From: Catenulispora pinistramenti
GTDB taxonomy: Bacteria; Actinomycetota; Actinomycetes; Streptomycetales; Catenulisporaceae
Length of the DNA: 64,000 nucleotides
NCBI RefSeq assembly: GCF_018274385.1
Contig: NZ_JAAFYZ010000009.1
Coordinates: 1 to 64,000, forward strand
Reading direction: 5' to 3'
Shown: positions 1-64,000 of the stretch, one piece after another
Layout: every line of letters begins with the position of its first letter
How positions within the stretch are numbered: the stretch's first letter is position 1
The notes under the pieces: generated by a model
The model's input: the letters and a program-made list of their open reading frames with translations, nothing else
Database searches by the model: none
Told to the model about the DNA's origin: nothing
Position numbers and translations under genes: made by a program

Positions 1-97
1 GATCGGCCAGCGCCTGCTGGCCATGGCCGCCGCGATCTGGCACAACACCAAGACCGGCGCGGCAAGCAAGCGATCATTGATCGCCTACGACCACTGA
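1..97 (+). mobile_element. C-terminal end of an IS982-like transposase (partial)
   Basis: The first 97 bases encode 31 residues ending in KRSLIAYDH before a TGA at 95-97. The upstream part lies outside the window. The ending, with RLLAMAAAIWHN followed by RSLIAYDH, resembles the conserved C-terminus of IS982-type transposases of actinomycetes. This is recognition of a pattern, not a search result. No terminal inverted repeat can be paired because the left end is missing. The neighbouring short ORF may be debris of the insertion. Confidence 0.55.
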
Positions 98-210
98 CCA
101 GCCAAGCGATCGGACTCAATCATCTAGTAGTCGCCTGTAGTCGCTATTTTGAGTGAATCCGACCGCTGCCTCACGCTTGAGGCGGCGGTCGGAGCCTTTC
201 ACGGCTGTCC

Positions 211-549
211 GTGACCTTGATGCACGCTCCGGAGACGAGTTCAGAGCGCGCGCGGCGCTATTGCCTGTCGTCGCTGCTTCGGCGGGTCGCAGAACTGGGA
301 GTCGACCACGTCGTCTTCGGGTCCCGGCGCTCGGAGGACCACAAGGACATGTGGGTCATCGCTGCCTGGCGGCGGGCCAAGCGCCCGGAGGCCTTCGTCC
401 GGGTCGACTTCGTGTGGTCCGTCGCGGAGCCCGCCCTGTGGTTGGCGGATGTGGTGGCCGGCGCGTTCATGTGGTGGCTCGGCGATCAGTGTGATGAGTG
501 GCATCACCTGGACGGCAAGGCCGAGATCATCGAGATCGAGGAGCCGTAG
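211..549 (+). CDS. Hypothetical protein resembling the C-terminal part of DUF3800 proteins; possibly a truncated gene
   Basis: A 112-residue frame from a GTG, with no good ribosome site. Stops at 154 and 178 close the frame just upstream. The second half (residues about 65-90: FVWSVAEPALWLADVVAGA) resembles the end of DUF3800, an RNase H-like family of about 200-250 residues often found near mobile elements. The usual N-terminal acidic residues of the fold are absent, so this may be the surviving tail of a longer gene cut by the adjacent insertion sequence. Codon usage is GC-rich in third positions, so the frame itself was probably coding. The function is unknown. Confidence 0.45.
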   Translation: MTLMHAPETSSERARRYCLSSLLRRVAELGVDHVVFGSRRSEDHKDMWVIAAWRRAKRPEAFVRVDFVWSVAEPALWLADVVAGAFMWWLGDQCDEWHHLDGKAEIIEIEEP

Positions 550-556
550 AAAGCGC

Positions 557-598
557 GAAGCCGGGCCGCCGACGTTCTGTCAGGCCTTTCCCGGCTTC
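557..598. terminator. Hairpin after the DUF3800-like ORF
   Basis: Inverted repeat GAAGCCGGG (557-565) and CCCGGCTTC (590-598) with a 24-base loop and no U tract. It sits between the plus-strand ORF ending at 549 and the minus-strand gene ending at 694, so it could serve both as a terminator. The loop is long and the call is modest. Confidence 0.4.
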
Positions 599-693
599 AC
601 TTCCGGCCCTTCGTGGGCGCGGCTGGTTCAACTAGGCCAGCATGCCCGCTTCCGTCCCTGCGCCTCAACCCGAATCCCACCATCGGGTGAGGG

Positions 694-3159
694 CTACAGC
701 TCCCCGTGCCTGGTCATGTAGTTGTACGCGAACCAGCCGGGCAGGACCGGGAGCCAGAACGTCATCAGCCGGAACAGCAGCACGGCCGTGGTGGCCAGGA
801 CGGTGTCCAGGTGGCCGAAGGTGGTCAGGGCGCCGATCAGGGCGCCTTCGACGCCGCCGACGCCGCCGGGGGTGGGGACGATCGAGCCGGCGGCTTGGGC
901 GGTGAGGAAGACGAAGGCCACGACGGCGAAGTTGATTTTGGCTGCCCGGTCGTCGGTGGCGGCGGCCTGGATCGAGGCCCAGAGGGTGAAGCTGTAGAGC
1001 AGGGACAGCATCACGGTGCCGCCGAGGCCGGTGGCCAGTTTGATCGGGTTCTGCGCCACGTCCATCAGGCGCGGGAGGACGCCGGCTACCAGGGGGCGGA
1101 GGCGGTTCACGGCGAAGCGGCGGAGCTGGGGGATCGTCGCGATCAGCAGGACCAGCAGGGCCAGGGCCAAGATGATGGAGATCAGGGTCGCGCTGGAGGC
1201 GTGGGAGCCGCCGCCGCTGTTGTCGCCGGAGCTGCCGGCGATGACGCCGAAGATCAGGATCAGGAGCAGGTGCTGGACCAGGCCCATGATCTGCTGGGCG
1301 CCGACCGCCGTGACGGCCGCGCGGGTGGGCAGGCCGGTGCGCTGCAGGTAGCGGGTGTTGACCGCGACGCCGCCGACCGCGGCCGGCGCCACCAGGGTCA
1401 CGAAGGAGGCCGCGACCTGGGACAGGACCGTGCGGCGCCAGCGCAGCTTCTCCGGGACGAAGCCGTCCAGGGCCATCGCCGCCGCGAAGTACGTGGCGAC
1501 CGAGGCCATGGCCGCGGCGCCGGTCCACCACCAGTTCACCGCGGTGAGGCTGGACCACGAGTAGTTCGACGCCAGCAGCAGGTACGACGCCAGCGCCGCG
1601 CCGCCGACCGCGAACAGCGTGCGGGGGCTGAACCTCTCCAGCTTCACCGGCTCCGGCTCCACCGAGGGATGGAGCGCCTGAACCGCTTCCTGGATGTTGC
1701 TCAGCAGCCCCTTCGACTTCTTCAGCGCGGTGCGCGTGGTGCGGGTCAGGATCACCGGCTGCAGCATCGGCAGCGCCGCGGCCACGTCGTCCTCGCCGAG
1801 CTCGGTCACGGCCGCCGCGACGCTGCGCTCGTAGCCGAAGTACAGGCTGGTCACCGTCAGCATCTCGGCGGTGTCCAGGCGCCGGGACAGGGTGCCGGCG
1901 GCGATCTCGCCGAGCCGCAGGTCGGTGAGCCAGGCCCCGCCCTCGTCGTCGATCAGGAACGCGTGCGCGGACAGCCGGCGGTGGGCCAGCTGGTGCTCGT
2001 GCAGGTCGGCGAGCATGGCCCAGAGCCGGCCGAGCAGTCCGTCGGTCAGCTCCTCGGGCTCCAGCTGCTCCAGCGTGCGGCCGGGGACCAGCTGGTAGGC
2101 GAGCATCCCGGTGTCCGGCCCGAGGTCGCGGACCGCCAGCAGCTGCGGGGTGGCGATGTCGGCGGCGGTGACCGCGTACGACATCAGCGCCTCCTGCTCC
2201 AGCATCCGGCGCAGCGTCAGCAGGTTGCGACGCTGGGCCGGGCCGCGCAGCCGGGCCCGCCGGTAGAGCCGGTAGACCAGGCCGGCGGCCTGCTGGTCGC
2301 GGTCCAGGACCAGGGCGTCCACGTCGCCGCGCCCGGCGGTGGCGACCACATAGCGCCGCACGTCCTCGTGGGCCGGCACCCGGCGGCACGACAGCGGGTC
2401 CAGTCCGGCGGCCGACAGCGCCTGGTGCACCGCCTCGCCGGTCGGCCGGTCGTTGATCACGCCCCGGGCCCAGCGCCAGCCGAAGGCGATCAGCCGGCCC
2501 AGCATCACGGTCTCGGCCAGGCTGATGATCGTCGCGTCGCCCTGGATCAGGGTGACCACGCCGTAGGCGATCAGCGCGATCCAGGTCGCGGTCTGGAAGT
2601 TGTGCCGGTTGGAGAACCCGATGATCGTCAGATACGCGATGACCGTGGCCAGGTAGATGTGGAACGCCGCGGTGTTGTCCGCGGCGTTGGTCGGCAGCGT
2701 CAGCGCGTCCCGGATGGCCTTGGGCGTGTGCGAGGAGGAGACCGTGGCGTTCAGCCCGACGGCGGCCAGGTAGGCCATCGCCGCGGCCAGGACGGAGTCC
2801 ACCACGCGCCGGGAGTCGCGCCGGTAGAGCCGGTCGATCGCCAGCGCGATCGGCACCACCGCCAGCAGTACCGAGGTCACCGCGAGGATCAGGCCCAGCG
2901 GGAGTTTCTGCTCGGCGGACAGCTTGGAGATGTCCGACTCGGCGCCCCGGGTGGTGCCGCCGGCGACCATCCCGATGCCGAGGAACAGGAGCATGAAGAC
3001 GAAGCTCGCGACCGCGCGCAGCAGGTCGGCCGGGCGGCGTATGCGGCGCGGCTCCGGCGGCTCGTCGATGATCGGTGCGGGCAGGGTCACGGCACGCTTC
3101 GCGGGGAGGGCGTCGTTGTCGGCGGCGGGCTTATCCTCGTTCTCGGACGCTCGGGACAT
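694..3159 (-). CDS. Large membrane protein: kinase-like domain fused to a lysylphosphatidylglycerol synthase/flippase-type transmembrane domain
   Basis: About 821 residues from the ATG at 3159, which has a GGGGGGA purine run upstream. Longer in-frame starts exist, but they would run into the divergent gene. Order: about five membrane helices in residues 40-230; a cytosolic region (about 270-470) resembling a protein or aminoglycoside kinase lobe, with LHEHQLAHRR and WLTDLRLGE in the places of the catalytic and DFG loops; then a C-terminal polytopic domain (about 520-820) of the UPF0104/LPG-synthase transmembrane family, with its VGGVAVNTRYLQRTG and TPGGVGGVEGAL motifs. The kinase lobe lacks a clear HRD aspartate (it reads HRR), so it may be inactive or bind a ligand. 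A role in lipid flipping or envelope modification is inferred from the family. No operon partner. Confidence 0.8.
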   Translation of the reverse strand: MSRASENEDKPAADNDALPAKRAVTLPAPIIDEPPEPRRIRRPADLLRAVASFVFMLLFLGIGMVAGGTTRGAESDISKLSAEQKLPLGLILAVTSVLLAVVPIALAIDRLYRRDSRRVVDSVLAAAMAYLAAVGLNATVSSSHTPKAIRDALTLPTNAADNTAAFHIYLATVIAYLTIIGFSNRHNFQTATWIALIAYGVVTLIQGDATIISLAETVMLGRLIAFGWRWARGVINDRPTGEAVHQALSAAGLDPLSCRRVPAHEDVRRYVVATAGRGDVDALVLDRDQQAAGLVYRLYRRARLRGPAQRRNLLTLRRMLEQEALMSYAVTAADIATPQLLAVRDLGPDTGMLAYQLVPGRTLEQLEPEELTDGLLGRLWAMLADLHEHQLAHRRLSAHAFLIDDEGGAWLTDLRLGEIAAGTLSRRLDTAEMLTVTSLYFGYERSVAAAVTELGEDDVAAALPMLQPVILTRTTRTALKKSKGLLSNIQEAVQALHPSVEPEPVKLERFSPRTLFAVGGAALASYLLLASNYSWSSLTAVNWWWTGAAAMASVATYFAAAMALDGFVPEKLRWRRTVLSQVAASFVTLVAPAAVGGVAVNTRYLQRTGLPTRAAVTAVGAQQIMGLVQHLLLILIFGVIAGSSGDNSGGGSHASSATLISIILALALLVLLIATIPQLRRFAVNRLRPLVAGVLPRLMDVAQNPIKLATGLGGTVMLSLLYSFTLWASIQAAATDDRAAKINFAVVAFVFLTAQAAGSIVPTPGGVGGVEGALIGALTTFGHLDTVLATTAVLLFRLMTFWLPVLPGWFAYNYMTRHGEL

Positions 3160-3415
3160 ACCCGTCCCCCCGGACCCGGCTGCGGGCAGCTCGATGACAG
3201 GCGTGGCGGCCTCGACCGGACCCGGTCGGGCCGGCGAGGCGGTGCCCGGCTCCCCTGCCACTGTCCACCTGTCTTCTGCTCTTGTTGTCGTCTTGCGCCG
3301 TTCTGGACACAAGGACGATAGTCCCTGGCGCCTCGTGAGTGCGGCGACTGTGGTTGATCGTCCCACGAGGGGGTTGCCCCCGGCGCGGCGGATTACCTCG
3401 ACAGGAGTGATGGAA

Positions 3416-3784
3416 GTGACCAAACCACCCGAACTGCCTCCCTACGTGGACCGGGTGTTCGAGCTGGTGGACCGCATCCCGCCGGGCCGGGTGATGGCCT
3501 ACGGCGACGTCGCCGAACGGCTCGGCGAGGGCGGGCCGCGGCAGGTCGGCACCGCGATGGCCAAGTACGGCGGCGGGTCCCCGTGGTGGCGGGTGGTGCG
3601 CAGCGACGGCGGCTTCCTGCCGGGACACGAGCGCCAGGCGCTGGCCAACTACCGGGAGGAAGGCACGCCGCTCAAGGCTGATGGTGGCCGGATTGATATG
3701 AACCGGGCCCGGTGGTGGCCGGGGGAGGACGAGGCCGCGGGCGGTGGCGCGATGGACGAGGTGCCGAGCGACTTCGCGGGCTAG
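3416..3784 (+). CDS. Alkyltransferase-like (ATL) protein, MGMT family without the active cysteine
   Basis: About 122 residues of the methylguanine-methyltransferase DNA-binding fold: the PPGRVMAYGDVAERLG helix-turn-helix region, then GGSPWWRVVRSDG. In true repair methyltransferases this site reads PCHR. Here it reads PWWR, which is the hallmark of ATL proteins: they bind O6-alkylguanine, flip it and mark it for nucleotide excision repair without removing the alkyl group. GTG 3416 is preferred because GGAG lies 8 bases upstream; an in-frame ATG at 3410 is too close to that site. An ATL gene next to adnAB and uvrD2 is also known in mycobacteria, so the neighbourhood looks like an old DNA-repair cluster. 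Confidence 0.85.
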   Translation: MTKPPELPPYVDRVFELVDRIPPGRVMAYGDVAERLGEGGPRQVGTAMAKYGGGSPWWRVVRSDGGFLPGHERQALANYREEGTPLKADGGRIDMNRARWWPGEDEAAGGGAMDEVPSDFAG

Positions 3785-3821
3785 TAGAGCGGTGAAACCA
3801 GCAGAAGAGGAGCGGAAGCGC

Positions 3822-4511
3822 TCAGTCCCCGTCGCCCGGCGCGACCAGCCCGGTCTCGTAGGCGACCACCACCGCCTGCGCCCGGTCCCGCAGTGTGAGC
3901 TTGGTGAAGATGTGCGCGACGTGCGTCTTCACCGTGGCCTCGGACAGCACCAGCCGCGCGGCCAGCTCGGTGTTGGACAGGCCCCGGCCCAGCAGTGCCA
4001 GGATCTCCCGCTCGCGCGGGGTCAGAGCGGCCAGATCGCGGTGGAGCGCCGGGGCCCGGGTGCCGGCCGCGGCCCCGGACCCGTCACCGGCCGGGGCCGC
4101 GAACTTCTCCACCAGGCGCCGGGTGATCGACGGCGCCAGCAGCGCGTCCCCGGTGTTTATCAGGCGCACGCTGGCGACCAGGTGCTCGGGCGTGACGTCC
4201 TTCAACAGGAAGCCGGACGCGCCGGCGGCCAGCGCCTCGTAGACGTACTCGTCGAGGTCGAAGGTGGTCAGCATCAGGATCCGGATCCGCGGATCGGCGG
4301 CCAGGATCCGGCGGGCCGCCGCCAGCCCGTCGAGGTTCGGCATCCGGATGTCCATCAGCACGACCTCGGGCTTCAGCGCGGCGGCCGCTTCGACCGCCTC
4401 CAGCCCGTCGGCGGCCTCGCCGGCGACCTCGATGCCGTTGGCGGTCAGGATCAGGCGGAAGCCGGTGCGGACCAGGGCCTGGTCGTCGGCTATCAGGACT
4501 CGGGGGTTCAT
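3822..4511 (-). CDS. NarL/FixJ-family response regulator
   Basis: 229 residues. The N-terminal receiver domain shows the phosphoacceptor Asp in VLMDIRMP (about residue 55), the acidic pair in LIADDQALVR, and the switch Lys in LLKDVT (about 105). The C-terminal LuxR-type helix-turn-helix (about 165-225) shows LTPREREILALLGRGLSN and LSEATVKTHVAHIFTKL. Its ATG overlaps the stop of the upstream histidine kinase gene by 4 bases, so the two are translationally coupled. It probably controls the divergent ATPase/FtsX permease genes, as is common for this arrangement; that is inferred from position. Confidence 0.93.
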   Translation of the reverse strand: MNPRVLIADDQALVRTGFRLILTANGIEVAGEAADGLEAVEAAAALKPEVVLMDIRMPNLDGLAAARRILAADPRIRILMLTTFDLDEYVYEALAAGASGFLLKDVTPEHLVASVRLINTGDALLAPSITRRLVEKFAAPAGDGSGAAAGTRAPALHRDLAALTPREREILALLGRGLSNTELAARLVLSEATVKTHVAHIFTKLTLRDRAQAVVVAYETGLVAPGDGD

Positions 4512-5443
4512 GGTGCGTCCAAAGGTATCTTCGCGCGGACCCGGAAGCCGCCGCCGAGGCGCCGCCGGGCGTCCAGATCGCCGCCGTAGACCGCGACCCG
4601 CTCCTTCAGGCCGAGCAGACCGCGGCCGGTGCCCAACTGCTCGCCGCGAGCCGGGCTGTCGGCGCCGGACGCGGCGGGGGTGCCGGCCGTGCCTGGTGCG
4701 TGGGCCGCACCGGACTCGCCCCGGCCGAGCCCGGTCAGCGAGCCGCTGCCGGTGGTCAGTATCTCGATCCGCAGATAGCGGTCGTCGTAGCGGACGGTCA
4801 GCTCGGCGTTCGAGCCGCCGTGCTTGAGCGCGTTGGTCAGCGCCTCCTGCACGACCCGGTACGCGGTCGAGTCGATGCCGCCGGGCAGCGCTCGCGGCTC
4901 GCCGGAGATCCGCACGTCCACCGGCAGCCCGGCGAAGGCGATCTTGTCGACGAGCGCTGAGAGCCGGGCCAGGGTCGGCTGCGGGGCCAGGGCGGGCCCG
5001 GCTTCGTCGCGGCCGTCCGCGGCCGGGGCCAGGACGCCGAGCAGATGCCGCAACTCCGTCATGGTCTCGCGGCCCGCGCTCTCCACGGCCATCAACGCGT
5101 CCCCTGCGATGTCCGACGCGCCGGGTTCCTCAGCCATCCCGTCAGGCGCCGCGTCAGCCGCCGCGTTCGGTGCCGGGGCGGCCGCCAGCACCTGCCGGGC
5201 CGCCCCGGCCTGAATCAGCATCATGCTCACGTTGTGGCTGACGATGTCGTGCAGCTCCCGCGCGATCCGGGCCCGCTCGGCGTCCACCGCTTGCTGCGCG
5301 GCGCTCTCCCGCTCGCGCTCCAGCAGCCAGCCGCGTTCCCCGATGGCGCTGGTGTACCGGGCTTGCTCCCGCCTCAGCCGCACGGCCAGCCAGGCCGCCG
5401 TCGCGCACGCCGCCAGCAGTGCCCCCACCAGCACCCACACCAT
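4508..5443 (-). CDS. DesK-type sensor histidine kinase
   Basis: About 311 residues from ATG 5443, which follows a GGGGA run; a start at 5527 would abut the divergent gene and is less likely. One N-terminal membrane helix (VWVLVGALLAACATAAWLAV) is followed by a HisKA_3 dimerisation region with the phospho-accepting His in IARELHDIVSHNVSMM. A GHKL ATPase domain shows the N box in EALTNALKHGGS and a G box in GRGLLGLKERVAVYGG. The extracellular sensor is almost absent, so it probably senses within the membrane or through the neighbouring transporter. Pairs with the response regulator directly downstream. Confidence 0.92.
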   Translation of the reverse strand: MVWVLVGALLAACATAAWLAVRLRREQARYTSAIGERGWLLERERESAAQQAVDAERARIARELHDIVSHNVSMMLIQAGAARQVLAAAPAPNAAADAAPDGMAEEPGASDIAGDALMAVESAGRETMTELRHLLGVLAPAADGRDEAGPALAPQPTLARLSALVDKIAFAGLPVDVRISGEPRALPGGIDSTAYRVVQEALTNALKHGGSNAELTVRYDDRYLRIEILTTGSGSLTGLGRGESGAAHAPGTAGTPAASGADSPARGEQLGTGRGLLGLKERVAVYGGDLDARRRLGGGFRVRAKIPLDAP

Positions 5444-5527
5444 GACTACATCCCCAGGATGAGAGGCCCGGACGATTACCACCACGGACCGATCCGCCGC
5501 GGTGCGCCCCCACCATACGTTGATCAC

Positions 5528-6301
5528 ATGACCGCTACCGCCAACGAGCCGACCGAGCCCGCGGAGCCCACCGGGGCCGTCGGACCGGCCGGGACCGCCG
5601 AGAGCTCAGACCCCGCCGGGCCGATCGTCCGCCTCGACGACGTCCGCAAGGACTTCGCCGACACCGCCGCCCTCGACGGCGTGACCCTGCACATCCGCCA
5701 GGGCGAGGCGGTCGCCGTCATGGGCCCGTCCGGCTGCGGCAAGTCCACGCTGCTGAACCTGGTGGCCGGCCTGGACCGGCCCAGCTCCGGGCAGGTCGTC
5801 GTGCACGGCGAGGACCTGGGCGGGCTCAACGAGACCGGGCTGGCCCTGTTCCGCCGCCGCCGGATCGGGATGATCTTCCAGTTCTTCAACCTGATCGACG
5901 ACCTGCCGGCGCTGGACAACGTCGCGCTGGCCGCGCAGCTCTCCGGGGTCCCGGCCGGGCAGGCCCGGCGGCGCGCGCTGGAACTGCTCGGCGAGCTGGG
6001 CATCGCCGACCGGAAGAACATCTACCCGGCGCAGCTCTCCGGCGGCGAGCGCCAGCGGGTCGCGGTGGCCCGGGCCCTGATGAACCGGCCGGCCCTGCTG
6101 CTGGCCGACGAGCCGACCGGCGCGCTGGACAGCCGCTCCGGCGAGCAGGTGATGGACCTGCTGATCGACCTGAACCAGCTCGGGCAGACCCTGCTGATGG
6201 TGACCCACGACCCGCGCCTGGCCGCGCGTTGCGCCAGCCGCCTGGTCGAGATCGCGGACGGCCGGATCGTGGCCGAGCGCGCGCTGGAGCGGACCGCGTG
6301 A
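5528..6301 (+). CDS. ABC transporter ATP-binding protein (MacB/LolD-like)
   Basis: 257 residues. Walker A GPSGCGKST, signature LSGGERQRVAVARAL, Walker B LLLADEPTGALD and the H-loop in MVTHDPRLAARC are all intact. The Q-loop reads FQFFNLIDDLPALDNV, typical of ATPases that drive FtsX-type permeases. It sits divergent from the two-component pair and overlaps the permease gene by 4 bases (GTGA), so the two form one complex. The family exports or extracts lipophilic peptides, antibiotics or lipoproteins. The actual substrate cannot be read from sequence. Confidence 0.93.
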   Translation: MTATANEPTEPAEPTGAVGPAGTAESSDPAGPIVRLDDVRKDFADTAALDGVTLHIRQGEAVAVMGPSGCGKSTLLNLVAGLDRPSSGQVVVHGEDLGGLNETGLALFRRRRIGMIFQFFNLIDDLPALDNVALAAQLSGVPAGQARRRALELLGELGIADRKNIYPAQLSGGERQRVAVARALMNRPALLLADEPTGALDSRSGEQVMDLLIDLNQLGQTLLMVTHDPRLAARCASRLVEIADGRIVAERALERTA

Positions 6302-8619
6302 GCGCCGTGCGAATCACCAAGGGACCGGTCTGGCGGGCCTCGCGCGCCGCCGTGAAGCGCCGCAAGGTGCAGACCTTCGTCATCGGGCTCGTGGTCGCGC
6401 TGTCCGCGATGAGCGCGGTGCTCGGCCTGGGGCTGTTGCAGGCCTCGACCGGGCCGTTCGAGCAGGCCTTCGGGCAGCAGAACGGCGCCCACGCCGTGGC
6501 CGATCTCGACGCCGCCAAGGCGACCGGGCAACAGCTCGCGGCCACCGCCCGCGCCGCCGGGGTCACCGGCGCCACCGGTCCGTTCCAGGCGGCGCAGGTC
6601 AGCCTGAATCTGGGTCCGGAGGTAGGCGGCCTGATGCAGATGACGGTCGTGGGCCGTCCGCGGCCCCGGCCCGGCGACGTGGACCGGGTCCAGCTGTGGC
6701 AGGGCCGCTGGCCCAGCGCGCCGGGGGAGATCGTGCTGGACCAGCCGATCGGCCAGACACTGCCGGCGCCGCCGGGGCAGACCGTCGCGACCGTCTCCGG
6801 CCCGGGCCTGCCGGCCTTGACCGTCGTCGGCTACGCCTTCTCGGTCTCGGACACGGCCGACGCCTGGGTCGTGCCGAGCCAGATGGCGGCATTGCACCCG
6901 GACCACCTGCAGATGCTCTACCGGTTCGCGAAGTCCGGTACCGACGCCGAGGTCAAGGCCGAACTGACCCGCGCGACCGCGGGACTGCCGGCCGGGACCC
7001 TCGTCGGCTACCAGTCCTGGCGCACCACTCGCGCCGAGATGCTGGCCAAGCTGGAGAGCCTGCTGCCGATGCTGATCGCGTTCGGCGTGCTCGCGGTGTC
7101 GGTCGCGGTGCTGATCGTGCTGAACGTGGTCAGCGGGGCCGTGGTCTCCGGATACAAGGACATCGGGGTCTACAAGACCATCGGCTTCACTCCGCGCCAG
7201 GTGGTCCGGGTCTACGTGGCGACCATGGCGGTGCCCGCGGTCGTCGGGACCGTGATCGGGCTGCCGATCGGGGTGATCGTCGGCGAGCCGCTGATGAACA
7301 AGGCGTTCAACGCACTCGGCGGGCAGCGGCAGATCAGCCCGCTGGTCATGGTCGGGTGCCTGATCGGGGTGCCGCTGGTGGTCGCCCTGGCCGCCTACAT
7401 CCCGGCCCGGCGTGCGGCGGGGATGTCGGCGATCGCCGCGATCTCGGCCGGTTCGGCGCCCAAGCGCGGCCGGGGCCTGAAGGTGCAGCGCAAGCTGGCC
7501 GGCTCACGGCTGCCGCGCTCGGTGAGCATGGGGCTGGGGCTGCCGTTCGCCCGGCCCGCTCGCAGCGCCCTGACCTTCGCGGCGGTGCTGCTCGGCGTGA
7601 CCACCGTGGTCTTCGCCAACGGCCTGGCCCGCACTATGACCGACACCAGCGCGGCCTCGGACCGGGTCGGAGCCGTGGCGGTCGATGTCGGATACGACAC
7701 GAGTCAGGGAGCGTCCGCGCCGGGGGACGCGATCGGGAAGGCCATCAGGGGCGTTCCCGGCGTGGACGGAGTGGCGTCCCAGACCGGCGACATGGTCGGT
7801 GTGGCGGGGATGACCACGGAGGTCAACATCCAGTACTACGGCGGCGACTCGGCGCTGATGGGCTTCACCATGGTCAAGGGCCACTGGCTGGCCGGCCCGG
7901 ACCAGATCGTGGTGCCGGCGCGGTTCCTGAACCGGCACCACGTGTCCCTGGGCCAGGTCCTGATCGTCGAGCTGAACGGCCGCAGTGCCACGGCGGTGGT
8001 CGTCGGCGAGACCATCACCGGCGGCGACAGCATGTTCTATGCCGACTGGAGCACCCTGCAGCAGCTCTCGCCGGGCCGCCAGGCCGACCGCTTCGAGGTC
8101 CACGCGGCGGCCGGTGCGGACCGGCAGGCGCTGGCGGCCAGACTGCGGGCGCTGGCCCCCGGCTGGAACGTCGGCGTCCACAGCACCAAGGACCCGAACG
8201 CCGAGCTGAAGGTGTTCTCCGCGGTCATCACCATCGTGCTCAGCCTGGTCGCGGCGCTCGGCGTGTTCAACACCGTCTTGCTCAACACCCGTGAGCGGCG
8301 CCGCGACCTGGGCATGCTGAAGTCGGTGGGCATGACCCCGCGTCAGGTGGTGGCGATGGTCATGACCTCGATGGGCCTGCTCGGCCTGCTCGGCGGGATC
8401 GTCGGCCTGCCGCTGGGCTACGGCCTGCACGCGCTGATCGTCTCGATGATCGAACGCACCCAGGGCCTGGACCTCGCGCCGAGCATGGTGCACGTCTACA
8501 CCCTGCCGCTACTGGCCTGGATGTTCCTGGCCGGCGTCGGGATCGCGGTGCTCGGGGCGCTGGTGCCGGCCCGGTCCGCGGCGAGGTTCTCGATCTCTGA
8601 AGTACTGCGCAGCGAATAG
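6298..8619 (+). CDS. FtsX-family ABC transporter permease
   Basis: About 773 residues from a GTG that overlaps the ATPase stop. The layout is classic: one N-terminal helix, a long extracellular domain, three helices with a first FtsX domain (about 255-400), a linker with a further helix (about 410-440), a second extracellular domain, and a final FtsX domain with three helices (about 640-770). NTVLLNTRERRRDLGMLKSVGMTPRQV is the typical FtsX coupling segment and appears twice, the first time as SGYKDIGVYKTIGFTPRQV. Works with the ATPase upstream; a terminator follows. Confidence 0.92.
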   Translation: MSAVRITKGPVWRASRAAVKRRKVQTFVIGLVVALSAMSAVLGLGLLQASTGPFEQAFGQQNGAHAVADLDAAKATGQQLAATARAAGVTGATGPFQAAQVSLNLGPEVGGLMQMTVVGRPRPRPGDVDRVQLWQGRWPSAPGEIVLDQPIGQTLPAPPGQTVATVSGPGLPALTVVGYAFSVSDTADAWVVPSQMAALHPDHLQMLYRFAKSGTDAEVKAELTRATAGLPAGTLVGYQSWRTTRAEMLAKLESLLPMLIAFGVLAVSVAVLIVLNVVSGAVVSGYKDIGVYKTIGFTPRQVVRVYVATMAVPAVVGTVIGLPIGVIVGEPLMNKAFNALGGQRQISPLVMVGCLIGVPLVVALAAYIPARRAAGMSAIAAISAGSAPKRGRGLKVQRKLAGSRLPRSVSMGLGLPFARPARSALTFAAVLLGVTTVVFANGLARTMTDTSAASDRVGAVAVDVGYDTSQGASAPGDAIGKAIRGVPGVDGVASQTGDMVGVAGMTTEVNIQYYGGDSALMGFTMVKGHWLAGPDQIVVPARFLNRHHVSLGQVLIVELNGRSATAVVVGETITGGDSMFYADWSTLQQLSPGRQADRFEVHAAAGADRQALAARLRALAPGWNVGVHSTKDPNAELKVFSAVITIVLSLVAALGVFNTVLLNTRERRRDLGMLKSVGMTPRQVVAMVMTSMGLLGLLGGIVGLPLGYGLHALIVSMIERTQGLDLAPSMVHVYTLPLLAWMFLAGVGIAVLGALVPARSAARFSISEVLRSE

Positions 8620-8640
8620 CGACGCGCACCTTTAGTGAGG

Positions 8641-8672
8641 AAGGGCCTGCGGGGGGCACCCCGCGGGCCCTT
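8641..8672 (+). terminator. Strong hairpin after the FtsX permease gene
   Basis: 14-bp arms at 8641-8654 (AAGGGCCTGCGGGG) and 8659-8672, with one T-G wobble and a 4-base loop (GGCA). No U tract follows, as is usual in actinomycetes. It ends the ATPase/permease transcript before adnA. Confidence 0.75.
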
Positions 8673-8762
8673 CGCGCGCTCTGGCATGATCGGCGCGCGG
8701 GCGTGATCCATTGCCGAATGGGGCGTGACGGTCGGTGGTCTGTGTTGTCATAGAGGACCGTG

Positions 8763-11700
8763 GTGTATCGCTCGGGTATACCCGCCGGCAAAGGATTCGA
8801 AACATTGTTCGACACGCAGGCCCCGCCTCAGGTCAGCGGACCCCCGCTGGACCCGGCGCAGCGCCGCGTCGTCGACCATCCCGGCGGGCCGCTGCTGGTG
8901 CTGGCCGGACCGGGGACCGGCAAGACGCACACGTTGGTCGAAGCCGTCATCGCCAAGACCGACCCCGATCGCGCGGCCCTGCGCCCCGACCAGGTCCTCA
9001 TCCTCACCTTCAGCCGCAAGGCGGCCTCGGAGCTGCGGGACCGCATCGGCCGCCGGCTGCCGATGTCCGGCGTCGCGCCGCTGGCGACCACGTTCCACTC
9101 CTTCTGTTACGCACTGGTCCGCCGCTTCCAGGACCCCGAGCTGTTCACCGAGCCGATCCGGCTGCTGTCCGGGCCCGAACAGGACGTGTTCGTCCGCGAC
9201 CTGGTCTCCGGCAGCATCGATGTGGGGATAGGCGGCGGGGCGCTCGGCGAGCGGATCCAGTGGCCGCAGGATCTGCGGGCGGCGCTGGCCACCCGCGGAT
9301 TCGCCGAGGAGCTGCGGACCGTGCTGTCCCGGGCCCGGGAGCTGGGTCTGGACCCGACCGAACTGGCCCAGGCCGCGCGCCGGGCCGACCGCGGCGACTG
9401 GTACGCCGCCTCCGCGTTCTTCGAGGAGTACCTGGACGTGCTCGACGTCCAGGGCGTCCTGGACTACGGCGAGCTGGTGCACCGCGCGGTGCTGCTGGCC
9501 GGGCAGGAGGACGTGCGCCGCGAACTGCGCCACGACTTCCGCGCGGTGTTCGTGGACGAATACCAGGACACCGACCCGTCCCAGGTACGGCTGTTGGAGG
9601 CACTGGCCGGTGACGGCGCCGACCTGGTGGTCTTCGGCGACCCGGACCAGTCGATCTATCAGTTCCGCGGCGCCGACGTGCGGGGCATCCTGGACTTCCC
9701 CGAGGCGTTCCGGAACATGGACGGGACCCCGGCCGACACCGCGGTCCTGCGTACCTCCCGCCGCTGCGGGCCCGCGCTGCTGAAGGCCTCGCGCGAGCTG
9801 ACCCGGCGCATGCCGATCCCGTTGCTGCCGGTCGAGAAGGTGCGCGAGCACCGCGATCTCGCGGCGGAGGGACCGGTGGTCGACGGTGAGCCGATCCAGG
9901 GTTCGCTCCAGGTCTTCACCTTCCCGACCCCGAACACCGAGCTGGACAACATCGTCGACCTGGTGCGGCGCGCACACCTCGAGGACGGCATCCCGTGGGA
10001 CGAGATCGCCGTGCTGGTCCGCTCCGCGACCCGGTCGATCCCGGCGCTGCGGCGCGCGCTGATCACCGCCGGGGTGCCGGTCGACACCTCCGGCGACGAG
10101 TTGCCGCTGGCCGCCGAGCCCTCGGTCTCGGTGCTGTTGCAGGCGTTGCGGGTCGCGGACAATGAGCAGGCGCTGACCCCGGACGTCGCGCGTTCGCTGC
10201 TGTCCGGGCCGCTCGGCGGCATGGACGCGTTCGAACTCCGCAAGCTGGCTCGTGCGCTGCGGGCTGAGGAGCGGCTGGCGAATCAGAACGCTGTCGCGCC
10301 GGAACCCCGTGAGGTCACCGAAGCCACGGTCAACGGCGTCCGTCCCAGCGAGGTCCTGCTCCGCGAGGCCCTCGCCGAGCCGGCACGGCTGATCGCAATG
10401 GATGAAGACGTTGCACGTCCGGCCTACCAGCTCGGCATGCTCCTGCTCCGCACCCGCCAGATACTGCGCGGCGGCGGTTCGGTCGAGCAGGCGCTGTGGG
10501 AACTGTGGAGCACCACCAAGTGGCCGGAGCGCTTGGAGCGCACCGCGCAGCGCGGCGGCAACGCCGGTCGCTCGGCCGACCGCGACCTGGACGCGGTCTG
10601 CGTCCTCTTCGACTACGCCGCCCGCGCCGAGGACCGCGCGACCGGCCGGGGCGTCCGCAACTTCATAGCCGATCTGGAAGCGCAGGAACTGGCCGGCGAC
10701 TCGATGGCGGCGCAGTCCTCGCGCGGTGGCGCGGTGCGCTTGATGAGCGCGCACAAGTCCAAGGGCCTCCAGTGGCGCTTCGTCATCGTCGCCGGGGTGC
10801 AGGACGGCCTGTGGCCGGACCTGCGGCTGCGCGGTTCGCTGCTCCAGGCCGACCTGATCGGCCGCAACGGGCTGCGGTCGATGGAGGAGATCCCGACCGC
10901 GGCGACGCTGCTCGCCGAGGAACGCCGGCTCTTCTACGTCGCCGCCACCCGCGCGCGCGAGCGGCTGGTGGTCACGGCTGTCGACAGCGCCCTGATCGGC
11001 GACGACGCCGCGGCCGAGTCGCCCTCGCGGTTCGTGGACGAACTCGGCGTCGACGTGCAGCCGCTGCCCGGCCTGCGCAAGCGCGCGCTGGCGATCCCGG
11101 CCCTGGTCGCCGACCTGCGCCGGGTCCTGACCGACCCGAAGAGCTCCGACCAGCTGCGCCAGGCCGCGGCCTCGCGGCTGGCCCGGCTGGCCGACGCGCA
11201 GGCCGGGGACGGCCGGCCGCTGGTGCCGTCCGCGCACCCCGACAAGTGGTGGGGCCTGGTCGAGGAGACCGACTCCGAGCAGCCGGTCCGCGACCCGGCC
11301 AAGCCGCTGCTGCTGTCGGCCAGCCAGGTCGCGGCCATAGACGAGTGTTCGCTGCGCTGGTTCCTGGACCACGAGGCCGCCGCGCACGAGCAGAAGACGG
11401 TCGCGCTCGGCTTCGGCAACGTCGTGCACGTGCTGGCCGACGAGGTGGCCAAGGGCGACACTCCGGCCCGGCTGGACGTGCTGATGGAGCGGCTGGACCG
11501 GGTCTGGGACCGGCTGTCGTTCGAGGCGCAGTGGCAGTCTCCGCAGCAGAAGGAGGAGGCGCGCGCCGCGCTGGAGCGGTTCCTGGCCTGGCACGTCACC
11601 GACCGGGGCCGGCTGCTGCACTCCTCGGAGCAGGACTTCGACGTGCGGCTCGACGTCGAGGGCTTCGACCTGCGCATCCGCGGCTCCTTCGACCGGGTGG

Positions 11701-12083
11701 AGACCGACGAGGCCGGGCTGACCTACGTGGTCGACTTCAAGACCGGCAAGAACGTGCCGACTAAGAGCGAGGCCCAGGAGCACCCGCAGCTCGCGGTCTA
11801 CCAGCTGGTGGTGCGTGAGGGCGCGATACAGGGCGTCTCGAACGAGTCCGGCGGCGCCGAGCTGGTGTTCCTGCGCGAGGGCGACGCTGCCGGGCTGCCC
11901 AGGACCGCCGAGCAGGACCCCTCGCTGGAGCAGCCCGGCGAGACCCCGATCGAGAAGAAGCTCGCGAAGATGGCGGCGCGGGTCCTGGACGAGAATTTCG
12001 CCGCCTACGGCGAGAAGCAGTGCGGCACCTGCGTCTTCCGCAAGTGCTGCCCGAAACAGCCCGAGGGAAAGCAACTCCTTTGA
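8763..12083 (+). CDS. adnA: AdnA, helicase-nuclease subunit of the AdnAB double-strand-break resection complex
   Basis: About 1106 residues. UvrD-family motor: Walker A AGPGTGKT (about 49), VDEYQDTD (about 263), GDPDQSIYQFRGAD (about 291), SAHKSKGLQW (about 663), VAATRARERL (about 726). C-terminal RecB-like nuclease with YVVDFKTGK (about 990). An AddB-type iron-sulfur motif is present: a first Cys in DECSLRWFL (about 860), then CGTCVFRKCC near the end. AdnAB replaces RecBCD in actinobacteria and processes DNA ends before repair. Overlaps adnB by 4 bases (TTGA). The start is uncertain: GTG 8763 has AGAGGA 5 bases upstream; GTG 8760 and TTG 8805 (AAAGGA upstream) are alternatives. Confidence 0.93.
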   Translation: MYRSGIPAGKGFETLFDTQAPPQVSGPPLDPAQRRVVDHPGGPLLVLAGPGTGKTHTLVEAVIAKTDPDRAALRPDQVLILTFSRKAASELRDRIGRRLPMSGVAPLATTFHSFCYALVRRFQDPELFTEPIRLLSGPEQDVFVRDLVSGSIDVGIGGGALGERIQWPQDLRAALATRGFAEELRTVLSRARELGLDPTELAQAARRADRGDWYAASAFFEEYLDVLDVQGVLDYGELVHRAVLLAGQEDVRRELRHDFRAVFVDEYQDTDPSQVRLLEALAGDGADLVVFGDPDQSIYQFRGADVRGILDFPEAFRNMDGTPADTAVLRTSRRCGPALLKASRELTRRMPIPLLPVEKVREHRDLAAEGPVVDGEPIQGSLQVFTFPTPNTELDNIVDLVRRAHLEDGIPWDEIAVLVRSATRSIPALRRALITAGVPVDTSGDELPLAAEPSVSVLLQALRVADNEQALTPDVARSLLSGPLGGMDAFELRKLARALRAEERLANQNAVAPEPREVTEATVNGVRPSEVLLREALAEPARLIAMDEDVARPAYQLGMLLLRTRQILRGGGSVEQALWELWSTTKWPERLERTAQRGGNAGRSADRDLDAVCVLFDYAARAEDRATGRGVRNFIADLEAQELAGDSMAAQSSRGGAVRLMSAHKSKGLQWRFVIVAGVQDGLWPDLRLRGSLLQADLIGRNGLRSMEEIPTAATLLAEERRLFYVAATRARERLVVTAVDSALIGDDAAAESPSRFVDELGVDVQPLPGLRKRALAIPALVADLRRVLTDPKSSDQLRQAAASRLARLADAQAGDGRPLVPSAHPDKWWGLVEETDSEQPVRDPAKPLLLSASQVAAIDECSLRWFLDHEAAAHEQKTVALGFGNVVHVLADEVAKGDTPARLDVLMERLDRVWDRLSFEAQWQSPQQKEEARAALERFLAWHVTDRGRLLHSSEQDFDVRLDVEGFDLRIRGSFDRVETDEAGLTYVVDFKTGKNVPTKSEAQEHPQLAVYQLVVREGAIQGVSNESGGAELVFLREGDAAGLPRTAEQDPSLEQPGETPIEKKLAKMAARVLDENFAAYGEKQCGTCVFRKCCPKQPEGKQLL

Positions 12084-15000
12084 TCCGGGACACCGAAGAT
12101 CTGAAAGCACTGCTCGGGGTTCCTTATACGGAAGAACAGCTCGAAGCCATCACGGCTCCGCTGGAGCCGGCGGTCATCGTGGCCGGCGCCGGGTCGGGGA
12201 AGACGACCGTCATGGCCGCCCGGGTGGTGTGGCTGGTCGGGACCGGGCAGGTCGGGCCGCATCAGGTGCTCGGGCTGACCTTCACCAACAAGGCGGCCGC
12301 CGAGCTGTCGGAGCGCATCCGCAAGGCCCTGCGAAAGCTGGAGGATGAAGAACTCGATGACCCGGATTCGGGCGTCGAGGAGTCGGTGGGCGAGCCGACG
12401 GTTTCGACCTACCACGCCTACGCCGACCGCCTGATCAAGGAACACGGTCTGCGCCTGGGCCTGGAGCCCTCGGCACGGCTGCTCGCCGACGCCACGCGCT
12501 ACCAGCTCGCGGTCAACGCGGTGCGCGGTCCCAAGGAGCTGAAGTACTTCAAGGGCAAGGTCGCCGACCTCGCCGACAAGGTGCTGGCCCTGGACGGGGA
12601 GCTGTCCGAGCACCTGGTGACGCCGGAGGCGCTTCGCGAGCATGAGGAGGCCTTTATCGGGCAGGCCGAGTCGTTCCGGGACCCGAGGAACGGCAAGGCG
12701 AAGCGCGGCTACACCGACTTCCTGAAGGCCGCCGACATCGCCAGGCAGCGGGTCGAGCTGTCCGAGCTGGTCGAGCGCTACCGGGATCTGAAGGTGCGGC
12801 GCGACCTGATCGACTTCGGCGACCAGATGGTGCTCGGCGCGCGGCTGGCCGAGGAGCGGCCGGAGGTCGGGGCGATCGAGCGCGAGAAGTTCCGGGTGGT
12901 GCTCCTCGACGAGTACCAGGACACGTCGGTGGCGCAGCGCCGGATGCTGGTCGGCTTGTTCGGCGGCGGCCATCCGGTGACGGCGGTCGGCGACCCGTGC
13001 CAGTCCATCTACGGCTGGCGCGGCGCCTCGGTGGCGAACCTGGACGACTTCCCGGACCACTTCGCCAAGCCGGACGGCTCCCGCTCGCGCGGCTACGCGC
13101 TGAGCGAGAACCGGCGCAGCGGCGGCCATCTGCTGGAGTTCGCGAACGTGGTCTCGGACCCGCTGCGGCAACGGCACACCGGAGTGCGGCAGCTGCGGCC
13201 GTCGGAGGAGAAGGCGGACAAGGGCTGGACCCGCGTCGGGCTGACCGAGACCGCCGAGGACGAGGTGAAGTGGGTCGCGCGCATGGTCGCCGACGCGCAC
13301 TACCGGGGCGGGGTCGCGCTGCGCGAGATCGCGGTGCTGGTGCGCAAGGGCAACCAGATCCCGCCGCTGTACGAGGAGATGCACGCGCAGGGGCTGCCGG
13401 TCGAGGTGGTCGGGCTGTCCGGGCTGGTGCACCTGCCGGAGGTCGCGGATCTGATCGCGATGCTGGACGTGCTGGACGAGCCGATCGCCAACGCCTCGCT
13501 GGTCCGGCTGCTGACCGGGCCGCGCTGGCGGATCGGGGCGCGGGACCTGGCGCTGCTCGGCATGCGGGCCCGGGAACTGGTCCGGGACCCGGCGGACTTC
13601 GCCGACCGGGCCGGCCGGGACCGGCTGGCCGAGGCGGTCGCCGGCTCGGATCCGACCGAGGTGGTGTCGCTGTCCGACGCGATGGCGGATCCGGGGCCCG
13701 ACCTGGCCTTCTCCGAGCAGGCCCGGGTTCGGTTCGCGCGGTTCGCGTCCGAGATCCGGATCCTGCGCCGGCGGCTGTCGGAGCCGGTCCTGGACGTGCT
13801 GCACCGGGTGATCTCGGTGACCGGGCTGGACGTCGAAGTCGCGGCGTCGCCGAAGCTGGTGGCGCAGCGGTCCGCGGAGACGCTGGCGGCGTTCCTGAGC
13901 CGGGCCGCCGACTTCCAGGACCTGGAGGGGGACCAGTCGGTAACCGCTTTCCGTGCCTACCTGAAAGCGGCCGAGCGGCACGAGCGCGGGATCGACGCCT
14001 CGCTGCCCTCGCAGGGCGACTCGGTGAAGCTGCTGACCATGCACAAGTCGAAGGGCCTGGAGTGGGACGCGGTGTTCGTCCCGCACCTGGCCGGCGCCGC
14101 GCAGAAGCCGCGCGAGTCGTGGATCGGGTCCGGCGCGGTGCTGCCCTACCCGTTGCGCGGCGACGCCGAGCACCTGCCGGTCCTGGACGACGCCGGCAAC
14201 ACCGCCGCGTTCAAGTCGTTCAAGGAACAGGCCAAGGAGTACGAGTCCTGGGAGGACCTGCGGCTGGAGTATGTGACGGTCACCCGGCCGCGCTACTACC
14301 TGACCGCCTCGGGGCACTGGTGGGGACCGACGCAGAAGCGCCGCCGCGGGCCGGACACCTGGCTTTCCGGGCTGTATGAGCACTGCCAGGACGGTCACGG
14401 CGAGATCGTCGCGTGGGCCGCCGAACCGGACCCGGACGCGGCGAATCCCAGCCTCGGCGCGACCGAGGCGCGCTGGCCGGTGCTGCCCGACGCGGAGGCC
14501 GCTGAGCGGCGTCGGGCCGGGGCGGAGATGGTGGTCGTGGCGCTGCACCGGCGGCAGGCCGAGGTGTACGGCGAACCGATGGACGAGGAGCCGTTTCTTG
14601 AGGAACCTCAAGAGGTTGAGCAGTCCGGCGGACGCCCCGGCGGTCCGGCGGACGCCGCGCCGGGCGCTGACTTCGGTGCGCCTGCGCTGATCGATGAGAC
14701 CGGTGAGCCGGTCGCCGCCGCGCTGCCGGCTCAGCGGCCGCCGGAGCAGCCGGGGCCGGTGGCCCCCGCCGCCGAGATCGACGCCGAGGCCGCTGCTTCG
14801 GCCGAGGACCGGGCGGCCATAGCGTCCTGGGACCGCGACCTGGAGGCCCTGCTCGAAGAGCTCAAGCGCGGTGACGCGATCCAGCGCTACGCCCCGCTCC
14901 CGTCCTCGATGTCCGCCTCCCAGCTGCTGCGCTACCGCTCCGACCCGTCGCGATTCCGGCGCGAGCTGGCCCGTCCGATGCCGCAGCCGCCGCAGCCCTC

Positions 15001-15466
15001 GGCCCGGCTGGGCACCAAGTTCCACGCCTGGATCGAGTCGCTGTTCGGGCAGCAGGCGCTGTTCGAGTACGAGGACCTGCCCGGCGCCGCCGACGAGGAG
15101 ATCGCCGACGAGGTGGACCTCAAGGAGCTGCAGGAGGCCTTCCTGCGCACGCCGTGGGCCGATTCGGTGCCAGCCGCCGTCGAGCAGCCGTTCCAGGTGG
15201 TGCTGGCCGGCCGGGTGGTGCGCGGACGCATCGATGCCGTATATAAGACTACTGACGGTTGGGAGGTCGTCGACTGGAAGACCTCCCGGTCGCACGACGC
15301 GGACCCGGTCCAGCTGGCGGTCTATCGGCTGGCCTGGGCGGAGATGCGCGGGGTGCCGCTTTCGGCGGTTTCCGCGGCGTTCGTCTACGTCCGCGGCGGC
15401 GCCACCGTCCGGCCGGCAGGACTGCCCGACCGCGAGGAACTGGAAGAGCTCTTCGGGGACGGCTGA
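12080..15466 (+). CDS. adnB: AdnB, partner helicase-nuclease subunit of AdnAB
   Basis: About 1128 residues from TTG 12080, which overlaps the adnA stop and has GAGGGAAAG about 9 bases upstream. Motor motifs: GAGSGKTT (about 35), LLDEYQDTS (about 275), VGDPCQSIYGWRGAS (about 303), MHKSKGLEWDAVF (about 653). Motif VI reads YVTVTRPRYYL, keeping the arginine finger region but with Pro after Arg where most UvrD proteins have Ala. C-terminal nuclease: LGTKFHAWIESLFG (about 978) and WEVVDWKTSR (about 1060). An acidic, Pro/Ala-rich linker of about 100 residues (about 840-930) joins motor and nuclease. A DUF-free, full-length partner for AdnA. Confidence 0.94.
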   Translation: MIRDTEDLKALLGVPYTEEQLEAITAPLEPAVIVAGAGSGKTTVMAARVVWLVGTGQVGPHQVLGLTFTNKAAAELSERIRKALRKLEDEELDDPDSGVEESVGEPTVSTYHAYADRLIKEHGLRLGLEPSARLLADATRYQLAVNAVRGPKELKYFKGKVADLADKVLALDGELSEHLVTPEALREHEEAFIGQAESFRDPRNGKAKRGYTDFLKAADIARQRVELSELVERYRDLKVRRDLIDFGDQMVLGARLAEERPEVGAIEREKFRVVLLDEYQDTSVAQRRMLVGLFGGGHPVTAVGDPCQSIYGWRGASVANLDDFPDHFAKPDGSRSRGYALSENRRSGGHLLEFANVVSDPLRQRHTGVRQLRPSEEKADKGWTRVGLTETAEDEVKWVARMVADAHYRGGVALREIAVLVRKGNQIPPLYEEMHAQGLPVEVVGLSGLVHLPEVADLIAMLDVLDEPIANASLVRLLTGPRWRIGARDLALLGMRARELVRDPADFADRAGRDRLAEAVAGSDPTEVVSLSDAMADPGPDLAFSEQARVRFARFASEIRILRRRLSEPVLDVLHRVISVTGLDVEVAASPKLVAQRSAETLAAFLSRAADFQDLEGDQSVTAFRAYLKAAERHERGIDASLPSQGDSVKLLTMHKSKGLEWDAVFVPHLAGAAQKPRESWIGSGAVLPYPLRGDAEHLPVLDDAGNTAAFKSFKEQAKEYESWEDLRLEYVTVTRPRYYLTASGHWWGPTQKRRRGPDTWLSGLYEHCQDGHGEIVAWAAEPDPDAANPSLGATEARWPVLPDAEAAERRRAGAEMVVVALHRRQAEVYGEPMDEEPFLEEPQEVEQSGGRPGGPADAAPGADFGAPALIDETGEPVAAALPAQRPPEQPGPVAPAAEIDAEAAASAEDRAAIASWDRDLEALLEELKRGDAIQRYAPLPSSMSASQLLRYRSDPSRFRRELARPMPQPPQPSARLGTKFHAWIESLFGQQALFEYEDLPGAADEEIADEVDLKELQEAFLRTPWADSVPAAVEQPFQVVLAGRVVRGRIDAVYKTTDGWEVVDWKTSRSHDADPVQLAVYRLAWAEMRGVPLSAVSAAFVYVRGGATVRPAGLPDREELEELFGDG

Positions 15467-15545
15467 GCGAGTTCCGCGGCCTGGCCCGGGCCGGGCTCGG
15501 CGAACGCCGGGTGGCCGGGATCCGAACGGGGGCGCGGCCCCGCGT

Positions 15546-15559
15546 TGTAAGCGTTTTCC
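15546..15559. promoter_or_regulatory. Candidate LacI-family operator upstream of the binding-protein gene
   Basis: TGTAAGCGTTTTCC matches the LacI/GalR-family core pattern TGWAANCGNTNWCA at 13 of 14 positions and lies 21 bases before the lipoprotein start. Sugar-uptake genes of actinomycetes are often controlled by such sites. No regulator gene is nearby, so the link is inference. Confidence 0.4.
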
Positions 15560-15580
15560 CAGTGGCCGTACCCTGCCGTC

Positions 15581-16960
15581 ATGCCATCGCAGTCCAGGGG
15601 AAGACATAAGAGGCGGAACATAGCCGTGACGGCCGCGGTGCTCGTCATGGCCGCGACCGTTCCTGCTTGCTCGAGCAGCACGTCGTCGGGAGCCGCCGGC
15701 GGCGGGTCGAAGACCTTCACGTACTGGTCCATGTGGAAGGAGAACGAGCCGCAGGCCACTGTGATCAAGGAGGCGCTGGCCTCCTACAAGGCCGCCACCG
15801 GGGTCACGGTCACCGTGGAGTGGCACGGCCGGGGCGTCCTGGACGACGTCGCCGCCGCGCTCAAGGCCGGCAAGCCGGTGCCGGACCTGTCCGACGGCAG
15901 CATCAACACCATCCTCGGCGCGGCCGCCGAGGGCGTGGGCGTCACCGACCTGACCACCCTGTACCGGCACCCGGTGCCCGGGGAGAACCAGCTGCTCGGC
16001 GACATCGTGCCGGACAAGTACATGCCGCTGCTCAGCGACGCGACCGGCGCCGAGGTGATGGTGCCCTACGAGGTCGCCTCCGAGGCCGTCTTCTTCGACA
16101 AGACCAAGTACCCGCAGCTGTCGGCGAACCCGCCGCAGACCTGGGACCAGTTCGTGGACCTGATGGGCGACATCAAGGCCAAGGGGCAGGCGCCGCTGGC
16201 CCTGGACGCCAGCCCGGGCAACGCCGCGTACTGGGTGGAGTGGATGTTCGAGCGCGAACTCGGCCCCGGCCAGTTCAAGCGCACCGCCGAGGAGCAGAAC
16301 GCGGCCGCGGCCGGCGGGGACAGCCGCTGGGACGACGCCCGGCTGCTCGACGGCGCGCAGAAGCTCGAAACGCTGATCAAGGGCGGCGACTTCGCGCCGG
16401 GCTGGAACACCGAGGACGCCAGCACCACCAGCGCCCACGGCAAGGACCAGCAGAACGCGTGGGCCGCCGGGAAGGCCGCGCTCATCCTCGGCGGCACCTG
16501 GGTGCCCAGTGAGACCAAGCGCACGGAGAACGTGGACAGCTTCGTGTTCCCGGCGATGCCGTCCGTGGGCGGCATCCGTTCCGACGACTCCGCGGGCGTG
16601 AACTTCTTCGGCTTCGCCGTCCCCAAGGCCGGCAAGAACGCCGACGCCGCCGAGAAGTTCATCCTCTACTTCATGGCCAAGAACCAGCTGTCGAAGATCT
16701 CCACCGAGGCCGGCAACATGACGCCGCGCATCGACATCCCGGCGCCGAGCGTGCTGGCCACGGTGCAGACCGCGCTTACCAACCGCACAGTGTTCCCGGA
16801 CCAGGACGCGCTGATGCGCGACGACTCCAAGTGGTACACCACGGTCTTCCAGCCCGCGTCCGTCTCGTTCATGATCGGCAAGCTCACCCCGCAACAGTTC
16901 ATCAGCAAGCTGAAGGCGGACTCGGCGGCCTTCTGGGCCCAGTCCGCCTCCACCAAGTAG
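15581..16960 (+). CDS. Extracellular solute-binding lipoprotein, sugar ABC type (family 1)
   Basis: 459 residues. A basic N-terminus and hydrophobic stretch end in the lipobox VPAC (Cys about residue 30), followed by a Ser/Gly-rich tether. The mature part has the SBP family 1 layout: TFTYWSMWKENEP at the start, EVMVPYEVASEAVFFDKTKY in the hinge region, and AWAAGKAALILGGTWVPSE near the middle. It should bind a carbohydrate outside the cell and hand it to an ABC permease, but no permease or ATPase gene is adjacent, so it is an orphan component. The next gene, a ketoglutarate-semialdehyde-type dehydrogenase, fits sugar-acid use. Possibly leaderless, as no ribosome site is seen. Confidence 0.88.
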   Translation: MPSQSRGRHKRRNIAVTAAVLVMAATVPACSSSTSSGAAGGGSKTFTYWSMWKENEPQATVIKEALASYKAATGVTVTVEWHGRGVLDDVAAALKAGKPVPDLSDGSINTILGAAAEGVGVTDLTTLYRHPVPGENQLLGDIVPDKYMPLLSDATGAEVMVPYEVASEAVFFDKTKYPQLSANPPQTWDQFVDLMGDIKAKGQAPLALDASPGNAAYWVEWMFERELGPGQFKRTAEEQNAAAAGGDSRWDDARLLDGAQKLETLIKGGDFAPGWNTEDASTTSAHGKDQQNAWAAGKAALILGGTWVPSETKRTENVDSFVFPAMPSVGGIRSDDSAGVNFFGFAVPKAGKNADAAEKFILYFMAKNQLSKISTEAGNMTPRIDIPAPSVLATVQTALTNRTVFPDQDALMRDDSKWYTTVFQPASVSFMIGKLTPQQFISKLKADSAAFWAQSASTK

Positions 16961-17034
16961 CCGCCGATCAAGGAGCCGCCGATCCTCAACCCGCACGACT
17001 TGGGCGAGCGCGGCGGCGGGGTTACCCTGGTTCG

Positions 17035-18417
17035 GTGACATATCACACGACACTGGATCAGGCCGCCCAGGCGGCGGCGTCAGCGGCGAGCCCTTACGGC
17101 TCCTGGAGCGCCGAACGCCGGCGCGACCTGCTCCACGCGTGCGCCGACGCCCTGGAAGCGGCGCGCGCGGAGCTCGTCGAACTCGCCGGCACGGAGACCG
17201 GGCTGACGCCGGTCCGGCTGGACGGCGAGGTCACCCGGACCACCGGGCAGCTGCGGCTTTACGGCGACCACGTCGCCGCCGGCCGACACCTGTCCCGGCG
17301 CAGCTCGCCGGGGGCGGCCCTGGGCGGGGCCGACGTCTACACCGTCGACGTCCCGCTCGGGCCGGTCGCGGTGTTCGCGGCGTCCAACTTCCCGTTCGCC
17401 TTCGGCGTCCCCGGCGGCGACACCGCCTCGGCGCTGGCCGCCGGCTGCCCGGTGGTGGTGAAGGGGCATCCGGCGCAGCCCCGGCTGTCGCGCCGGATCG
17501 CGCAGATCCTGAGCACGGCGGTCGCCGGGGCCGGGGCGCCGGCGGGCACCTTCGGCTTCCTGGACGCCGAGTCGACCGACGGCGACCCCAACAAGCTCTC
17601 CATCGAGCTGGTGCGGCACCCCGCGATCAAGGCGGTCGGCTTCACCGGCTCGTTCGGCGGCGGCCGGGCGCTGATGGACGCGGCGGCGGCGCGGCCCGAG
17701 CCGATCCCGGTGTACGCGGAGATGGGGAGCGTGAACCCGGTGTTCGTGCTGCCCGGTGCGATCGCCGACGAGGCGGCCCGGAAGAAGTGGGCTGAGACGC
17801 TGGCCGGGGCGGTGACCGGTTCGGCCGGGCAGCTGTGCACGAAGCCCGGCGTGGTGTTCGTGCCGGAGACGGCCGACGGCGAGGCGCTCGGCGACCTGAC
17901 CGGCGTCCTGATCGCGGACAACGCCGCGATCCCGATGCTCACCGACGGGATGGCCGCCGCGCACCGGCGCTGGCAGGAGCGGATCACCGGCGCGGGCGCG
18001 GACGCGGAGCGGGCCGGCCAGCCGTTCGCGGCGCAGATCTCCGCGAAGGACTTCACGGGCGACTACCGCGAGGAGCACTTCGGCCCGGCGGCCGTGATCG
18101 TGCGCGCCGACCCGGCCGAGTACCCGGCGCTCGCGGACTCGCTGGAGGGCCAGCTGACCGCGACGATCGTCGCCGACGACGCCAGCGACGCCGACCGCGA
18201 GGCGGCCCGGGCACTGCTGCCCTCGCTCGTGGCGAAGGCCGGGCGCGTGGTGTGGAACGGTGTGCCGACCGGTGTCGCCGTGGTCGAGGCGATGCAGCAC
18301 GGCGGGCCGTGGCCGGCGACCTCGGCGTCCTGGAGCACGTCGGTGGGCACCGAGGCGATCCGGCGGTTCATCCGGCCGGTCGCGTTGCAGGGCGTCCCCG
18401 CGGACCTGGTCGGCTGA
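17035..18417 (+). CDS. NADP-type aldehyde dehydrogenase, 2,5-dioxovalerate (ketoglutarate semialdehyde) dehydrogenase-like
   Basis: 460 residues from GTG 17035. Coenzyme site GFTGSFGGGRAL (about 203), general-base region YAEMGSVNPVFVLPGA (catalytic Glu about 223) and nucleophile Cys in GSAGQLCTKPGVV (about 267) are in place. The EMGSVNP and LCTKPG variants are typical of the branch that oxidises 2,5-dioxopentanoate to 2-ketoglutarate in sugar-acid and pentose oxidation. The protein is shorter than many members (about 520 residues), mainly in the C-terminal half. The start could be leaderless: TACCCT lies 8-13 bases before it. Substrate assigned by family resemblance only. Confidence 0.83.
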   Translation: MTYHTTLDQAAQAAASAASPYGSWSAERRRDLLHACADALEAARAELVELAGTETGLTPVRLDGEVTRTTGQLRLYGDHVAAGRHLSRRSSPGAALGGADVYTVDVPLGPVAVFAASNFPFAFGVPGGDTASALAAGCPVVVKGHPAQPRLSRRIAQILSTAVAGAGAPAGTFGFLDAESTDGDPNKLSIELVRHPAIKAVGFTGSFGGGRALMDAAAARPEPIPVYAEMGSVNPVFVLPGAIADEAARKKWAETLAGAVTGSAGQLCTKPGVVFVPETADGEALGDLTGVLIADNAAIPMLTDGMAAAHRRWQERITGAGADAERAGQPFAAQISAKDFTGDYREEHFGPAAVIVRADPAEYPALADSLEGQLTATIVADDASDADREAARALLPSLVAKAGRVVWNGVPTGVAVVEAMQHGGPWPATSASWSTSVGTEAIRRFIRPVALQGVPADLVG

Positions 18418-18478
18418 GCGGTTCCCCACCCCAAGACCGGCGCAGATCGGGGGTCCGGGGCAGAGGTAAGGTGCACGC

Positions 18479-19897
18479 ATGACTTCTGCCTCGGACAAGG
18501 CCGTCCGTCCGTATGTCGCCGACCATGCCGACGAGTTCTTCGCCGAGCTCGACGAGTGGTTGCGGATCCCGTCGATCTCGTCGGACCCGACGAGCGCGCC
18601 GGAGGTGCGCCGGTCGGCGGAGTGGCTGGCCGCGAAGCTGCGCGACATCGGCTTCCCGACGGTGGAGATCTGGGAGACCGCGGGCGGCGCGGGGCTGCCG
18701 ACCGTGTTCGCCGAGTGGCCGTCCGGGGACGCCGACGCGCCGACCGTCGCCGTCTACGGGCACCACGACGTGCAGCCGGTGACGCCGCTGGAGCTGTGGG
18801 ACACGCCGCCGTTCGAGCCGACGGTCAAGGGCGACCGCCTCTATGCCCGCGGTTCGGCCGACGACAAGGGGCAGCTGGCGTTCCACCTGCTCGGACTGCG
18901 GGCGCACCTGGCCGCGACCGGCCGCCCCGCGCCGGCGGTGAACCTGAAGATCATCGCCGAGGGCGAGGAGGAGTCCGGCTCCCCGAACTTCCGCGCGCTG
19001 CTGGAGGAGAAGCGGGACCGGGTGAAAGCCGACGTCGTCGTGGTCTCCGACACCGGCATGTGGGACCGCGAGACCCCGTCCACCTGCACCGGCATGCGCG
19101 GCATGATCACCGGCCAGTTCGACCTCAGCGGTCCGGCGACCGACGTGCACTCCGGCTCCTTCGGCGGCGGGATCCCGAACCCGCTGACCGAGCTGGTGCG
19201 GCTCCTGGGCCGGGTCCACGACGACGACAAGCACGTGGTGATCCCCGGGTTCTACGACGGCGTGGTCGAGCTGACCGAGACCGACCGCGAGATGTTCGCC
19301 AAGCTGCCCTTCGACGAGCAGGCCTGGCTGGGCAACGCCCGGTCCACCGCGACCGCCGGCGAGGCCGGCTTCACCACGCTGGAGCGGGTGTGGGCGCGGC
19401 CGACCTTCGAGCTGAACGGCTTCTGGGGCGGGCACACCGGCCCCGGCCACAAGACCATCGTCCCGGCCTCGGCGCACGCCAAGATCTCGATGCGCCTGGT
19501 GGCCGGCCAGCAGCCGCTGGAGATGGCGAAGAAGTTCGAGGACTGGTTCTACGCCAACGTCCCGGCCGGCCTGACCGGCACCCATCACTGGGAGTCCGAC
19601 GGCGTGAAGCCCTGCATGACCCCGCTGGACCACCCCGCGGTGCAGGCGATCAGCCGCTCGATGGGCAAGGCCTTCGGCGAGCCGGATGCCCCGCGCGAAG
19701 TGCTGTTCACCCGCGAGGGCGGCTCCGGCCCGGAGGCCGACCTGCAAGAGGTCATCGACGCGCCGGTGGTGTTCCTCGGGGTGTCGCTGCCCTCGGACGG
19801 CTGGCACTCGCCGAACGAGAGCATGACGATTCCGTTGCTGCTCAAGGGGGCCGAGGCGGCCGCGTACCTGTGGTCGGACCTGGCCGAGAAGCGCTGA
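18479..19897 (+). CDS. M20-family metallopeptidase (dipeptidase)
   Basis: 472 residues. Dinuclear zinc-site motifs of M20 enzymes: VAVYGHHDVQPV (His and Asp, about 90), RGSADDKGQ (bridging Asp, about 124), EGEEESGSPNF (catalytic Glu and ligand, about 160), and a C-terminal His region SDGWHSPNESM (about 440). The lid dimerisation domain includes GMITGQFDLSGPATDVHSG. No signal peptide, so cytosolic: it should cleave dipeptides or related amides. The stop is 32 bases before nudC, so the two may be cotranscribed. Confidence 0.9.
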   Translation: MTSASDKAVRPYVADHADEFFAELDEWLRIPSISSDPTSAPEVRRSAEWLAAKLRDIGFPTVEIWETAGGAGLPTVFAEWPSGDADAPTVAVYGHHDVQPVTPLELWDTPPFEPTVKGDRLYARGSADDKGQLAFHLLGLRAHLAATGRPAPAVNLKIIAEGEEESGSPNFRALLEEKRDRVKADVVVVSDTGMWDRETPSTCTGMRGMITGQFDLSGPATDVHSGSFGGGIPNPLTELVRLLGRVHDDDKHVVIPGFYDGVVELTETDREMFAKLPFDEQAWLGNARSTATAGEAGFTTLERVWARPTFELNGFWGGHTGPGHKTIVPASAHAKISMRLVAGQQPLEMAKKFEDWFYANVPAGLTGTHHWESDGVKPCMTPLDHPAVQAISRSMGKAFGEPDAPREVLFTREGGSGPEADLQEVIDAPVVFLGVSLPSDGWHSPNESMTIPLLLKGAEAAAYLWSDLAEKR

Positions 19898-19929
19898 GGC
19901 GGCCGGGACGGTGCGGGGAGGACACGTCG

Positions 19930-21018
19930 ATGAGTGATCAGACGAGTGACGAGACGGGCGACCGCGTGAGCGACCAGGCGAGTGGCGGTCCGGGCGGTGG
20001 CCAGGAGCGGTTCTTCGAGGGCGAACTCGGGCGGATGCTGCTGGCCCGGTCGGTCATCGACCGGGCCGGCGAGCGGCGTACCGACGACGAGTGGCTGGCG
20101 GCGGTCTGGGCCGATCCGGGGACCCGGGCGTTCGCGGTCGACGACAGCCGGGCCGAAGCGGTCCTGGACCCCGAGGCCGGGCTGGTGTTCCGCCCCGGGG
20201 CGGTGTTCGACGCCGGGTATCCCGAGGCTGAGCGCTACTTCCTCGGCCTCGACGATGATGATGTGGCGTATTTCGCGGTCAGCGTCGGCGCCCCCGGCCC
20301 GGACGGCCGGCCGACGGCCTCCACCGCCGGTTCCGCCTCCACTCCGGGCGCGGCGCTGACCTCGCCGGAGCCGCCGGCGGCCGAGGCGGCGCCGGCGCTG
20401 GGGGAGTTGCGGCACGTGCGCGAGGTGGCTGCGGTGCTGCCGGACCGCGACGGCGGCCTGCTGGCGCACGCGATCGGTCTGGACAACTGGCACCGTACGC
20501 ACGGCTTCTGCAGCGTGTGCGGGAACCCGACCCGGATCACGTACGCCGGTTCGGTCCGCAAATGCGACCACTGCGGTACCGAGCACTACCCGCGGACCGA
20601 CCCGGCCGTGATCATGGCGGTCGTCGACTCGGACGACCGGCTGCTGCTGGCCCGGAACTCGGCGTGGCCGGCGAACCGGGCCTCGGTGCTGGCCGGCTTC
20701 GTCGAGCCCGGCGAGACGCTGGAGGCCGCGGTGGCGCGGGAGTGCGCCGAGGAGGCCGGGCTGAGGATCACGTCCGTGCGCTATCTGGGCAGCCAGCCCT
20801 GGCCGCTGCCGCGCTCGCTGATGCTCGGTTTCACCACGACCGTGGACGACGCGACGCTGAACCTGGACGGCGACGAGCTGGGCTGGGCCAAGTGGTACAC
20901 GCGGGCCGAGCTGAAGGAGGCGGTCAACACCGGGGAACTCCTGATGCTGCCTACCGACATCTCGATCGCCCGCCGTCTGGTCAACCACTGGTACGGCGGC
21001 GACCCGGTCGCGCACTGA
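19930..21018 (+). CDS. nudC: NudC-type NADH pyrophosphatase / NAD-decapping Nudix hydrolase
   Basis: 362 residues from ATG 19930, with GGGGAGGA upstream. A zinc ribbon with CSVC (about 195) and CDHC (about 213) precedes the Nudix box GFVEPGETLEAAVARECAEEAGL in residues 257-279 (REUXEE core RECAEEAGL). The NudC signature SQPWPLPRS (about 288) follows. The N-terminal domain contains an unusual Pro/Ala/Ser-rich insert (about 125-160). NudC cleaves NAD(H) and removes NAD caps from RNA. In mycobacteria nudC sits beside mycoredoxin and uvrD2. Here the same partners follow after a protease gene and an island. Confidence 0.93.
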   Translation: MSDQTSDETGDRVSDQASGGPGGGQERFFEGELGRMLLARSVIDRAGERRTDDEWLAAVWADPGTRAFAVDDSRAEAVLDPEAGLVFRPGAVFDAGYPEAERYFLGLDDDDVAYFAVSVGAPGPDGRPTASTAGSASTPGAALTSPEPPAAEAAPALGELRHVREVAAVLPDRDGGLLAHAIGLDNWHRTHGFCSVCGNPTRITYAGSVRKCDHCGTEHYPRTDPAVIMAVVDSDDRLLLARNSAWPANRASVLAGFVEPGETLEAAVARECAEEAGLRITSVRYLGSQPWPLPRSLMLGFTTTVDDATLNLDGDELGWAKWYTRAELKEAVNTGELLMLPTDISIARRLVNHWYGGDPVAH

Positions 21019-21146
21019 CCTGCCACCCTCAACGGACCTACTCCCTCGCCTGACTTGCTTCCCTCATCGGATCAGCCGACGACTCAGGCTTCTTTTAGAG
21101 AACCATTGGTAGGGTTTTCGGCGTTGAAGGGAGGGGAGGCGACGCC

Positions 21147-22238
21147 ATGCTGATACGCCCACGCCGGGGCCGGGGGATCAAGAACCGAGTGGTCGCGACG
21201 CTTGTCGCGCTGGCGGCGGTGTCGTTGGCGGCCGGTTGCTCGAGTACCGGTGTCATAGGCCAGTCCTCCTCCGGCGGTGAATTCGGCAAGGACTTCGTCG
21301 GCTCGGTGCTGAGCCCCGGCGCGCCGTCCGCGGCCGGGGGCGCGCACCAGGGCAAGGACGGGGGTCTGACCGGACAGCAGTCGTTGCCCTCCTTCGACAA
21401 CGCGCCCCTGCCCGCCCCGGTCGCCGCGCACGAGTTGCCGGGCCCCTACACCTCCCGCTCCGGCGCCGTCACCGGCAAGCTCTTCTTCTACCGGCAGGGC
21501 GACGCCAATTCCGGGAACTACTACGTGTGCTCCGGCACCGTGATCAAGAGCCAGAACGCCAGCCTGGTGTGGACCGCGGGACACTGCGTCCACGACGGCA
21601 AGGGCGGCACCTGGCACCTGGGCATGGTCTTCGTCCCGGCCTTCGACAACTCCGACGGCGACCCGAACGTCGACCCCAGCGACCTCTCGGCCTACGCCCC
21701 CCTCGGCACCTTCTCGGCGGTCCACGTCTGGACCTCGCCGGAGTGGGTCAAGACCGGCGACGAGCACGGCGGCGACCTGGCCCACGACTACGCGGTGATC
21801 GAGGTCAGCCGCAACGCCGACGGCCAGACCCTGGACAGCGCGATCGAGTCGGCCGGCGCCAAGCCGGTCCCGATGTGGTTCAACGCCCCCACCCAACAGG
21901 CCCCGCAGATCTCGATCCGCGGCTACCCCGCCGCGGAGCCTTTCAACGGGATGTCCCAGTGGGGCTGCACGGCGGACTCGGTACAGCTGCTGAACGTCGC
22001 CGAACTGGGTCCCGACGCCAAGGAGTACCGCGCCGGTTGCGACCTCACCGGCGGGGCTTCCGGCGGCGGCTGGTTCGCGCATGCTCCGGGGCAGGCGTCG
22101 GGGGACGTGTCGTTGGTGACGAACACGTCGGTGGGTAGTGCGCACAATGCGCATGGCGGGAACTGGCTTGCCGGACCGTATTTGGATGCGAGTGCGAAGC
22201 AGCTGTACAACATCGCGAACGGTTCGCCGGCGCCTTGA
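21147..22238 (+). CDS. Secreted trypsin-like serine peptidase, lipoprotein-type signal
   Basis: 363 residues. Signal region VVATLVALAAVSLAAGCSS gives a lipobox (Cys about residue 32). Chymotrypsin-fold catalytic triad: His in WTAGHCVHDG (about 149), Asp in LAHDYAVIEVS (about 213), Ser in CDLTGGASGGGW (about 306). The GASGGGW form resembles V8/glutamyl-endopeptidase-like bacterial enzymes. It should act outside the membrane; the substrate is unknown. ATG 21147 has GGGAGGGGAGG upstream. No partner gene follows; the region after it is the small-gene island. Confidence 0.88.
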   Translation: MLIRPRRGRGIKNRVVATLVALAAVSLAAGCSSTGVIGQSSSGGEFGKDFVGSVLSPGAPSAAGGAHQGKDGGLTGQQSLPSFDNAPLPAPVAAHELPGPYTSRSGAVTGKLFFYRQGDANSGNYYVCSGTVIKSQNASLVWTAGHCVHDGKGGTWHLGMVFVPAFDNSDGDPNVDPSDLSAYAPLGTFSAVHVWTSPEWVKTGDEHGGDLAHDYAVIEVSRNADGQTLDSAIESAGAKPVPMWFNAPTQQAPQISIRGYPAAEPFNGMSQWGCTADSVQLLNVAELGPDAKEYRAGCDLTGGASGGGWFAHAPGQASGDVSLVTNTSVGSAHNAHGGNWLAGPYLDASAKQLYNIANGSPAP

Positions 22239-22297
22239 GGGCTGGGGCGGCGGCCCCGAACTGACGCCCGGCGGCACCGGCGGCTGACGATCGGTAG

Positions 22298-22429
22298 CTA
22301 GCGCCCGCCGATCAGGGCCGCGTGTCTGCCGGACGTCGCCGGGCACACCGGGCTCGAGGTGTGCTTACCCGAGGTCACCACGACGCCCACCACGATGAGG
22401 GCGATCAGGACGCCAACTACCTTGGTCAT
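22298..22429 (-). CDS. Small membrane protein candidate, 43 residues
   Basis: ATG 22429 opens a 43-residue frame: Lys-flanked hydrophobic helix VVGVLIALIVVGVVV (residues 4-18), then a short polar tail with one Cys and Arg-Gly-Arg near the end. The gene is shorter than usual ORF cut-offs. The ribosome site is weak. It lies on the same strand as the neighbouring island genes and about 100 bases below the DUF2637 pseudogene, so it may be part of the same decayed element. Single-helix small proteins of this kind are common on actinomycete plasmids. Function unknown. Confidence 0.4.
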   Translation of the reverse strand: MTKVVGVLIALIVVGVVVTSGKHTSSPVCPATSGRHAALIGGR

Positions 22430-22528
22430 GAGATCAGGTGTAGTCGCGCGGTGCCCGATACGTCACGAAGAGTGCACGGATGCCACCCGAAGGTGGGTCG
22501 CGGCTTCCACCCCCGTTCCACCCCGGAG

Positions 22529-22949
22529 TCAACCCCAGGGTTGAAGCCCGACACCCGCGCCGGCCAGTACCTTCGCTGTCGAACCCGATACGGAAAGCGC
22601 CATGACTACGGGCGGAATGGCGGAAACCACTATCACCACCGGCCACCCCACGGTGAGGACGTGGAACGCGGACAGGTGCTCAAGACCGTTCCCGAGAACG
22701 GAAAGGGACACAGCCACGGAAGCGTTGATGCCGGATCGCTTCCGGTCCTCCGGTCCTTCCGCCAGGACCAGCCACGACACGGTAGAGATCAATGCGTATA
22801 CGTCGATGGAGATGGGCAGTAGCGCGGCAAGAGCAGGGTTCCAGCCTGCGGAGCGCCGAGAAGCTCAGGATTCCGGCTGCCAGGATGACAACGGCGATGC
22901 CGGAGAGCACGAAAGCACGAGCGATACGCTTGGGGGACTCAGCGGACTC
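22529..22949 (-). pseudogene. Frameshifted DUF2637 membrane protein gene (plasmid/AICE type)
   Basis: Two minus-strand frames join into one DUF2637-like protein. The first (22949 down to about 22850) reads ARAFVLSGIAVVILAAGIL then SFSALR. The second, from about 22847, reads GWNPALAALLPISIDVYAL and continues through VSLSVLGNGLEHL to IPPVVMALSVSG. The shift falls near 22845-22850. The N-terminal frame is also preceded by a stop (22950-22952) with no clear start. DUF2637 proteins have four helices and are typical of actinomycete integrative plasmids and transfer regions (SpdB-like). The break means the gene is dead or needs a frameshift. Confidence 0.72.
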
Positions 22950-22970
22950 CTAGGCGAGTCTGAGGTGTAG

Positions 22971-23004
22971 AGCCCGGAACGGTGTTGGTAGCACCCTCCG
23001 GGCT
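22971..23004. terminator. Two-part hairpin upstream of the DUF2637 pseudogene
   Basis: Outer stem AGCCCGGA (22971-22978) with TCCGGGCT (22997-23004). Inner stem GGTG with CACC around TTGGTAG. No U tract. It separates the pseudogene from the small-gene operon and could act as a bidirectional terminator or attenuator. Confidence 0.5.
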
Positions 23005-23126
23005 CGCTGATGTTTTCCGGCAAGGTAGCGGAAGGCCGGCCCTCCGCGCCATCGGCGCGTGCCGTAGAACCGTCTAGCAGGCTGTACAGCGGCGTGTCGG
23101 CAAAGGATTGGCCTGACGTGACAGAA

Positions 23127-23149
23127 CCCCCGGCGGTACGGGCCAGGGG
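23127..23149 (-). terminator. Terminator of the minus-strand small-gene operon
   Basis: On the minus strand CCCCTGGC (23149-23142) pairs with GCCGGGGG (23134-23127), one wobble pair, 7-base loop, followed by TTCTGT. It lies about 45 bases after the last gene of the operon. Confidence 0.6.
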
Positions 23150-23192
23150 CTATTTGCCGTCTGCGTCGAGACGCGCAGGCAGCCTTTCAGGC

Positions 23193-23531
23193 TTACTCGG
23201 CGTCTGTGCTTCGCGGTGCGACCGTCTCCAGTATTAGCGGTCCGTCCCAGCCCACGACGGACACCACCAGAAGCCGCGTTCCCACTCCTGCCGCTGCCAC
23301 TCGCAGACCTCCGGCGGACAGCTGTAGTCCTTCGTACTCCACGCCGTCCAGGACCACAGTCACCGGCTCCGCGCTGGGAACGGGCTCCGTGCTACGACGC
23401 TTGAACTCGGCATCAAGGTCCGCGTGCAGCCGGTCGGGCTGGTAGCCGGAACCAAAGCTGATGCCGCTACGCGGGTCCGCTTCGTCGCGCGCCGGAATGT
23501 TCAGGGGGACGATCAGCGAGGAAGGGTTCAC
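23193..23531 (-). CDS. Hypothetical protein, last gene of the island operon
   Basis: 112 residues from GTG 23531, which overlaps the stop of the upstream lipoprotein gene (GTGA); a longer frame exists but has no better start. The second half is strongly beta-like (VTVVLDGVEYEGLQLSAGG, then TRLLVVSVVGWDGPLILETV). No signal peptide, no recognised family. The overlap shows it is translated together with the lipoprotein, so the two products may act in one process. A terminator hairpin follows. Confidence 0.6.
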   Translation of the reverse strand: MNPSSLIVPLNIPARDEADPRSGISFGSGYQPDRLHADLDAEFKRRSTEPVPSAEPVTVVLDGVEYEGLQLSAGGLRVAAAGVGTRLLVVSVVGWDGPLILETVAPRSTDAE

Positions 23532-24097
23532 GGGCGTGAATCTACCTTCCGGGGCGGGAACGGCCAGTTCATAGGCTCGGTGAAGCCCTTGCCGTTGTGG
23601 TCGGTGCCGGACGCTTCGAAGTACATCAGCCACTCGCCCTCATTGCAGTTCGTTGAGACTGTCAGCTCTTTGCCGATGTCCAGGCTTGTGAAGCCGATGC
23701 GGGAGTCTTCTACGAACTCCCAGTTACCGCCTTCGTAGTGCCTGAAGGCCAGCACCAGGGAGCCGCCGAGCATCTCGGGTTCTTCGTGACAGATCACATG
23801 ACCCTTGCCCGTGACCTTCTTTCCTGTTCGTTCGAGTGAGGCCGGGGCGAACACGCACGGAGACTTACCGCTCTCTGTCTTCTCGCCTGAAGGACGATCC
23901 TCGTCGCTCGGTTCTGCGGTCGTGTGCTCCGCCGATGTGCTGTGTTCCTCGCTGGGTGCGGACTGCTCACCGCCTGCCCCCACCGCAGGCGCGGAGGTGC
24001 CTCCGTCACCACCGCTCCCGCATCCGCCGGACGCTCCGCTTGTGCCGACGATGACCAGTCCGGCGAGGACCAGCGTTGCGATTGCTTTCCGGTTCAT
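23528..24097 (-). CDS. Putative secreted lipoprotein of unknown function
   Basis: 189 residues from ATG 24097 (AGGGAGA upstream). N-terminal signal AIATLVLAGLVIVGTSGASG followed by Cys about residue 25. A Ser/Glu/Thr-rich low-complexity linker (about 35-75) leads to a compact domain with three further cysteines (CVF, VICH, NCN). The lipobox is loose (SGGC), so it could instead be a freely secreted protein. No family recognised. Overlaps both neighbours by 4 bases, so it sits in the middle of a coupled operon. Confidence 0.65.
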   Translation of the reverse strand: MNRKAIATLVLAGLVIVGTSGASGGCGSGGDGGTSAPAVGAGGEQSAPSEEHSTSAEHTTAEPSDEDRPSGEKTESGKSPCVFAPASLERTGKKVTGKGHVICHEEPEMLGGSLVLAFRHYEGGNWEFVEDSRIGFTSLDIGKELTVSTNCNEGEWLMYFEASGTDHNGKGFTEPMNWPFPPRKVDSRP

Positions 24098-24327
24098 GTG
24101 CTCTCCCTGAGCTGATAGGGATGTGCATGACTCGGGGCCGGTGGCCCTTTGTGGCGCGGTTCGTAGTCGTCGTAGGTGGGCAGGGCGGCGCGTATCCCTT
24201 CCCACGTCATCGGCTCCTCCTGGCGGGAAGGGGCCGCATGACGCGTATCCGGCGACACGGACATGTGGCGCGAGGGCAGTGCGTCACAGATCCAGTCGGC
24301 AGGGTTCGGCGGAGGCTCGTACACCAC
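24094..24327 (-). CDS. Hypothetical small protein, 77 residues
   Basis: GTG 24327 lies 9 bases after the preceding gene and the stop overlaps the ATG of the lipoprotein gene (ATGA). Pro-, His- and Tyr-rich, with WEGIRAALPTYDDYEPRHK in the second half. No membrane helix and no family recognised. The tight packing is the main evidence that it is translated. Confidence 0.5.
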   Translation of the reverse strand: MVYEPPPNPADWICDALPSRHMSVSPDTRHAAPSRQEEPMTWEGIRAALPTYDDYEPRHKGPPAPSHAHPYQLREST

Positions 24328-24336
24328 GGGGCTCGC

Positions 24337-24516
24337 CTACTGCGTCTTGTTGTCGCGGTCGTTCTTGATCAGCGCCTGGTTGACGACAGCCTGTGTCCCC
24401 TCGGGGTCGCCGTCTGCGTACGTCTGTCGCACCGCTTCCTTCTGTTCGTCCGTCAGCCGGGTGTGCAGGTAGGCGTCGAGCTGGGGGATTCCGCTGATCG
24501 GCTTGTTGTCTGCCAT
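24337..24516 (-). CDS. Hypothetical small protein, 59 residues
   Basis: ATG 24516 has AAGGAGA about 10 bases upstream, so the start is well supported although the frame is open further up. Soluble, helical and acidic: IPQLDAYLHTRLTDEQKEAV, ending in Lys/Asn/Asp-rich residues. No family recognised. It heads the coupled run of four genes that ends at the terminator near 23127. Confidence 0.6.
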   Translation of the reverse strand: MADNKPISGIPQLDAYLHTRLTDEQKEAVRQTYADGDPEGTQAVVNQALIKNDRDNKTQ

Positions 24517-24674
24517 GTCGGCGCGTCTCCTTGATTGGTTGCACATGGAACCCGCCCGCCTGGTACGCGCCACGGGGGAAGTCGCCTCAACAGGCGGACG
24601 GGAATCTTTGGGGCCTGCACTACGGCAGCGAGCCGGCCCGCCGACCGGTACGGGATCGGCGGACGAGTGTGGAC

Positions 24675-24893
24675 CTATGCGGCCCGCTGCTTCGCGGGCC
24701 AAACAATCAGGGTGGGCTCTTCTTGAAAGCGTGTGGGTTGTTCGCGGCCACGCCACCACACCAGCCAGTACGAGCCACCGGGCGACTGTTCACAGCGCTC
24801 GAACACGCGCACGACACCGCCTTGAAGGACTTCGGTCCCGAGGGCAACGCTAGAAGCCGGAAGACGGTCAGACCCGGGTGGCCACAGGCTCAC
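24675..24893 (-). CDS. Hypothetical small protein, 72 residues
   Basis: GTG 24893 follows GGAGGGAG, a good ribosome site. The product ends with aromatic, Arg-rich sequence (GGSYWLVWWRGREQPTRF). It is preceded, at 24951-24970, by the same 20-bp motif found before the DUF6879 module, which suggests its own promoter. No family recognised. Confidence 0.5.
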   Translation of the reverse strand: MSLWPPGSDRLPASSVALGTEVLQGGVVRVFERCEQSPGGSYWLVWWRGREQPTRFQEEPTLIVWPAKQRAA

Positions 24894-24950
24894 GGTCCGG
24901 CTCCCTCCATACGAGGTATACCGGGGTGCTCTCGTGACCAGCGCCTCAAC

Positions 24951-24970
24951 GAACTAGACCAAACTTGACC
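24951..24970 (-). promoter_or_regulatory. Copy 2 of a repeated 20-bp promoter/operator motif
   Basis: GAACTAGACCAAACTTGACC on the plus strand (minus: GGTCAAG-TTT-GGTCTAG-TTC). It matches the copy at 26630-26649 in 18 of 20 positions. On the minus strand it is a direct repeat of GGTC(A/T)AG with a 10-base period, 58-77 bases before GTG 24893. Best read as a -35/operator region bound by the nearby XRE regulator; inferred from recurrence only. Confidence 0.5.
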
Positions 24971-24972
24971 TG

Positions 24973-25821
24973 CTATCCGAGTCTTTCGATAGCGGCCGTG
25001 ATCAGGGAACGAGCCGCCTTCCCCTTGACCGCCATGCCGGAGAGCGCGGAGAACGCGCGAACGTACACGTCAACCTCGCTAGGCGCCGTAATCGTCACCT
25101 GAGCGCCAAGCAACTCGATGGAGACAAGCTTGTCGTCGTAGACGTTGAACGTCTCAACGGGCCACATGGCACGAGGGGCCGATTCGGGGATGATGCCGAG
25201 GCTGACGCTCGGAAGGGACATCCCCGATAGGAGTTGAACGAGCTGCGCCAACATCACTTCGTCATCGCCGAGGCGATACCGAAGGACTGCCTCTTCAAGC
25301 AGGATGGCGAACGTGTGGTTACCCTCGCGGATCACCTTTGAACGGTCGAGCCTGGCGGCTACTGCCGCGTCAACGTCATTCTTCGTGCCGTGGAAGTCCG
25401 TGATCAAGGTGAAGAGCGCTGCGATGTAGCCGGGTTCCTGGAGAACTCCCGGCATGAAGTTCGAGCAGTAGATCTTGAAGGATCTGGTTTGCTCGAAGAG
25501 CGGCGCCTTGCGCTGCTGAAGCCTGGTGAGCCCCGCCGATTGCAAGCGACGCCACTCGACGTACATGCCTTCGATGTTGCGAGCCGCCGCGATCAAGTCA
25601 TCAGCTTCGGTCTCCGCGCCGCAGATGCGCGTCCATGTCCTGATGTCTTCTTCGGACGGCGGGCGGTTCCCGGACTGGAGTTGAGAACACTTGGTCTCAT
25701 GCCAGCCGGCTTCCTGGGCCAGAGCCCTCGCGGTGATCCTCGCATCCTTGCGGATCGTACGAAGGCGCTGGCCCAGCGCTTCCCTCGCTTGCTGCGCTGC
25801 TGATGATGGCGACTTGGGCAC
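24973..25821 (-). CDS. XRE-family regulator with DUF5753 sensor domain (WhiJ/Scr1-like)
   Basis: About 282 residues from GTG 25821. N-terminal helix-turn-helix (about 12-70): LGQRLRTIRKDARITARALA, then GWHETKCSQLQSGNRPPS. DUF5753 domain (about 100-280): LFEQTRSFKIYCSNFMPGVL and QLLSGMSLPSVSLGIIPE. This pairing is typical of the many WhiJ-like regulators of Streptomyces and relatives, usually encoded with small partner proteins and treated as toxin-antitoxin-like or developmental switches. Starts 14 bases after DUF6879, so cotranscribed with it. Probably regulates its own promoter (20-bp motif at 26630). Confidence 0.88.
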   Translation of the reverse strand: MPKSPSSAAQQAREALGQRLRTIRKDARITARALAQEAGWHETKCSQLQSGNRPPSEEDIRTWTRICGAETEADDLIAAARNIEGMYVEWRRLQSAGLTRLQQRKAPLFEQTRSFKIYCSNFMPGVLQEPGYIAALFTLITDFHGTKNDVDAAVAARLDRSKVIREGNHTFAILLEEAVLRYRLGDDEVMLAQLVQLLSGMSLPSVSLGIIPESAPRAMWPVETFNVYDDKLVSIELLGAQVTITAPSEVDVYVRAFSALSGMAVKGKAARSLITAAIERLG

Positions 25822-25835
25822 GGTTACGAAGTCGC

Positions 25836-26354
25836 TCAGTCCGTGGGCCGGTAGTTCTCGTGCGGCGTGGCCCGGGCCCACACGGCCGCGAAGCTGTCAG
25901 AGCAGACCTTCACGAGCCGCGCGTCATCGTCGTAGGTCGAATCCAAGTAGGTTCCATCACCGGCGAAGTGGAGGAACTGAACCACCCGGTCATCAAAGAT
26001 CCACAGGTCGTTACCGGGGAGCATCAGATCTGACGCGTCGCGCCTCGCGAGCCACCTGACCTGTTCTCCAGCAGCGGCGTTGTGTTCTGCCGTGATGTCG
26101 TACTCGAACTGCACGAAGTCACTCAGCGGCTCGGACACGATCCGTGCCCGCTGGATCTTGACTCCGCGTGCTGTCGTAGTCCGAACCAGCTCACGCCAGT
26201 CCTGGCTAGGCGCGTTGGTGGGAGCGCCACGGTACCCGCCTCGCCATGCGATGAAGGCTTCAGAACTCCGCGTGTAGCCGTCGCGCATCTCCAGATGCAC
26301 GGCCGACCGCTGGACGGAGGCCATCAGCTCATCAAACGACGTGGCCACTGCCAC
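25836..26354 (-). CDS. DUF6879 family protein
   Basis: 172 residues. Family-like features: N-terminal FDELMASVQRSAVHLEMRDG, a central FVQFEYDITAEHNAAAGEQV, and a C-terminal DLWIFDDRVVQFLHFAGDG. DUF6879 proteins are regularly found beside XRE/DUF5753 regulators in actinomycetes; no activity is established. GTG 26354 is taken as start; GTG 26348 and ATG 26324 are possible. It overlaps the preceding small gene by about 20 bases, so expression is coupled. Confidence 0.8.
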   Translation of the reverse strand: MAVATSFDELMASVQRSAVHLEMRDGYTRSSEAFIAWRGGYRGAPTNAPSQDWRELVRTTTARGVKIQRARIVSEPLSDFVQFEYDITAEHNAAAGEQVRWLARRDASDLMLPGNDLWIFDDRVVQFLHFAGDGTYLDSTYDDDARLVKVCSDSFAAVWARATPHENYRPTD

Positions 26355-26559
26355 CGCTCACCTCCGGGAAGAACTGCATCATGCGCGCCGGGAACTCGAT
26401 CACGGTCTCGTGCTCCGGGATGCTCATCTGAGCGAGCCGATCCGCATCCAGCACCTTCCAACCCTGAAGGATGTAGTTGCCGGTCACGTCGTCGTAGTAA
26501 ACGGTGGGCGACTGCCCGTTCTCGCTGTTCGGGTCCTTGCCAAGCATGTGCAGAGCCAT
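26332..26559 (-). CDS. Small protein accompanying the DUF6879/XRE module, 75 residues
   Basis: ATG 26559 has AAGAGGG 7 bases upstream. Contains KDPNSENGQSPTVYYDD, then YILQGWKVLDADRLAQM and HETVIEFPARMMQFFPE. I recall similar short proteins next to DUF6879 genes, but no named family can be given. First gene of the module; its promoter region carries the 20-bp motif. Confidence 0.68.
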   Translation of the reverse strand: MALHMLGKDPNSENGQSPTVYYDDVTGNYILQGWKVLDADRLAQMSIPEHETVIEFPARMMQFFPEVSGGSGHVV

Positions 26560-26629
26560 GGTGCCCTCTTGAGTGGTGGGTGACGACCGATGAGACCGAG
26601 CTTGCACCGGCGGTGATCCAGGACGCTAG

Positions 26630-26649
26630 GAACTTGACCAAGCTTGACC
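26630..26649 (-). promoter_or_regulatory. Copy 1 of the repeated 20-bp promoter/operator motif
   Basis: GAACTTGACCAAGCTTGACC on the plus strand (minus: GGTCAAG-CTT-GGTCAAG-TTC). A perfect direct repeat of GGTCAAG with a 10-base period, about 70 bases before the first gene of the DUF6879/XRE module. A possible -10 (TAGCGT) follows on the minus strand. Same motif at 24951-24970. Confidence 0.55.
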
Positions 26650-26715
26650 GGCAAGCGTCACGAGTCCGGACACGACGAAACCCCGACACGTTGTTCTCAA
26701 AATGCCGGGGCAAGG

Positions 26716-26750
26716 CCTTCGGAGCCTGTGACTTGAGTCACAGGCGAAGG
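26716..26750 (-). terminator. Hairpin after the mycoredoxin gene
   Basis: CCTGTGACT (26725-26733) and AGTCACAGG (26736-26744) form a 9-bp palindrome, extended by CCTTCG (26716-26721) and CGAAGG (26745-26750). It starts 5 bases after the mycoredoxin stop on the minus strand. No U tract. It also marks the edge of the island. Confidence 0.65.
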
Positions 26751-26754
26751 AAGA

Positions 26755-27012
26755 TCAGCTGGCCAGATCAGCCTTGAGCTGCGCCAACGAAGGGTTGGTG
26801 CGAACGATCGGGTCGCCGCCGCTGGCGGGAATTGTTACCACGGTCGGGACGGTCTGGTTGCCGCCGTTGACGCTCATCACGTACTCCGCGGCGTCGGGCA
26901 CCTGCTCGATGTCGACCTCGGCGAATCCGATGCCCTCGCGCTGGAGCTGGCTCTTCAAGCGGCGGCAGTAGCCGCACCAGGTCGTCGAGTACATCGTGAT
27001 CTGGTCGCTCAT
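26755..27012 (-). CDS. Mycoredoxin-type glutaredoxin-like protein
   Basis: 85 residues from ATG 27012 (AGGAAG upstream). Thioredoxin fold with the redox motif in TTWCGYCRRLK (Cys about 13 and 16) and cis-Pro region QTVPTVV. Mycoredoxin-1 reduces mycothiol-mixed disulfides in actinobacteria, replacing glutaredoxin, and has the same size and CGYC motif. It is divergent from uvrD2 with a 112-base shared promoter region; the same pairing is found in mycobacteria. Confidence 0.88.
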   Translation of the reverse strand: MSDQITMYSTTWCGYCRRLKSQLQREGIGFAEVDIEQVPDAAEYVMSVNGGNQTVPTVVTIPASGGDPIVRTNPSLAQLKADLAS

Positions 27013-27124
27013 CTTCCACTTCCTGTCGGGTGTCGGGAACATCCGGTGGGTGCAACCACGGCGGGGGCTCGATTCTTCCGCATGCGCGGCGTGGCTTGTC
27101 GGCTGTTGATGCGAACATGGACGG

Positions 27125-29380
27125 ATGGCGCAGACTCCTCCTGGCTCCGGACCGGTCGCCGCCGGCGGGCTTCTGGAACAGCTCGACCCTGAGCAGCGTG
27201 CCGTGGCTGAGGCGCTGCACGGGCCGGTGTGTGTGTTGGCCGGGGCCGGGACCGGGAAGACGCGGGCTATTACGTACCGCATCGCTTATGGCGTCGCGAC
27301 TGGGGAGTACATCCCGAGTCAGGTGCTGGCCGTCACCTTTACTCAGCGGGCGGCTGGGGAGATGCGGGGGCGGCTGCGGCAGCTGGGTGCGGGTGGGGTG
27401 CAGGCGCGGACGTTCCATGCCGCGGCGCTGCGGCAGCTTCAGTACTTCTGGCCGAAGGCGGTTGGCGGGCCGAATCCGCAGCTGATCGACTCGAAGATCC
27501 CGCTGGTCTCGGAGGCGGTGCGGCGGTTGCGGCTGCATGCCGAGCGGGCTGAGTTGCGGGATCTGGCCGGTGAGATCGAGTGGGCGAAGTCGACGCAGGT
27601 GGTGGCCGACGACTATGCCGGGGCCGCGGCCAAGGCGCTGCGGACGCCGCCGCGGGACGCCGCTGAGGTGGCCAAGGTCTACGCCGAGTACGAGAGTGCC
27701 AAGCGGGACCGCAACGCCATCGACTTCGAGGACGTGCTGCTGCTCACCATCGGCATCATGGAGGACCGGCCGGACATCGCCGCGACGGTCCGCAACCAGT
27801 ACCGCTACTTCACCGTCGACGAGTACCAGGACGTCAACCCCCTGCAACAGCGCCTGCTGGACTGCTGGCTGGGCGAGCGGGCCGACGTCTGCGTGGTCGG
27901 CGACGCCAGCCAGACCATCTACTCCTTCACCGGCGCCGATCCGCGCTATCTGCTGGACTTCGCCGACCGCTTCGACGACCCGACCATGGTCAAGCTGGTC
28001 CGTGACTACCGCTCCACGCCGCAGGTGGTGGCCCTGGCCAACGCCCTGCTGGACCGCGCCGAGGGCCGGGCCGCCAAGGCCCGGGTCCAGCTGATCGCGC
28101 AGCGGGCGGACGGGCCGCGGCCGAAGTTCGCCGAGCACCCGGACGCCGAGACCGAGGCCCGCGAGGTGGCCCGGGAGATCAAGAAGCTGGTGGACGCCGG
28201 GGTCCGGCTCTCCGAGATCGCCGTGCTCTACCGCATCAACGCCCAGTCCGAGGAGTACGAGCAGGCCTTCAGCGACGTCGGCGTGCCCTACATACTGCGC
28301 GGCGTCGAGCGCTTCTTCGAGCGCCCCGAGGTCCGCGAGGCGATCCAGGTCTGGCTGCGCGGCGCGGCCAAGGCCCGCTCCGACAACGCCTCCGACGCGC
28401 TGCCCGGTCTCGGCGCGGGGGGCCCGGACGAGGACGAGGGGGAGAGCCTGGCCGAGGAGGTCCGCGCGATCTTCTCCAGCCATGGCTGGACCCCGCTGGC
28501 CCCCAAGGGAGCCGGGCGCCTGCGCGACCGGTGGGAGTCCCTGGCCGCGCTGGTCTCGCTGGCCGAGGAGTACGGCCGCACCCATCCGGATGCCGGTCTC
28601 GACCGGTTCAGCGCCGAGCTGCGCGAGCGTGCCGACGCCCAGCACGCCCCGACCGTCGAGGGCGTCACCCTGTCCACCTTCCACGCCGCCAAGGGCCTGG
28701 AGTGGGACGCGGTCTTCCTGGTCGGCATGACCGAGGGCATGATGCCGATCACCTACGCCGAGACCCCGGAGCAGATCGAGGAGGAACGGCGGCTGCTCTA
28801 CGTCGGGGTCACTCGCGCGCGCGAGCGGCTGTTCCTGTCGTGGGCACTGGCCCGCTCGCCGGGCGGCCGGGCCTCGCGCTCCCCCTCGCGCTTCCTGGAC
28901 GGGCTCCGCGGCGGCGTGGGCCGGGACCACCGCGAGGGCGCGGCGGGCGCTGTCATAAGGGGCGGCGCGGCCGGACGGCGCCGCAGCTCCGGCTCCTCGG
29001 CCGACACCGAGGACCGTCCGCGCCGGACCGTGGAACCGATCACCTGCCGGGTGTGTCACCGCTCCCTGATCGACGCGGCCGAGCGCAAGATCGGGCGCTG
29101 CGAGACCTGCCCGAGCGACCTGGATCCCGAGCTGTTCGAGACGTTGCGCGAGTGGCGTTCGGGCCAGGCGAAGAAGCAGAAGCTCCCCGCCTACTGCATC
29201 TTCACCGACGCCACGCTGACCGCGATCGGCGAGTCCTGCCCGGCCACCCCCGCCGCGCTGACCCGGATCGCCGGGGTCGGCAAGGCGAAGGCGGACCGGT
29301 ACGGCGAGGAGGTTCTGGGGATCATCGCGGGTTCGTGGCCGGGTGCCGGTACGCCGGCTGATCCGGATACCGAGCGATAG
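27125..29380 (+). CDS. uvrD2: UvrD2, superfamily 1 DNA helicase with tetracysteine and HRDC domains
   Basis: 751 residues. Motor motifs: AGAGTGKTR (about 40), VDEYQDVNP (about 235), GDASQTIYSFTGAD (about 258), TFHAAKGLEWDAV (about 518), VGVTRARERLF (about 560). After a basic linker come two cysteine pairs, CRVCH (about 640) and CETC (about 659), the zinc-like module specific to UvrD2, then an HRDC domain (about 675-740: LPAYCIFTDATLTAI and RIAGVGKAKADRYG). UvrD2 is the essential 3'-5' helicase of mycobacteria. It converges on the membrane-protein pair with only 21 bases between stops. Confidence 0.95.
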   Translation: MAQTPPGSGPVAAGGLLEQLDPEQRAVAEALHGPVCVLAGAGTGKTRAITYRIAYGVATGEYIPSQVLAVTFTQRAAGEMRGRLRQLGAGGVQARTFHAAALRQLQYFWPKAVGGPNPQLIDSKIPLVSEAVRRLRLHAERAELRDLAGEIEWAKSTQVVADDYAGAAAKALRTPPRDAAEVAKVYAEYESAKRDRNAIDFEDVLLLTIGIMEDRPDIAATVRNQYRYFTVDEYQDVNPLQQRLLDCWLGERADVCVVGDASQTIYSFTGADPRYLLDFADRFDDPTMVKLVRDYRSTPQVVALANALLDRAEGRAAKARVQLIAQRADGPRPKFAEHPDAETEAREVAREIKKLVDAGVRLSEIAVLYRINAQSEEYEQAFSDVGVPYILRGVERFFERPEVREAIQVWLRGAAKARSDNASDALPGLGAGGPDEDEGESLAEEVRAIFSSHGWTPLAPKGAGRLRDRWESLAALVSLAEEYGRTHPDAGLDRFSAELRERADAQHAPTVEGVTLSTFHAAKGLEWDAVFLVGMTEGMMPITYAETPEQIEEERRLLYVGVTRARERLFLSWALARSPGGRASRSPSRFLDGLRGGVGRDHREGAAGAVIRGGAAGRRRSSGSSADTEDRPRRTVEPITCRVCHRSLIDAAERKIGRCETCPSDLDPELFETLREWRSGQAKKQKLPAYCIFTDATLTAIGESCPATPAALTRIAGVGKAKADRYGEEVLGIIAGSWPGAGTPADPDTER

Positions 29381-29401
29381 CCGCGGATCACCGGTCGCCG
29401 A

Positions 29402-30649
29402 TCACAGGTCGGGGCAGACCGCGGCGAGCTGGGAGAGCAGCGCTGTCTGGAGATCGGCCGTCCCGGGCGTGAGCCCGTCGAACTGCGACTGCACCGCCGA
29501 GGACAGCGGCGTGGCCGTGGTCCGGAACCGCGGATCGACCGGCTCCAGCCCGATCGGCGTCGCCGCGTTCAAAGACGCCCCGGCCTGCTCGGCCCCGCCG
29601 CGGATCGCCAGGTAGTCGCCGAACTGGGAACAGTCGGTGATGCGGTCGGTGACTTCCACGTCCAGCCCCTCGACCCCGATCATCTGCGCCGGTCCGGCCA
29701 GGTCGCTCTGCGCGCTCACCCCGGGGACGATCGGGGGCTTGGGCAGCGGCACCGCGATCTGGGCGGCGTCGGAGTCGATGTGCAGCCAGTAGCGCACGAC
29801 CGGGTTCTGCGGGCTCGGGGCCGGGCTGCCGGTCACCGCTGTGGCGCTCACCTGCGGCGGCATCAGCGTCAGTGCGTCGCCACAGAGCCGGTAGAAGCTG
29901 GAGGTGGTGGTGAAGCCGAGGTTGCCCACGATTCCGCCCAGCTCGTCGACGGCGCCGGCCCCCGGATCGGCCGTGGGGTGGCCGGGGTCGAAGGCCAGCG
30001 TGAGGGTGGTCGATGGTCCGGCCGGCCGGCCCTTCGCGGCCGAGGTGCGGACCGACACCGTGACGCCGGTCGGGTACTCCCGCAGGTTCAGCGCGTCGCA
30101 GTGCACGGCGACCAGGCCGGTCAGCGATTCGGCGTCGCCGGGGGCGAGGTTCATCCGGCCCGGCGTGGCCAGGACGTCGACCCCGGGCACCGTCATCCGC
30201 AGGTTGGTGACGTCCACCGGCTTCGCGCCGTCGTTGCGCACCGCGATGGCGAAGTGCGCCTGCAGCGGGGTCTGGAGGCTGCCGGGCAGGTCGACGCCGC
30301 CGTAGTCGCCGGACTCGCTCAGGGTCAGCGCGGCGCTGCCGCCGAGCAGGTGCAGCAGCGTCCGGTCCTGGGTCCGGGCCTGGGCGCCGTGCAGGTCGCC
30401 GCGGTGCACGGCGACCCCGGTCGCCCCGGCCCCGGCGGCCACCGCGACCGCCAGCAGTCCGGCCAGCACCAGGCGCCGGTGCCGCTCCGGATCGGTCTCA
30501 CGCACCGAGCGCACCGAGCGCACCGAGCGCAGCGGCGTCCGGTCGCGGAGCCGGTGCCAGGCCGCGGCCACCCGGTGCGGCGGGGTGACGACCGGCGGGC
30601 CGGCCTGCGGGTCGAGCAGTTCGTCCTCGGACTCGATCAGGTCGGTCAT
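29402..30649 (-). CDS. Membrane-anchored protein of unknown function (pair member B)
   Basis: 415 residues from ATG 30649, overlapping the upstream gene's TGA by one base (TGATG). Cytoplasmic N-terminus of about 70 residues with a SVR triplet repeated three times, one helix (LVLAGLLAVAVAAGAGATG), then an extracellular part. This begins with a beta-sandwich-like segment (FAIAVRNDGAKPVDV, MNLAPGDAESLTG, VHC) similar in plan to segments of the partner protein, and continues with a C-terminal domain containing a few Cys. No known family recognised. Likely acts with the coupled upstream product at the cell surface. Confidence 0.7.
   Translation of the reverse strand: MTDLIESEDELLDPQAGPPVVTPPHRVAAAWHRLRDRTPLRSVRSVRSVRETDPERHRRLVLAGLLAVAVAAGAGATGVAVHRGDLHGAQARTQDRTLLHLLGGSAALTLSESGDYGGVDLPGSLQTPLQAHFAIAVRNDGAKPVDVTNLRMTVPGVDVLATPGRMNLAPGDAESLTGLVAVHCDALNLREYPTGVTVSVRTSAAKGRPAGPSTTLTLAFDPGHPTADPGAGAVDELGGIVGNLGFTTTSSFYRLCGDALTLMPPQVSATAVTGSPAPSPQNPVVRYWLHIDSDAAQIAVPLPKPPIVPGVSAQSDLAGPAQMIGVEGLDVEVTDRITDCSQFGDYLAIRGGAEQAGASLNAATPIGLEPVDPRFRTTATPLSSAVQSQFDGLTPGTADLQTALLSQLAAVCPDL
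30501..30527. repeat. Three tandem 9-bp repeats inside the pair-member-B gene
   Basis: CGCACCGAG repeated three times without change. On the minus strand it encodes Ser-Val-Arg three times in the cytoplasmic segment just before the membrane helix. In-frame repeat number could vary between strains. Confidence 0.8.
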
Positions 30650-31920
30650 CAGCACGCCGCCTTCTCCTGCAGGACCAGATCGCCGGCCAGCCGCAGCGAC
30701 CCGGTCAGCGCCTGGTCGATGAACACCGGCTGGGGCGGGGCGCCGCCGGTGGTGTCCGTCTCCTCCAGCATGGTCTCGCCGAGGATCGGGGCACCGGCCA
30801 GCACGCTGGTGCAGTTGTGGATGGAGATCGTCAGCCGGGCCGAGGCGGACGCGCCGGGGGCGAGGTTGATCACCGCCGGCTGCCAGTCGGTGCGCAGTTC
30901 GCTGTCGACCAGATAGGCGGGGTCGGAGCGGGTGGTCAGAACCTCGGGGTGATTGCTGATGTTCTTCACGGTGAAGCCGAGCGCGAAGGTGCCGTCGGAG
31001 GCGGGGGTGAGCACCTTGTCGTAGCCGAACTCGATGCTGCTCGGGAACCGGCCCGCGTTGCCGATCGCGATCGTGCGCTGGGTGGCCTTGTCCGCCGCGT
31101 ACTGGGCGCAGGCGCCGCTGTCGGCCGAGACGATCTGCGGGACCGAGGTGCCGTCCGGGCTGCCGAAGTCGAGCTGTCCGACGTCCGCGTTCAGATGGGA
31201 GGACACCGTGACCCGGGTCGGCAGGGTCAGATCGCGCAGGTCGCCGTCGGCGTCGCGGACCCGGGCGTGGACGGCCGGGAAGGCCAGCGCCGACCCGCCG
31301 CCGACGCCGTCGGTGTCCGTGCCGAACATCCCGGTCTGCTGGCCCAGGAGCACCGAGGGGCAGAACAGCTTGACGGTCAGCGCGACCTCGGCGGTGCCGC
31401 CGGCGGGGATCCGCGCCGAGGGGCCGAGCGGCTTCCAGCCGGTGCTGGACATCATCAGGGTGCCGGCGTCGACGCTCACCGAGTCCAGGGTCACCGCGTC
31501 CGGGCCGTTGTTGGCGATCTCGACGAGGTACTGGCCCATGGCCGAGCTGCTGGCGGCGTTGTAGGACGAGGCCGCCGGGTCGCCGTCGACCACGGAGTCG
31601 ACGGCCAGCGAGACGACCTCCGCGCGGTCCGCCGCACCGGCGACGTTGTCGAACCAGGCGGTGCAGGCCCCGCCGATCGCGCAGGCCAGGACGATCGCGG
31701 CCGCGGCGGCGGTGACCTCCCGGCGCGAGCGGCGCAGCCGGCGGCCGCCGGCGCGGACGGCGGCCAGGCGCTCGCGGAAGGTCAGGACCCGCCGGGCCGG
31801 TTTCTCGGCCGGCCCGTCCTCGGCTTCCAGGTCGTCGATCCACTCGAAGACCTCTTCGCCGTCCTGGATCGGGCCGAAGACGTCGTCCCCGTCGCCCGAC
31901 GGATCGCGGTTCATATCCAT
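30649..31920 (-). CDS. Membrane-anchored protein of unknown function (pair member A)
   Basis: About 423 residues from ATG 31920 (GGAGGG about 11 bases upstream; a second ATG at 31914). Acidic N-terminus, Arg-rich stretch, one helix (EVTAAAAAIVLACAIGGACT), then two extracellular segments of the same plan: YLVEIANNGPDAVTLDSVSV ... IPAGGTAEVALTV ... FCPS, and FTVKNISNHPEVL ... NLAPGASASARLTI ... HNCTS. Each looks like an immunoglobulin-like beta domain ending in a Cys. No family recognised. Heads a two-gene operon next to uvrD2; the 449-base gap upstream separates it from the whiB7 leader. Confidence 0.72.
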   Translation of the reverse strand: MDMNRDPSGDGDDVFGPIQDGEEVFEWIDDLEAEDGPAEKPARRVLTFRERLAAVRAGGRRLRRSRREVTAAAAAIVLACAIGGACTAWFDNVAGAADRAEVVSLAVDSVVDGDPAASSYNAASSSAMGQYLVEIANNGPDAVTLDSVSVDAGTLMMSSTGWKPLGPSARIPAGGTAEVALTVKLFCPSVLLGQQTGMFGTDTDGVGGGSALAFPAVHARVRDADGDLRDLTLPTRVTVSSHLNADVGQLDFGSPDGTSVPQIVSADSGACAQYAADKATQRTIAIGNAGRFPSSIEFGYDKVLTPASDGTFALGFTVKNISNHPEVLTTRSDPAYLVDSELRTDWQPAVINLAPGASASARLTISIHNCTSVLAGAPILGETMLEETDTTGGAPPQPVFIDQALTGSLRLAGDLVLQEKAAC

Positions 31921-32369
31921 ATGTGCTCGCGCCCTCCCGCGCTCCCAGCGCTTACCCGCGCGCTCCCACGCTCTCAGATCCCCGCCCTTGGGCCCCTCGC
32001 GCTGATCGCTTGCCGCTCCCCGTCGCTTATCCCATCCTCGCTCATCTTCTCGCGAAGTTTTCCAGAAAGTTGGCGTGAAAGGGGTGACAGCCCCGTTCGC
32101 TTCTGACAGCATGTTCAGCGTCGAGGTTGGGGGCAACTGTGTCGACCGGGGTGGGGGCCATCGGAGCCGGAAAGTTTGGGCTCAAGGGCATAACCGCAGG
32201 TCAAAAATAGTTTGCGGTCCACAATGGGGATCACTTAACCTTCCGATGCGGGCGAGGGATCGCCCAAGGCGCCCCGCGCGCCGCAACTGAAGATTTCCAC
32301 CTGTAAACGTGTGGTGCCGACTGCCAGCGGCTCCTGCCACACCGAGGCGAATGTAAGGAGGCGAGTTCC
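31921..32369. other. Divergent intergenic region between the membrane pair and the whiB7 leader ORF
   Basis: The left half (31921-32100) is free of coding signal and should hold the minus-strand promoter of the membrane pair, which I cannot place. The right half carries a plus-strand promoter (32201-32241) and the start of a leader transcript, with a hairpin GTGTGG (32309-32314)/CCACAC (32337-32342) shortly before the AAGGAGG of the 136-codon ORF. Confidence 0.6.
32201..32241 (+). promoter_or_regulatory. Likely whiB7 promoter with AT-rich box before the -35
   Basis: AT-rich TCAAAAATAG (32201-32210) immediately precedes -35 TTGCGG (32212-32217); 18 bases later comes -10 TAACCT (32236-32241). 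WhiB7 binds sigma-A and uses its AT-hook on A/T-rich DNA just upstream of the -35, including at its own promoter, so this is the expected layout for autoactivation. Transcription would begin near 32248, giving a leader of about 710 bases. Confidence 0.6.
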
Positions 32370-32780
32370 ATGAGGTTGATGACCGATGTCGTCATCGAAG
32401 GCGTGCAGGCCGTGATTCCTGCGCCGGTTTTCCGTGCGTCCGAGAGCTCCGCCTCCGCTCACCGCCTGGTGTCCGGGCAGGAGTGCTTCGGCTCGGCCTT
32501 CGCCGCTGCGCGGGTGGAGTCCGTCTCCGGTACCGGCCTGGCCGGTGCGGCCGGCTTCCTGGGGCTCATCGCCCTGGGTGCGGGTCTGCTGGAGCGGCAC
32601 GGCTATGTCGGTCTGCAGGGACAGGAGCGTCCGCGCCCCGTCACGCAGCCGGTTCTGGCCCAGGCCCAACTGAGTGGCACCTCTGAGCGCGATGACGACG
32701 GCAACGACAGCAGCAAGGGCGACAACGGCAGCAAGCCGATGACCCCGTGGGACTTCCGTACCTCAGGTCCACCCGGATGA
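32370..32780 (+). CDS. Hypothetical 136-residue protein encoded in the whiB7 leader
   Basis: ATG 32370 follows a perfect AAGGAGG 8 bases upstream, the best ribosome site in this stretch, and third-position GC is high, so the frame looks translated. One hydrophobic segment (LAGAAGFLGLIALGAGLL, about 58-75) may be a membrane helix; the tail is Asp/Asn/Ser/Lys-rich. No family recognised. Its stop overlaps the ATG of the 16-codon uORF (ATGA), so ribosomes finishing here could start the uORF that runs into the terminator. It could be an unusual long regulatory uORF or a small membrane protein made before whiB7. Confidence 0.6.
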   Translation: MRLMTDVVIEGVQAVIPAPVFRASESSASAHRLVSGQECFGSAFAAARVESVSGTGLAGAAGFLGLIALGAGLLERHGYVGLQGQERPRPVTQPVLAQAQLSGTSERDDDGNDSSKGDNGSKPMTPWDFRTSGPPG

Positions 32781-32827
32781 AGAACCCTCTTCAGCCGGCA
32801 GGACTTGAGGCCGCGGAATCCCGATAA
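32777..32827 (+). CDS. whiB7 upstream ORF (16-residue leader peptide)
   Basis: MKNPLQPAGLEAAESR, then TAA at 32825-32827. The frame begins at an ATG overlapping the preceding stop, runs through the whole 5' arm of the terminator, and ends in its loop. Ribosome position on this frame would therefore decide whether the hairpin forms. uORF-controlled readthrough of a terminator is established for whiB7/wblC in other actinobacteria. The peptide shows no amino acid run, so the signal is more likely general ribosome slowing by antibiotics than charging of one tRNA. Confidence 0.6.
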   Translation: MKNPLQPAGLEAAESR

Positions 32828-32852
32828 GGGATCCGCGGCCTTCGTGTTTCTC
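32809..32852 (+). terminator. Intrinsic terminator (attenuator) in the whiB7 leader
   Basis: GGCCGCGGAATCCC (32809-32822), loop GATAA, GGGATCCGCGGCC (32828-32840) with one bulge, followed by TTCGTGTTTCTC. U-rich tails are rare in this genome, which makes this a real intrinsic terminator. It sits 110 bases before whiB7 on the same strand. A second hairpin, CCCGGC/GCCGGG at about 32911-32935, lies between it and the gene. Confidence 0.8.
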
Positions 32853-32961
32853 AACGCACGACAGTACGGCCCGCGACGGTGACCCCGGAGCGGGAGCGGT
32901 ACCGCAAGACCCGGCCTGAAGAACTCAAGCCGGGAGCAACCAACTGACGAGGTGACTCACA

Positions 32962-33303
32962 GTGCAGAACGTGTTCGACACGGTCGTCGAGCAGACCGAC
33001 ACCACCCTGCCCTGCCGGGCTTACGACCCGGAGGTCTTCTTCGCCGAGACCCCGGCCGACGTCGAGTTCGCCAAGGCGATCTGCGTCGAGTGCCCGGTGA
33101 AGGCCGCCTGCCTGGCCGGCGCCCTGGAGCGCCGGGAGCCGTGGGGGGTCTGGGGCGGTGAGCTGTTCGTTCAGGGTGTGATCGTCGCCCGCAAGCGTCC
33201 GCGGGGCCGTCCCCGCAAGGACGCCGCGGTGGTCGAGGCCCAGATCGCCGCCGAGGCCGCCGCCGCGGTCGAGGCCGCCAAGAAGGTTGCGATCCCGGCA
33301 TGA
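32962..33303 (+). CDS. whiB7: WhiB7 (WblC), iron-sulfur transcription activator of antibiotic-resistance genes
   Basis: 113 residues from GTG 32962 (GAGGTG upstream). Four cluster-binding Cys at 18, 41, 44 and 50 (C-X22-C-X2-C-X5-C), then the sigma-contact turn GVWGGE (62-67) and the AT-hook RGRPRK (81-86) that distinguishes WhiB7 from other Wbl proteins. The Ala/Glu-rich tail is longer than in mycobacteria. WhiB7 binds the housekeeping sigma factor and switches on intrinsic resistance genes when translation is disturbed. In mycobacteria whiB7 also lies beside uvrD2. Regulation: own promoter, uORF and terminator upstream. Confidence 0.95.
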   Translation: MQNVFDTVVEQTDTTLPCRAYDPEVFFAETPADVEFAKAICVECPVKAACLAGALERREPWGVWGGELFVQGVIVARKRPRGRPRKDAAVVEAQIAAEAAAAVEAAKKVAIPA

Positions 33304-33455
33304 ACACCCACGGTCTTCCGCGCCAGCAGATGCTGCAGAAATCCGGCCACCGGGCCGAGAACCCGCAGCTGATTCAGCAGGACACGCAGTTCCAGCAGTA
33401 CCCGAGACAGATTTCAGCGACCGCCGAGACCGGCGATCCCACAAGGAGTTTCAAG

Positions 33456-33608
33456 ATGCTATTCCAATACGAAGAAGCCGCACGCTACCGATCACAGGAG
33501 CTGCGGGACCAGGCTGAGCGACAGCGCTTCCTGCGCGAGGCCAGCCGTCTGCGCAAGCAGAGCACCCGGCGCGCGCGCCGGACGTTCGCCGGGATGTTCC
33601 TGAACTAG
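33456..33608 (+). CDS. Small Arg-rich helical protein, 50 residues
   Basis: ATG 33456 has AAGGAG 9 bases upstream. The product is one long charged helix: MLFQYEEAARYRSQELRDQA, then an Arg-rich end (RRARRTF). The same frame is open from an ATG at 33300 that overlaps the whiB7 stop (ATGA), which would give 102 residues; the internal start is preferred for its ribosome site. Probably cotranscribed with whiB7. No family recognised. Confidence 0.6.
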   Translation: MLFQYEEAARYRSQELRDQAERQRFLREASRLRKQSTRRARRTFAGMFLN

Positions 33609-33710
33609 GGATGTCCCTGAACTGAAGGAGCGGCACGGCGGGCGGCGCGAGCGGCCCGCCGGCTGCCGGAGCGGGATCGGGGGTCCCTTCCGGCGGTGCC
33701 GATCATATGC

Positions 33711-33744
33711 GAGAGCGGGCCTCAGGCTTCTGAGGCCCGCTCTC
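33711..33744. terminator. Perfect bidirectional terminator between the whiB7 unit and mrp
   Basis: 15-bp perfect arms GAGAGCGGGCCTCAG (33711-33725) and CTGAGGCCCGCTCTC (33730-33744), 4-base loop, then GGGTTTTCC. Serves the converging whiB7 and mrp transcripts. Confidence 0.85.
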
Positions 33745-33881
33745 GGGTTTTCCGGCGTCAGCGACCGTCGGCCCTTGAGGGCTCCGACCGCATGCCTTCA
33801 TGGTCGCATGTAGTCAGAGCCCTGCGAAGCGAGTTAATTCGCGGGCCGTCCGCCCGGGCCGCCGCGTATAAACGCGCGAAT

Positions 33882-35036
33882 CTACTTCCGCACCGGCGAG
33901 ACGTTCAGCGACATGCCGACCAGACCGCGGCTGCGCGTAGCGATCTTGTCCGCGATGCCGATCAGCACCTGGGCCGCGGGGGAGTCGGGGTCCGAGGCGG
34001 TCAGCGGCTCGCCGCTGTCGCCGCCTTCGCGCAGCCGGACGTCGATCGGGACCTGGCCCAGGAGCGGGACCTTGGTGCCGGTGGCGCGGGTCAGGGCCTC
34101 GGCCACGCTCTCGCCGCCGCCGCTGCCGAAGACGTCGACCTGCTCGCCGCAGTGCGGGCAGGGCAGCCAGGACATGTTCTCGATGACGCCGGTGATGCGC
34201 TGGCGGGTCTGGACGGCGATGGTGCCGGCCCGCTCGGCCACCTCGGCGGCGGCCTGCTGCGGGGTGGTGACCACCAGGATCTCCGCGTTCGGGACCAGCT
34301 GGGCCACCGAGATGGCGATGTCGCCGGTGCCCGGCGGCAGGTCGAGCAGCAGCACGTCCAGGTCGCCCCAGTAGACGTCGGCCAGGAACTGCTGGATCGC
34401 GCGGTGCAGCATCGGGCCGCGCCACACCACCGGGGAGTTGCCCGGGGTGAACATGCCGATCGAGATGACCTTGACGCCGCTGGGCGCGGTGGGGGCCAGG
34501 ATCATGTCGTCGATCGGGGTCGGCGGGTCGGTGACGCCGAGCATGCGCGGGATCGAGTGGCCGTAGATGTCGGCGTCCACGACGCCCACCTTCAGGCCCT
34601 TCGCGGCCAGCGCCGCGGCCAGGTTCACGGTCACCGAGGACTTGCCGACGCCGCCCTTGCCGGAGGCGATCGCGTAGACCCGGGTCAGGCTGCCGGCCTG
34701 GGCGAACGGGATCTCGCGGTCGACCTGGCCGCCGCGCAGCTTGGTCTTGAGCGCCTCGCGCTGCTCCGAGCTCATCACGTCCAGCTCGACCTCGACCGCG
34801 GTGACCCCGGCGATGGTGCCGACCTCGCGCTTGATGTCGTTGGTGAGCCGGTCCTTCATGGGACAGCCGGCGACGGTGAGGAAGATGGCCACCTGCACGG
34901 CGCCGTCGGCGGCGACGTGGACCTGTTTCACCATGTCCAGCTCGGTGATCGGCCGGTGGATCTCAGGGTCCTGGACCTTCGAGAGCGCATTGTGGATCGC
35001 GTCCTCGGTGATCCCGTGCTCGACGGCAATACTCAT
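33882..35036 (-). CDS. mrp: Mrp/ApbC-type iron-sulfur cluster carrier ATPase
   Basis: 384 residues from ATG 35036. N-terminal MIP18/DUF59 domain (about 1-95: ALSKVQDPEIHRPITELDMV, with Cys in VAGCPMKDRL). P-loop domain with deviant Walker A ASGKGGVGKSSV (about 118), DADIYGHSIPRMLG, and WLPCPHCGEQ, the CPXC pair that holds the bridging 4Fe-4S cluster in the dimer. Delivers iron-sulfur clusters to target enzymes in the cytosol. Adjacent WhiB7 is itself an iron-sulfur protein, but a direct link is not shown. Divergent from serA with a palindrome between. Confidence 0.93.
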   Translation of the reverse strand: MSIAVEHGITEDAIHNALSKVQDPEIHRPITELDMVKQVHVAADGAVQVAIFLTVAGCPMKDRLTNDIKREVGTIAGVTAVEVELDVMSSEQREALKTKLRGGQVDREIPFAQAGSLTRVYAIASGKGGVGKSSVTVNLAAALAAKGLKVGVVDADIYGHSIPRMLGVTDPPTPIDDMILAPTAPSGVKVISIGMFTPGNSPVVWRGPMLHRAIQQFLADVYWGDLDVLLLDLPPGTGDIAISVAQLVPNAEILVVTTPQQAAAEVAERAGTIAVQTRQRITGVIENMSWLPCPHCGEQVDVFGSGGGESVAEALTRATGTKVPLLGQVPIDVRLREGGDSGEPLTASDPDSPAAQVLIGIADKIATRSRGLVGMSLNVSPVRK

Positions 35037-35060
35037 AAGGTCGATGCTACGTCTTAACCC

Positions 35061-35081
35061 CGGTGGCACTTAGTGCCACCG
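35061..35081. promoter_or_regulatory. Perfect palindrome in the mrp/serA divergent region
   Basis: CGGTGGCACT, one base (T), AGTGCCACCG: 10-bp arms, 21 bp in all, 25 bases before the mrp start codon. A spacer of one base rules out a stable hairpin, so a dimeric repressor site is more likely than a terminator. The binding protein is unknown. Confidence 0.55.
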
Positions 35082-35266
35082 GCTATGCGCTGCATCACGC
35101 GACGCCCCCGTGACACCCCCGTCCCGGCATCCGACACACCGTCTCACTACGCGGCGCCACCCGTGAGCGGCACCCGGCAAGGTCTACACTGAGCCGCGTA
35201 CAGCCCACATCACAGCGTCGTGGATCCGGGCGAATTCACTCCGACCTGCGTGAAGGAAGAGCTGTC

Positions 35267-36874
35267 GTGACCAAGCCTGTGGTGTCCGCGAAACCTGTCG
35301 TCCTGATCGCCGAGCAGCTGTCGCCGGCCACGGTCGACGCCCTCGGCCCCGATTTCGAGATCCGGAACTGCAACGGCGCCGACCGCGCCGAGCTGCTGGC
35401 CGCCCTGCCCGAGGCCGACGCGCTGCTGGTGCGCTCGGCGACCCAGGTGAACGCCGAGGCGCTGGCCGTGGCCGGCAACCTGAAGGTGGTGGCCCGGGCC
35501 GGCGTGGGCCTGGACAACGTCGACGTCGGCGCGGCCACCAAGGCCGGGGTGATGGTGGTCAACGCCCCGACCTCGAACATCACCTCCGCCGCCGAGCTGG
35601 CCATCGCGCTGCTGCTGGCCACCGCGCGGCACATCCCCAAGGCCAACGCCTCGCTGAAGTCCGGCAAGTGGGAGCGCAGCAAGTTCACCGGTGTGGAGCT
35701 GGACGAGAAGGTCGTCGGCATCGTCGGCTTCGGCCGGATCGGGCAGCTGGTCGCGCAGCGGCTGGCGCCGTTCGGCGTGCGGCTGCTGGCCTACGACCCC
35801 TACGTGCAGCCGGCCCGGGCCGGGCAGCTCGGCGCCAAGGTGGTCAGCCTGGAGGAGCTGCTGGCCGAGTCCGACTTCATCACCGTGCACCTGCCCAAGA
35901 CGCCCGAGACCCTGGGGCTGATCGGCGAGGAGGCGCTGACCAAGGTGAAGCCGGGCGTGCGGATCATCAACGCGGCGCGCGGCGGCATCGTGGACGAGGC
36001 GGCGCTGGCCATCGCGATCAAGGAGGGCCGGGTCGGCGGCGCGGGCATCGACGTGTTCGCCACCGAGCCGTGCACCGAGTCGCCGCTGTTCGACCTGGAC
36101 CAGGTGGTCGTGACCCCGCACCTGGGCGCCTCCACCGACGAGGCCCAGGAGAAGGCCGGCGTGGCGGTGGCCAAGTCGGTCCGCCTGGCCCTGGCCGGCG
36201 AGCTGGTCCCGGACGCCGTGAACGTCCAGGGCGGCACCATCGCCGAGGACGTCCGCCCGGGCCTGCCGCTGGCCGAGCGCCTGGGCCGGGTGTTCACCGC
36301 GCTGGCCGGCGCCGCGCCCACCCAGCTGGACGTGATCGTCCGCGGCGAGATCACCCAGCACGACGTCAAGGTGCTGGAGCTGGCCGCGCTCAAGGGCGTC
36401 TTCGCGGACGTGGTCGAGCACTCGGTGTCGTACGTGAACGCCCCGCTGCTGGCCACCGAGCGCGGCATGGAGGTCCGGCTGACCACCAGCTCGGACAGCC
36501 CGGACTACCGCAACATGACCACGGTCCGCGGCGTCCTGGCCGACGGCTCGGTGGTCTCGGTCTCCGGCACCGTCACCGGCCCGCGCCTGGTCGAGAAGAT
36601 CGTCGAGGTGGACGGCTTCCAGCTGGACGTCACCATCGCCGAGCACCTGCTGTTCCTGCGCTACACCGACCGCCCCGGCGTGGTCGGCCAGCTCGGCGGC
36701 ATCCTCGGCGCGGCCGGCATCAACATCGGCGGCATGCAGGTCGCCCGGGCCGCCAAGGGCGGCGAGGCGCTGGTCGCGCTGACCATCGACTCCGTCGCCC
36801 CGGCCGCCCTGCTGGAGGAGATCAAGTCCACGATCGGCGCCGCCGCGGTGCACAACATCTCGCTGGAGAACTGA
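35267..36874 (+). CDS. serA: D-3-phosphoglycerate dehydrogenase, long form with ACT domain
   Basis: 535 residues from GTG 35267 (GAAGGAAGAG upstream), the usual length for the actinobacterial form. NAD-binding GIVGFGRIGQ (about 149), catalytic Arg in NAARGGIVDEAAL (about 236), Glu and His in the TEPCTESPLF to TPHLGAST stretch (about 265-285). Residues about 320-450 form the intervening domain and the C-terminus is an ACT domain (LRYTDRPGVVGQLGGILG), which binds serine for feedback control. First step of serine synthesis. Followed by a terminator. Confidence 0.96.
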   Translation: MTKPVVSAKPVVLIAEQLSPATVDALGPDFEIRNCNGADRAELLAALPEADALLVRSATQVNAEALAVAGNLKVVARAGVGLDNVDVGAATKAGVMVVNAPTSNITSAAELAIALLLATARHIPKANASLKSGKWERSKFTGVELDEKVVGIVGFGRIGQLVAQRLAPFGVRLLAYDPYVQPARAGQLGAKVVSLEELLAESDFITVHLPKTPETLGLIGEEALTKVKPGVRIINAARGGIVDEAALAIAIKEGRVGGAGIDVFATEPCTESPLFDLDQVVVTPHLGASTDEAQEKAGVAVAKSVRLALAGELVPDAVNVQGGTIAEDVRPGLPLAERLGRVFTALAGAAPTQLDVIVRGEITQHDVKVLELAALKGVFADVVEHSVSYVNAPLLATERGMEVRLTTSSDSPDYRNMTTVRGVLADGSVVSVSGTVTGPRLVEKIVEVDGFQLDVTIAEHLLFLRYTDRPGVVGQLGGILGAAGINIGGMQVARAAKGGEALVALTIDSVAPAALLEEIKSTIGAAAVHNISLEN

Positions 36875-36910
36875 GCCGCACCGGCCGCGGCCGGGTGAGG
36901 CAGAGCGTTG

Positions 36911-36944
36911 CGATGGGCGGTCCCGGTTCCGGGGCCGCCCATCG
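36911..36944 (+). terminator. serA terminator
   Basis: CGATGGGCGGTCCCGG (36911-36926) pairs with CCGGGGCCGCCCATCG (36929-36944), one wobble, with the innermost pairs open as loop. About 36 bases after the serA stop; no U tract. Confidence 0.7.
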
Positions 36945-37069
36945 GCTTGTGGGGGCGCGGGTGTGGGGGAGCCGGTGTGGGCCAAAGCGGATCGCGGCCA
37001 ACCGCGTGGGGCAGCCCGGACGTGCGCCCGCCGCGGCTACTGGTGATCGCGTATCGGTGATCGCGCCCG

Positions 37070-37900
37070 CTACTCCGGCCGCCGCCCCCAAGCCGCCACG
37101 TGCGTCAGCGACAGGTCGACCACCTCGGGATCCTGCAACAGCCGCCGCGCCTCCCGGTACACCGCCTCGTCGAGTTCCATCCGCGGCCACAGTTGGTCCC
37201 AGGTCCGCAGCCAGAAATCGTTGGCCGGGCTGTCGGCGCGCAGGACCGGGGTGGTGGCGGCCTCGCCGATGTCGGTCAGGCCTAGTTCGGCGAGCCGGCC
37301 CGGGTAGTCGCGGGCGAAGTGGAAGTCGGTGCCGATGGTGGTGTTCAGCATGCGGCGCATCGCGGCGAAAGTCTGGCGCAGGGCGGGGTGCGGGGAGGAG
37401 TGGGTGGCGAAGTCGACGTCGTCGCCGACCATGAGCCAGCCGCCGGGGCGGACCCAGGAGGCCAGGCGGGCCAGCAGTCTGGCGCGCTGCGGGGTGTGCA
37501 TCAGCGTGATGCGGCAGTGGACGAGGTCGTACTGGCCGGGCTCGGCTTCCAGGGCGTCGGCTTCCAGCGCGTCGAGGTTCGACGGGTTCGCGAAGGTGTT
37601 CAGCATGCGGACGCTGCGGTCCAGGGCCGTCACTGTGCCGCCCGGGTCTACTGCCCCGGCCAGCCAGCGGGCGACATCCCCGGGGCCGGCGCCGACGTCC
37701 AGGCACCGCCATCCAGGGGATATGCCGAGGCCCTTCAGGCAGCGGAAGGTGTGCTCGTCGTACATGGCGGCCAGGGCTGAGAGCCGGGGGAGTTCGGTGG
37801 CGACGCGCTCGGGGCGGAAGAGCCGGTCGCCGTAGCGTTCGCGGCGGTGTTCGGGCTGGTGCGCGCCGGTTTCGGGGGTTCGGGTGGGAGCCGGGCTCAT
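37070..37900 (-). CDS. SAM-dependent class I methyltransferase
   Basis: 276 residues. Motif I CLDVGAGPGDVARWLA (about 66), acidic residue in VTALDRS (about 90), motif at DLVHCRITLMHTPQRARLLA and WVRPGGWLMVGDDVDF. The fold is complete, but substrate cannot be told. ATG 37900 is the only start near the beginning of the conserved part; AGGAG lies rather close to it. It stands alone on the minus strand between serA and leuB. Confidence 0.85.
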   Translation of the reverse strand: MSPAPTRTPETGAHQPEHRRERYGDRLFRPERVATELPRLSALAAMYDEHTFRCLKGLGISPGWRCLDVGAGPGDVARWLAGAVDPGGTVTALDRSVRMLNTFANPSNLDALEADALEAEPGQYDLVHCRITLMHTPQRARLLARLASWVRPGGWLMVGDDVDFATHSSPHPALRQTFAAMRRMLNTTIGTDFHFARDYPGRLAELGLTDIGEAATTPVLRADSPANDFWLRTWDQLWPRMELDEAVYREARRLLQDPEVVDLSLTHVAAWGRRPE

Positions 37901-38157
37901 AGCTCCTGATTCTTCGCTGTCCGGGCGGAAGCGGCATGTGGGCGGCGAAGGGGACGGAGCGGGACGGTTCGCGGTGGTCTCACATCGTAAGAACATCCGC
38001 CCGCGGCGCAGACAAGATTTAGTCGGATGTCCTAGTGTTTTCCTTGCGCCGCAGGCCACCCTTACCGCGGTAGTCCCCCCAGCAGTACTCCGGCACCCTT
38101 CGGAGTCGTCCTCCACTATGACGACCATCCGCATCACGACCCTGTCTGGAGTCCGCC

Positions 38158-38262
38158 ATGACCCGCACCCGTCGCCCCCGGTCCACCTCCGCCGCCTCCT
38201 CCGAGGCCGCCGCTGCCGCCCGCGAGGCGCTGCAGCAGGCGCTGGACCGCCGCAGCCGCTGA
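38158..38262 (+). CDS. Small basic/alanine-rich protein candidate, 34 residues
   Basis: ATG 38158 with TGGAG 7 bases upstream: an Arg-rich start (TRTRRPR) and an Ala-rich helix ([17 protein letters not shown]). It lies 79 bases before leuB. It contains no Leu/Ile/Val run, so it does not look like an attenuation leader. Could be a short DNA/RNA-binding peptide or noncoding. Confidence 0.35.
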
Positions 38263-38341
38263 GCGGCCGCGATCGCGAAGTGCCAGTCCACATAGCGAAC
38301 ACTCACAGCTTGCCCATCGAGACACGGTTTACCGTAGGACC

Positions 38342-39418
38342 ATGACAGCACCCTCCTCCATCCGGTTGGCCGTGATCCCCGGCGACGGCATCGGCGTCGA
38401 GGTCACCGCCGAGGCCCTGAAGGTCCTGCAGGCCGCGCTGCCGCAGGACGTGAAGGTGGAGGGCACCGAGTACGACCTCGGGGCCCGCCGCTACCACGCC
38501 ACCGGCGAGACGCTGCCGGACGAGGTGCTGGACGAGCTCAAGGGCTACGACGCGATCCTGCTCGGTGCGATCGGCGACCCGAGCGTGCCCTCCGGCGTGC
38601 TCGAGCGCGGGTTGCTGCTCAAGCTGCGGTTCGCCTTCGACCACCACGTCAACCTGCGGCCGTCGAAGCTGTTCCCCGGCGTCCAGGGCCCGCTGCGCGA
38701 TACCGCGCCGATCGACTTCGTCGTCGTCCGGGAAGGGACCGAGGGTCCTTACACCGGCAACGGCGGCACCATCCGCCAGGGCACCGTGCACGAGGTGGCC
38801 ACCGAGGTCAGCCTCAACACCGCCTACGGGGTCGAGCGCGTGGTCCGCGACGCCTTCGCCCGGGCGCAGGCCCGGCCGCGCAAGAAGCTGACGCTGGTCC
38901 ACAAGACCAACGTGCTGGTGTTCGCCGGCTCGCTGTGGAGCCGGGTCTTCACCGCGGTGGCCGCGGAGTTCCCCGAGGTATCCACCGACTACCTGCACGT
39001 CGACGCCGCGACCATCTTCCTGGCCACCCAGCCGGAGCGGTTCGACGTGATCGTCACCGACAACCTGTTCGGCGACATCATCACCGACCTGGCCGCCGCG
39101 GTGACCGGCGGCATCGGGCTGGCGGCCTCCGGGAACCTGGACGTCACCGGCACCTTCCCGTCGATGTTCGAGCCCGTACACGGCTCGGCGCCGGACATCG
39201 CGGGGCAGGGCAAGGCGGACCCGACCGCCGCGGTGCTCTCCGCCGCCCTGCTCCTGGACCACCTCGGACGCACCAAGGCCAGCCCGGCCTTGTCCGAGGC
39301 CGCGCGCCGGATCGAGGCGGCCGTCGAGGCCGACCTCGCCGAGCGCGCGGCGAACGCCACGCCGCGGACGACCTCCGAGATCGGCGACGCGCTGGCGGCC
39401 AAGGCCGCTGTTTCGTAG
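38342..39418 (+). CDS. leuB: 3-isopropylmalate dehydrogenase
   Basis: 358 residues of the isocitrate/isopropylmalate dehydrogenase family: [16 protein letters not shown] at the start, substrate-loop region [17 protein letters not shown] (Arg-rich), the tyrosine in [12 protein letters not shown], the Mg-binding [12 protein letters not shown] (Asp pair, about 237-245) and the NAD-binding [18 protein letters not shown] (about 280). Oxidises and decarboxylates 3-isopropylmalate in leucine synthesis. No ribosome site before ATG 38342; TACCGT lies 7-12 bases upstream, so the mRNA may be leaderless. A terminator separates it from ilvE. Confidence 0.95.
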
Positions 39419-39447
39419 TACGCCGCTGTAGTACATCCCATCCCGGA

Positions 39448-39478
39448 CCGGCCTGGCGGCAGACGAGCGCCAGGCCGG
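39448..39478 (+). terminator. leuB terminator
   Basis: Perfect 11-bp arms CCGGCCTGGCG (39448-39458) and CGCCAGGCCGG (39468-39478), 9-base loop, 30 bases after the leuB stop. Confidence 0.8.
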
Positions 39479-39644
39479 CTTGTGCCGTGCGAGCAAATGC
39501 GCACGGGCCGAGGTATTCCTCGCCCCGCTCCTGGGGTAACGTCTCAGATAATGGGATTTTCCCTGGGAGGGGCGTCGCGAGCTGCGCGCCTCGGCTAGAC
39601 ACCGGGCCAGAGCTGGCCGTCGAGGCCGTCAAGGAGGACGCGCG

Positions 39645-40742
39645 ATGACACTCACCATCGAACTCAAGCCGAGCAGTACTCCCAAGTCGACCGAGGAGCG
39701 GGAAGCCCTCAAAGCGGTCGGCGGGTTCGGGCAGATCTTCACCGACAACATGGTCACGATCCGCTACACCGAGGGCCGCGGCTGGCACGACGCGGTCCTG
39801 GAGCCGTACGGTCCGGTGAGCCTGGACCCGGCCGCCTCGGTCCTGCACTACGGCCAGGAGATCTTCGAAGGGCTCAAGGCGTTCAAGGCCGCCGACGGCC
39901 AGATCGTCTCCTTCCGGCCCGACGCCAACGCCGCGCGCTTCAACCGCAGCGCCGCCCGGATGGCGATGCCCGAGCTGCCCGAGGACCTGTTCCTGGCCGC
40001 GATCGACGCCCTGGTCAGCACCGACCGCGAGTGGGTGCCCGAGGGCGAGGGCCGCAGCCTGTACCTGCGCCCGTTCATGTTCGCCACGCAGGTCGGCCTC
40101 GGCGTGAACTCGCCGAGCGCGGAGTACCTGTTCATGCTGATCGCCGGTCCCGCCGGCTCCTACTTCGCCGGCGGCGTGAAGCCGGTGACCGTGTGGCTCT
40201 CCGAGGACTACGTGCGCGCGGTCAAGGGCGGCACCGGCGAGGCCAAGTGCGGCGGCAACTACGCGGCCAGCTTCCTGGCCCAGGCTCAGGCCGTGGAGCA
40301 GGGGTGCGACCAGGTGGTCTGGCTGGACGGCTTCGAGCACAAGTACGTCGAGGAGATGGGCAGCAACAACCTGTACTTCGTCTACGGCGAGGGCGAGAAC
40401 GCGCGGCTGATGACGCCCGCGCTCACCGGTTCGCTGCTGCCCGGCATCACCCGCGACTCGCTGCTCACGGTCGCCGCCGACCTCGGCATCCCGGCCGAGG
40501 AGGGCACGATCTCGGTCGAGCAGTGGCGCGAGGGCGTCAAGAGCGGCGAGATCACCGAGGTGTTCGGTTGCGGCACCGCCGCCGTGGTCACCCCGCTGGG
40601 CAAGGTGAAGAGCAAGGACGGCGAGTTCGCCATCGGCGACGGCGAGCCCGGCGCGGTGACGTTGCGGATCCGCGAGGCGCTGCTGGACATCCAGACCGGC
40701 AAGGCCGCCGACCTGCACCACTGGCTGCGCAAGATCGCGTGA
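39645..40742 (+). CDS. ilvE: Branched-chain amino acid aminotransferase
   Basis: 365 residues, fold-type IV PLP enzyme. SVLHYGQEIFEGLKAF near residue 70, substrate-loop LYLRPFMFAT (about 140), PLP-lysine region GFEHKYVEEMGSNNLYFV (Lys about 228), and phosphate-binding stretch EVFGCGTAAVVTPLG (about 305-320). Carries out the last step of leucine, isoleucine and valine synthesis. ATG 39645 has AAGGAGGACG upstream. A likely -10, GATAAT, lies in the 226-base upstream gap at about 39546, so the gene has its own promoter after the leuB terminator. Confidence 0.96.
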   Translation: MTLTIELKPSSTPKSTEEREALKAVGGFGQIFTDNMVTIRYTEGRGWHDAVLEPYGPVSLDPAASVLHYGQEIFEGLKAFKAADGQIVSFRPDANAARFNRSAARMAMPELPEDLFLAAIDALVSTDREWVPEGEGRSLYLRPFMFATQVGLGVNSPSAEYLFMLIAGPAGSYFAGGVKPVTVWLSEDYVRAVKGGTGEAKCGGNYAASFLAQAQAVEQGCDQVVWLDGFEHKYVEEMGSNNLYFVYGEGENARLMTPALTGSLLPGITRDSLLTVAADLGIPAEEGTISVEQWREGVKSGEITEVFGCGTAAVVTPLGKVKSKDGEFAIGDGEPGAVTLRIREALLDIQTGKAADLHHWLRKIA

Positions 40743-40803
40743 TCAACCGCCGGCCACCTATTAATTAGTTGATATTCGCCGGGGCGGGAGGGAAGGTCTT
40801 CGG

Positions 40804-42096
40804 GTGACACAGACCCTGACCGACTCCGCGCCCCGGCGTTCGTTGTGGCGGCACCGGGACTTCCTGCTCCTGTGGGGCGGGCAGTCGGTCAGCGAGATCG
40901 GCAGCTCCGTCACCGTGCTGGCGCTGCCGCTGGCCGCCGTGGTGCTGCTGGACGCCAGCACCTTCCAGGTCGGCCTGCTCACCGCGATGAGCACCGTGCC
41001 GTTCCTGCTCGTCGCGCTGCCGGCCGGGGCGCTGGTGGACCGGGCCGCCAAGCACCGGCTGATGATGTGGTGCGATCTGGGCCGGCTGCTGCTCATGGCC
41101 TCGGTGCCGCTGGCCACGCTGCCCGGCCTGCACCTGACCTATGCCCACCTGCTGATCGTCGCGTTGCTGGCCGGTGTGCTGACGGTGTTCTTCGACGTCG
41201 CCTACCAGAGCTATCTGCCGGTGCTGCTGGAGCGGGACGACCTGATGGACGGCAACGGCAAGCTCGGGACCACCCAGTCCTTCGCGCAGTTCGCCGGGCC
41301 CGCGCTCGGCGGTGTGCTGATCGGCGCGCTCGGCGCGGCGCGGGCGCTGATCGCCGACGCCGCGAGCTACGGCCTGTCCGCGCTGTCGCTGTCGCTGATT
41401 CGGACGCCGGAGCCGACGCCGCATCCGAGCGCTGTGCCCGCGCAGAACGTGGAACGAAGGATCCGGGACGACATCAAGGAGGGTCTGCACTTCGTCGTCC
41501 GGCATCCGATCCTGCGCAAGGTCGTGGGCTGCACCGGGACCAGCAACCTGTTCAACTCGATGCTGATGGCCGTGGAGATCCCGTTCATGGTCCGGGTGCT
41601 GCACCTCAGGCCGGCCGGTGTCGGCCTGGTGCTCACCCTGGTGGCGGTCGGCGGGATGGCCGGCGGGATCCTCGCCCGGCCGCTGGCCGATCGCTTCGGC
41701 AGTGCGCGGATCATCTGGCTGGCGCCGCTGGTGCTCGGGCTTCCGGCGTTCCTGGCACCGCTGGCGACCCCGGGCTGGGGCGTGCTGTTCTATCCGGCCG
41801 GACTGGCGTTCTTCGGGATGATGGCGGTCGTCTACAACGTCGCGCAGGTCTCCTACCGGCAGGCGATCACCCCGCACGACCTGCTCGGCCGGATGAACGC
41901 CAGCGTGCGGTTCCTCGTCTGGGGCACGATGCCGCTCGGTGCGCTGATCGGCGGTGCGGTGGGTACGTGGCTCGGACTGCGGCCCACTTTGTGGATCGCG
42001 GTGATCGGCAGCTACACGGCCGTGGCCTGGGTCCTCTTCTCGCCGCTGCGCCGCATGCGTGATGTCACCGATCCTGATGTCACCGATCCCGCATGA
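40804..42096 (+). CDS. MFS transporter (drug-efflux type, 12 helices)
   Basis: 430 residues from GTG 40804. Helices spread over the full length; the loop PAGALVDRAAKHRLMMWCD is a variant of the MFS A-motif (GXLaDrxGrrr) after helix 2, and QSYLPVLLERDDLMDGNGKL matches the TetV/enterobactin-exporter-like branch of MFS proteins. Substrate unknown. The gene ends with a near-repeat of Asp-Val-Thr-Asp-Pro. Just upstream is an AT-rich island (CTATTAATTAGTTGATATT), probably its promoter. Confidence 0.9.
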   Translation: MTQTLTDSAPRRSLWRHRDFLLLWGGQSVSEIGSSVTVLALPLAAVVLLDASTFQVGLLTAMSTVPFLLVALPAGALVDRAAKHRLMMWCDLGRLLLMASVPLATLPGLHLTYAHLLIVALLAGVLTVFFDVAYQSYLPVLLERDDLMDGNGKLGTTQSFAQFAGPALGGVLIGALGAARALIADAASYGLSALSLSLIRTPEPTPHPSAVPAQNVERRIRDDIKEGLHFVVRHPILRKVVGCTGTSNLFNSMLMAVEIPFMVRVLHLRPAGVGLVLTLVAVGGMAGGILARPLADRFGSARIIWLAPLVLGLPAFLAPLATPGWGVLFYPAGLAFFGMMAVVYNVAQVSYRQAITPHDLLGRMNASVRFLVWGTMPLGALIGGAVGTWLGLRPTLWIAVIGSYTAVAWVLFSPLRRMRDVTDPDVTDPA

Positions 42097-42143
42097 CGAG
42101 ACGCGCTGTCCCAAAGGGTTCCCGGTGTGGCAGGGTGGCAGGC

Positions 42144-42200
42144 ATGCAGCAGCAGCCGGAGATTATTACGGCGTGCGCGCCGGCACCGGAGCAGCGATAG
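42144..42200 (+). CDS. Leader peptide of cimA with tandem rare Ile codons
   Basis: MQQQPEIITACAPAPEQR, 18 residues, ATG 42144 to TAG 42200, with AGGGTGG upstream. The two Ile are both encoded by ATT, rare in this GC-rich genome. The stop is 27 bases before a U-tailed terminator and 120 bases before cimA. This is the layout of a ribosome-mediated attenuator that reads isoleucyl-tRNA supply. CimA feeds isoleucine synthesis, which fits. The frame is too short for automatic gene finding. Confidence 0.6.
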   Translation: MQQQPEIITACAPAPEQR

Positions 42201-42227
42201 AACCACTGCCCACCGCCAGCGCGCAGA

Positions 42228-42266
42228 CCTCTCGTGGATTCCCACGGGGGGCCTTTTTGTTTTCTC
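42228..42266 (+). terminator. Attenuator terminator before cimA
   Basis: CCTCTCGTGG (42228-42237), loop ATTC, CCACGGGGGG (42242-42251) with two wobble pairs, then CCTTTTTGTTTTCTC. The U-rich tail and its place between the leader peptide and cimA mark it as a conditional terminator. Confidence 0.8.
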
Positions 42267-42320
42267 AGGACAGCACAGCCAGTTTTCGCCAAGCCTGCAC
42301 AGCCGAGGAGTATCGCCGCA

Positions 42321-43922
42321 ATGTCCGTCTCCGACGACTTCCACGTCTACGACACCACCCTGCGCGACGGCAGCCAGCAGGAGGGCCTGACCCTCGCCGT
42401 CGCCGACAAGCTCGCGATCGCCCGGCACCTGGACGCCCTGGGCGTCGGCTTCATCGAGGGCGGCTGGCCGGGGGCCGTCCCGAAAGACACGGAGTTCTTC
42501 CGGCGGGCTCAGACCGAGCTCGACCTGAAGCACGCGCAGCTCGCCGCGTTCGGCAAAACCCGCCGGGCCGGTGTCAGCGCCGCCGACGACCCGTTGGTGG
42601 CCGCGCTGCGGGAGTCCGGAGCGCCGATCGCCACGCTGGTGGCCAAAAGCCACGACCGGCATGTCGAACTGGCGCTCCGGACCACCTTGGCGGAGAACCT
42701 GGCGATGATCCGGGACACCGTCGAGCACCTGCGGGCCGAGGGGCAGCGGGTGTTCCTGGACGCCGAGCACTTCTTCGACGGCTACCTGGCCGACCCGGCC
42801 TACGCCCTGGAGTGCCTGCGCACCGCCGCCGAGGCCGGCGCCGACGTCCTCGTGCTCTGCGACACCAACGGCGGGATGCTGCCGACCCAGCTCGCCGACA
42901 TCGTGCACGAGGTGCACGAGGCGGTGGGGCGGCGGATCGGCATCCACACCCACGACGACGCCGCCTGCGCGGTGGCCAACGCGCTGGCCGCGATCGACGC
43001 CGGAGCCAGCCACGTACAGGGCACCGCCAACGGCTACGGCGAGCGCTCCGGCAACGCGAACCTGTTCAGCGTGGTCGCCAACCTGCAGCTCAAGCTGGGC
43101 CGCGAGGTGATCCCGCCGGACGGTCTGGCCGAGATGACCCGGATCGCGCACGCGGTCTCCGAGGTGACCAATCTGGCGCCGAACCCGCAGGCCCCTTACG
43201 TCGGGGTCTCGGCGTTCGCGCACAAGGCCGGGCTGCACGCCTCGGCGGTCCGCGTCGACCCGGACCTGTACCAGCACATCGACCCGCAGCTGGTCGGCAA
43301 CGACATGCGGATGCTGGTCTCGGAGATGGCCGGCCGGGCCTCGGTCGAGCTCAAGGGCCGGGAGCTGGGCTTCGATCTGTCGGCGGACCCCGAGACGCTG
43401 AGCAGGGTTGCCAACCGGGTAAAAGAACTGGAGGCCGGCGGTTACTCCTTCGAGGCCGCCGACGCCAGCTTCGAGCTGCTGCTGCGCGGTGAGCTCGGCG
43501 GGGCGCCGGTGAGCTTCTTCGAGGTGCTGTCCTGGCGGACCTTCGCCGAGCAGCTGGCCGACGGCGCCGTCGTCAACCAGGCGACGGTGAAACTCAAGGT
43601 GAAGGACGAGGAGGTGCTGGCCGCCGGCGAGGGCAACGGCCCGGTCAACGCCCTGGACATCGCGCTGCGAACCGCGCTGGCCACGGCTTACCCGGTGCTC
43701 GCCGCGCTGGAGCTGGTGGACTACAAGGTACGGATCCTGACCGGCGACCACGGCACCGCCTCGCGTACCAGGGTGTTGATCACCACTTCCGACGGTGAGG
43801 CCGAGTGGTCGACCGTCGGCGTGGACGAGAATGTCATCACGGCGTCCTGGCAGGCCCTGGTCGACGCGGTGACAATCGGGCTCCTGAGCAAGGGGGAGAC
43901 AGTCCCCTCCAGGAGGACCTGA
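42321..43922 (+). CDS. cimA: (R)-citramalate synthase
   Basis: 533 residues from ATG 42321 (GAGGAG 9 bases upstream). HMGL-like TIM barrel: VYDTTLRDGSQQEGLTLAVA (metal Asp), GFIEGGWPGAVPKDTEFF, which is the CimA-specific form, and metal-binding HTHDDAACAVANAL (His pair) with GTANGYGERSGNANL. The C-terminal part (about 400-530) is the regulatory LeuA-dimer domain. It condenses pyruvate and acetyl-CoA to citramalate, the threonine-independent entry to 2-ketobutyrate and isoleucine. Controlled by the attenuator described just upstream. Confidence 0.95.
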   Translation: MSVSDDFHVYDTTLRDGSQQEGLTLAVADKLAIARHLDALGVGFIEGGWPGAVPKDTEFFRRAQTELDLKHAQLAAFGKTRRAGVSAADDPLVAALRESGAPIATLVAKSHDRHVELALRTTLAENLAMIRDTVEHLRAEGQRVFLDAEHFFDGYLADPAYALECLRTAAEAGADVLVLCDTNGGMLPTQLADIVHEVHEAVGRRIGIHTHDDAACAVANALAAIDAGASHVQGTANGYGERSGNANLFSVVANLQLKLGREVIPPDGLAEMTRIAHAVSEVTNLAPNPQAPYVGVSAFAHKAGLHASAVRVDPDLYQHIDPQLVGNDMRMLVSEMAGRASVELKGRELGFDLSADPETLSRVANRVKELEAGGYSFEAADASFELLLRGELGGAPVSFFEVLSWRTFAEQLADGAVVNQATVKLKVKDEEVLAAGEGNGPVNALDIALRTALATAYPVLAALELVDYKVRILTGDHGTASRTRVLITTSDGEAEWSTVGVDENVITASWQALVDAVTIGLLSKGETVPSRRT

Positions 43923-44073
43923 CAAGGTCTCCGAGCGGAAGGGGATTGACCCGATCGGTGGTGATTCCCCACCTCATCTCGGTTATCTCCCGCTAATATG
44001 ACGGTGCGTAAGGGGTCCGTGCCCTAGAGTCAGCCTTCCGTTGGAAGTCAGCGAGGGTTGGTGACGCACTGCC

Positions 44074-45864
44074 ATGGGACTGGACAGGCGAGGGCCGATG
44101 CGGGCCCTTGACACCCGGCGGCTGCCCGGGGCGCGCATTCACGGCGTGCCGCCGGGCTATGCGGCCGTCGGCCTGCTGATCACCGCGCACGCCTCGGTGG
44201 CCCTGATCGGGCCGGCCGGCGCGGTGCCGGCCGTGATGGGCGACGCGGGTCTGGCCGTGGCCGCGGGCCTCGCGGCGGCGGCGTGCATCCATCGCACGAT
44301 CCTGATGGTCCGCTTCTACCGGATGGCCTGTTTCCGGTGCTACTCCTGGCTGCTGGCCGGGCTGTCCTGCCTGGCCGCGGCGGTCGGGAACGCGGTGTGG
44401 GCCTGGTATGAGCTGGTCCTGGACGTCACCCCGCCGACCCCCTCGGCCGCCGACTGGTCCTTCCTGTTCTTCGGGCCGCTGGCCCTGGCGGCCTTCGTCA
44501 CCGCGCACGGGGAGCAGGTGAGCCTGTCGGTGCGGGTCCGGCTGCTGCTGGACACCACGCTGGTGGCCGGCTCGCTGTTCGTGGTGGCCTGGGTGCTGGC
44601 CCTGGCGCTGGCCATCGAGCGGGTGGACTCCCCGGTGCGGACCTTCCTGGTCCTCGGCTATCCGGCCTTCGACCTGGTGCTGGTCAGCCTGCTGCTGGCG
44701 TTGCGGGTGCGCACGCCGGGGGAGCGCGGCGGGATCGGCACCGGGGTGCGGGTCGGCTACCTGATGATCGTGGTCTGCGACTCGATCTTCACCATGCCCG
44801 CGGTCCGTGAGGGCTACCGGTCCGGCGGCATCCTGGACACCGGCTGGTTCGCCGGCTACCTGATGATCGCGGTGGCCGCCTGGTACGGCGACGGCTGGCG
44901 GCCCGAGCGGGTCGGCCAGAGCGCCGAGGGCGCCGCGGACACCACCGCGTGCGGGGCCGGCTGCTCGGTCGGGCTGCATGACTGCGACGCCGCGACCGGC
45001 CGCGAGGTCGCGCTCGCCCTGGCCGCCCCCGACGTCCCGGCCGCCGATCCGCTCAGCCCGGGCACCCGGTTCATCGACTCGCCGACGCGCTGGGCCGCGC
45101 TGCTGCGGACGCTGCGCGGGATACTGCCGTACCTGGCTGCCGCCTTCTGCCTGGCCGGGGTCCTGGCCGACGGGCTGGACACCGAGCGCCGGATGGATCC
45201 GGTGGTGCTGATCGCCGGGGCCGCGGTGCTGGTCGCGCTGGTGGCCCGGCAGGCGCTGACGCTGTTCGAGAACCAGCGCCTCACCGAGGACCTGCGCCGG
45301 GCCGCGGCGACCCTGCAGCACCACGCCTACCACGACGCGCTCACCGGCCTGGCCAACCGCGCGCTGCTCACCGACCGGCTGGAGCACGCGCTGACCCAGC
45401 GGCACGCCGAGTGGGAGCCGGTCGCGGTGATCTTCCTGGACCTGGACGGCTTCAAGGGGGTCAACGACTCGGTCGGGCACGAGACCGGCGACCGGGTGCT
45501 GGTCGAGGCGGCGTACCGGATCTCCGGCTCACTGCGGGTCGGGGACACCGTGGCCCGGTTCGGCGGGGACGAGTTCGTGATCGTGCTGGAGGTGGGCACC
45601 ACGGTGGCCGGCGCGCTGGTGGTGGCCGAGCGGATCCGGGGCCGGCTGTGCGCGGAGTACTGCATCGAGGGGCTGGCGCACCGGCTCGGCGCCTCGATCG
45701 GCGTCGCCTTCTCCGAACCCGGCGGCACGGCCTCCAACCTGCTGCGCCGGGCGGACGCCGCGATGTACCGGGCCAAGACGGCCGGGCGCAACCGGGTGGT
45801 GGCCGAACCGCTCGCCGCCACCTGGGCCATTTCGCATGGCGAGACCCCGGCGATCAATGCTTGA
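44074..45864 (+). CDS. Membrane-bound diguanylate cyclase (GGDEF)
   Basis: 596 residues. The N-terminal half carries about nine membrane helices (residues 25-330, with one soluble insert around 290-330 and a further pair at about 350-390). A GGDEF domain (about 420-590) follows: LTGLANRALLTDRLEHAL, VIFLDLDGFKGVNDSVGHETGD and the active site ARFGGDEFVIVL. An RxxD inhibitory site (RVGD) lies 5 residues before GGDEF, so product feedback is expected. It should make c-di-GMP, which controls development in Streptomyces. No EAL domain. It stands between cimA and the ilvB leader; its stop overlaps the sequence TTGACA. Confidence 0.93.
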   Translation: MGLDRRGPMRALDTRRLPGARIHGVPPGYAAVGLLITAHASVALIGPAGAVPAVMGDAGLAVAAGLAAAACIHRTILMVRFYRMACFRCYSWLLAGLSCLAAAVGNAVWAWYELVLDVTPPTPSAADWSFLFFGPLALAAFVTAHGEQVSLSVRVRLLLDTTLVAGSLFVVAWVLALALAIERVDSPVRTFLVLGYPAFDLVLVSLLLALRVRTPGERGGIGTGVRVGYLMIVVCDSIFTMPAVREGYRSGGILDTGWFAGYLMIAVAAWYGDGWRPERVGQSAEGAADTTACGAGCSVGLHDCDAATGREVALALAAPDVPAADPLSPGTRFIDSPTRWAALLRTLRGILPYLAAAFCLAGVLADGLDTERRMDPVVLIAGAAVLVALVARQALTLFENQRLTEDLRRAAATLQHHAYHDALTGLANRALLTDRLEHALTQRHAEWEPVAVIFLDLDGFKGVNDSVGHETGDRVLVEAAYRISGSLRVGDTVARFGGDEFVIVLEVGTTVAGALVVAERIRGRLCAEYCIEGLAHRLGASIGVAFSEPGGTASNLLRRADAAMYRAKTAGRNRVVAEPLAATWAISHGETPAINA

Positions 45865-45897
45865 CACAGGCGCGGCGTCAGGAGGAAGGTTGCGAAC

Positions 45898-45945
45898 ATG
45901 ACGACACGAAAGTCGATTCTCGTACTTGCCGGGCGCGCAGGCTGA
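45898..45945 (+). CDS. Leader peptide of the ilvB operon (Ile-Leu-Val-Leu)
   Basis: MTTRKSILVLAGRAG, 15 residues, ATG 45898 to TGA 45945, with AGGAGGAAGG upstream. The run Ile-Leu-Val-Leu covers all three branched-chain amino acids, which is what an attenuation leader of acetolactate synthase needs. The same type of leader is known for ilvB operons of other actinobacteria. A U-tailed terminator follows 35 bases later. Confidence 0.85.
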   Translation: MTTRKSILVLAGRAG

Positions 45946-45980
45946 ATCTGGTCCTCAATCAGGCCAGTCGGCGGCGCGCC

Positions 45981-46020
45981 ACCCCTCGTTGGACCTTTGG
46001 TCCGGCAGGGGTTTTTTCTT
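45981..46020 (+). terminator. Attenuator terminator before ilvB
   Basis: Outer stem ACCCCT (45981-45986)/AGGGGT (46007-46012), inner stem GGACC (45991-45995)/GGTCC (45999-46003), followed by TTTTTTCTTT. Lies between the leader peptide and the ilvB start at 46057. Confidence 0.88.
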
Positions 46021-46056
46021 TGGCCGAGTACGGCGATCCCAAGAAGAGAGACAGTC

Positions 46057-47817
46057 ATGACAGACCGCAGTGATCAGCAGGCGATCTCCGGCGCCGCCTC
46101 GTTGATCCGCGCGCTTGAGGAGAGCGGGGTCGACACCGTTTTCGGCATCCCCGGCGGCGCCATCCTCCCGGCTTACGACCCGCTGTTGGACTCCACCCGG
46201 CTGCGGCACATCCTGGTCCGCCACGAGCAGGGCGCGGGCCACGCGGCCACCGGTTACGCGCAGGCCACCGGCAAGGTCGGGGTCTGCATGGCGACCTCCG
46301 GCCCCGGCGCGACCAATCTGGTCACGCCGATCGCCGACGCGCACATGGACTCGGTCCCGCTGGTCGCGATCACCGGCCAGGTGTCCAGTACGCACATCGG
46401 CACCGACGCCTTCCAGGAGGCGGACATCGTCGGCATCACCCTGCCGATCACCAAGCACAGCTTCCTGGTCTCGCACCCCGACGAGATCGCCCGCACCGTC
46501 GCCGAGGCGTTCCACATCGCCTCCACCGGCCGCCCCGGCCCGGTGCTGATCGACGTCACCAAGGACGCGCTGCAGTCCACCACCGACTTCTCCTGGCCGG
46601 TCGAGATGGACCTGCCGGGCTACCGTCCGGTCTCCAAGCCGCACGCCAAGCAGGTGCGCGAGGCGGCCCGGATGCTGACCGAGGCCAAGCGGCCGGTGCT
46701 GTACATCGGCGGCGGCGTGCTGAAGGCCCGGGCCAGCACCGAGTTGCGGGTCCTGGCCGAGCTGACCGAGGCCCCGGTCGTGACCACGCTGATGGCCCGC
46801 GGCGCCTTCCCCGACAGCCACCCGCTGCACCTGGGCATGCCCGGGATGCACGGCACCGTCGCGGCGGTCACCGCGTTGCAGAAGGCCGACCTGATCGTGG
46901 CGCTGGGCACCCGGTTCGACGACCGGGTCACCGGCAAGCTGTCCAGCTTCGCGCCGAACGCCAAGATCGTGCACGCCGACATCGATCCCGCCGAGATCTC
47001 CAAGAACCGGGTCGCCGACGTCCCGATCGTCGGCGACTGCCGCGAGGTGATCGCCGACCTGGTGGTGGCGGTCCAGTCCGAGCACGCGGCCGGCCGGCGC
47101 GGCGACTACGCCGGCTGGTGGGAGCAGCTCAACGGGTGGCGCAGGACGTATCCGCTGGGTTACGAACTGCCCAAGGACGGCTCCCTGGCGCCGCAGCAGG
47201 TGATCGAGCACCTGGGGCGGATCGCCGGCCCCGAGACGATCTTCGCCGCCGGTGTCGGGCAGCACCAGATGTGGGCCTCGCAGTTCATCTCCTATGAGAA
47301 CCCTTATACCTGGCTGAACTCCGGCGGCGCCGGGACCATGGGCTACGCGGTCCCGGCCGCGATGGGCGCCAAGGTCGGGATGCCGAACTCGACCGTGTGG
47401 GCCATCGACGGCGACGGCTGCTTCCAGATGACCAACCAGGAGCTGGCCACCTGCGCCATCAACGACATCCCGATCAAGGTGGCCGTGATCAACAACGGCA
47501 GCCTGGGGATGGTGCGGCAGTGGCAGACCCTGTTCTACGGCAAGCGTTATTCGAACACCGATCTGCACTCCCGGCGCATCCCGGACTTCGTGAAGCTGGC
47601 CGAGGCCTACGGCTGTGTCGGTCTGCGCTGCGAGGACCCGGCGGACCTGGACAAGACGATCGAGAAGGCGATGTCGATCGACGACGCGCCGGTGGTCGTG
47701 GACTTCGTGGTGCACCGGGACGCGATGGTGTGGCCGATGGTCCCGTCCGGGGTCGGCAATGATGAAATCCTGGCCGCACAAGATGTGCGCCCAGACTTCG
47801 GGGATGGGGAGGAGTAA
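46057..47817 (+). CDS. ilvB: Acetolactate synthase, large (catalytic) subunit
   Basis: 586 residues, ThDP-dependent. [16 protein letters not shown], catalytic Glu in [19 protein letters not shown] (about 56), the FAD/quinone-fold middle domain (about 200-350), and the ThDP/Mg motif from [17 protein letters not shown] to VINN (about 448-480). ATG 46057 has AAGAAGAGAG upstream. Joins two pyruvates, or pyruvate and 2-ketobutyrate, as the first common step of valine, leucine and isoleucine synthesis. Operon with ilvN and ilvC, under the leader-peptide attenuator. Confidence 0.97.
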
Positions 47818-47822
47818 ACACC

Positions 47823-49437
<1,615 letters not shown>

Positions 49438-49465
49438 TCTGCGCCGCGGCCGAGAGGCACCCCGA

Positions 49466-49499
49466 GGACCGGCTCCGCACATCCGTGCGGGGCCGGTCC
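49466..49499 (+). terminator. ilvBNC terminator
   Basis: 15-bp arms GGACCGGCTCCGCAC (49466-49480) and GTGCGGGGCCGGTCC (49485-49499), one wobble, loop ATCC, then TTCGTGTCC. Begins 29 bases after the ilvC stop. Confidence 0.85.
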
Positions 49500-49637
49500 T
49501 TCGTGTCCTGCTTCCGTTTGGTCACACTCGTCACTCTTTTGGCATGCTCACGCTGAATGCCCTGATTGTCGGGAATAGAGTGGCGAACGCGCTCCCAGCA
49601 GCGCGTTCGCATGGTGTGTCCCGACAGGAGGAGAGAG

Positions 49638-51437
49638 ATGGGCGTCAGCAGGAGGACACTCGCGCTGCAGACCGGAGCGATCGCGGCGGCCGTGGCCCTG
49701 GCCGCGGCGGGCTGCAGCAGCAGCAAGAGCAGCGGAGGGTCGTCCAACTCCGGGACCGGCTCGGGCTCCGGCACCAGCATCGCCGACCGGAACTCGGTCA
49801 ACGCCGCCACGGTGAAACAGGGCGGGAAGATCACCTGGACCATCGAGAAGACGGTGCAGGACTGGAACCCGCTGACGTCCCTGGGCAACACCTTCGACTA
49901 CGCGCAGACCACCAACGGCATCTACCCGGACGTCTACATCCCGCAGCCGGACTACTCGCTGGTGCTGAACACCGACCTGATCGCCGGCGACCCGGTGGTC
50001 ACCAACGCCAGCGGCAGCACCCCGCAGAGCATCGTCTACCACATCCAGCCCAGCGCGAAGTGGTCCGACGGCACCCCGATCACCGCCGACGACTTCATCT
50101 ACCTGTGGCAGGCGCAGAACGGCACCAATCCGAACGTCGACGTGGCCAGCACCACCGGCTACAGCGACGTGGCCTCGGTGACCGGCAGCGACAACGGCAA
50201 GACGGTGACCGTCACGTTCAAGGCCAACCAGCCGTTCTCGGACTACAAGTCGCTGTTCTCCTCGATCCTGCCCTCGCACATCGCCAAGCAGCACGGCGAC
50301 GTCGCGGCGTCCTTCACCTGGCTGGACGCCAACTCCCCGACCGTCTCCGGCGGCCCGTTCGAGATCGCCCCCGGCGGGGTCTCGGCCGACAAGAGCCTGA
50401 TCAAGACGATCAAGAACCCGCAGTACTACGGCAAGCCGGCGAACCTCGACGAGGTCGACTTCCGGGCCATCACCGACTCCTCGCAGGAGCCGACCGCGCT
50501 GGCCAACAACGAGGTGGACGGGATCTACCCGCAGCCGGAGCTGGACCTGGTGAACCGGGTCAAGAGCATCTCCGGGGTGGACTACCACCTCAACCAGGGC
50601 CTGCAGTGGGAACACATCGACCTGAACCTGCGCAACACCGCCTTCGGCGGCCCGGCCAACGCCGACCAGACCGCGCCGGCCAAGGTGGCGCTGCGGCAGG
50701 CCATGTTCACCGCCTTCGACCGGCAGGGGCTGGTGGACCGGACGGTCAAGCAGTTCGACAGCGCCGCGGCGGTGCTGAACAACCGCATGGTGGTGCCCGG
50801 CCAGCCCGGCTACCAGGACAACGTCTCGGCGATGTATCCGGCGAACGGTGACCTGAACAAGGCCAAGCAGATCCTGACCACGGCCGGCTACAAGGGCGTG
50901 GGCAGCGCGCTGGTCGACCCCACCGGCAAGGCCGTCCCGGCGTTCAGCATGCGCTACACCGTCGGCAACGCGATCCGCCAGACCACGTGCAACCTGTTCG
51001 CGCAGGCCATGAAGGGGCTCGGGATCACGGTCAACGTCAGCTCCACCGACGCCCTGGGCAAGACCCTGGCCCAGACCGACGCCCAGCACCAGTGGGACAT
51101 CATCGACTTCGCCTGGGTGGACACGCCGTTCCCGAACTCGGCGAACCAGCCGATCTACACCACCACGACGCAGGGCAACCCGATGAGCAACTACGGGTAC
51201 TACAGCAACGCCAACGTGGACAAGTGGCTGGCCGACGCCACCGTCAACCCCGACCAGACGGCCCGCGAGAAGGACCTCAACGAGGCCGACGCGCAGGTCA
51301 CCAAGGACGCTTACACGCTCCCGCTGTACCAGAAGCCGACGATGATCGCCTACCGGAACACGCTGGGCAACGTGCGGGACAACCCGACGCAGATCGGCCC
51401 GACGTACAACATCGCGCAGTGGGGTCTGAAGTCCTAG
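49638..51437 (+). CDS. Oligopeptide/dipeptide-binding lipoprotein (SBP family 5)
   Basis: 599 residues from ATG 49638 (AGGAGGAGAG upstream). Signal with Arg pair (GVSRRTLALQTGAI) and lipobox AAAGC (Cys about 25), then a Ser/Gly tether. Family 5 signatures: SAKWSDGTPITADDFIYLWQ (about 155-175) and QGLQWEHIDLNLRNTAF (about 330). It captures peptides outside the membrane for the downstream permeases. First gene of a five-gene operon after the ilvBNC terminator. Peptide preference (di- or oligopeptide) cannot be read; the long length favours oligopeptides or ligands of similar size. Confidence 0.93.
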   Translation: MGVSRRTLALQTGAIAAAVALAAAGCSSSKSSGGSSNSGTGSGSGTSIADRNSVNAATVKQGGKITWTIEKTVQDWNPLTSLGNTFDYAQTTNGIYPDVYIPQPDYSLVLNTDLIAGDPVVTNASGSTPQSIVYHIQPSAKWSDGTPITADDFIYLWQAQNGTNPNVDVASTTGYSDVASVTGSDNGKTVTVTFKANQPFSDYKSLFSSILPSHIAKQHGDVAASFTWLDANSPTVSGGPFEIAPGGVSADKSLIKTIKNPQYYGKPANLDEVDFRAITDSSQEPTALANNEVDGIYPQPELDLVNRVKSISGVDYHLNQGLQWEHIDLNLRNTAFGGPANADQTAPAKVALRQAMFTAFDRQGLVDRTVKQFDSAAAVLNNRMVVPGQPGYQDNVSAMYPANGDLNKAKQILTTAGYKGVGSALVDPTGKAVPAFSMRYTVGNAIRQTTCNLFAQAMKGLGITVNVSSTDALGKTLAQTDAQHQWDIIDFAWVDTPFPNSANQPIYTTTTQGNPMSNYGYYSNANVDKWLADATVNPDQTAREKDLNEADAQVTKDAYTLPLYQKPTMIAYRNTLGNVRDNPTQIGPTYNIAQWGLKS

Positions 51438-51529
51438 TCCGGCGCCGGCCGGGCCCGCTGCGCGCGGGCCCGGCCGGCCTCCTCGCGCAGGTACGGTCCC
51501 GTCCGCTCGCAACGTAAGAAGGCCCGGAG

Positions 51530-52498
51530 ATGCTCGCCTTCACCATCCGCCGCCTGCTGGTGTCGATCCCGATCCTGGTCCTGTCCACGTTCCTGGTCTT
51601 CCTGCTGGTGGCCTGGGGCGCCGACCCGCTGGGCGATTTCAAGGCCAAGAACCCGCCGCCGTCGGCGGCCGAGGTCGCGGCCCGGGAGAAGGCGCTCGGC
51701 CTGAACCACGGGCTGCTGGTCCAGTACTGGAACTGGGTCAAGAACCTGGTGGTCCACGGCAGCTTCGGCCCGTCGGTGCAGGGTTCGGCGTTCGACATCA
51801 ACGCCGAGCTCAGCCGCCGGGTCTGGGTCACCTTCCGGCTGGTGATCTGCGCGATCGTCATCGCGCTGATCCTGGCCGTGATCGTCGGTGTGATCACCGC
51901 GATGAAGCAGTACAGCATCACCGACTACGTCGCGACCCTGATCGGGTTCTTCTTCCTGTCGCTGCCGGTGTTCTGGTTCGCGATCCTGCTGAAGATCTGG
52001 GCCACCGACATCAACAACTCCCTCGGCACCGACATCAAGACCCTGGGGCCACCCGGTGGGCAGTGGGGCGGGTTCGGCTCCTGGTTCGGCTTCCTGCTGC
52101 TGCCGACCATCACCTTGGCCCTGAGCTCCTACGCCACCTGGGCCCGGTTCCAGCGCGCGTCGATGCTCGACGTGCTGAACAGCGACTACATGCGGCTGGC
52201 CCGGGCCAAGGGGCTGTCCCCGAGCCGGGTCATGGTGCGGCACGGACTGCGCACCGCGCTGATCCCGATGACCACCCAGGTGACCCTGGACGTCGCGGCG
52301 ATCATGGGTGGCACGGTGATCACCGAGCGCATCTTCCAGTGGCAGGGCCTGGGCACGATGTTCATCAACGCCATCCAGACCCAGGACACCAACACCGTGC
52401 TGGCGTGGCTGCTGATCTCGGCGACGCTGGTGATCGTCTTCAACCTGATCGCGGACCTGCTCTACGCGGTCCTCGACCCCCGCATCCGGCTGGCCTAG
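51530..52498 (+). CDS. Peptide ABC transporter permease (DppB/OppB type)
   Basis: 322 residues, six helices: the first at the N-terminus (RLLVSIPILVLSTFLVFLLV), then a periplasmic-side segment, then five more from about residue 105. The EAA coupling loop reads YMRLARAKGLSPSRVMVRHGLRTALIP (about 220-245). Inner-membrane channel half, pairs with the next gene. ATG 51530 follows AAGGCCCGGAG. The 92-base gap before it holds a GC-rich partial hairpin but no clear terminator. Confidence 0.95.
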   Translation: MLAFTIRRLLVSIPILVLSTFLVFLLVAWGADPLGDFKAKNPPPSAAEVAAREKALGLNHGLLVQYWNWVKNLVVHGSFGPSVQGSAFDINAELSRRVWVTFRLVICAIVIALILAVIVGVITAMKQYSITDYVATLIGFFFLSLPVFWFAILLKIWATDINNSLGTDIKTLGPPGGQWGGFGSWFGFLLLPTITLALSSYATWARFQRASMLDVLNSDYMRLARAKGLSPSRVMVRHGLRTALIPMTTQVTLDVAAIMGGTVITERIFQWQGLGTMFINAIQTQDTNTVLAWLLISATLVIVFNLIADLLYAVLDPRIRLA

Positions 52499-52510
52499 GA
52501 GGGATGACGC

Positions 52511-53557
52511 GTGGCTGACAACCTCCCGGAGCGGGACGTCAACGACGAGCCGGTGGAACCCGAGGTCCCGCCCGGCGGCCGGGGCGCGGAGTTCCTCGGC
52601 GTGCAGGGCCAGCAGCCCGGGCTGACGATAGACGCCGTCACCCCGGGCGGCGAGGACATACTGCAGGGCGGCACCGAGCCGCCGGACCGCGAGTTCGCGG
52701 TGGAGGCGCGCAACCAGTGGCAGCTGGTCTTCCGCCGGTTCCGGCAGCACAAGCTGGCGGTGGCCTCGCTGGTGGTGCTGTTCCTGGTGATCCTGTTCGC
52801 CACTGTCGGGCCGGTGGTCTGGAAGTACGGCCCCAACGACTTCACCAACGACTTCTCGGTGGGGCCCTCGCTCAGCCATCCGTTCGGCACCGACTCCAAC
52901 GGCGCCGACCACATGGCGCAGGTGATGGCCGGCACCCAGCTGTCGCTGAAGATCGCGTTCACGGTGGCGATCGCCGGCACCTTCTTCGGTTCGATCTACG
53001 GCGCGTTCTCCGGCTTCTACCGGGGCATCACCGACACCCTGATGATGCGCCTGGTCGACCTGGTGCTGACCATCCCGGCGCTGGCCGTCGGCGCGCTGCT
53101 GGGCAAGAAGTTCGGCAACAACTGGGCGCTGCTGGCGGTCGTGCTGGCCGGGCTGCTGTGGACCGGCTCGGCCCGAGTGGTCCGCGGCCAGGTGCTCTCG
53201 GTGCGCGAGAAGGAGTACATCGAGGCCGCGCGGGCGCTGGGCGCCACCGACCGGCGGATCATCTTCCGGCACATCATCCCGAACGTCGCCGGTCCCATCA
53301 TCGTGCTGTTCACGCTGCTGGTGGCGACCGCGGTGCTGACCGAGACGGCGCTGAGCTATCTGGGCTTCGGCGTGCAGTTCCCGGATATCTCGCTGGGCTC
53401 GCTGGTCACCGCCGGCGAGACCGCGGCCACCGGCGGGCGCGGCTGGCTGTTCTACTTCCCGGGCCTGTTCATCATCTTGATCGCGCTGACCGTGAACTTC
53501 ATCGGCGACGGCCTGCGTGACGCCCTCGACCCGACCCAGACGAAGGCCCGCGCATGA
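52511..53557 (+). CDS. Peptide ABC transporter permease (DppC/OppC type)
   Basis: 348 residues from GTG 52511 (AGGAGGG upstream). A cytoplasmic N-terminal extension of about 75 residues (Pro/Gly/Glu-rich) precedes the OppC_N segment ([20 protein letters not shown]) and six helices. The EAA loop reads [23 protein letters not shown] (about 236-258). [22 protein letters not shown] is typical of the family. Overlaps the first ATPase gene by 4 bases. Confidence 0.95.
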
Positions 53558-54771
53558 ACCCCGACCACTCCGATTACGTAGGCGCCACCGCCTTCCCGCC
53601 CGCCCCCGGCCTGGGCGGCGGCCCGCCGGCCGAGACCGTGCTGTCGGTCAAGGACCTGACGGTCACCTTCCCCAGTGACGACGGGCCGGTGCAGGCCGTC
53701 CGCGGGGTCTCCTACGACCTGCACGCCGGCGAGGTGCTGGGCATCGTCGGCGAGTCCGGCTCGGGCAAGTCGGTGAGCTCGATGGCGGTCATGGGGCTGC
53801 TGCCCAAGACCGCGCGCACGGCCGGCTCGGTGCTGTTCCGCGGCCGGGAACTGCTCGGACTCTCCGAGAAGGAGATGACCGGGGTCCGGGGCCGGCAGAT
53901 CGCGATGATCTTCCAGGACCCGATGACCTCGCTGAACCCGGTCTACAAGATCGGCTGGCAGCTGGCCGAGGCGGTGCTGGCGCACCACGACGTCACCAAG
54001 GCGGTGGCGCGCAAGCGCGCGCTGGAGCTGCTGGAGATCGTCGGCATCCCCTCGCCCGACAAGCGGATCGACCAGTACCCGCACGAGTTCTCCGGCGGCA
54101 TGCGGCAGCGCGTGGTCATCGCCATCGCGATGGCCAACGACCCGGACGTGATCATCGCCGACGAGCCCACCACCGCGCTGGACGTGACGGTCCAGGCCCA
54201 GGTGCTGGAGGCGCTGCGGGCGGCGCAGCAGGAGACCGGCGCCGCGATGGTGCTGATCACCCACGACCTCGGCGTGGTCGCCGGGCAGGCCGACCGGGTG
54301 CTGGTGATGTACGCCGGCAAGCCGGTCGAGATCGGCCCGATCGACGGCATCTACTACCACCCGCGCATGCCCTACACCGTGGGCCTGCTGGGCTCGCTGC
54401 CGCGGCTGGACCAGCGCAGCCAGGAGAAGCTGACCCCGATCCCGGGCACCCCGCCCTCGGTGGTGAACCTGCCGCCGGGCTGCCCGTTCGCCCCGCGCTG
54501 CCCGCTGCGGACCGACATCTGCCTGCAAAGCGAGCCGGCTCTGCTCCCCGCGCTGGGGGCCGACCACGAGGCCGCGTGCCACCACTCCGACCAGCTGACG
54601 GGCGAGGGCGCGATGGACATCTTCAGCACCGACCCGAACGCTGTGCCGGGCGAGCGCCCGGACGCTGAGGCGGGCCCGCCGCCGGCCGGACCGGGGACCG
54701 AACCGGGACCGCCGCCGGCCGGACCGGGGACCGAACCGGGCGCCGACCCGCAGAACGGAGCCGCGCAGTGA
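53554..54771 (+). CDS. Peptide ABC transporter ATP-binding protein (DppD/OppD type)
   Basis: 405 residues. Walker A GESGSGKSVSS (about 67), signature FSGGMRQRVVIAIAMANDP (about 181), Walker B VIIADEPTTALD (about 202), H-loop ITHDLG. The oligopeptide C-terminal region has the Cys series CPFAPRCPLRTDIC that in OppD/DppD relatives can hold an iron-sulfur cluster. The last 30 residues are a Pro/Gly/Glu-rich tail that includes a duplicated 11-residue unit. Overlaps both neighbours by 4 bases. Confidence 0.95.
   Translation: MNPDHSDYVGATAFPPAPGLGGGPPAETVLSVKDLTVTFPSDDGPVQAVRGVSYDLHAGEVLGIVGESGSGKSVSSMAVMGLLPKTARTAGSVLFRGRELLGLSEKEMTGVRGRQIAMIFQDPMTSLNPVYKIGWQLAEAVLAHHDVTKAVARKRALELLEIVGIPSPDKRIDQYPHEFSGGMRQRVVIAIAMANDPDVIIADEPTTALDVTVQAQVLEALRAAQQETGAAMVLITHDLGVVAGQADRVLVMYAGKPVEIGPIDGIYYHPRMPYTVGLLGSLPRLDQRSQEKLTPIPGTPPSVVNLPPGCPFAPRCPLRTDICLQSEPALLPALGADHEAACHHSDQLTGEGAMDIFSTDPNAVPGERPDAEAGPPPAGPGTEPGPPPAGPGTEPGADPQNGAAQ
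54676..54740 (+). repeat. Tandem 33-bp repeat in the DppD-type gene
   Basis: Two copies in frame of a 33-base unit encoding PPPAGPGTEPG, at the C-terminal tail. Period 33 (copies begin at 54676 and 54709). Lies outside the ATPase core. Confidence 0.85.
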
Positions 54772-55844
54772 CCACCACCCCGACCCCGCCGGCGACCCCG
54801 GCGTCCGCTCCGCTGCTGACGGTCCGGAACCTGGTCAAGGAGTTCCCGATCCGCTCCTCCGGCCTGTTCCGCAAGCAGGTGGGCGTGGTGCAGGCGGTGT
54901 CGGACATCTCCTTCGACATCGCCCCCGGCGAGACCCTGGGCCTGGTCGGCGAGTCCGGCTGCGGCAAGTCGACGACCTCCCGCGCGGTGCTGCACCTGCA
55001 GCCGGCGACCAGCGGCACGGTGGTCTTCGACGGCGTGGACCTGACCACCGTCGGCAAGAACGATCTGCGCCGCCTGCGCCGCGACATGCAGCTGGTCTTC
55101 CAGGACCCGTTCGCCTCCCTGGACCCGCGCATCACGGTGAACGAGATCATCGCCGAACCGCTGCGCATCCACGGCCTGTACGGCGAGAAGGACGCGGGCC
55201 GTGACAAGGTCAAAGAGCTGATGGCCACCGTCGGCCTCAAGCCGGAGCACGGCAACCGCTATCCGCACGAGTTCTCCGGCGGCCAGCGGCAGCGCATCGG
55301 CATCGCCCGGGCGCTGGCCCTGCGGCCGAAGCTGCTGGTCCTGGACGAGCCGGTGTCGGCGCTCGACGTGTCGATCCAGGCCGGCGTGATCAACCTGCTG
55401 GAAGCGCTCCAGGACGAGCTCGGCCTGGCCTACCTGTTCGTCGCCCACGACCTGTCGGTGGTCCGGCACATCGCCGACCGGGTGGCGGTGATGTACCTGG
55501 GCAAGATCGTCGAGCTCGGCCCGCGCGACCAGCTCTTCGACCACCCGCAGCACCCTTACACGCAGGCGCTGATCTCCGCGATCCCGATCCCGGACCCGCG
55601 CCGTGAGCGCACCCGCCAGCGGATCCTGTTGCAGGGTGACGTGCCGTCCCCGGCGAACCCGCCCTCGGGGTGCCGCTTCCGGACCCGCTGCCCGAAGTTC
55701 CAGACCCTTACCTCCGAGCAGCAGCAGAAGTGCATCAACGAGGAGCCGCTGCTGGTCGGGCGCGGCCCGGGCGGGATGGCCACCAGCGACGACGCGGTGC
55801 ACAAGGCGGCTTGCCACTACGCGGAGTCGGTGCAGGTGCTCTGA
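54768..55844 (+). CDS. Peptide ABC transporter ATP-binding protein (DppF/OppF type)
   Basis: 358 residues from GTG 54768, overlapping the previous stop. Walker A GESGCGKSTTSR (about 62), signature FSGGQRQRIGIARALAL (about 168), Walker B LLVLDEPVSALDVS (about 188). C-terminal oligopeptide domain with CRFRTRCPKF and CINEEPLL. Second ATPase of the heterodimer. The operon ends at the perfect terminator just after. Confidence 0.95.
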   Translation: MTTTPTPPATPASAPLLTVRNLVKEFPIRSSGLFRKQVGVVQAVSDISFDIAPGETLGLVGESGCGKSTTSRAVLHLQPATSGTVVFDGVDLTTVGKNDLRRLRRDMQLVFQDPFASLDPRITVNEIIAEPLRIHGLYGEKDAGRDKVKELMATVGLKPEHGNRYPHEFSGGQRQRIGIARALALRPKLLVLDEPVSALDVSIQAGVINLLEALQDELGLAYLFVAHDLSVVRHIADRVAVMYLGKIVELGPRDQLFDHPQHPYTQALISAIPIPDPRRERTRQRILLQGDVPSPANPPSGCRFRTRCPKFQTLTSEQQQKCINEEPLLVGRGPGGMATSDDAVHKAACHYAESVQVL

Positions 55845-55853
55845 GACAGCGGT

Positions 55854-55891
55854 GAGGCCCGGTTCGTCGACTGATCGACGAACCGGGCCTC
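55854..55891. terminator. Perfect bidirectional terminator after the peptide transporter operon
   Basis: 17-bp arms (55854-55870: GAGGCCCGGTTCGTCGA; 55875-55891), loop CTGA. Sits between converging genes ending at 55844 and 55900. Confidence 0.9.
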
Positions 55892-55899
55892 TCAGCCCG

Positions 55900-56286
55900 C
55901 TAGCGGACGACCTTCGTCGGCCGCACACCGATCTTCACCCGGTACTGCGCGTCGTCCGGGGTGATCGCGGTCCCGTCGTACCACTCCGAAAGGAGCTGGT
56001 ACATGGTGCCCTCCGGGTCGTCCTCGATCTTCTCCACGACGCCCCGCACCTCGATGTACCCGTACTTGTCGTCGGGATCGATCATGGAGACCGAGACCCG
56101 CGGCTCGTGCGCGATGTTCTTGAACTTCTGCCGCCGATTGGTGTGGGTGAACCAGATCAGCTCACCGTCCCACTTGAACCACATCGGGTTGACCTGCGGG
56201 GCGCCGTCGGGGCGCACGGTGGCCAGGTTGACCAGGACCGGCTGCTCCAGCAGGGCGCGGACTTCGGCGGGGATCTCTAGTGTCAT
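55900..56286 (-). CDS. PPOX-class (pyridoxamine-phosphate-oxidase-like) flavin/F420-dependent protein
   Basis: 128 residues from ATG 56286 (GGAG upstream). Split beta-barrel pattern: LVNLATVRPDGAPQVNPMWF (about 18), GELIWFTHTNRRQKFKNIAH (about 41), YGYIEVRGVVEKI (about 75). Proteins of this size in actinobacteria are mostly F420-dependent oxidoreductases or deazaflavin-binding. NRRQKFKN is a usual cofactor-binding segment. Substrate unknown. 38 bases after the deaminase gene, so probably cotranscribed. Confidence 0.85.
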   Translation of the reverse strand: MTLEIPAEVRALLEQPVLVNLATVRPDGAPQVNPMWFKWDGELIWFTHTNRRQKFKNIAHEPRVSVSMIDPDDKYGYIEVRGVVEKIEDDPEGTMYQLLSEWYDGTAITPDDAQYRVKIGVRPTKVVR

Positions 56287-56324
56287 GGGTGCTCCAACTC
56301 GTTGTGCGGTTTCGCCATTCCCGA

Positions 56325-57338
56325 TCATCGGGCCTGGGCGGCGTAGGCGTCGATCTCGGCGGCCAGCGCCTGCTTGCCCTCGCCGTCCAGGTATGAGGCC
56401 TGGACCGCGTTCTTCGCCAGCTCCGCGATCCCGTGCTCGTCCAGGCCCAGCAGCTTGGCGGCGACCTCGTACTCGTGGTTCAGGTCGGTGCCGAACATCG
56501 GCGGGTCGTCGCTGTTGACCGTCACCAGCAGGCCGGCCTCGACCATCGCCCGGATCGGGTGCTGGTCCAGGTCCTTCACCACGCCGGTGGCGATGTTGGA
56601 GGTCGGGCACACCTCGATCGGGATCCGGTGCTCGCCGAGGTAGGCGACCAGCTCCGGGTCCTGCACCAGCGAGGTCCCGTGCCCGATCCGCTCGGCCTTC
56701 AGGTGCCGCAGCGAGTCCCACACCGTCTCCGGGCCGGTGGACTCCCCGGCGTGCGGCACGCTGTGCAGGCCCAGCGCCAGCGCCCGCTCGAAATGCGGCG
56801 CGAACTGCGGGCGCGGCACGCCGATCTCCGGCCCGCCGAGCCCGAACCCGACCAGCGCCTCCGGCTGCCGGGCCTCGATCAGCGCGACCGTGTCGGCCGC
56901 GGCCGCCGGGCCGGACTCGCCCGGGATGTCGAAGATCCACTTCAGGGTGAGCCCGAAGTCCCGGTGCGCGGCTACCCGCGCGTCCTCGATGGCCTCCAGG
57001 TACGCCATCCCATCGATACCGCGCCGCAGATGCGAGTACGGGGTGCAGGTCAGCTCGGCGTACCGGATGTTCTGCGCCGCCATGTCCCGGGCCACGCCGT
57101 AGGTGAGGTCCCTGATGTCCTCGGGCGTGCGGATCAGATCCACCACGCTCAGGTACAGCTCGATGAAGTGCCGGAAGTCGGTGAACGTGAAGTACTCGGC
57201 CAGCCGCTCCGGATCGGCCGGCACGCCGGTCGCCCCTTCGTGGCGGGCCGCGAGGTCGGCGACGACCCGGGGCGAGGCGGATCCCACGTGGTGGACGTGC
57301 AGTTCGGCCTTCGGCAGGCCCTGGATGAAGTCGCGCAT
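56325..57338 (-). CDS. Adenosine-deaminase-family enzyme
   Basis: 337 residues. Zinc site: HVHHVG (His pair, about 14-16), HAGE (His/Glu, about 193), ERIGHGTSL (His, about 217), and NSDDPPMF (Asp pair, about 272). Cytosolic, TIM-barrel amidohydrolase. The HVHHVGSA form and the PRPQFAPHF stretch resemble the Streptomyces proteins that deaminate aminofutalosine in menaquinone synthesis, so adenosine may not be the true substrate. Close downstream of the membrane protein gene (15 bases). Confidence 0.9.
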   Translation of the reverse strand: MRDFIQGLPKAELHVHHVGSASPRVVADLAARHEGATGVPADPERLAEYFTFTDFRHFIELYLSVVDLIRTPEDIRDLTYGVARDMAAQNIRYAELTCTPYSHLRRGIDGMAYLEAIEDARVAAHRDFGLTLKWIFDIPGESGPAAAADTVALIEARQPEALVGFGLGGPEIGVPRPQFAPHFERALALGLHSVPHAGESTGPETVWDSLRHLKAERIGHGTSLVQDPELVAYLGEHRIPIEVCPTSNIATGVVKDLDQHPIRAMVEAGLLVTVNSDDPPMFGTDLNHEYEVAAKLLGLDEHGIAELAKNAVQASYLDGEGKQALAAEIDAYAAQAR

Positions 57339-57353
57339 GCCCGCGATTCTGCT

Positions 57354-58388
57354 CTAATGCTCACTCATCCGAAGAATCGCGTTGTCCCGGCCCGCCCCGG
57401 CCACCGAGAGCGCCATTCCGATCGCGGCGTAGATCACGAACACCCAGATCGCCGACGACAGGCCCTGGGAGTGGAAGTACGCCACCCCGCGCACCGCGTT
57501 GGTCCCCTGGAAGTTCGGCAGCCACGGCCCGATCACCCGCCAGAACGTCGGGATCATGTTCCGCGGCCACGGCCCGGCCCCGGACGGGTTGCCGAGGATC
57601 ACGAACAGCCCGATCACGATCCCGGTCCCGATCAGGCCGAGGAAGCTCTGCATGCCGTTGGCGAACACCGACACCGAGAACACGACCAGCATCCCGATCA
57701 GCGCCTGGGTCCACCAGCCGCCGCCCAGGAAGCCCAGGATCGTGTGCACGATCAGCGTCCCGCCGACCCCGCCCAGAAAGCTGTAGACGGCCAGCATCCC
57801 GATCCGCTCCAGCGCCAGCCGCGGCGTCGAGCTCTTCATCCCGCCCATCAGCCCCACCAGCGTCGAGACCAGGTACCCGCCCACGGTCCAGGCGATCACC
57901 AGATAGAAGGGCACCAGCCCCTCGATGTCGCCCCGGTGCGGCGGCAGCACATCCCGCACCTGCAACGTGTGCTGCTGCGCCTGCGCCGCCTGCGTGAACG
58001 CGACGGTCAGAGCCTGCGGAGCCGCCGGCCCGACAGCCGTGGCCACCAGCAGCTCATCGCCATTCCCCACCGCCGCCGGCAGATACGCGCCGAGCACCCG
58101 CCGGTGCTTGATGGCGTCCTCCGCGGCCGCCGCACTGGCCTCCACCTTGAGCGTGAACAGCGGCCCGGCCTGATCGGACGTCTTCTGCAACTGCTGCACC
58201 ACCTGCGGCGGCGCCACCACCCCCACCGGCATGCGATGCGGCCGCTGCGGCCCATGCATGGCGCCGGTGTAGGAGACGACGAAGGCCAGCTGCATGAGCA
58301 GCGCCATGAAGACGAAGAACCCGATCCGCCCCTTGCGCCCGCGCTCGTCGGGGTCGGCGTTGGCGGCTTCGAGGGCGGCACGGTTCAT
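57354..58388 (-). CDS. Multispan membrane protein, ABC-2/YhgE-like
   Basis: 344 residues. One N-terminal helix (IGFFVFMALLMQLAFVVSY), an extracellular domain of about 130 residues, and five further helices from about residue 155 to the end. This is the layout of ABC-2-type permease/YhgE-Pip-like proteins, but no ATPase is adjacent. Function unknown. Preceded by a tandem repeat and the next minus-strand gene; probably in one transcript with the deaminase. Confidence 0.75.
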   Translation of the reverse strand: MNRAALEAANADPDERGRKGRIGFFVFMALLMQLAFVVSYTGAMHGPQRPHRMPVGVVAPPQVVQQLQKTSDQAGPLFTLKVEASAAAAEDAIKHRRVLGAYLPAAVGNGDELLVATAVGPAAPQALTVAFTQAAQAQQHTLQVRDVLPPHRGDIEGLVPFYLVIAWTVGGYLVSTLVGLMGGMKSSTPRLALERIGMLAVYSFLGGVGGTLIVHTILGFLGGGWWTQALIGMLVVFSVSVFANGMQSFLGLIGTGIVIGLFVILGNPSGAGPWPRNMIPTFWRVIGPWLPNFQGTNAVRGVAYFHSQGLSSAIWVFVIYAAIGMALSVAGAGRDNAILRMSEH

Positions 58389-58450
58389 GCCGGTGCGCTA
58401 CCCGGTGGTTTGTGGGGAGATGCTGGGGTTCTGCCGAATGGGTGGTCGGG

Positions 58451-58525
58451 GCCAGGCTCGGAACAGCCAGGCTCGGAACAGCCAGGCTCGGAACAGCCAG
58501 GCTCGGAACAGCCAGGCTCGGAACA
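58451..58525. repeat. Minisatellite: five perfect 15-bp repeats
   Basis: Unit GCCAGGCTCGGAACA, five exact copies back to back in the 141-base gap between two minus-strand genes. Starts right after a stop codon on the minus strand (58530). The unit is a multiple of three and contains no stop in several frames. Not a CRISPR: there are no spacers. Confidence 0.95.
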
Positions 58526-58529
58526 GCCC

Positions 58530-59183
58530 CTACTTCTTCCGCGTCCGCTCCCGCGGCAGCCCGCCAACCATCCGCGGCATCCGCCCCAGCGTCGTAGCCG
58601 GCGTGGGCAGCGGCCGGGCGGCGCCGGACCCGCCATCCGGCGTGACCGCGCCGCCCAGCGGCCGCATCCGCAGGATCGCCGACTCCTCGGCCCAGCGCTG
58701 CTGGTACCGGTCGCCCTCGGCCAGGTTCAGGCGCTCGGCGTGGAGTGCCTCGGCGGCCGGGCCCCATTCGGGGGTGCCGGGTGCCACCAGCGCCACCTGA
58801 CTCAGGAAGCTGATCAGGCGGCCGCCCTGCTCCTTGCTCCGGATCGCGACCTCGACCACCCGGCCGGGGACCGCCCACATCGGGAGCGGCTGTTCGGCGC
58901 CGCCGGCGACGATGGTCACCGCGCTGTCGTGCCAGACGTGCCAGACCGCCTGCGGGCCGCTCGGGCCGCTCGGCGCGCTCGGGCCGCCCCGTCCGCTCGG
59001 TCGGCCGGCGTCGGCCTTGGCGGACAGGCCCGCAGGGCTCAGCCAGACCAGCCCGGACTTCTTGGCCGCCTCCTCGATCAGGGCCGCGTCGAAGTCGGGT
59101 TCGGGGACCCAGGGGGTCTCGTTCTTCTCGCTGTTCTGGTCCCCGTCAGTGGGCGGTGCGGGCTGCGCGGGCTGCTCGGGCAT
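58530..59183 (-). CDS. Conserved hypothetical protein, split-barrel (PNPOx-like) type
   Basis: 217 residues. N-terminal Pro/Gln/Glu-rich part, then KKSGLVWLSPAG, a Gly/Ser/Pro-rich insert (about 58-76), and a beta-rich core (VWHVWHDSAVTIVAGGAEQP, EVAIRSKEQGGRLISFLSQV, VAPGTPEWGPAAEALHAERL). I recall similar actinobacterial proteins annotated as pyridoxamine-phosphate-oxidase-like; no activity is known. The stop is directly followed by the 15-bp repeats. Confidence 0.7.
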   Translation of the reverse strand: MPEQPAQPAPPTDGDQNSEKNETPWVPEPDFDAALIEEAAKKSGLVWLSPAGLSAKADAGRPSGRGGPSAPSGPSGPQAVWHVWHDSAVTIVAGGAEQPLPMWAVPGRVVEVAIRSKEQGGRLISFLSQVALVAPGTPEWGPAAEALHAERLNLAEGDRYQQRWAEESAILRMRPLGGAVTPDGGSGAARPLPTPATTLGRMPRMVGGLPRERTRKK

Positions 59184-59394
59184 GGCCGTAGCGTCTCATA
59201 CCTTGCGCGGCGCGATCGCGCTCTCGGAGTTCGCGCCCGCGGCGGTGGCCGCCGTGCGTTCCACGGCCGCCGAGATACTGGCGCCGCCCGCATAATGAGC
59301 GCCCGCCTGGCCTCCTTGCGCCCCCGGCTACGCTGAGTCCTGCCGACAGGACTCCACCCACCGACAGGGGCTTACACGTGACCGGGATCCCCAG

Positions 59395-60360
59395 GTGACC
59401 GCCGACAGCGCCGCGACCGTCCCGGTCGGCGGGCCGTCCGGGACGCCGTCCGCCCCGCTCCGTGTCTCCGCGGTCCATCGGCCGCCCAAAGCCGACGTCG
59501 CGGTGCTCGGCGTGGCGGTCACCGCGGTCGGCACGTCCGGGCCGCTCATCGCCGCGGCGGCCGCGCCCGCGATGGCCATCGCCTTCTGGCGCAACGCGAT
59601 AGCCGCCGCGGTCTTCGCCCCCTACGTCCTCCTGCGCCGGAACCTGAGGGCCGAGCTGCGCGGTCTCGGTCGCCGGACCACGCTGCTGGCCCTGGTGTCC
59701 GGCCTCATCCTCGGTGCGCACTTCGCGACGTGGACGCCGTCCGCGAAGATGTCCTCGGTGGCGTCGGCGACGGCGTTCGCCGCGACGCAGCCGATCTTCG
59801 CCGCGATCGTGGCGAAGGTGCTGGGACATCATGTGCCGCGCCGGGCGTTCGGCGGGATCGCGGTGGCGTTCGTCGGGGTGATCGTGCTGTCCGGGGTGGA
59901 CTTCCACGCTTCGGCGCGGGCCTTCCAGGGCGACCTGCTCGCGCTGAGCGCCGCCGCGTTCGCCGCGGTCTACATGACCATCGGCGGCGAGGTGCGCAAG
60001 ACCGCGTCGCTGCCGACCTACGCCTTCCTCTGCTACGGCGCGGCCTCGGTCTTCCTGATCGGCGCCGCGGTGGCGACCGGGTCCTCGCTCGTCGGGTTCG
60101 GCGCTAACGCGTGGCTGAAAATCGGCGCGCTCACCCTCCTGGCGCAGTTCCTCGGGCACACGCTTTTCAACCGGGTGGTGAAGACCACCAGCGCGACCGT
60201 CATCTCCACCGCGATCCTGCTGGAGGTGCCCACGGCCGCCGTGATCGCCGCCGTGTTCCTGCACCAGATCCCCTCTGTATGGGCGATCCCCGGGGCGGTC
60301 CTGATCCTCGGCGGATTGCTGCTCGTGGTGACCGCGAACCGGGGGCAGAGCGCGCACTGA
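59395..60360 (+). CDS. DMT-superfamily (EamA) transporter
   Basis: 321 residues, ten predicted helices in two EamA repeats. APAMAIAFWRNAIAAAVFAPY and LILGAHFATWTPSAKMSSVA mark the first half; AFAAVYMTIGGEVRK and LGHTLFNRVVKTTSATVIST the second. Metabolite/drug exporter family, substrate unknown. GTG 59395 is taken; the ribosome site is poor. Ends 116 bases before the CoA lyase gene. Confidence 0.88.
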   Translation: MTADSAATVPVGGPSGTPSAPLRVSAVHRPPKADVAVLGVAVTAVGTSGPLIAAAAAPAMAIAFWRNAIAAAVFAPYVLLRRNLRAELRGLGRRTTLLALVSGLILGAHFATWTPSAKMSSVASATAFAATQPIFAAIVAKVLGHHVPRRAFGGIAVAFVGVIVLSGVDFHASARAFQGDLLALSAAAFAAVYMTIGGEVRKTASLPTYAFLCYGAASVFLIGAAVATGSSLVGFGANAWLKIGALTLLAQFLGHTLFNRVVKTTSATVISTAILLEVPTAAVIAAVFLHQIPSVWAIPGAVLILGGLLLVVTANRGQSAH

Positions 60361-60476
60361 TCCCCATGAAGAGGCCCCCGGAAGTGGCGCGCGTCATGAT
60401 GACGCGTTAGGTGACCCGCCAGTAACGTGACGGCTATATCAGCGGTCCGTACCCACTCCCGGGAGGGAACCCACCC

Positions 60477-61442
60477 ATGTCCGACTCCGCTCGCCCCCAG
60501 CGCCCGCGCCGTTCGTGTCTGGCCGTCCCCGGCTCCAACCCGCGCTTCCTGGAGAAGGCCCAGGGCCTGCCGGCCGACCAGGTCTTCCTGGACCTGGAGG
60601 ACGCCTGCGCCCCGCTGGCCAAGCCGGAGGCCCGGCACACGATCGTGAAGTTCCTGAACGAGGGGGACTGGACCGGCAAGGCCCGGGTGGTGCGGGTCAA
60701 CGACTGGACCACCGAATGGACCTACCGTGACGTGGTCACCGTGGTCGAGGGCGCCGGGCAGAACCTGGACGCCATCATGCTGCCCAAGGTGCAGAACGCC
60801 GCCCAGGTGCAGGCCCTGGACCTGCTGCTCACGCAGATCGAGAAGACGATGGGCTTCGAGGTCGGCAAGATCGGCATCGAGGCGCAGATCGAGAACGCCG
60901 CCGGCCTGGTGAACGTGGATGAGATCGCCGCCGCCAGCCCGCGCCTGGAGACGATCATCTTCGGCCCGGCCGACTTCATGGCCAGCATCAACATGAAGTC
61001 GCTGGTCGTCGGCGCGCTGATCCCGGGCTACCCGGCCGACCCGTACCACTACATCCTCATGCGGATCCTGATGGCCGCGCGTATGCACGACCTGCAGGCG
61101 ATCGACGGCCCGTTCCTGCAGATCCGGGACGTGGAGGCGTTCCGCGAGGTCGCCGGCCGCTCGGCCGCGCTCGGCTTCGACGGCAAGTGGGTCCTGCACC
61201 CGGGCCAGGTCGAGGCGGCCAACGAGATCTACTCGCCGGCCCAGGAGGACTACGACCACGCCGAGCTGATCCTGGACGCGTACGACTACTACACCTCCGA
61301 GGCCGGCGGGAAGAAGGGCTCGGCGATGCTGGGCGAGGAGATGATCGATGAGGCCTCCCGAAAGATGGCCCTGGTCATCGCGGGCAAGGGCCGGGCCGCC
61401 GGGATGTCCCGCACCAGCTCCTTCGAAGCGCCGGAGGCCTGA
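60477..61442 (+). CDS. CitE-like CoA ester lyase (HpcH/HpaI aldolase family)
   Basis: 321 residues. RRSCLAVPGSNPRFLEKAQG at the start, VFLDLEDACAP (metal-binding Glu/Asp), VVRVNDWTTEW (Arg), IGIEAQIENAAGLVNVDEIA (Glu) and IIFGPADFMASI (Asp). TIM-barrel lyase that cleaves or forms malyl-CoA, methylmalyl-CoA or citramalyl-CoA type esters. The acyl-CoA dehydrogenase starts 2 bases after its stop, so the two share a pathway, perhaps branched-chain or C5-dicarboxylate CoA metabolism. Confidence 0.9.
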   Translation: MSDSARPQRPRRSCLAVPGSNPRFLEKAQGLPADQVFLDLEDACAPLAKPEARHTIVKFLNEGDWTGKARVVRVNDWTTEWTYRDVVTVVEGAGQNLDAIMLPKVQNAAQVQALDLLLTQIEKTMGFEVGKIGIEAQIENAAGLVNVDEIAAASPRLETIIFGPADFMASINMKSLVVGALIPGYPADPYHYILMRILMAARMHDLQAIDGPFLQIRDVEAFREVAGRSAALGFDGKWVLHPGQVEAANEIYSPAQEDYDHAELILDAYDYYTSEAGGKKGSAMLGEEMIDEASRKMALVIAGKGRAAGMSRTSSFEAPEA

Positions 61443-61443
61443 G

Positions 61444-62637
61444 ATGGGGCGCCTGGCGCAGACCGAGGGCCTGACCGACATCCAGCAGGAGATCCTGGCG
61501 ACCGTCCGCACCTTCGTGGACAAGGAGATCATCCCGGTCGCCAACGACCTGGAGCACGCCGACGAGTACCCGACACAGATCGTCGAGGGCATGAAGGAGA
61601 TGGGCCTGTTCGGGCTCATGATCCCGGAGGAGTACGGCGGCCTCGGCGAGTCGCTGCTCACCTACGCGCTGGTCGTAGAGGAGATCGCGCGTGGCTGGAT
61701 GTCGGTGTCCGGGATCCTGAACACCCACTTCATCGTGGCCTACATGATCAAGCAGCACGGCACCGACGAGCAGAAGCAGCACTTCCTGCCCGCGATGGCC
61801 GAGGGCGAGGTCCGCGCCGCGTTCTCGATGTCGGAGCCGGCGCTCGGGTCGGACGTCGCGGCGATCACCACCAAGGGCGTCCCGGACGGTGACGACTACG
61901 TCATCAACGGCCAGAAGATGTGGCTGACCAACGGCGGTTCCTCCACGCTGGTCGCGCTGCTGGCCCGCACCGACCTCGGCGAGGCGGCTCCGCACAAGAA
62001 CCTCACCACCTTCCTGGTGGAGAAGCCGGCCGGCTTCGGCGAGGTGGCGCCCGGCCTGACCGTCCCGGGCAAGATCGAGAAGATGGGCTACAAGGGCGTC
62101 GACACCACCGAGCTGGTGCTGTCCGACTACCGCATCCCGGCGGACCGGATCCTCGGCGGCGCCCCGGGCAAGGGCTTCGCGCACATGATGGACGGCGTCG
62201 AGGTCGGCCGGGTCAACGTCGCGGCCCGGGCCTGCGGCATCGCGGTGCGCGCCTTCGAACTCGGCGCCGCCTACGCCCAGCAGCGGACCACCTTCGGCAA
62301 GCCGATCGCCCAGCACCAGGCCATCCAGTTCAAGCTGGCCGAGATGGGCGTCAAGGTCGAGGCCGCGCACGCGATGATGGTGCGCGCGGCGAAGGTCAAG
62401 GACGCCGGCCGGCGCAACGACCTGGAGGCCGGCATGGCCAAGTACCTGGCCGCCGAGTACTGCAAGGAGGTCGTCGAGGACTCCTTCCGGATCCACGGCG
62501 GCTACGGGTACTCCAAGGAGTACGAGATCGAGCGGCTCTATCGCGAGGCGCCGATGCTGCTGATCGGCGAGGGTACGGCCGAGATCCAGAAGATGATCAT
62601 CGGTCGGCGGCTGCTGGAGGACTACAAGGCGAAGTAG
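61444..62637 (+). CDS. Acyl-CoA dehydrogenase
   Basis: 397 residues. FAD-binding AAFSMSEPALGSDVAAI and YVINGQKMWLTNGG; QQRTTFGKPIAQHQAIQFKL; catalytic-base region LYREAPMLLIGEGTAEIQKM (Glu about 371). ATG 61444 is 2 bases after the lyase stop. Oxidises a short or branched acyl-CoA with electrons going to ETF. Chain preference not readable. A hairpin terminator follows. Confidence 0.95.
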   Translation: MGRLAQTEGLTDIQQEILATVRTFVDKEIIPVANDLEHADEYPTQIVEGMKEMGLFGLMIPEEYGGLGESLLTYALVVEEIARGWMSVSGILNTHFIVAYMIKQHGTDEQKQHFLPAMAEGEVRAAFSMSEPALGSDVAAITTKGVPDGDDYVINGQKMWLTNGGSSTLVALLARTDLGEAAPHKNLTTFLVEKPAGFGEVAPGLTVPGKIEKMGYKGVDTTELVLSDYRIPADRILGGAPGKGFAHMMDGVEVGRVNVAARACGIAVRAFELGAAYAQQRTTFGKPIAQHQAIQFKLAEMGVKVEAAHAMMVRAAKVKDAGRRNDLEAGMAKYLAAEYCKEVVEDSFRIHGGYGYSKEYEIERLYREAPMLLIGEGTAEIQKMIIGRRLLEDYKAK

Positions 62638-62670
62638 GGGTCCGGCTCAGGGCTGGAGACGCGCCACGCC

Positions 62671-62706
62671 CGCCGGTCCCCGGAGCTGGATACTCCGGGA
62701 CCGGCG
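62671..62706 (+). terminator. Terminator after the acyl-CoA dehydrogenase gene
   Basis: CGCCGGTCCCCGGAG (62671-62685) pairs with CTCCGGGACCGGCG (62693-62706), one bulged C, 7-base loop. Begins 34 bases after the stop. Confidence 0.8.
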
Positions 62707-62838
62707 GGCGCCGTCGTGTCGGCCGGCTCCCGGGTGAGGAGCTGACCGACCCGGCCTTGCGGTGATGGTCTGGCGGTGATGATCGAGCGACTCCGGGCCC
62801 GGTCATCGAAGCCGCTCGGGAAGCCGGTCTGGTCGCCG

Positions 62839-63798
62839 CTACGCCGAGGGCGGAGCCCCGGAGGATGCCACGATCTGCTGTGCGGCTCGGATCCGGTCGT
62901 CGAGCTGGCGGCGGTACTGGGCCAGCGCCGGGCCGTGGCCGGCGATGTACTGCCGGTCGTAGGCGTCCTGGACGGCGGTGGCCGTTCCCATGAAGTTCGT
63001 GGTCTGCTTACAGGCCAGGTCCGCGGTGGCCTGGGCGATCTCGGCGGGGGAGTGGACCACCTTCCGGTCGCCTTCCGGGCCGACGACCTGCGCGTCCTGC
63101 GCGGGCTCGCTCGTCATCGCGTCGTACGGGGTGGAGAAGTGGTAGCCCTTGCCCTTCATGCACGCGCTCCACTGCTTGTTCGCGTCCAGGACGCGCGGGT
63201 CGCTGAGCGGGGTGACCGGGCCGCCGTCCGGCAGGCCCGCCGCGCTCATGTCCGGCAGTTCGCCGCCGGTACCCTGCTGGGCTTGGGCCTTGCATCCCTC
63301 AGCCGGGACGGACTTGCCCGCGTAGCTGGTCACGGGGTGGCCGGCGGTGTCCCGGCCGATCTCCACCGACTCCGCGGAGTCGGATATCGGCTGGGGTCTC
63401 GGCTCGCCCGGCGCCACCTGGGAGGTCTGAAGTTGGATGAGGTCGTAGCCGTTGGTGGCCACTATCGCGGGATCGAAGAATCCGTACAGGTGGGTGTGCG
63501 CTGTCGCGACCTGCACCCCGTGGGCGTCGATGTCCGTCGGGTGGGTGTCGGTGCCCCGCAGTCCGAAGCCCGCCATGCACCGGGCGTTCAACACGTTGGC
63601 CGCGGATATCAGGGTCCGGACTTCGGTTGGTGTCGGAAGGTAGGGGTCGACCGGCCGGCTGATCTGCTCCAAGGCCGTCACCACCGGTACCGGGCCGGGA
63701 AGTGCCGGCAGCGCGGTCGCGGGCTTGGTCGGGCTGCCGCAGCCGGCCAGCAGCGCCACCGGTGCGAGCACGATGACGGTTCGCGCGAGGTGCTTCAT
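62839..63798 (-). CDS. Putative lipoprotein of unknown function
   Basis: 319 residues from ATG 63798. Signal ARTVIVLAPVALLAGCGSP with lipobox LAGC (Cys about 20). The mature part has paired Cys-Met segments (NARCMAGFGL about 75, QWSACMKGKGYHF about 215) and two further Cys (about 170 and 262), consistent with two disulfides. This CM..KG pattern occurs in secreted actinobacterial proteins without known function. The neighbour upstream is also secreted or exported by composition. Confidence 0.78.
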   Translation of the reverse strand: MKHLARTVIVLAPVALLAGCGSPTKPATALPALPGPVPVVTALEQISRPVDPYLPTPTEVRTLISAANVLNARCMAGFGLRGTDTHPTDIDAHGVQVATAHTHLYGFFDPAIVATNGYDLIQLQTSQVAPGEPRPQPISDSAESVEIGRDTAGHPVTSYAGKSVPAEGCKAQAQQGTGGELPDMSAAGLPDGGPVTPLSDPRVLDANKQWSACMKGKGYHFSTPYDAMTSEPAQDAQVVGPEGDRKVVHSPAEIAQATADLACKQTTNFMGTATAVQDAYDRQYIAGHGPALAQYRRQLDDRIRAAQQIVASSGAPPSA

Positions 63799-63862
63799 GA
63801 GAGTCCGTATCCCGGGTCGGGCCGGGCGGGAAGAAGGGGGTCCCCGCCCGGCGGTCTCGTCC

Positions 63863-64000
63863 TCAGGGCAGGATGGTGACCGAGTAGTTGTTCGAGTCCG
63901 GGTCGTCGTACGGGTAGTGGACCCCGTTGGCCAGGAAGCCGGTGACGTCGTCGACCTTGGCCGTGGTGGTGTACTGGGCGTAGCCGTGGTTCCACACGCT
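63863..64000 (-). CDS. C-terminal 45 residues of an unidentified protein (partial, runs off the window)
   Basis: Minus-strand frame open from the window edge to TGA at 63863-63865. Rich in Tyr, Asn and Asp (NHGYAQYTTTAKVDDVTGFL, then YPYDDPDSNNYSVTILP), as in secreted proteins. No family can be assigned from this piece. It ends 64 bases before the lipoprotein gene on the same strand, so the two may form an operon. Confidence 0.55.
   Translation of the reverse strand, partial: SVWNHGYAQYTTTAKVDDVTGFLANGVHYPYDDPDSNNYSVTILP

Follow-up and report, generated by a model that had tools for sequence, protein, structure and literature searches.

The whiB7 gene of Catenulispora pinistramenti is very probably controlled by a ribosome-controlled transcription attenuator that is sensed through a leader open reading frame (uORF) of 136 codons; we put the probability of this reading at roughly 0.92. 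The window, that is the whole stretch of DNA that was analysed, was 64,000 nt long, and the features of the leader are listed in Table 1. The parts, their conservation, the covariation of pairing arms and the maintenance of the reading frame come from the present analysis, and conservation, folding and the literature together argue for the mechanism. For the direction in which the switch would work, and for the signals that would induce it, we follow published Streptomyces and Mycobacterium whiB7/wblC work.

Table 1. Features of the whiB7 leader region, with positions in the window
Feature	Position	Strand	Description
WhiB7/WblC-type promoter	32203..32241	+	Sequence, published pattern, genus conservation
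Shine-Dalgarno AAGGAGG of long uORF	32355..32361	+	Sequence; duplex energy about -11 kcal/mol
Long leader uORF	32370..32780	+	136 codons plus TGA; conserved uORF
Antiterminator 5' arm	32756..32770	+	CCGT, then CCTCAGGTCC (32761-32770); within last codons of long uORF
P1 hairpin (CCGG-TGAAGA / TCTTCA-CCGG)	32773..32798	+	Encloses uORF stop TGA (32778-32780)
16-codon ORF of the sequence-only reading	32777..32827	+	ATG start, stop TAA (32825-32827) in terminator loop; judged incidental
Antiterminator 3' arm	32801..32816	+	GGACTTGAGG (32801-32810) and GCGG (32813-32816); overlaps terminator 5' arm
Intrinsic terminator	32808..32852	+	Predicted; stem-loop 32808-32841, U tail 32842-32852; -28.4 kcal/mol
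whiB7 (wblC)	32962..33303	+	113 aa, GTG start; WhiB domain E=4e-16

The whiB7 gene and its promoter

When 60 relatives were searched with whiB7, a single top match was obtained in each genome, with the second match far lower (60/60). The AT-hook match of the product was weak, and the sequence RGRPRK was present. A previous interpretation made from the DNA letters alone (the sequence-only reading) had placed a self-activated promoter of the WhiB7 type ahead of the gene, and this assignment held. The WblC promoter pattern is GAAAWY-N3-TKGMNN-N17/18-TANNNT (PMC7157823). The promoter in the window, consisting of a box AAAAAT (32203-32208), a gap of 3 nt, a -35 element TTGCGG (32212-32217), an 18-nt spacer and a -10 element TAACCT (32236-32241), matched this pattern at the published spacing, the sole deviation being A instead of G at the first base of the hexamer. 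It was kept in all ten genus members and was the only site of the WblC pattern within the 64-kb window, and the exact string AAAAATAGTTTGCG...TA occurred once in the whole 11.5-Mb genome. From the promoter spacing, transcription would be expected to start at approximately 32248, about 714 nt upstream of whiB7, so that the leader between promoter and gene spans some 700 nt. A consensus promoter and terminator scan of the window detected neither this promoter nor the actual terminator, and an Rfam search of the window at gathering level gave no match, so that at this threshold the leader corresponds to no RNA family in the catalogue.

The probable ribosome-sensing frame

The long uORF was found together with its Shine-Dalgarno sequence in 10/10 genus members, where it measured 132-152 codons, and the Shine-Dalgarno duplex was comparably strong in every one of them. 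Its stop codon lies inside the P1 hairpin, 28 nt 5' of the terminator core, and across the class the corresponding distance was 14-31 nt.

The sequence-only reading had chosen a different sensor, namely the 16-codon ORF coupled to the end of the long one, with the position of the ribosome as the switch. On this view a ribosome on the 16-codon ORF would melt or spare the terminator according to its position. Such a string does exist there, its start overlapping the stop of the long uORF as ATGA and its codons extending into the terminator. However, when the leaders of the ten species were compared, the 16-codon frame was not kept. Only 4 of the 10 species had its stop within the arm or the loop of the terminator, one of the four via another frame: the counterparts had 16 codons and ended in the loop (G000, G003), had 17 codons (G005) or 16 codons in the other frame (G006), and otherwise ended after 10 codons (G001, G002) or ran for 33-47 codons, past the terminator (G004, G007, G008, G009). 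This variation arose where the loop stop was lost by substitution (G008) and where indels fell within the P1 loop, beside P1 or in the terminator loop. The ATG itself is forced because the codon GGA precedes TGA at the end of the long uORF, and since the P1 loop varies by 1-3 nt in length, any reading frame across P1 breaks. A sensing role for the 16-codon ORF is contradicted by this comparison and we regard it as scarcely credible. The idea that a uORF stop in the hairpin loop serves as the ribosome switch had to be abandoned with it, the conserved long uORF stopping instead 27-31 nt before the terminator core within the genus. On the comparison of sequences, the sensor is very probably the 136-codon frame ending before the terminator, and a ribosome completing it would block the antiterminator rather than melt the terminator.

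Maintenance of the frame without the peptide

In an alignment made blind to reading frame, all seven distinct indels found inside the long uORF among seven closer species were multiples of 3; of the 19 indels in the leader on either side, just 3 were. In the two clades the dN/dS of the long uORF was 0.76 and 1.27, respectively, whereas that of whiB7 was 0.09 and 0.14. Values were close to 1 along most of the uORF, with the exception of a central hydrophobic stretch (0.33) and of the last 22 codons (0.45), which include the antiterminator and P1 arms. Because the frame was kept while the amino acids drifted, the long uORF looks mainly like a translation track.

The maintained frame and the constrained central stretch in one clade would also be expected of an ordinary protein gene carried on the whiB7 transcript, in which case the terminator would lie between two genes of an operon. 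The dN/dS of approximately 1 over most of the length and of 1.27 in the second clade does not agree with this. The protein had no Pfam or NCBIfam match, and tblastn of the collections searched (genome contigs and plasmids) found no homologue. Moreover, the uORF peptides at the equivalent position across the class look unrelated to one another, and RNA pairing restricts which codons can stand at the end of the frame. A protein gene is for these reasons a very improbable explanation. As a refinement of the translation-track reading we suggest, tentatively, that the uORF might be a length-encoded metering track: selection would keep about 130-150 open codons and leave the peptide mostly free, and the length, rather than the sequence, would set the general ribosome slowing needed to trip whiB7.

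The hydrophobic stretch, GLAGAAGFLGLIALGAGLLERHGYVG, is located in the middle of the long uORF at 32550-32627 (+); the low dN/dS applies to one clade, and in the other the stretch was mostly replaced.

Terminator and antiterminator folds

The U-tailed terminator that the sequence-only reading had recognized 5' of whiB7 was confirmed as a predicted stable hairpin whose core, GGCCGCGG...CCGCGGCC, is conserved in most families sampled; its U tail, TCGTGTTTCTC, is modest. When the rest of the genome was searched for the terminator core, two further palindromic matches were found. The stem of P1 was retained in the ten species, with a loop differing in length and sequence.

The antiterminator fold of 61 nt (32756-32816), which closes over P1, had a folding energy of -37.2 kcal/mol (z -6.9), and antiterminator and terminator have 32808-32816 in common. 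In the minimum-energy fold of the whole 101-nt stretch, a shortened (inner) antiterminator coexisted with the terminator minus its lowest pairs. Since both folds coexist at equilibrium, whether one shuts out the other would depend on the basal pairs and on the timing of folding during transcription, and we infer from these models that the choice between them must be kinetic and would concern the base of the terminator.

The core GGCCGCGG...CCGCGGCC was nearly invariant through most of the class (leaders of about 30 families), which exceeds what the hairpin alone demands, and the pairing of the terminator 5' arm with the antiterminator accounts for only part of it. Another hairpin, GTGTGG...CCACAC at 32309-32344 (+), lies 5' of the Shine-Dalgarno sequence of the long uORF. 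Measured against the sequence of the window itself, its fold did not exceed chance (z -1.0). In the second clade of the genus the hairpin reads GTGCGG...CCGCAC, a paired change.

Pairing arms and uORF ends across the class

Of 109 terminator-bearing leaders, 96 had an ORF that comprised 40 or more codons, followed a strong Shine-Dalgarno sequence and ended at the terminator, compared to 1 of 300 random window places. The median uORF length was 85 codons in the 93 other leaders sampled. In 107 leaders from 30 families, the antiterminator arms formed within-genome duplexes with a mean of -14.6 kcal/mol, and a mean of -12.1 (sd 0.54) was obtained when partners were swapped; the values for P1 were -11.6 and -8.4 (sd 0.51), respectively. 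For antiterminator and P1 alike, none of 500 partner swaps between families was as good as the observed mean, in a test that takes families as independent and that is conservative, not generous, because some families share ancestral antiterminator sequence. In 105 of the 107 genomes the antiterminator duplex comprised 6 bp or more. Between groups both arms change together: the pair is CCTGGAG/CTCCAGG in many groups, CCCTGGAG/CTTCAGGG in family f2, CCTCGAG/CTCGAGG in families f13, f34 and f35, and CCTCAGGTCC/GGACTTGAGG in this genus. With RNAalifold run on the ten species of the genus only, variation was too low for covariation and a two-sided change was seen in one pair only; judged by these alignments, the covariation support for the pairings comes from other families, not from the genus.

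The uORFs also share a C-terminal motif, R-x-W-S-P-P-V-stop in many families and RTSxPPG-stop here. PP-containing peptide ends can slow ribosomes. The recurrence of the motif across the class and its PP would both suit a sequence-specific arrest peptide that halts the ribosome where the uORF ends and thereby sets the switch. Nevertheless, the 5' arms of the antiterminator and P1 encode most of the motif, and several families are without PP. Where the antiterminator arm changes from CCTGGAG to CCTCGAG, PRG takes the place of W, as follows from the altered RNA, and W was lost wherever the arm sequence differed. The motif was judged to be mostly a shadow of the RNA, and an arrest peptide is unlikely. 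That this class-wide motif is an apparent by-product of RNA pairing is a testable proposition.

Proposed mechanism and known attenuators

In the attenuator that we propose, transcription would begin near 32248 at a promoter of the type activated by WhiB7 itself, and ribosomes would load at the strong Shine-Dalgarno sequence and translate the 136-codon leader ORF. Ribosomes abreast of RNA polymerase would reach the stop codon and cover the antiterminator 5' arm together with P1, the terminator would then fold, and transcription would stop before whiB7. If antibiotics or a lack of amino acids slowed the ribosomes, or if none were loaded, the antiterminator would form first over P1 and sequester the terminator 5' arm, and the polymerase would continue into whiB7. 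The WhiB7 made would activate its own promoter. A uORF kept as a frame and not as a protein would explain how one leader answers many different translation inhibitors.

According to the summary in PMC10727445, which refers to Burian and Thompson 2018 and to Lee 2022, the long leaders of actinobacterial whiB7 genes contain a uORF and a terminator, and a stalled ribosome leads to an anti-terminator formed from overlapping uORF and terminator sequences; PMC11550727 and PMC13393426 concur on the whiB7 attenuator. The control type put forward by the sequence-only reading, uORF-dependent transcription attenuation of whiB7, is of this sort and is supported here by the parts and their conservation. 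By its sequence features the leader in the window belongs to the whiB7/wblC uORF attenuators of Lee, Lee and Roe 2022 (Mol Microbiol, doi 10.1111/mmi.14834), an already published kind, since each structural feature tested was found: a WhiB7/WblC gene downstream, the promoter motif, a uORF with a Shine-Dalgarno sequence that stops shortly before the terminator, the terminator and the antiterminator. In the outline of that work, the common elements are the gene, the WhiB7-type promoter, the leader uORF, the intrinsic terminator and an antiterminator shared by the uORF end and the 5' side of the terminator. The present leader differs in its long uORF (136 codons) and its genus-specific arms, and some of its details may already be given in Lee 2022. 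What the present analysis contributes is the corrected sensing frame, the exact map of the antiterminator and the pattern of a frame conserved without its sequence.

The mycobacterial whiB7 leader likewise has a Shine-Dalgarno uORF and, at the 3' end of the uORF, a conserved terminator where attenuation takes place (Dinan 2014, PMC4128351). Its transcription starts about 350 nt upstream of whiB7, in contrast to about 714 nt here, and the uORF here is longer. The ilvB-II attenuator of Corynebacterium (PMC10272879), as reported in PMC11109978, similarly combines a uORF, a P1 and antiterminator sequence and a terminator, and there too the position of the ribosome selects the fold. In that account, the ilvB-II uORF is rich in Ile, Leu and Val codons and senses specific amino acids, whereas that of whiB7 is long and shows no conservation of most of its codons.

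A small ORF downstream of whiB7

Just 3' of whiB7, at 33456-33605 (+), lies an ORF of 50 aa (MLFQYEEAARYRSQEL...) preceded by an AAGGAG site. It had no Pfam match and was absent from the other sampled genera of the family, and family f2 gave one weak match (E 4.5e-4). Within the genus it was present in all ten members examined, with 76-100% identity.
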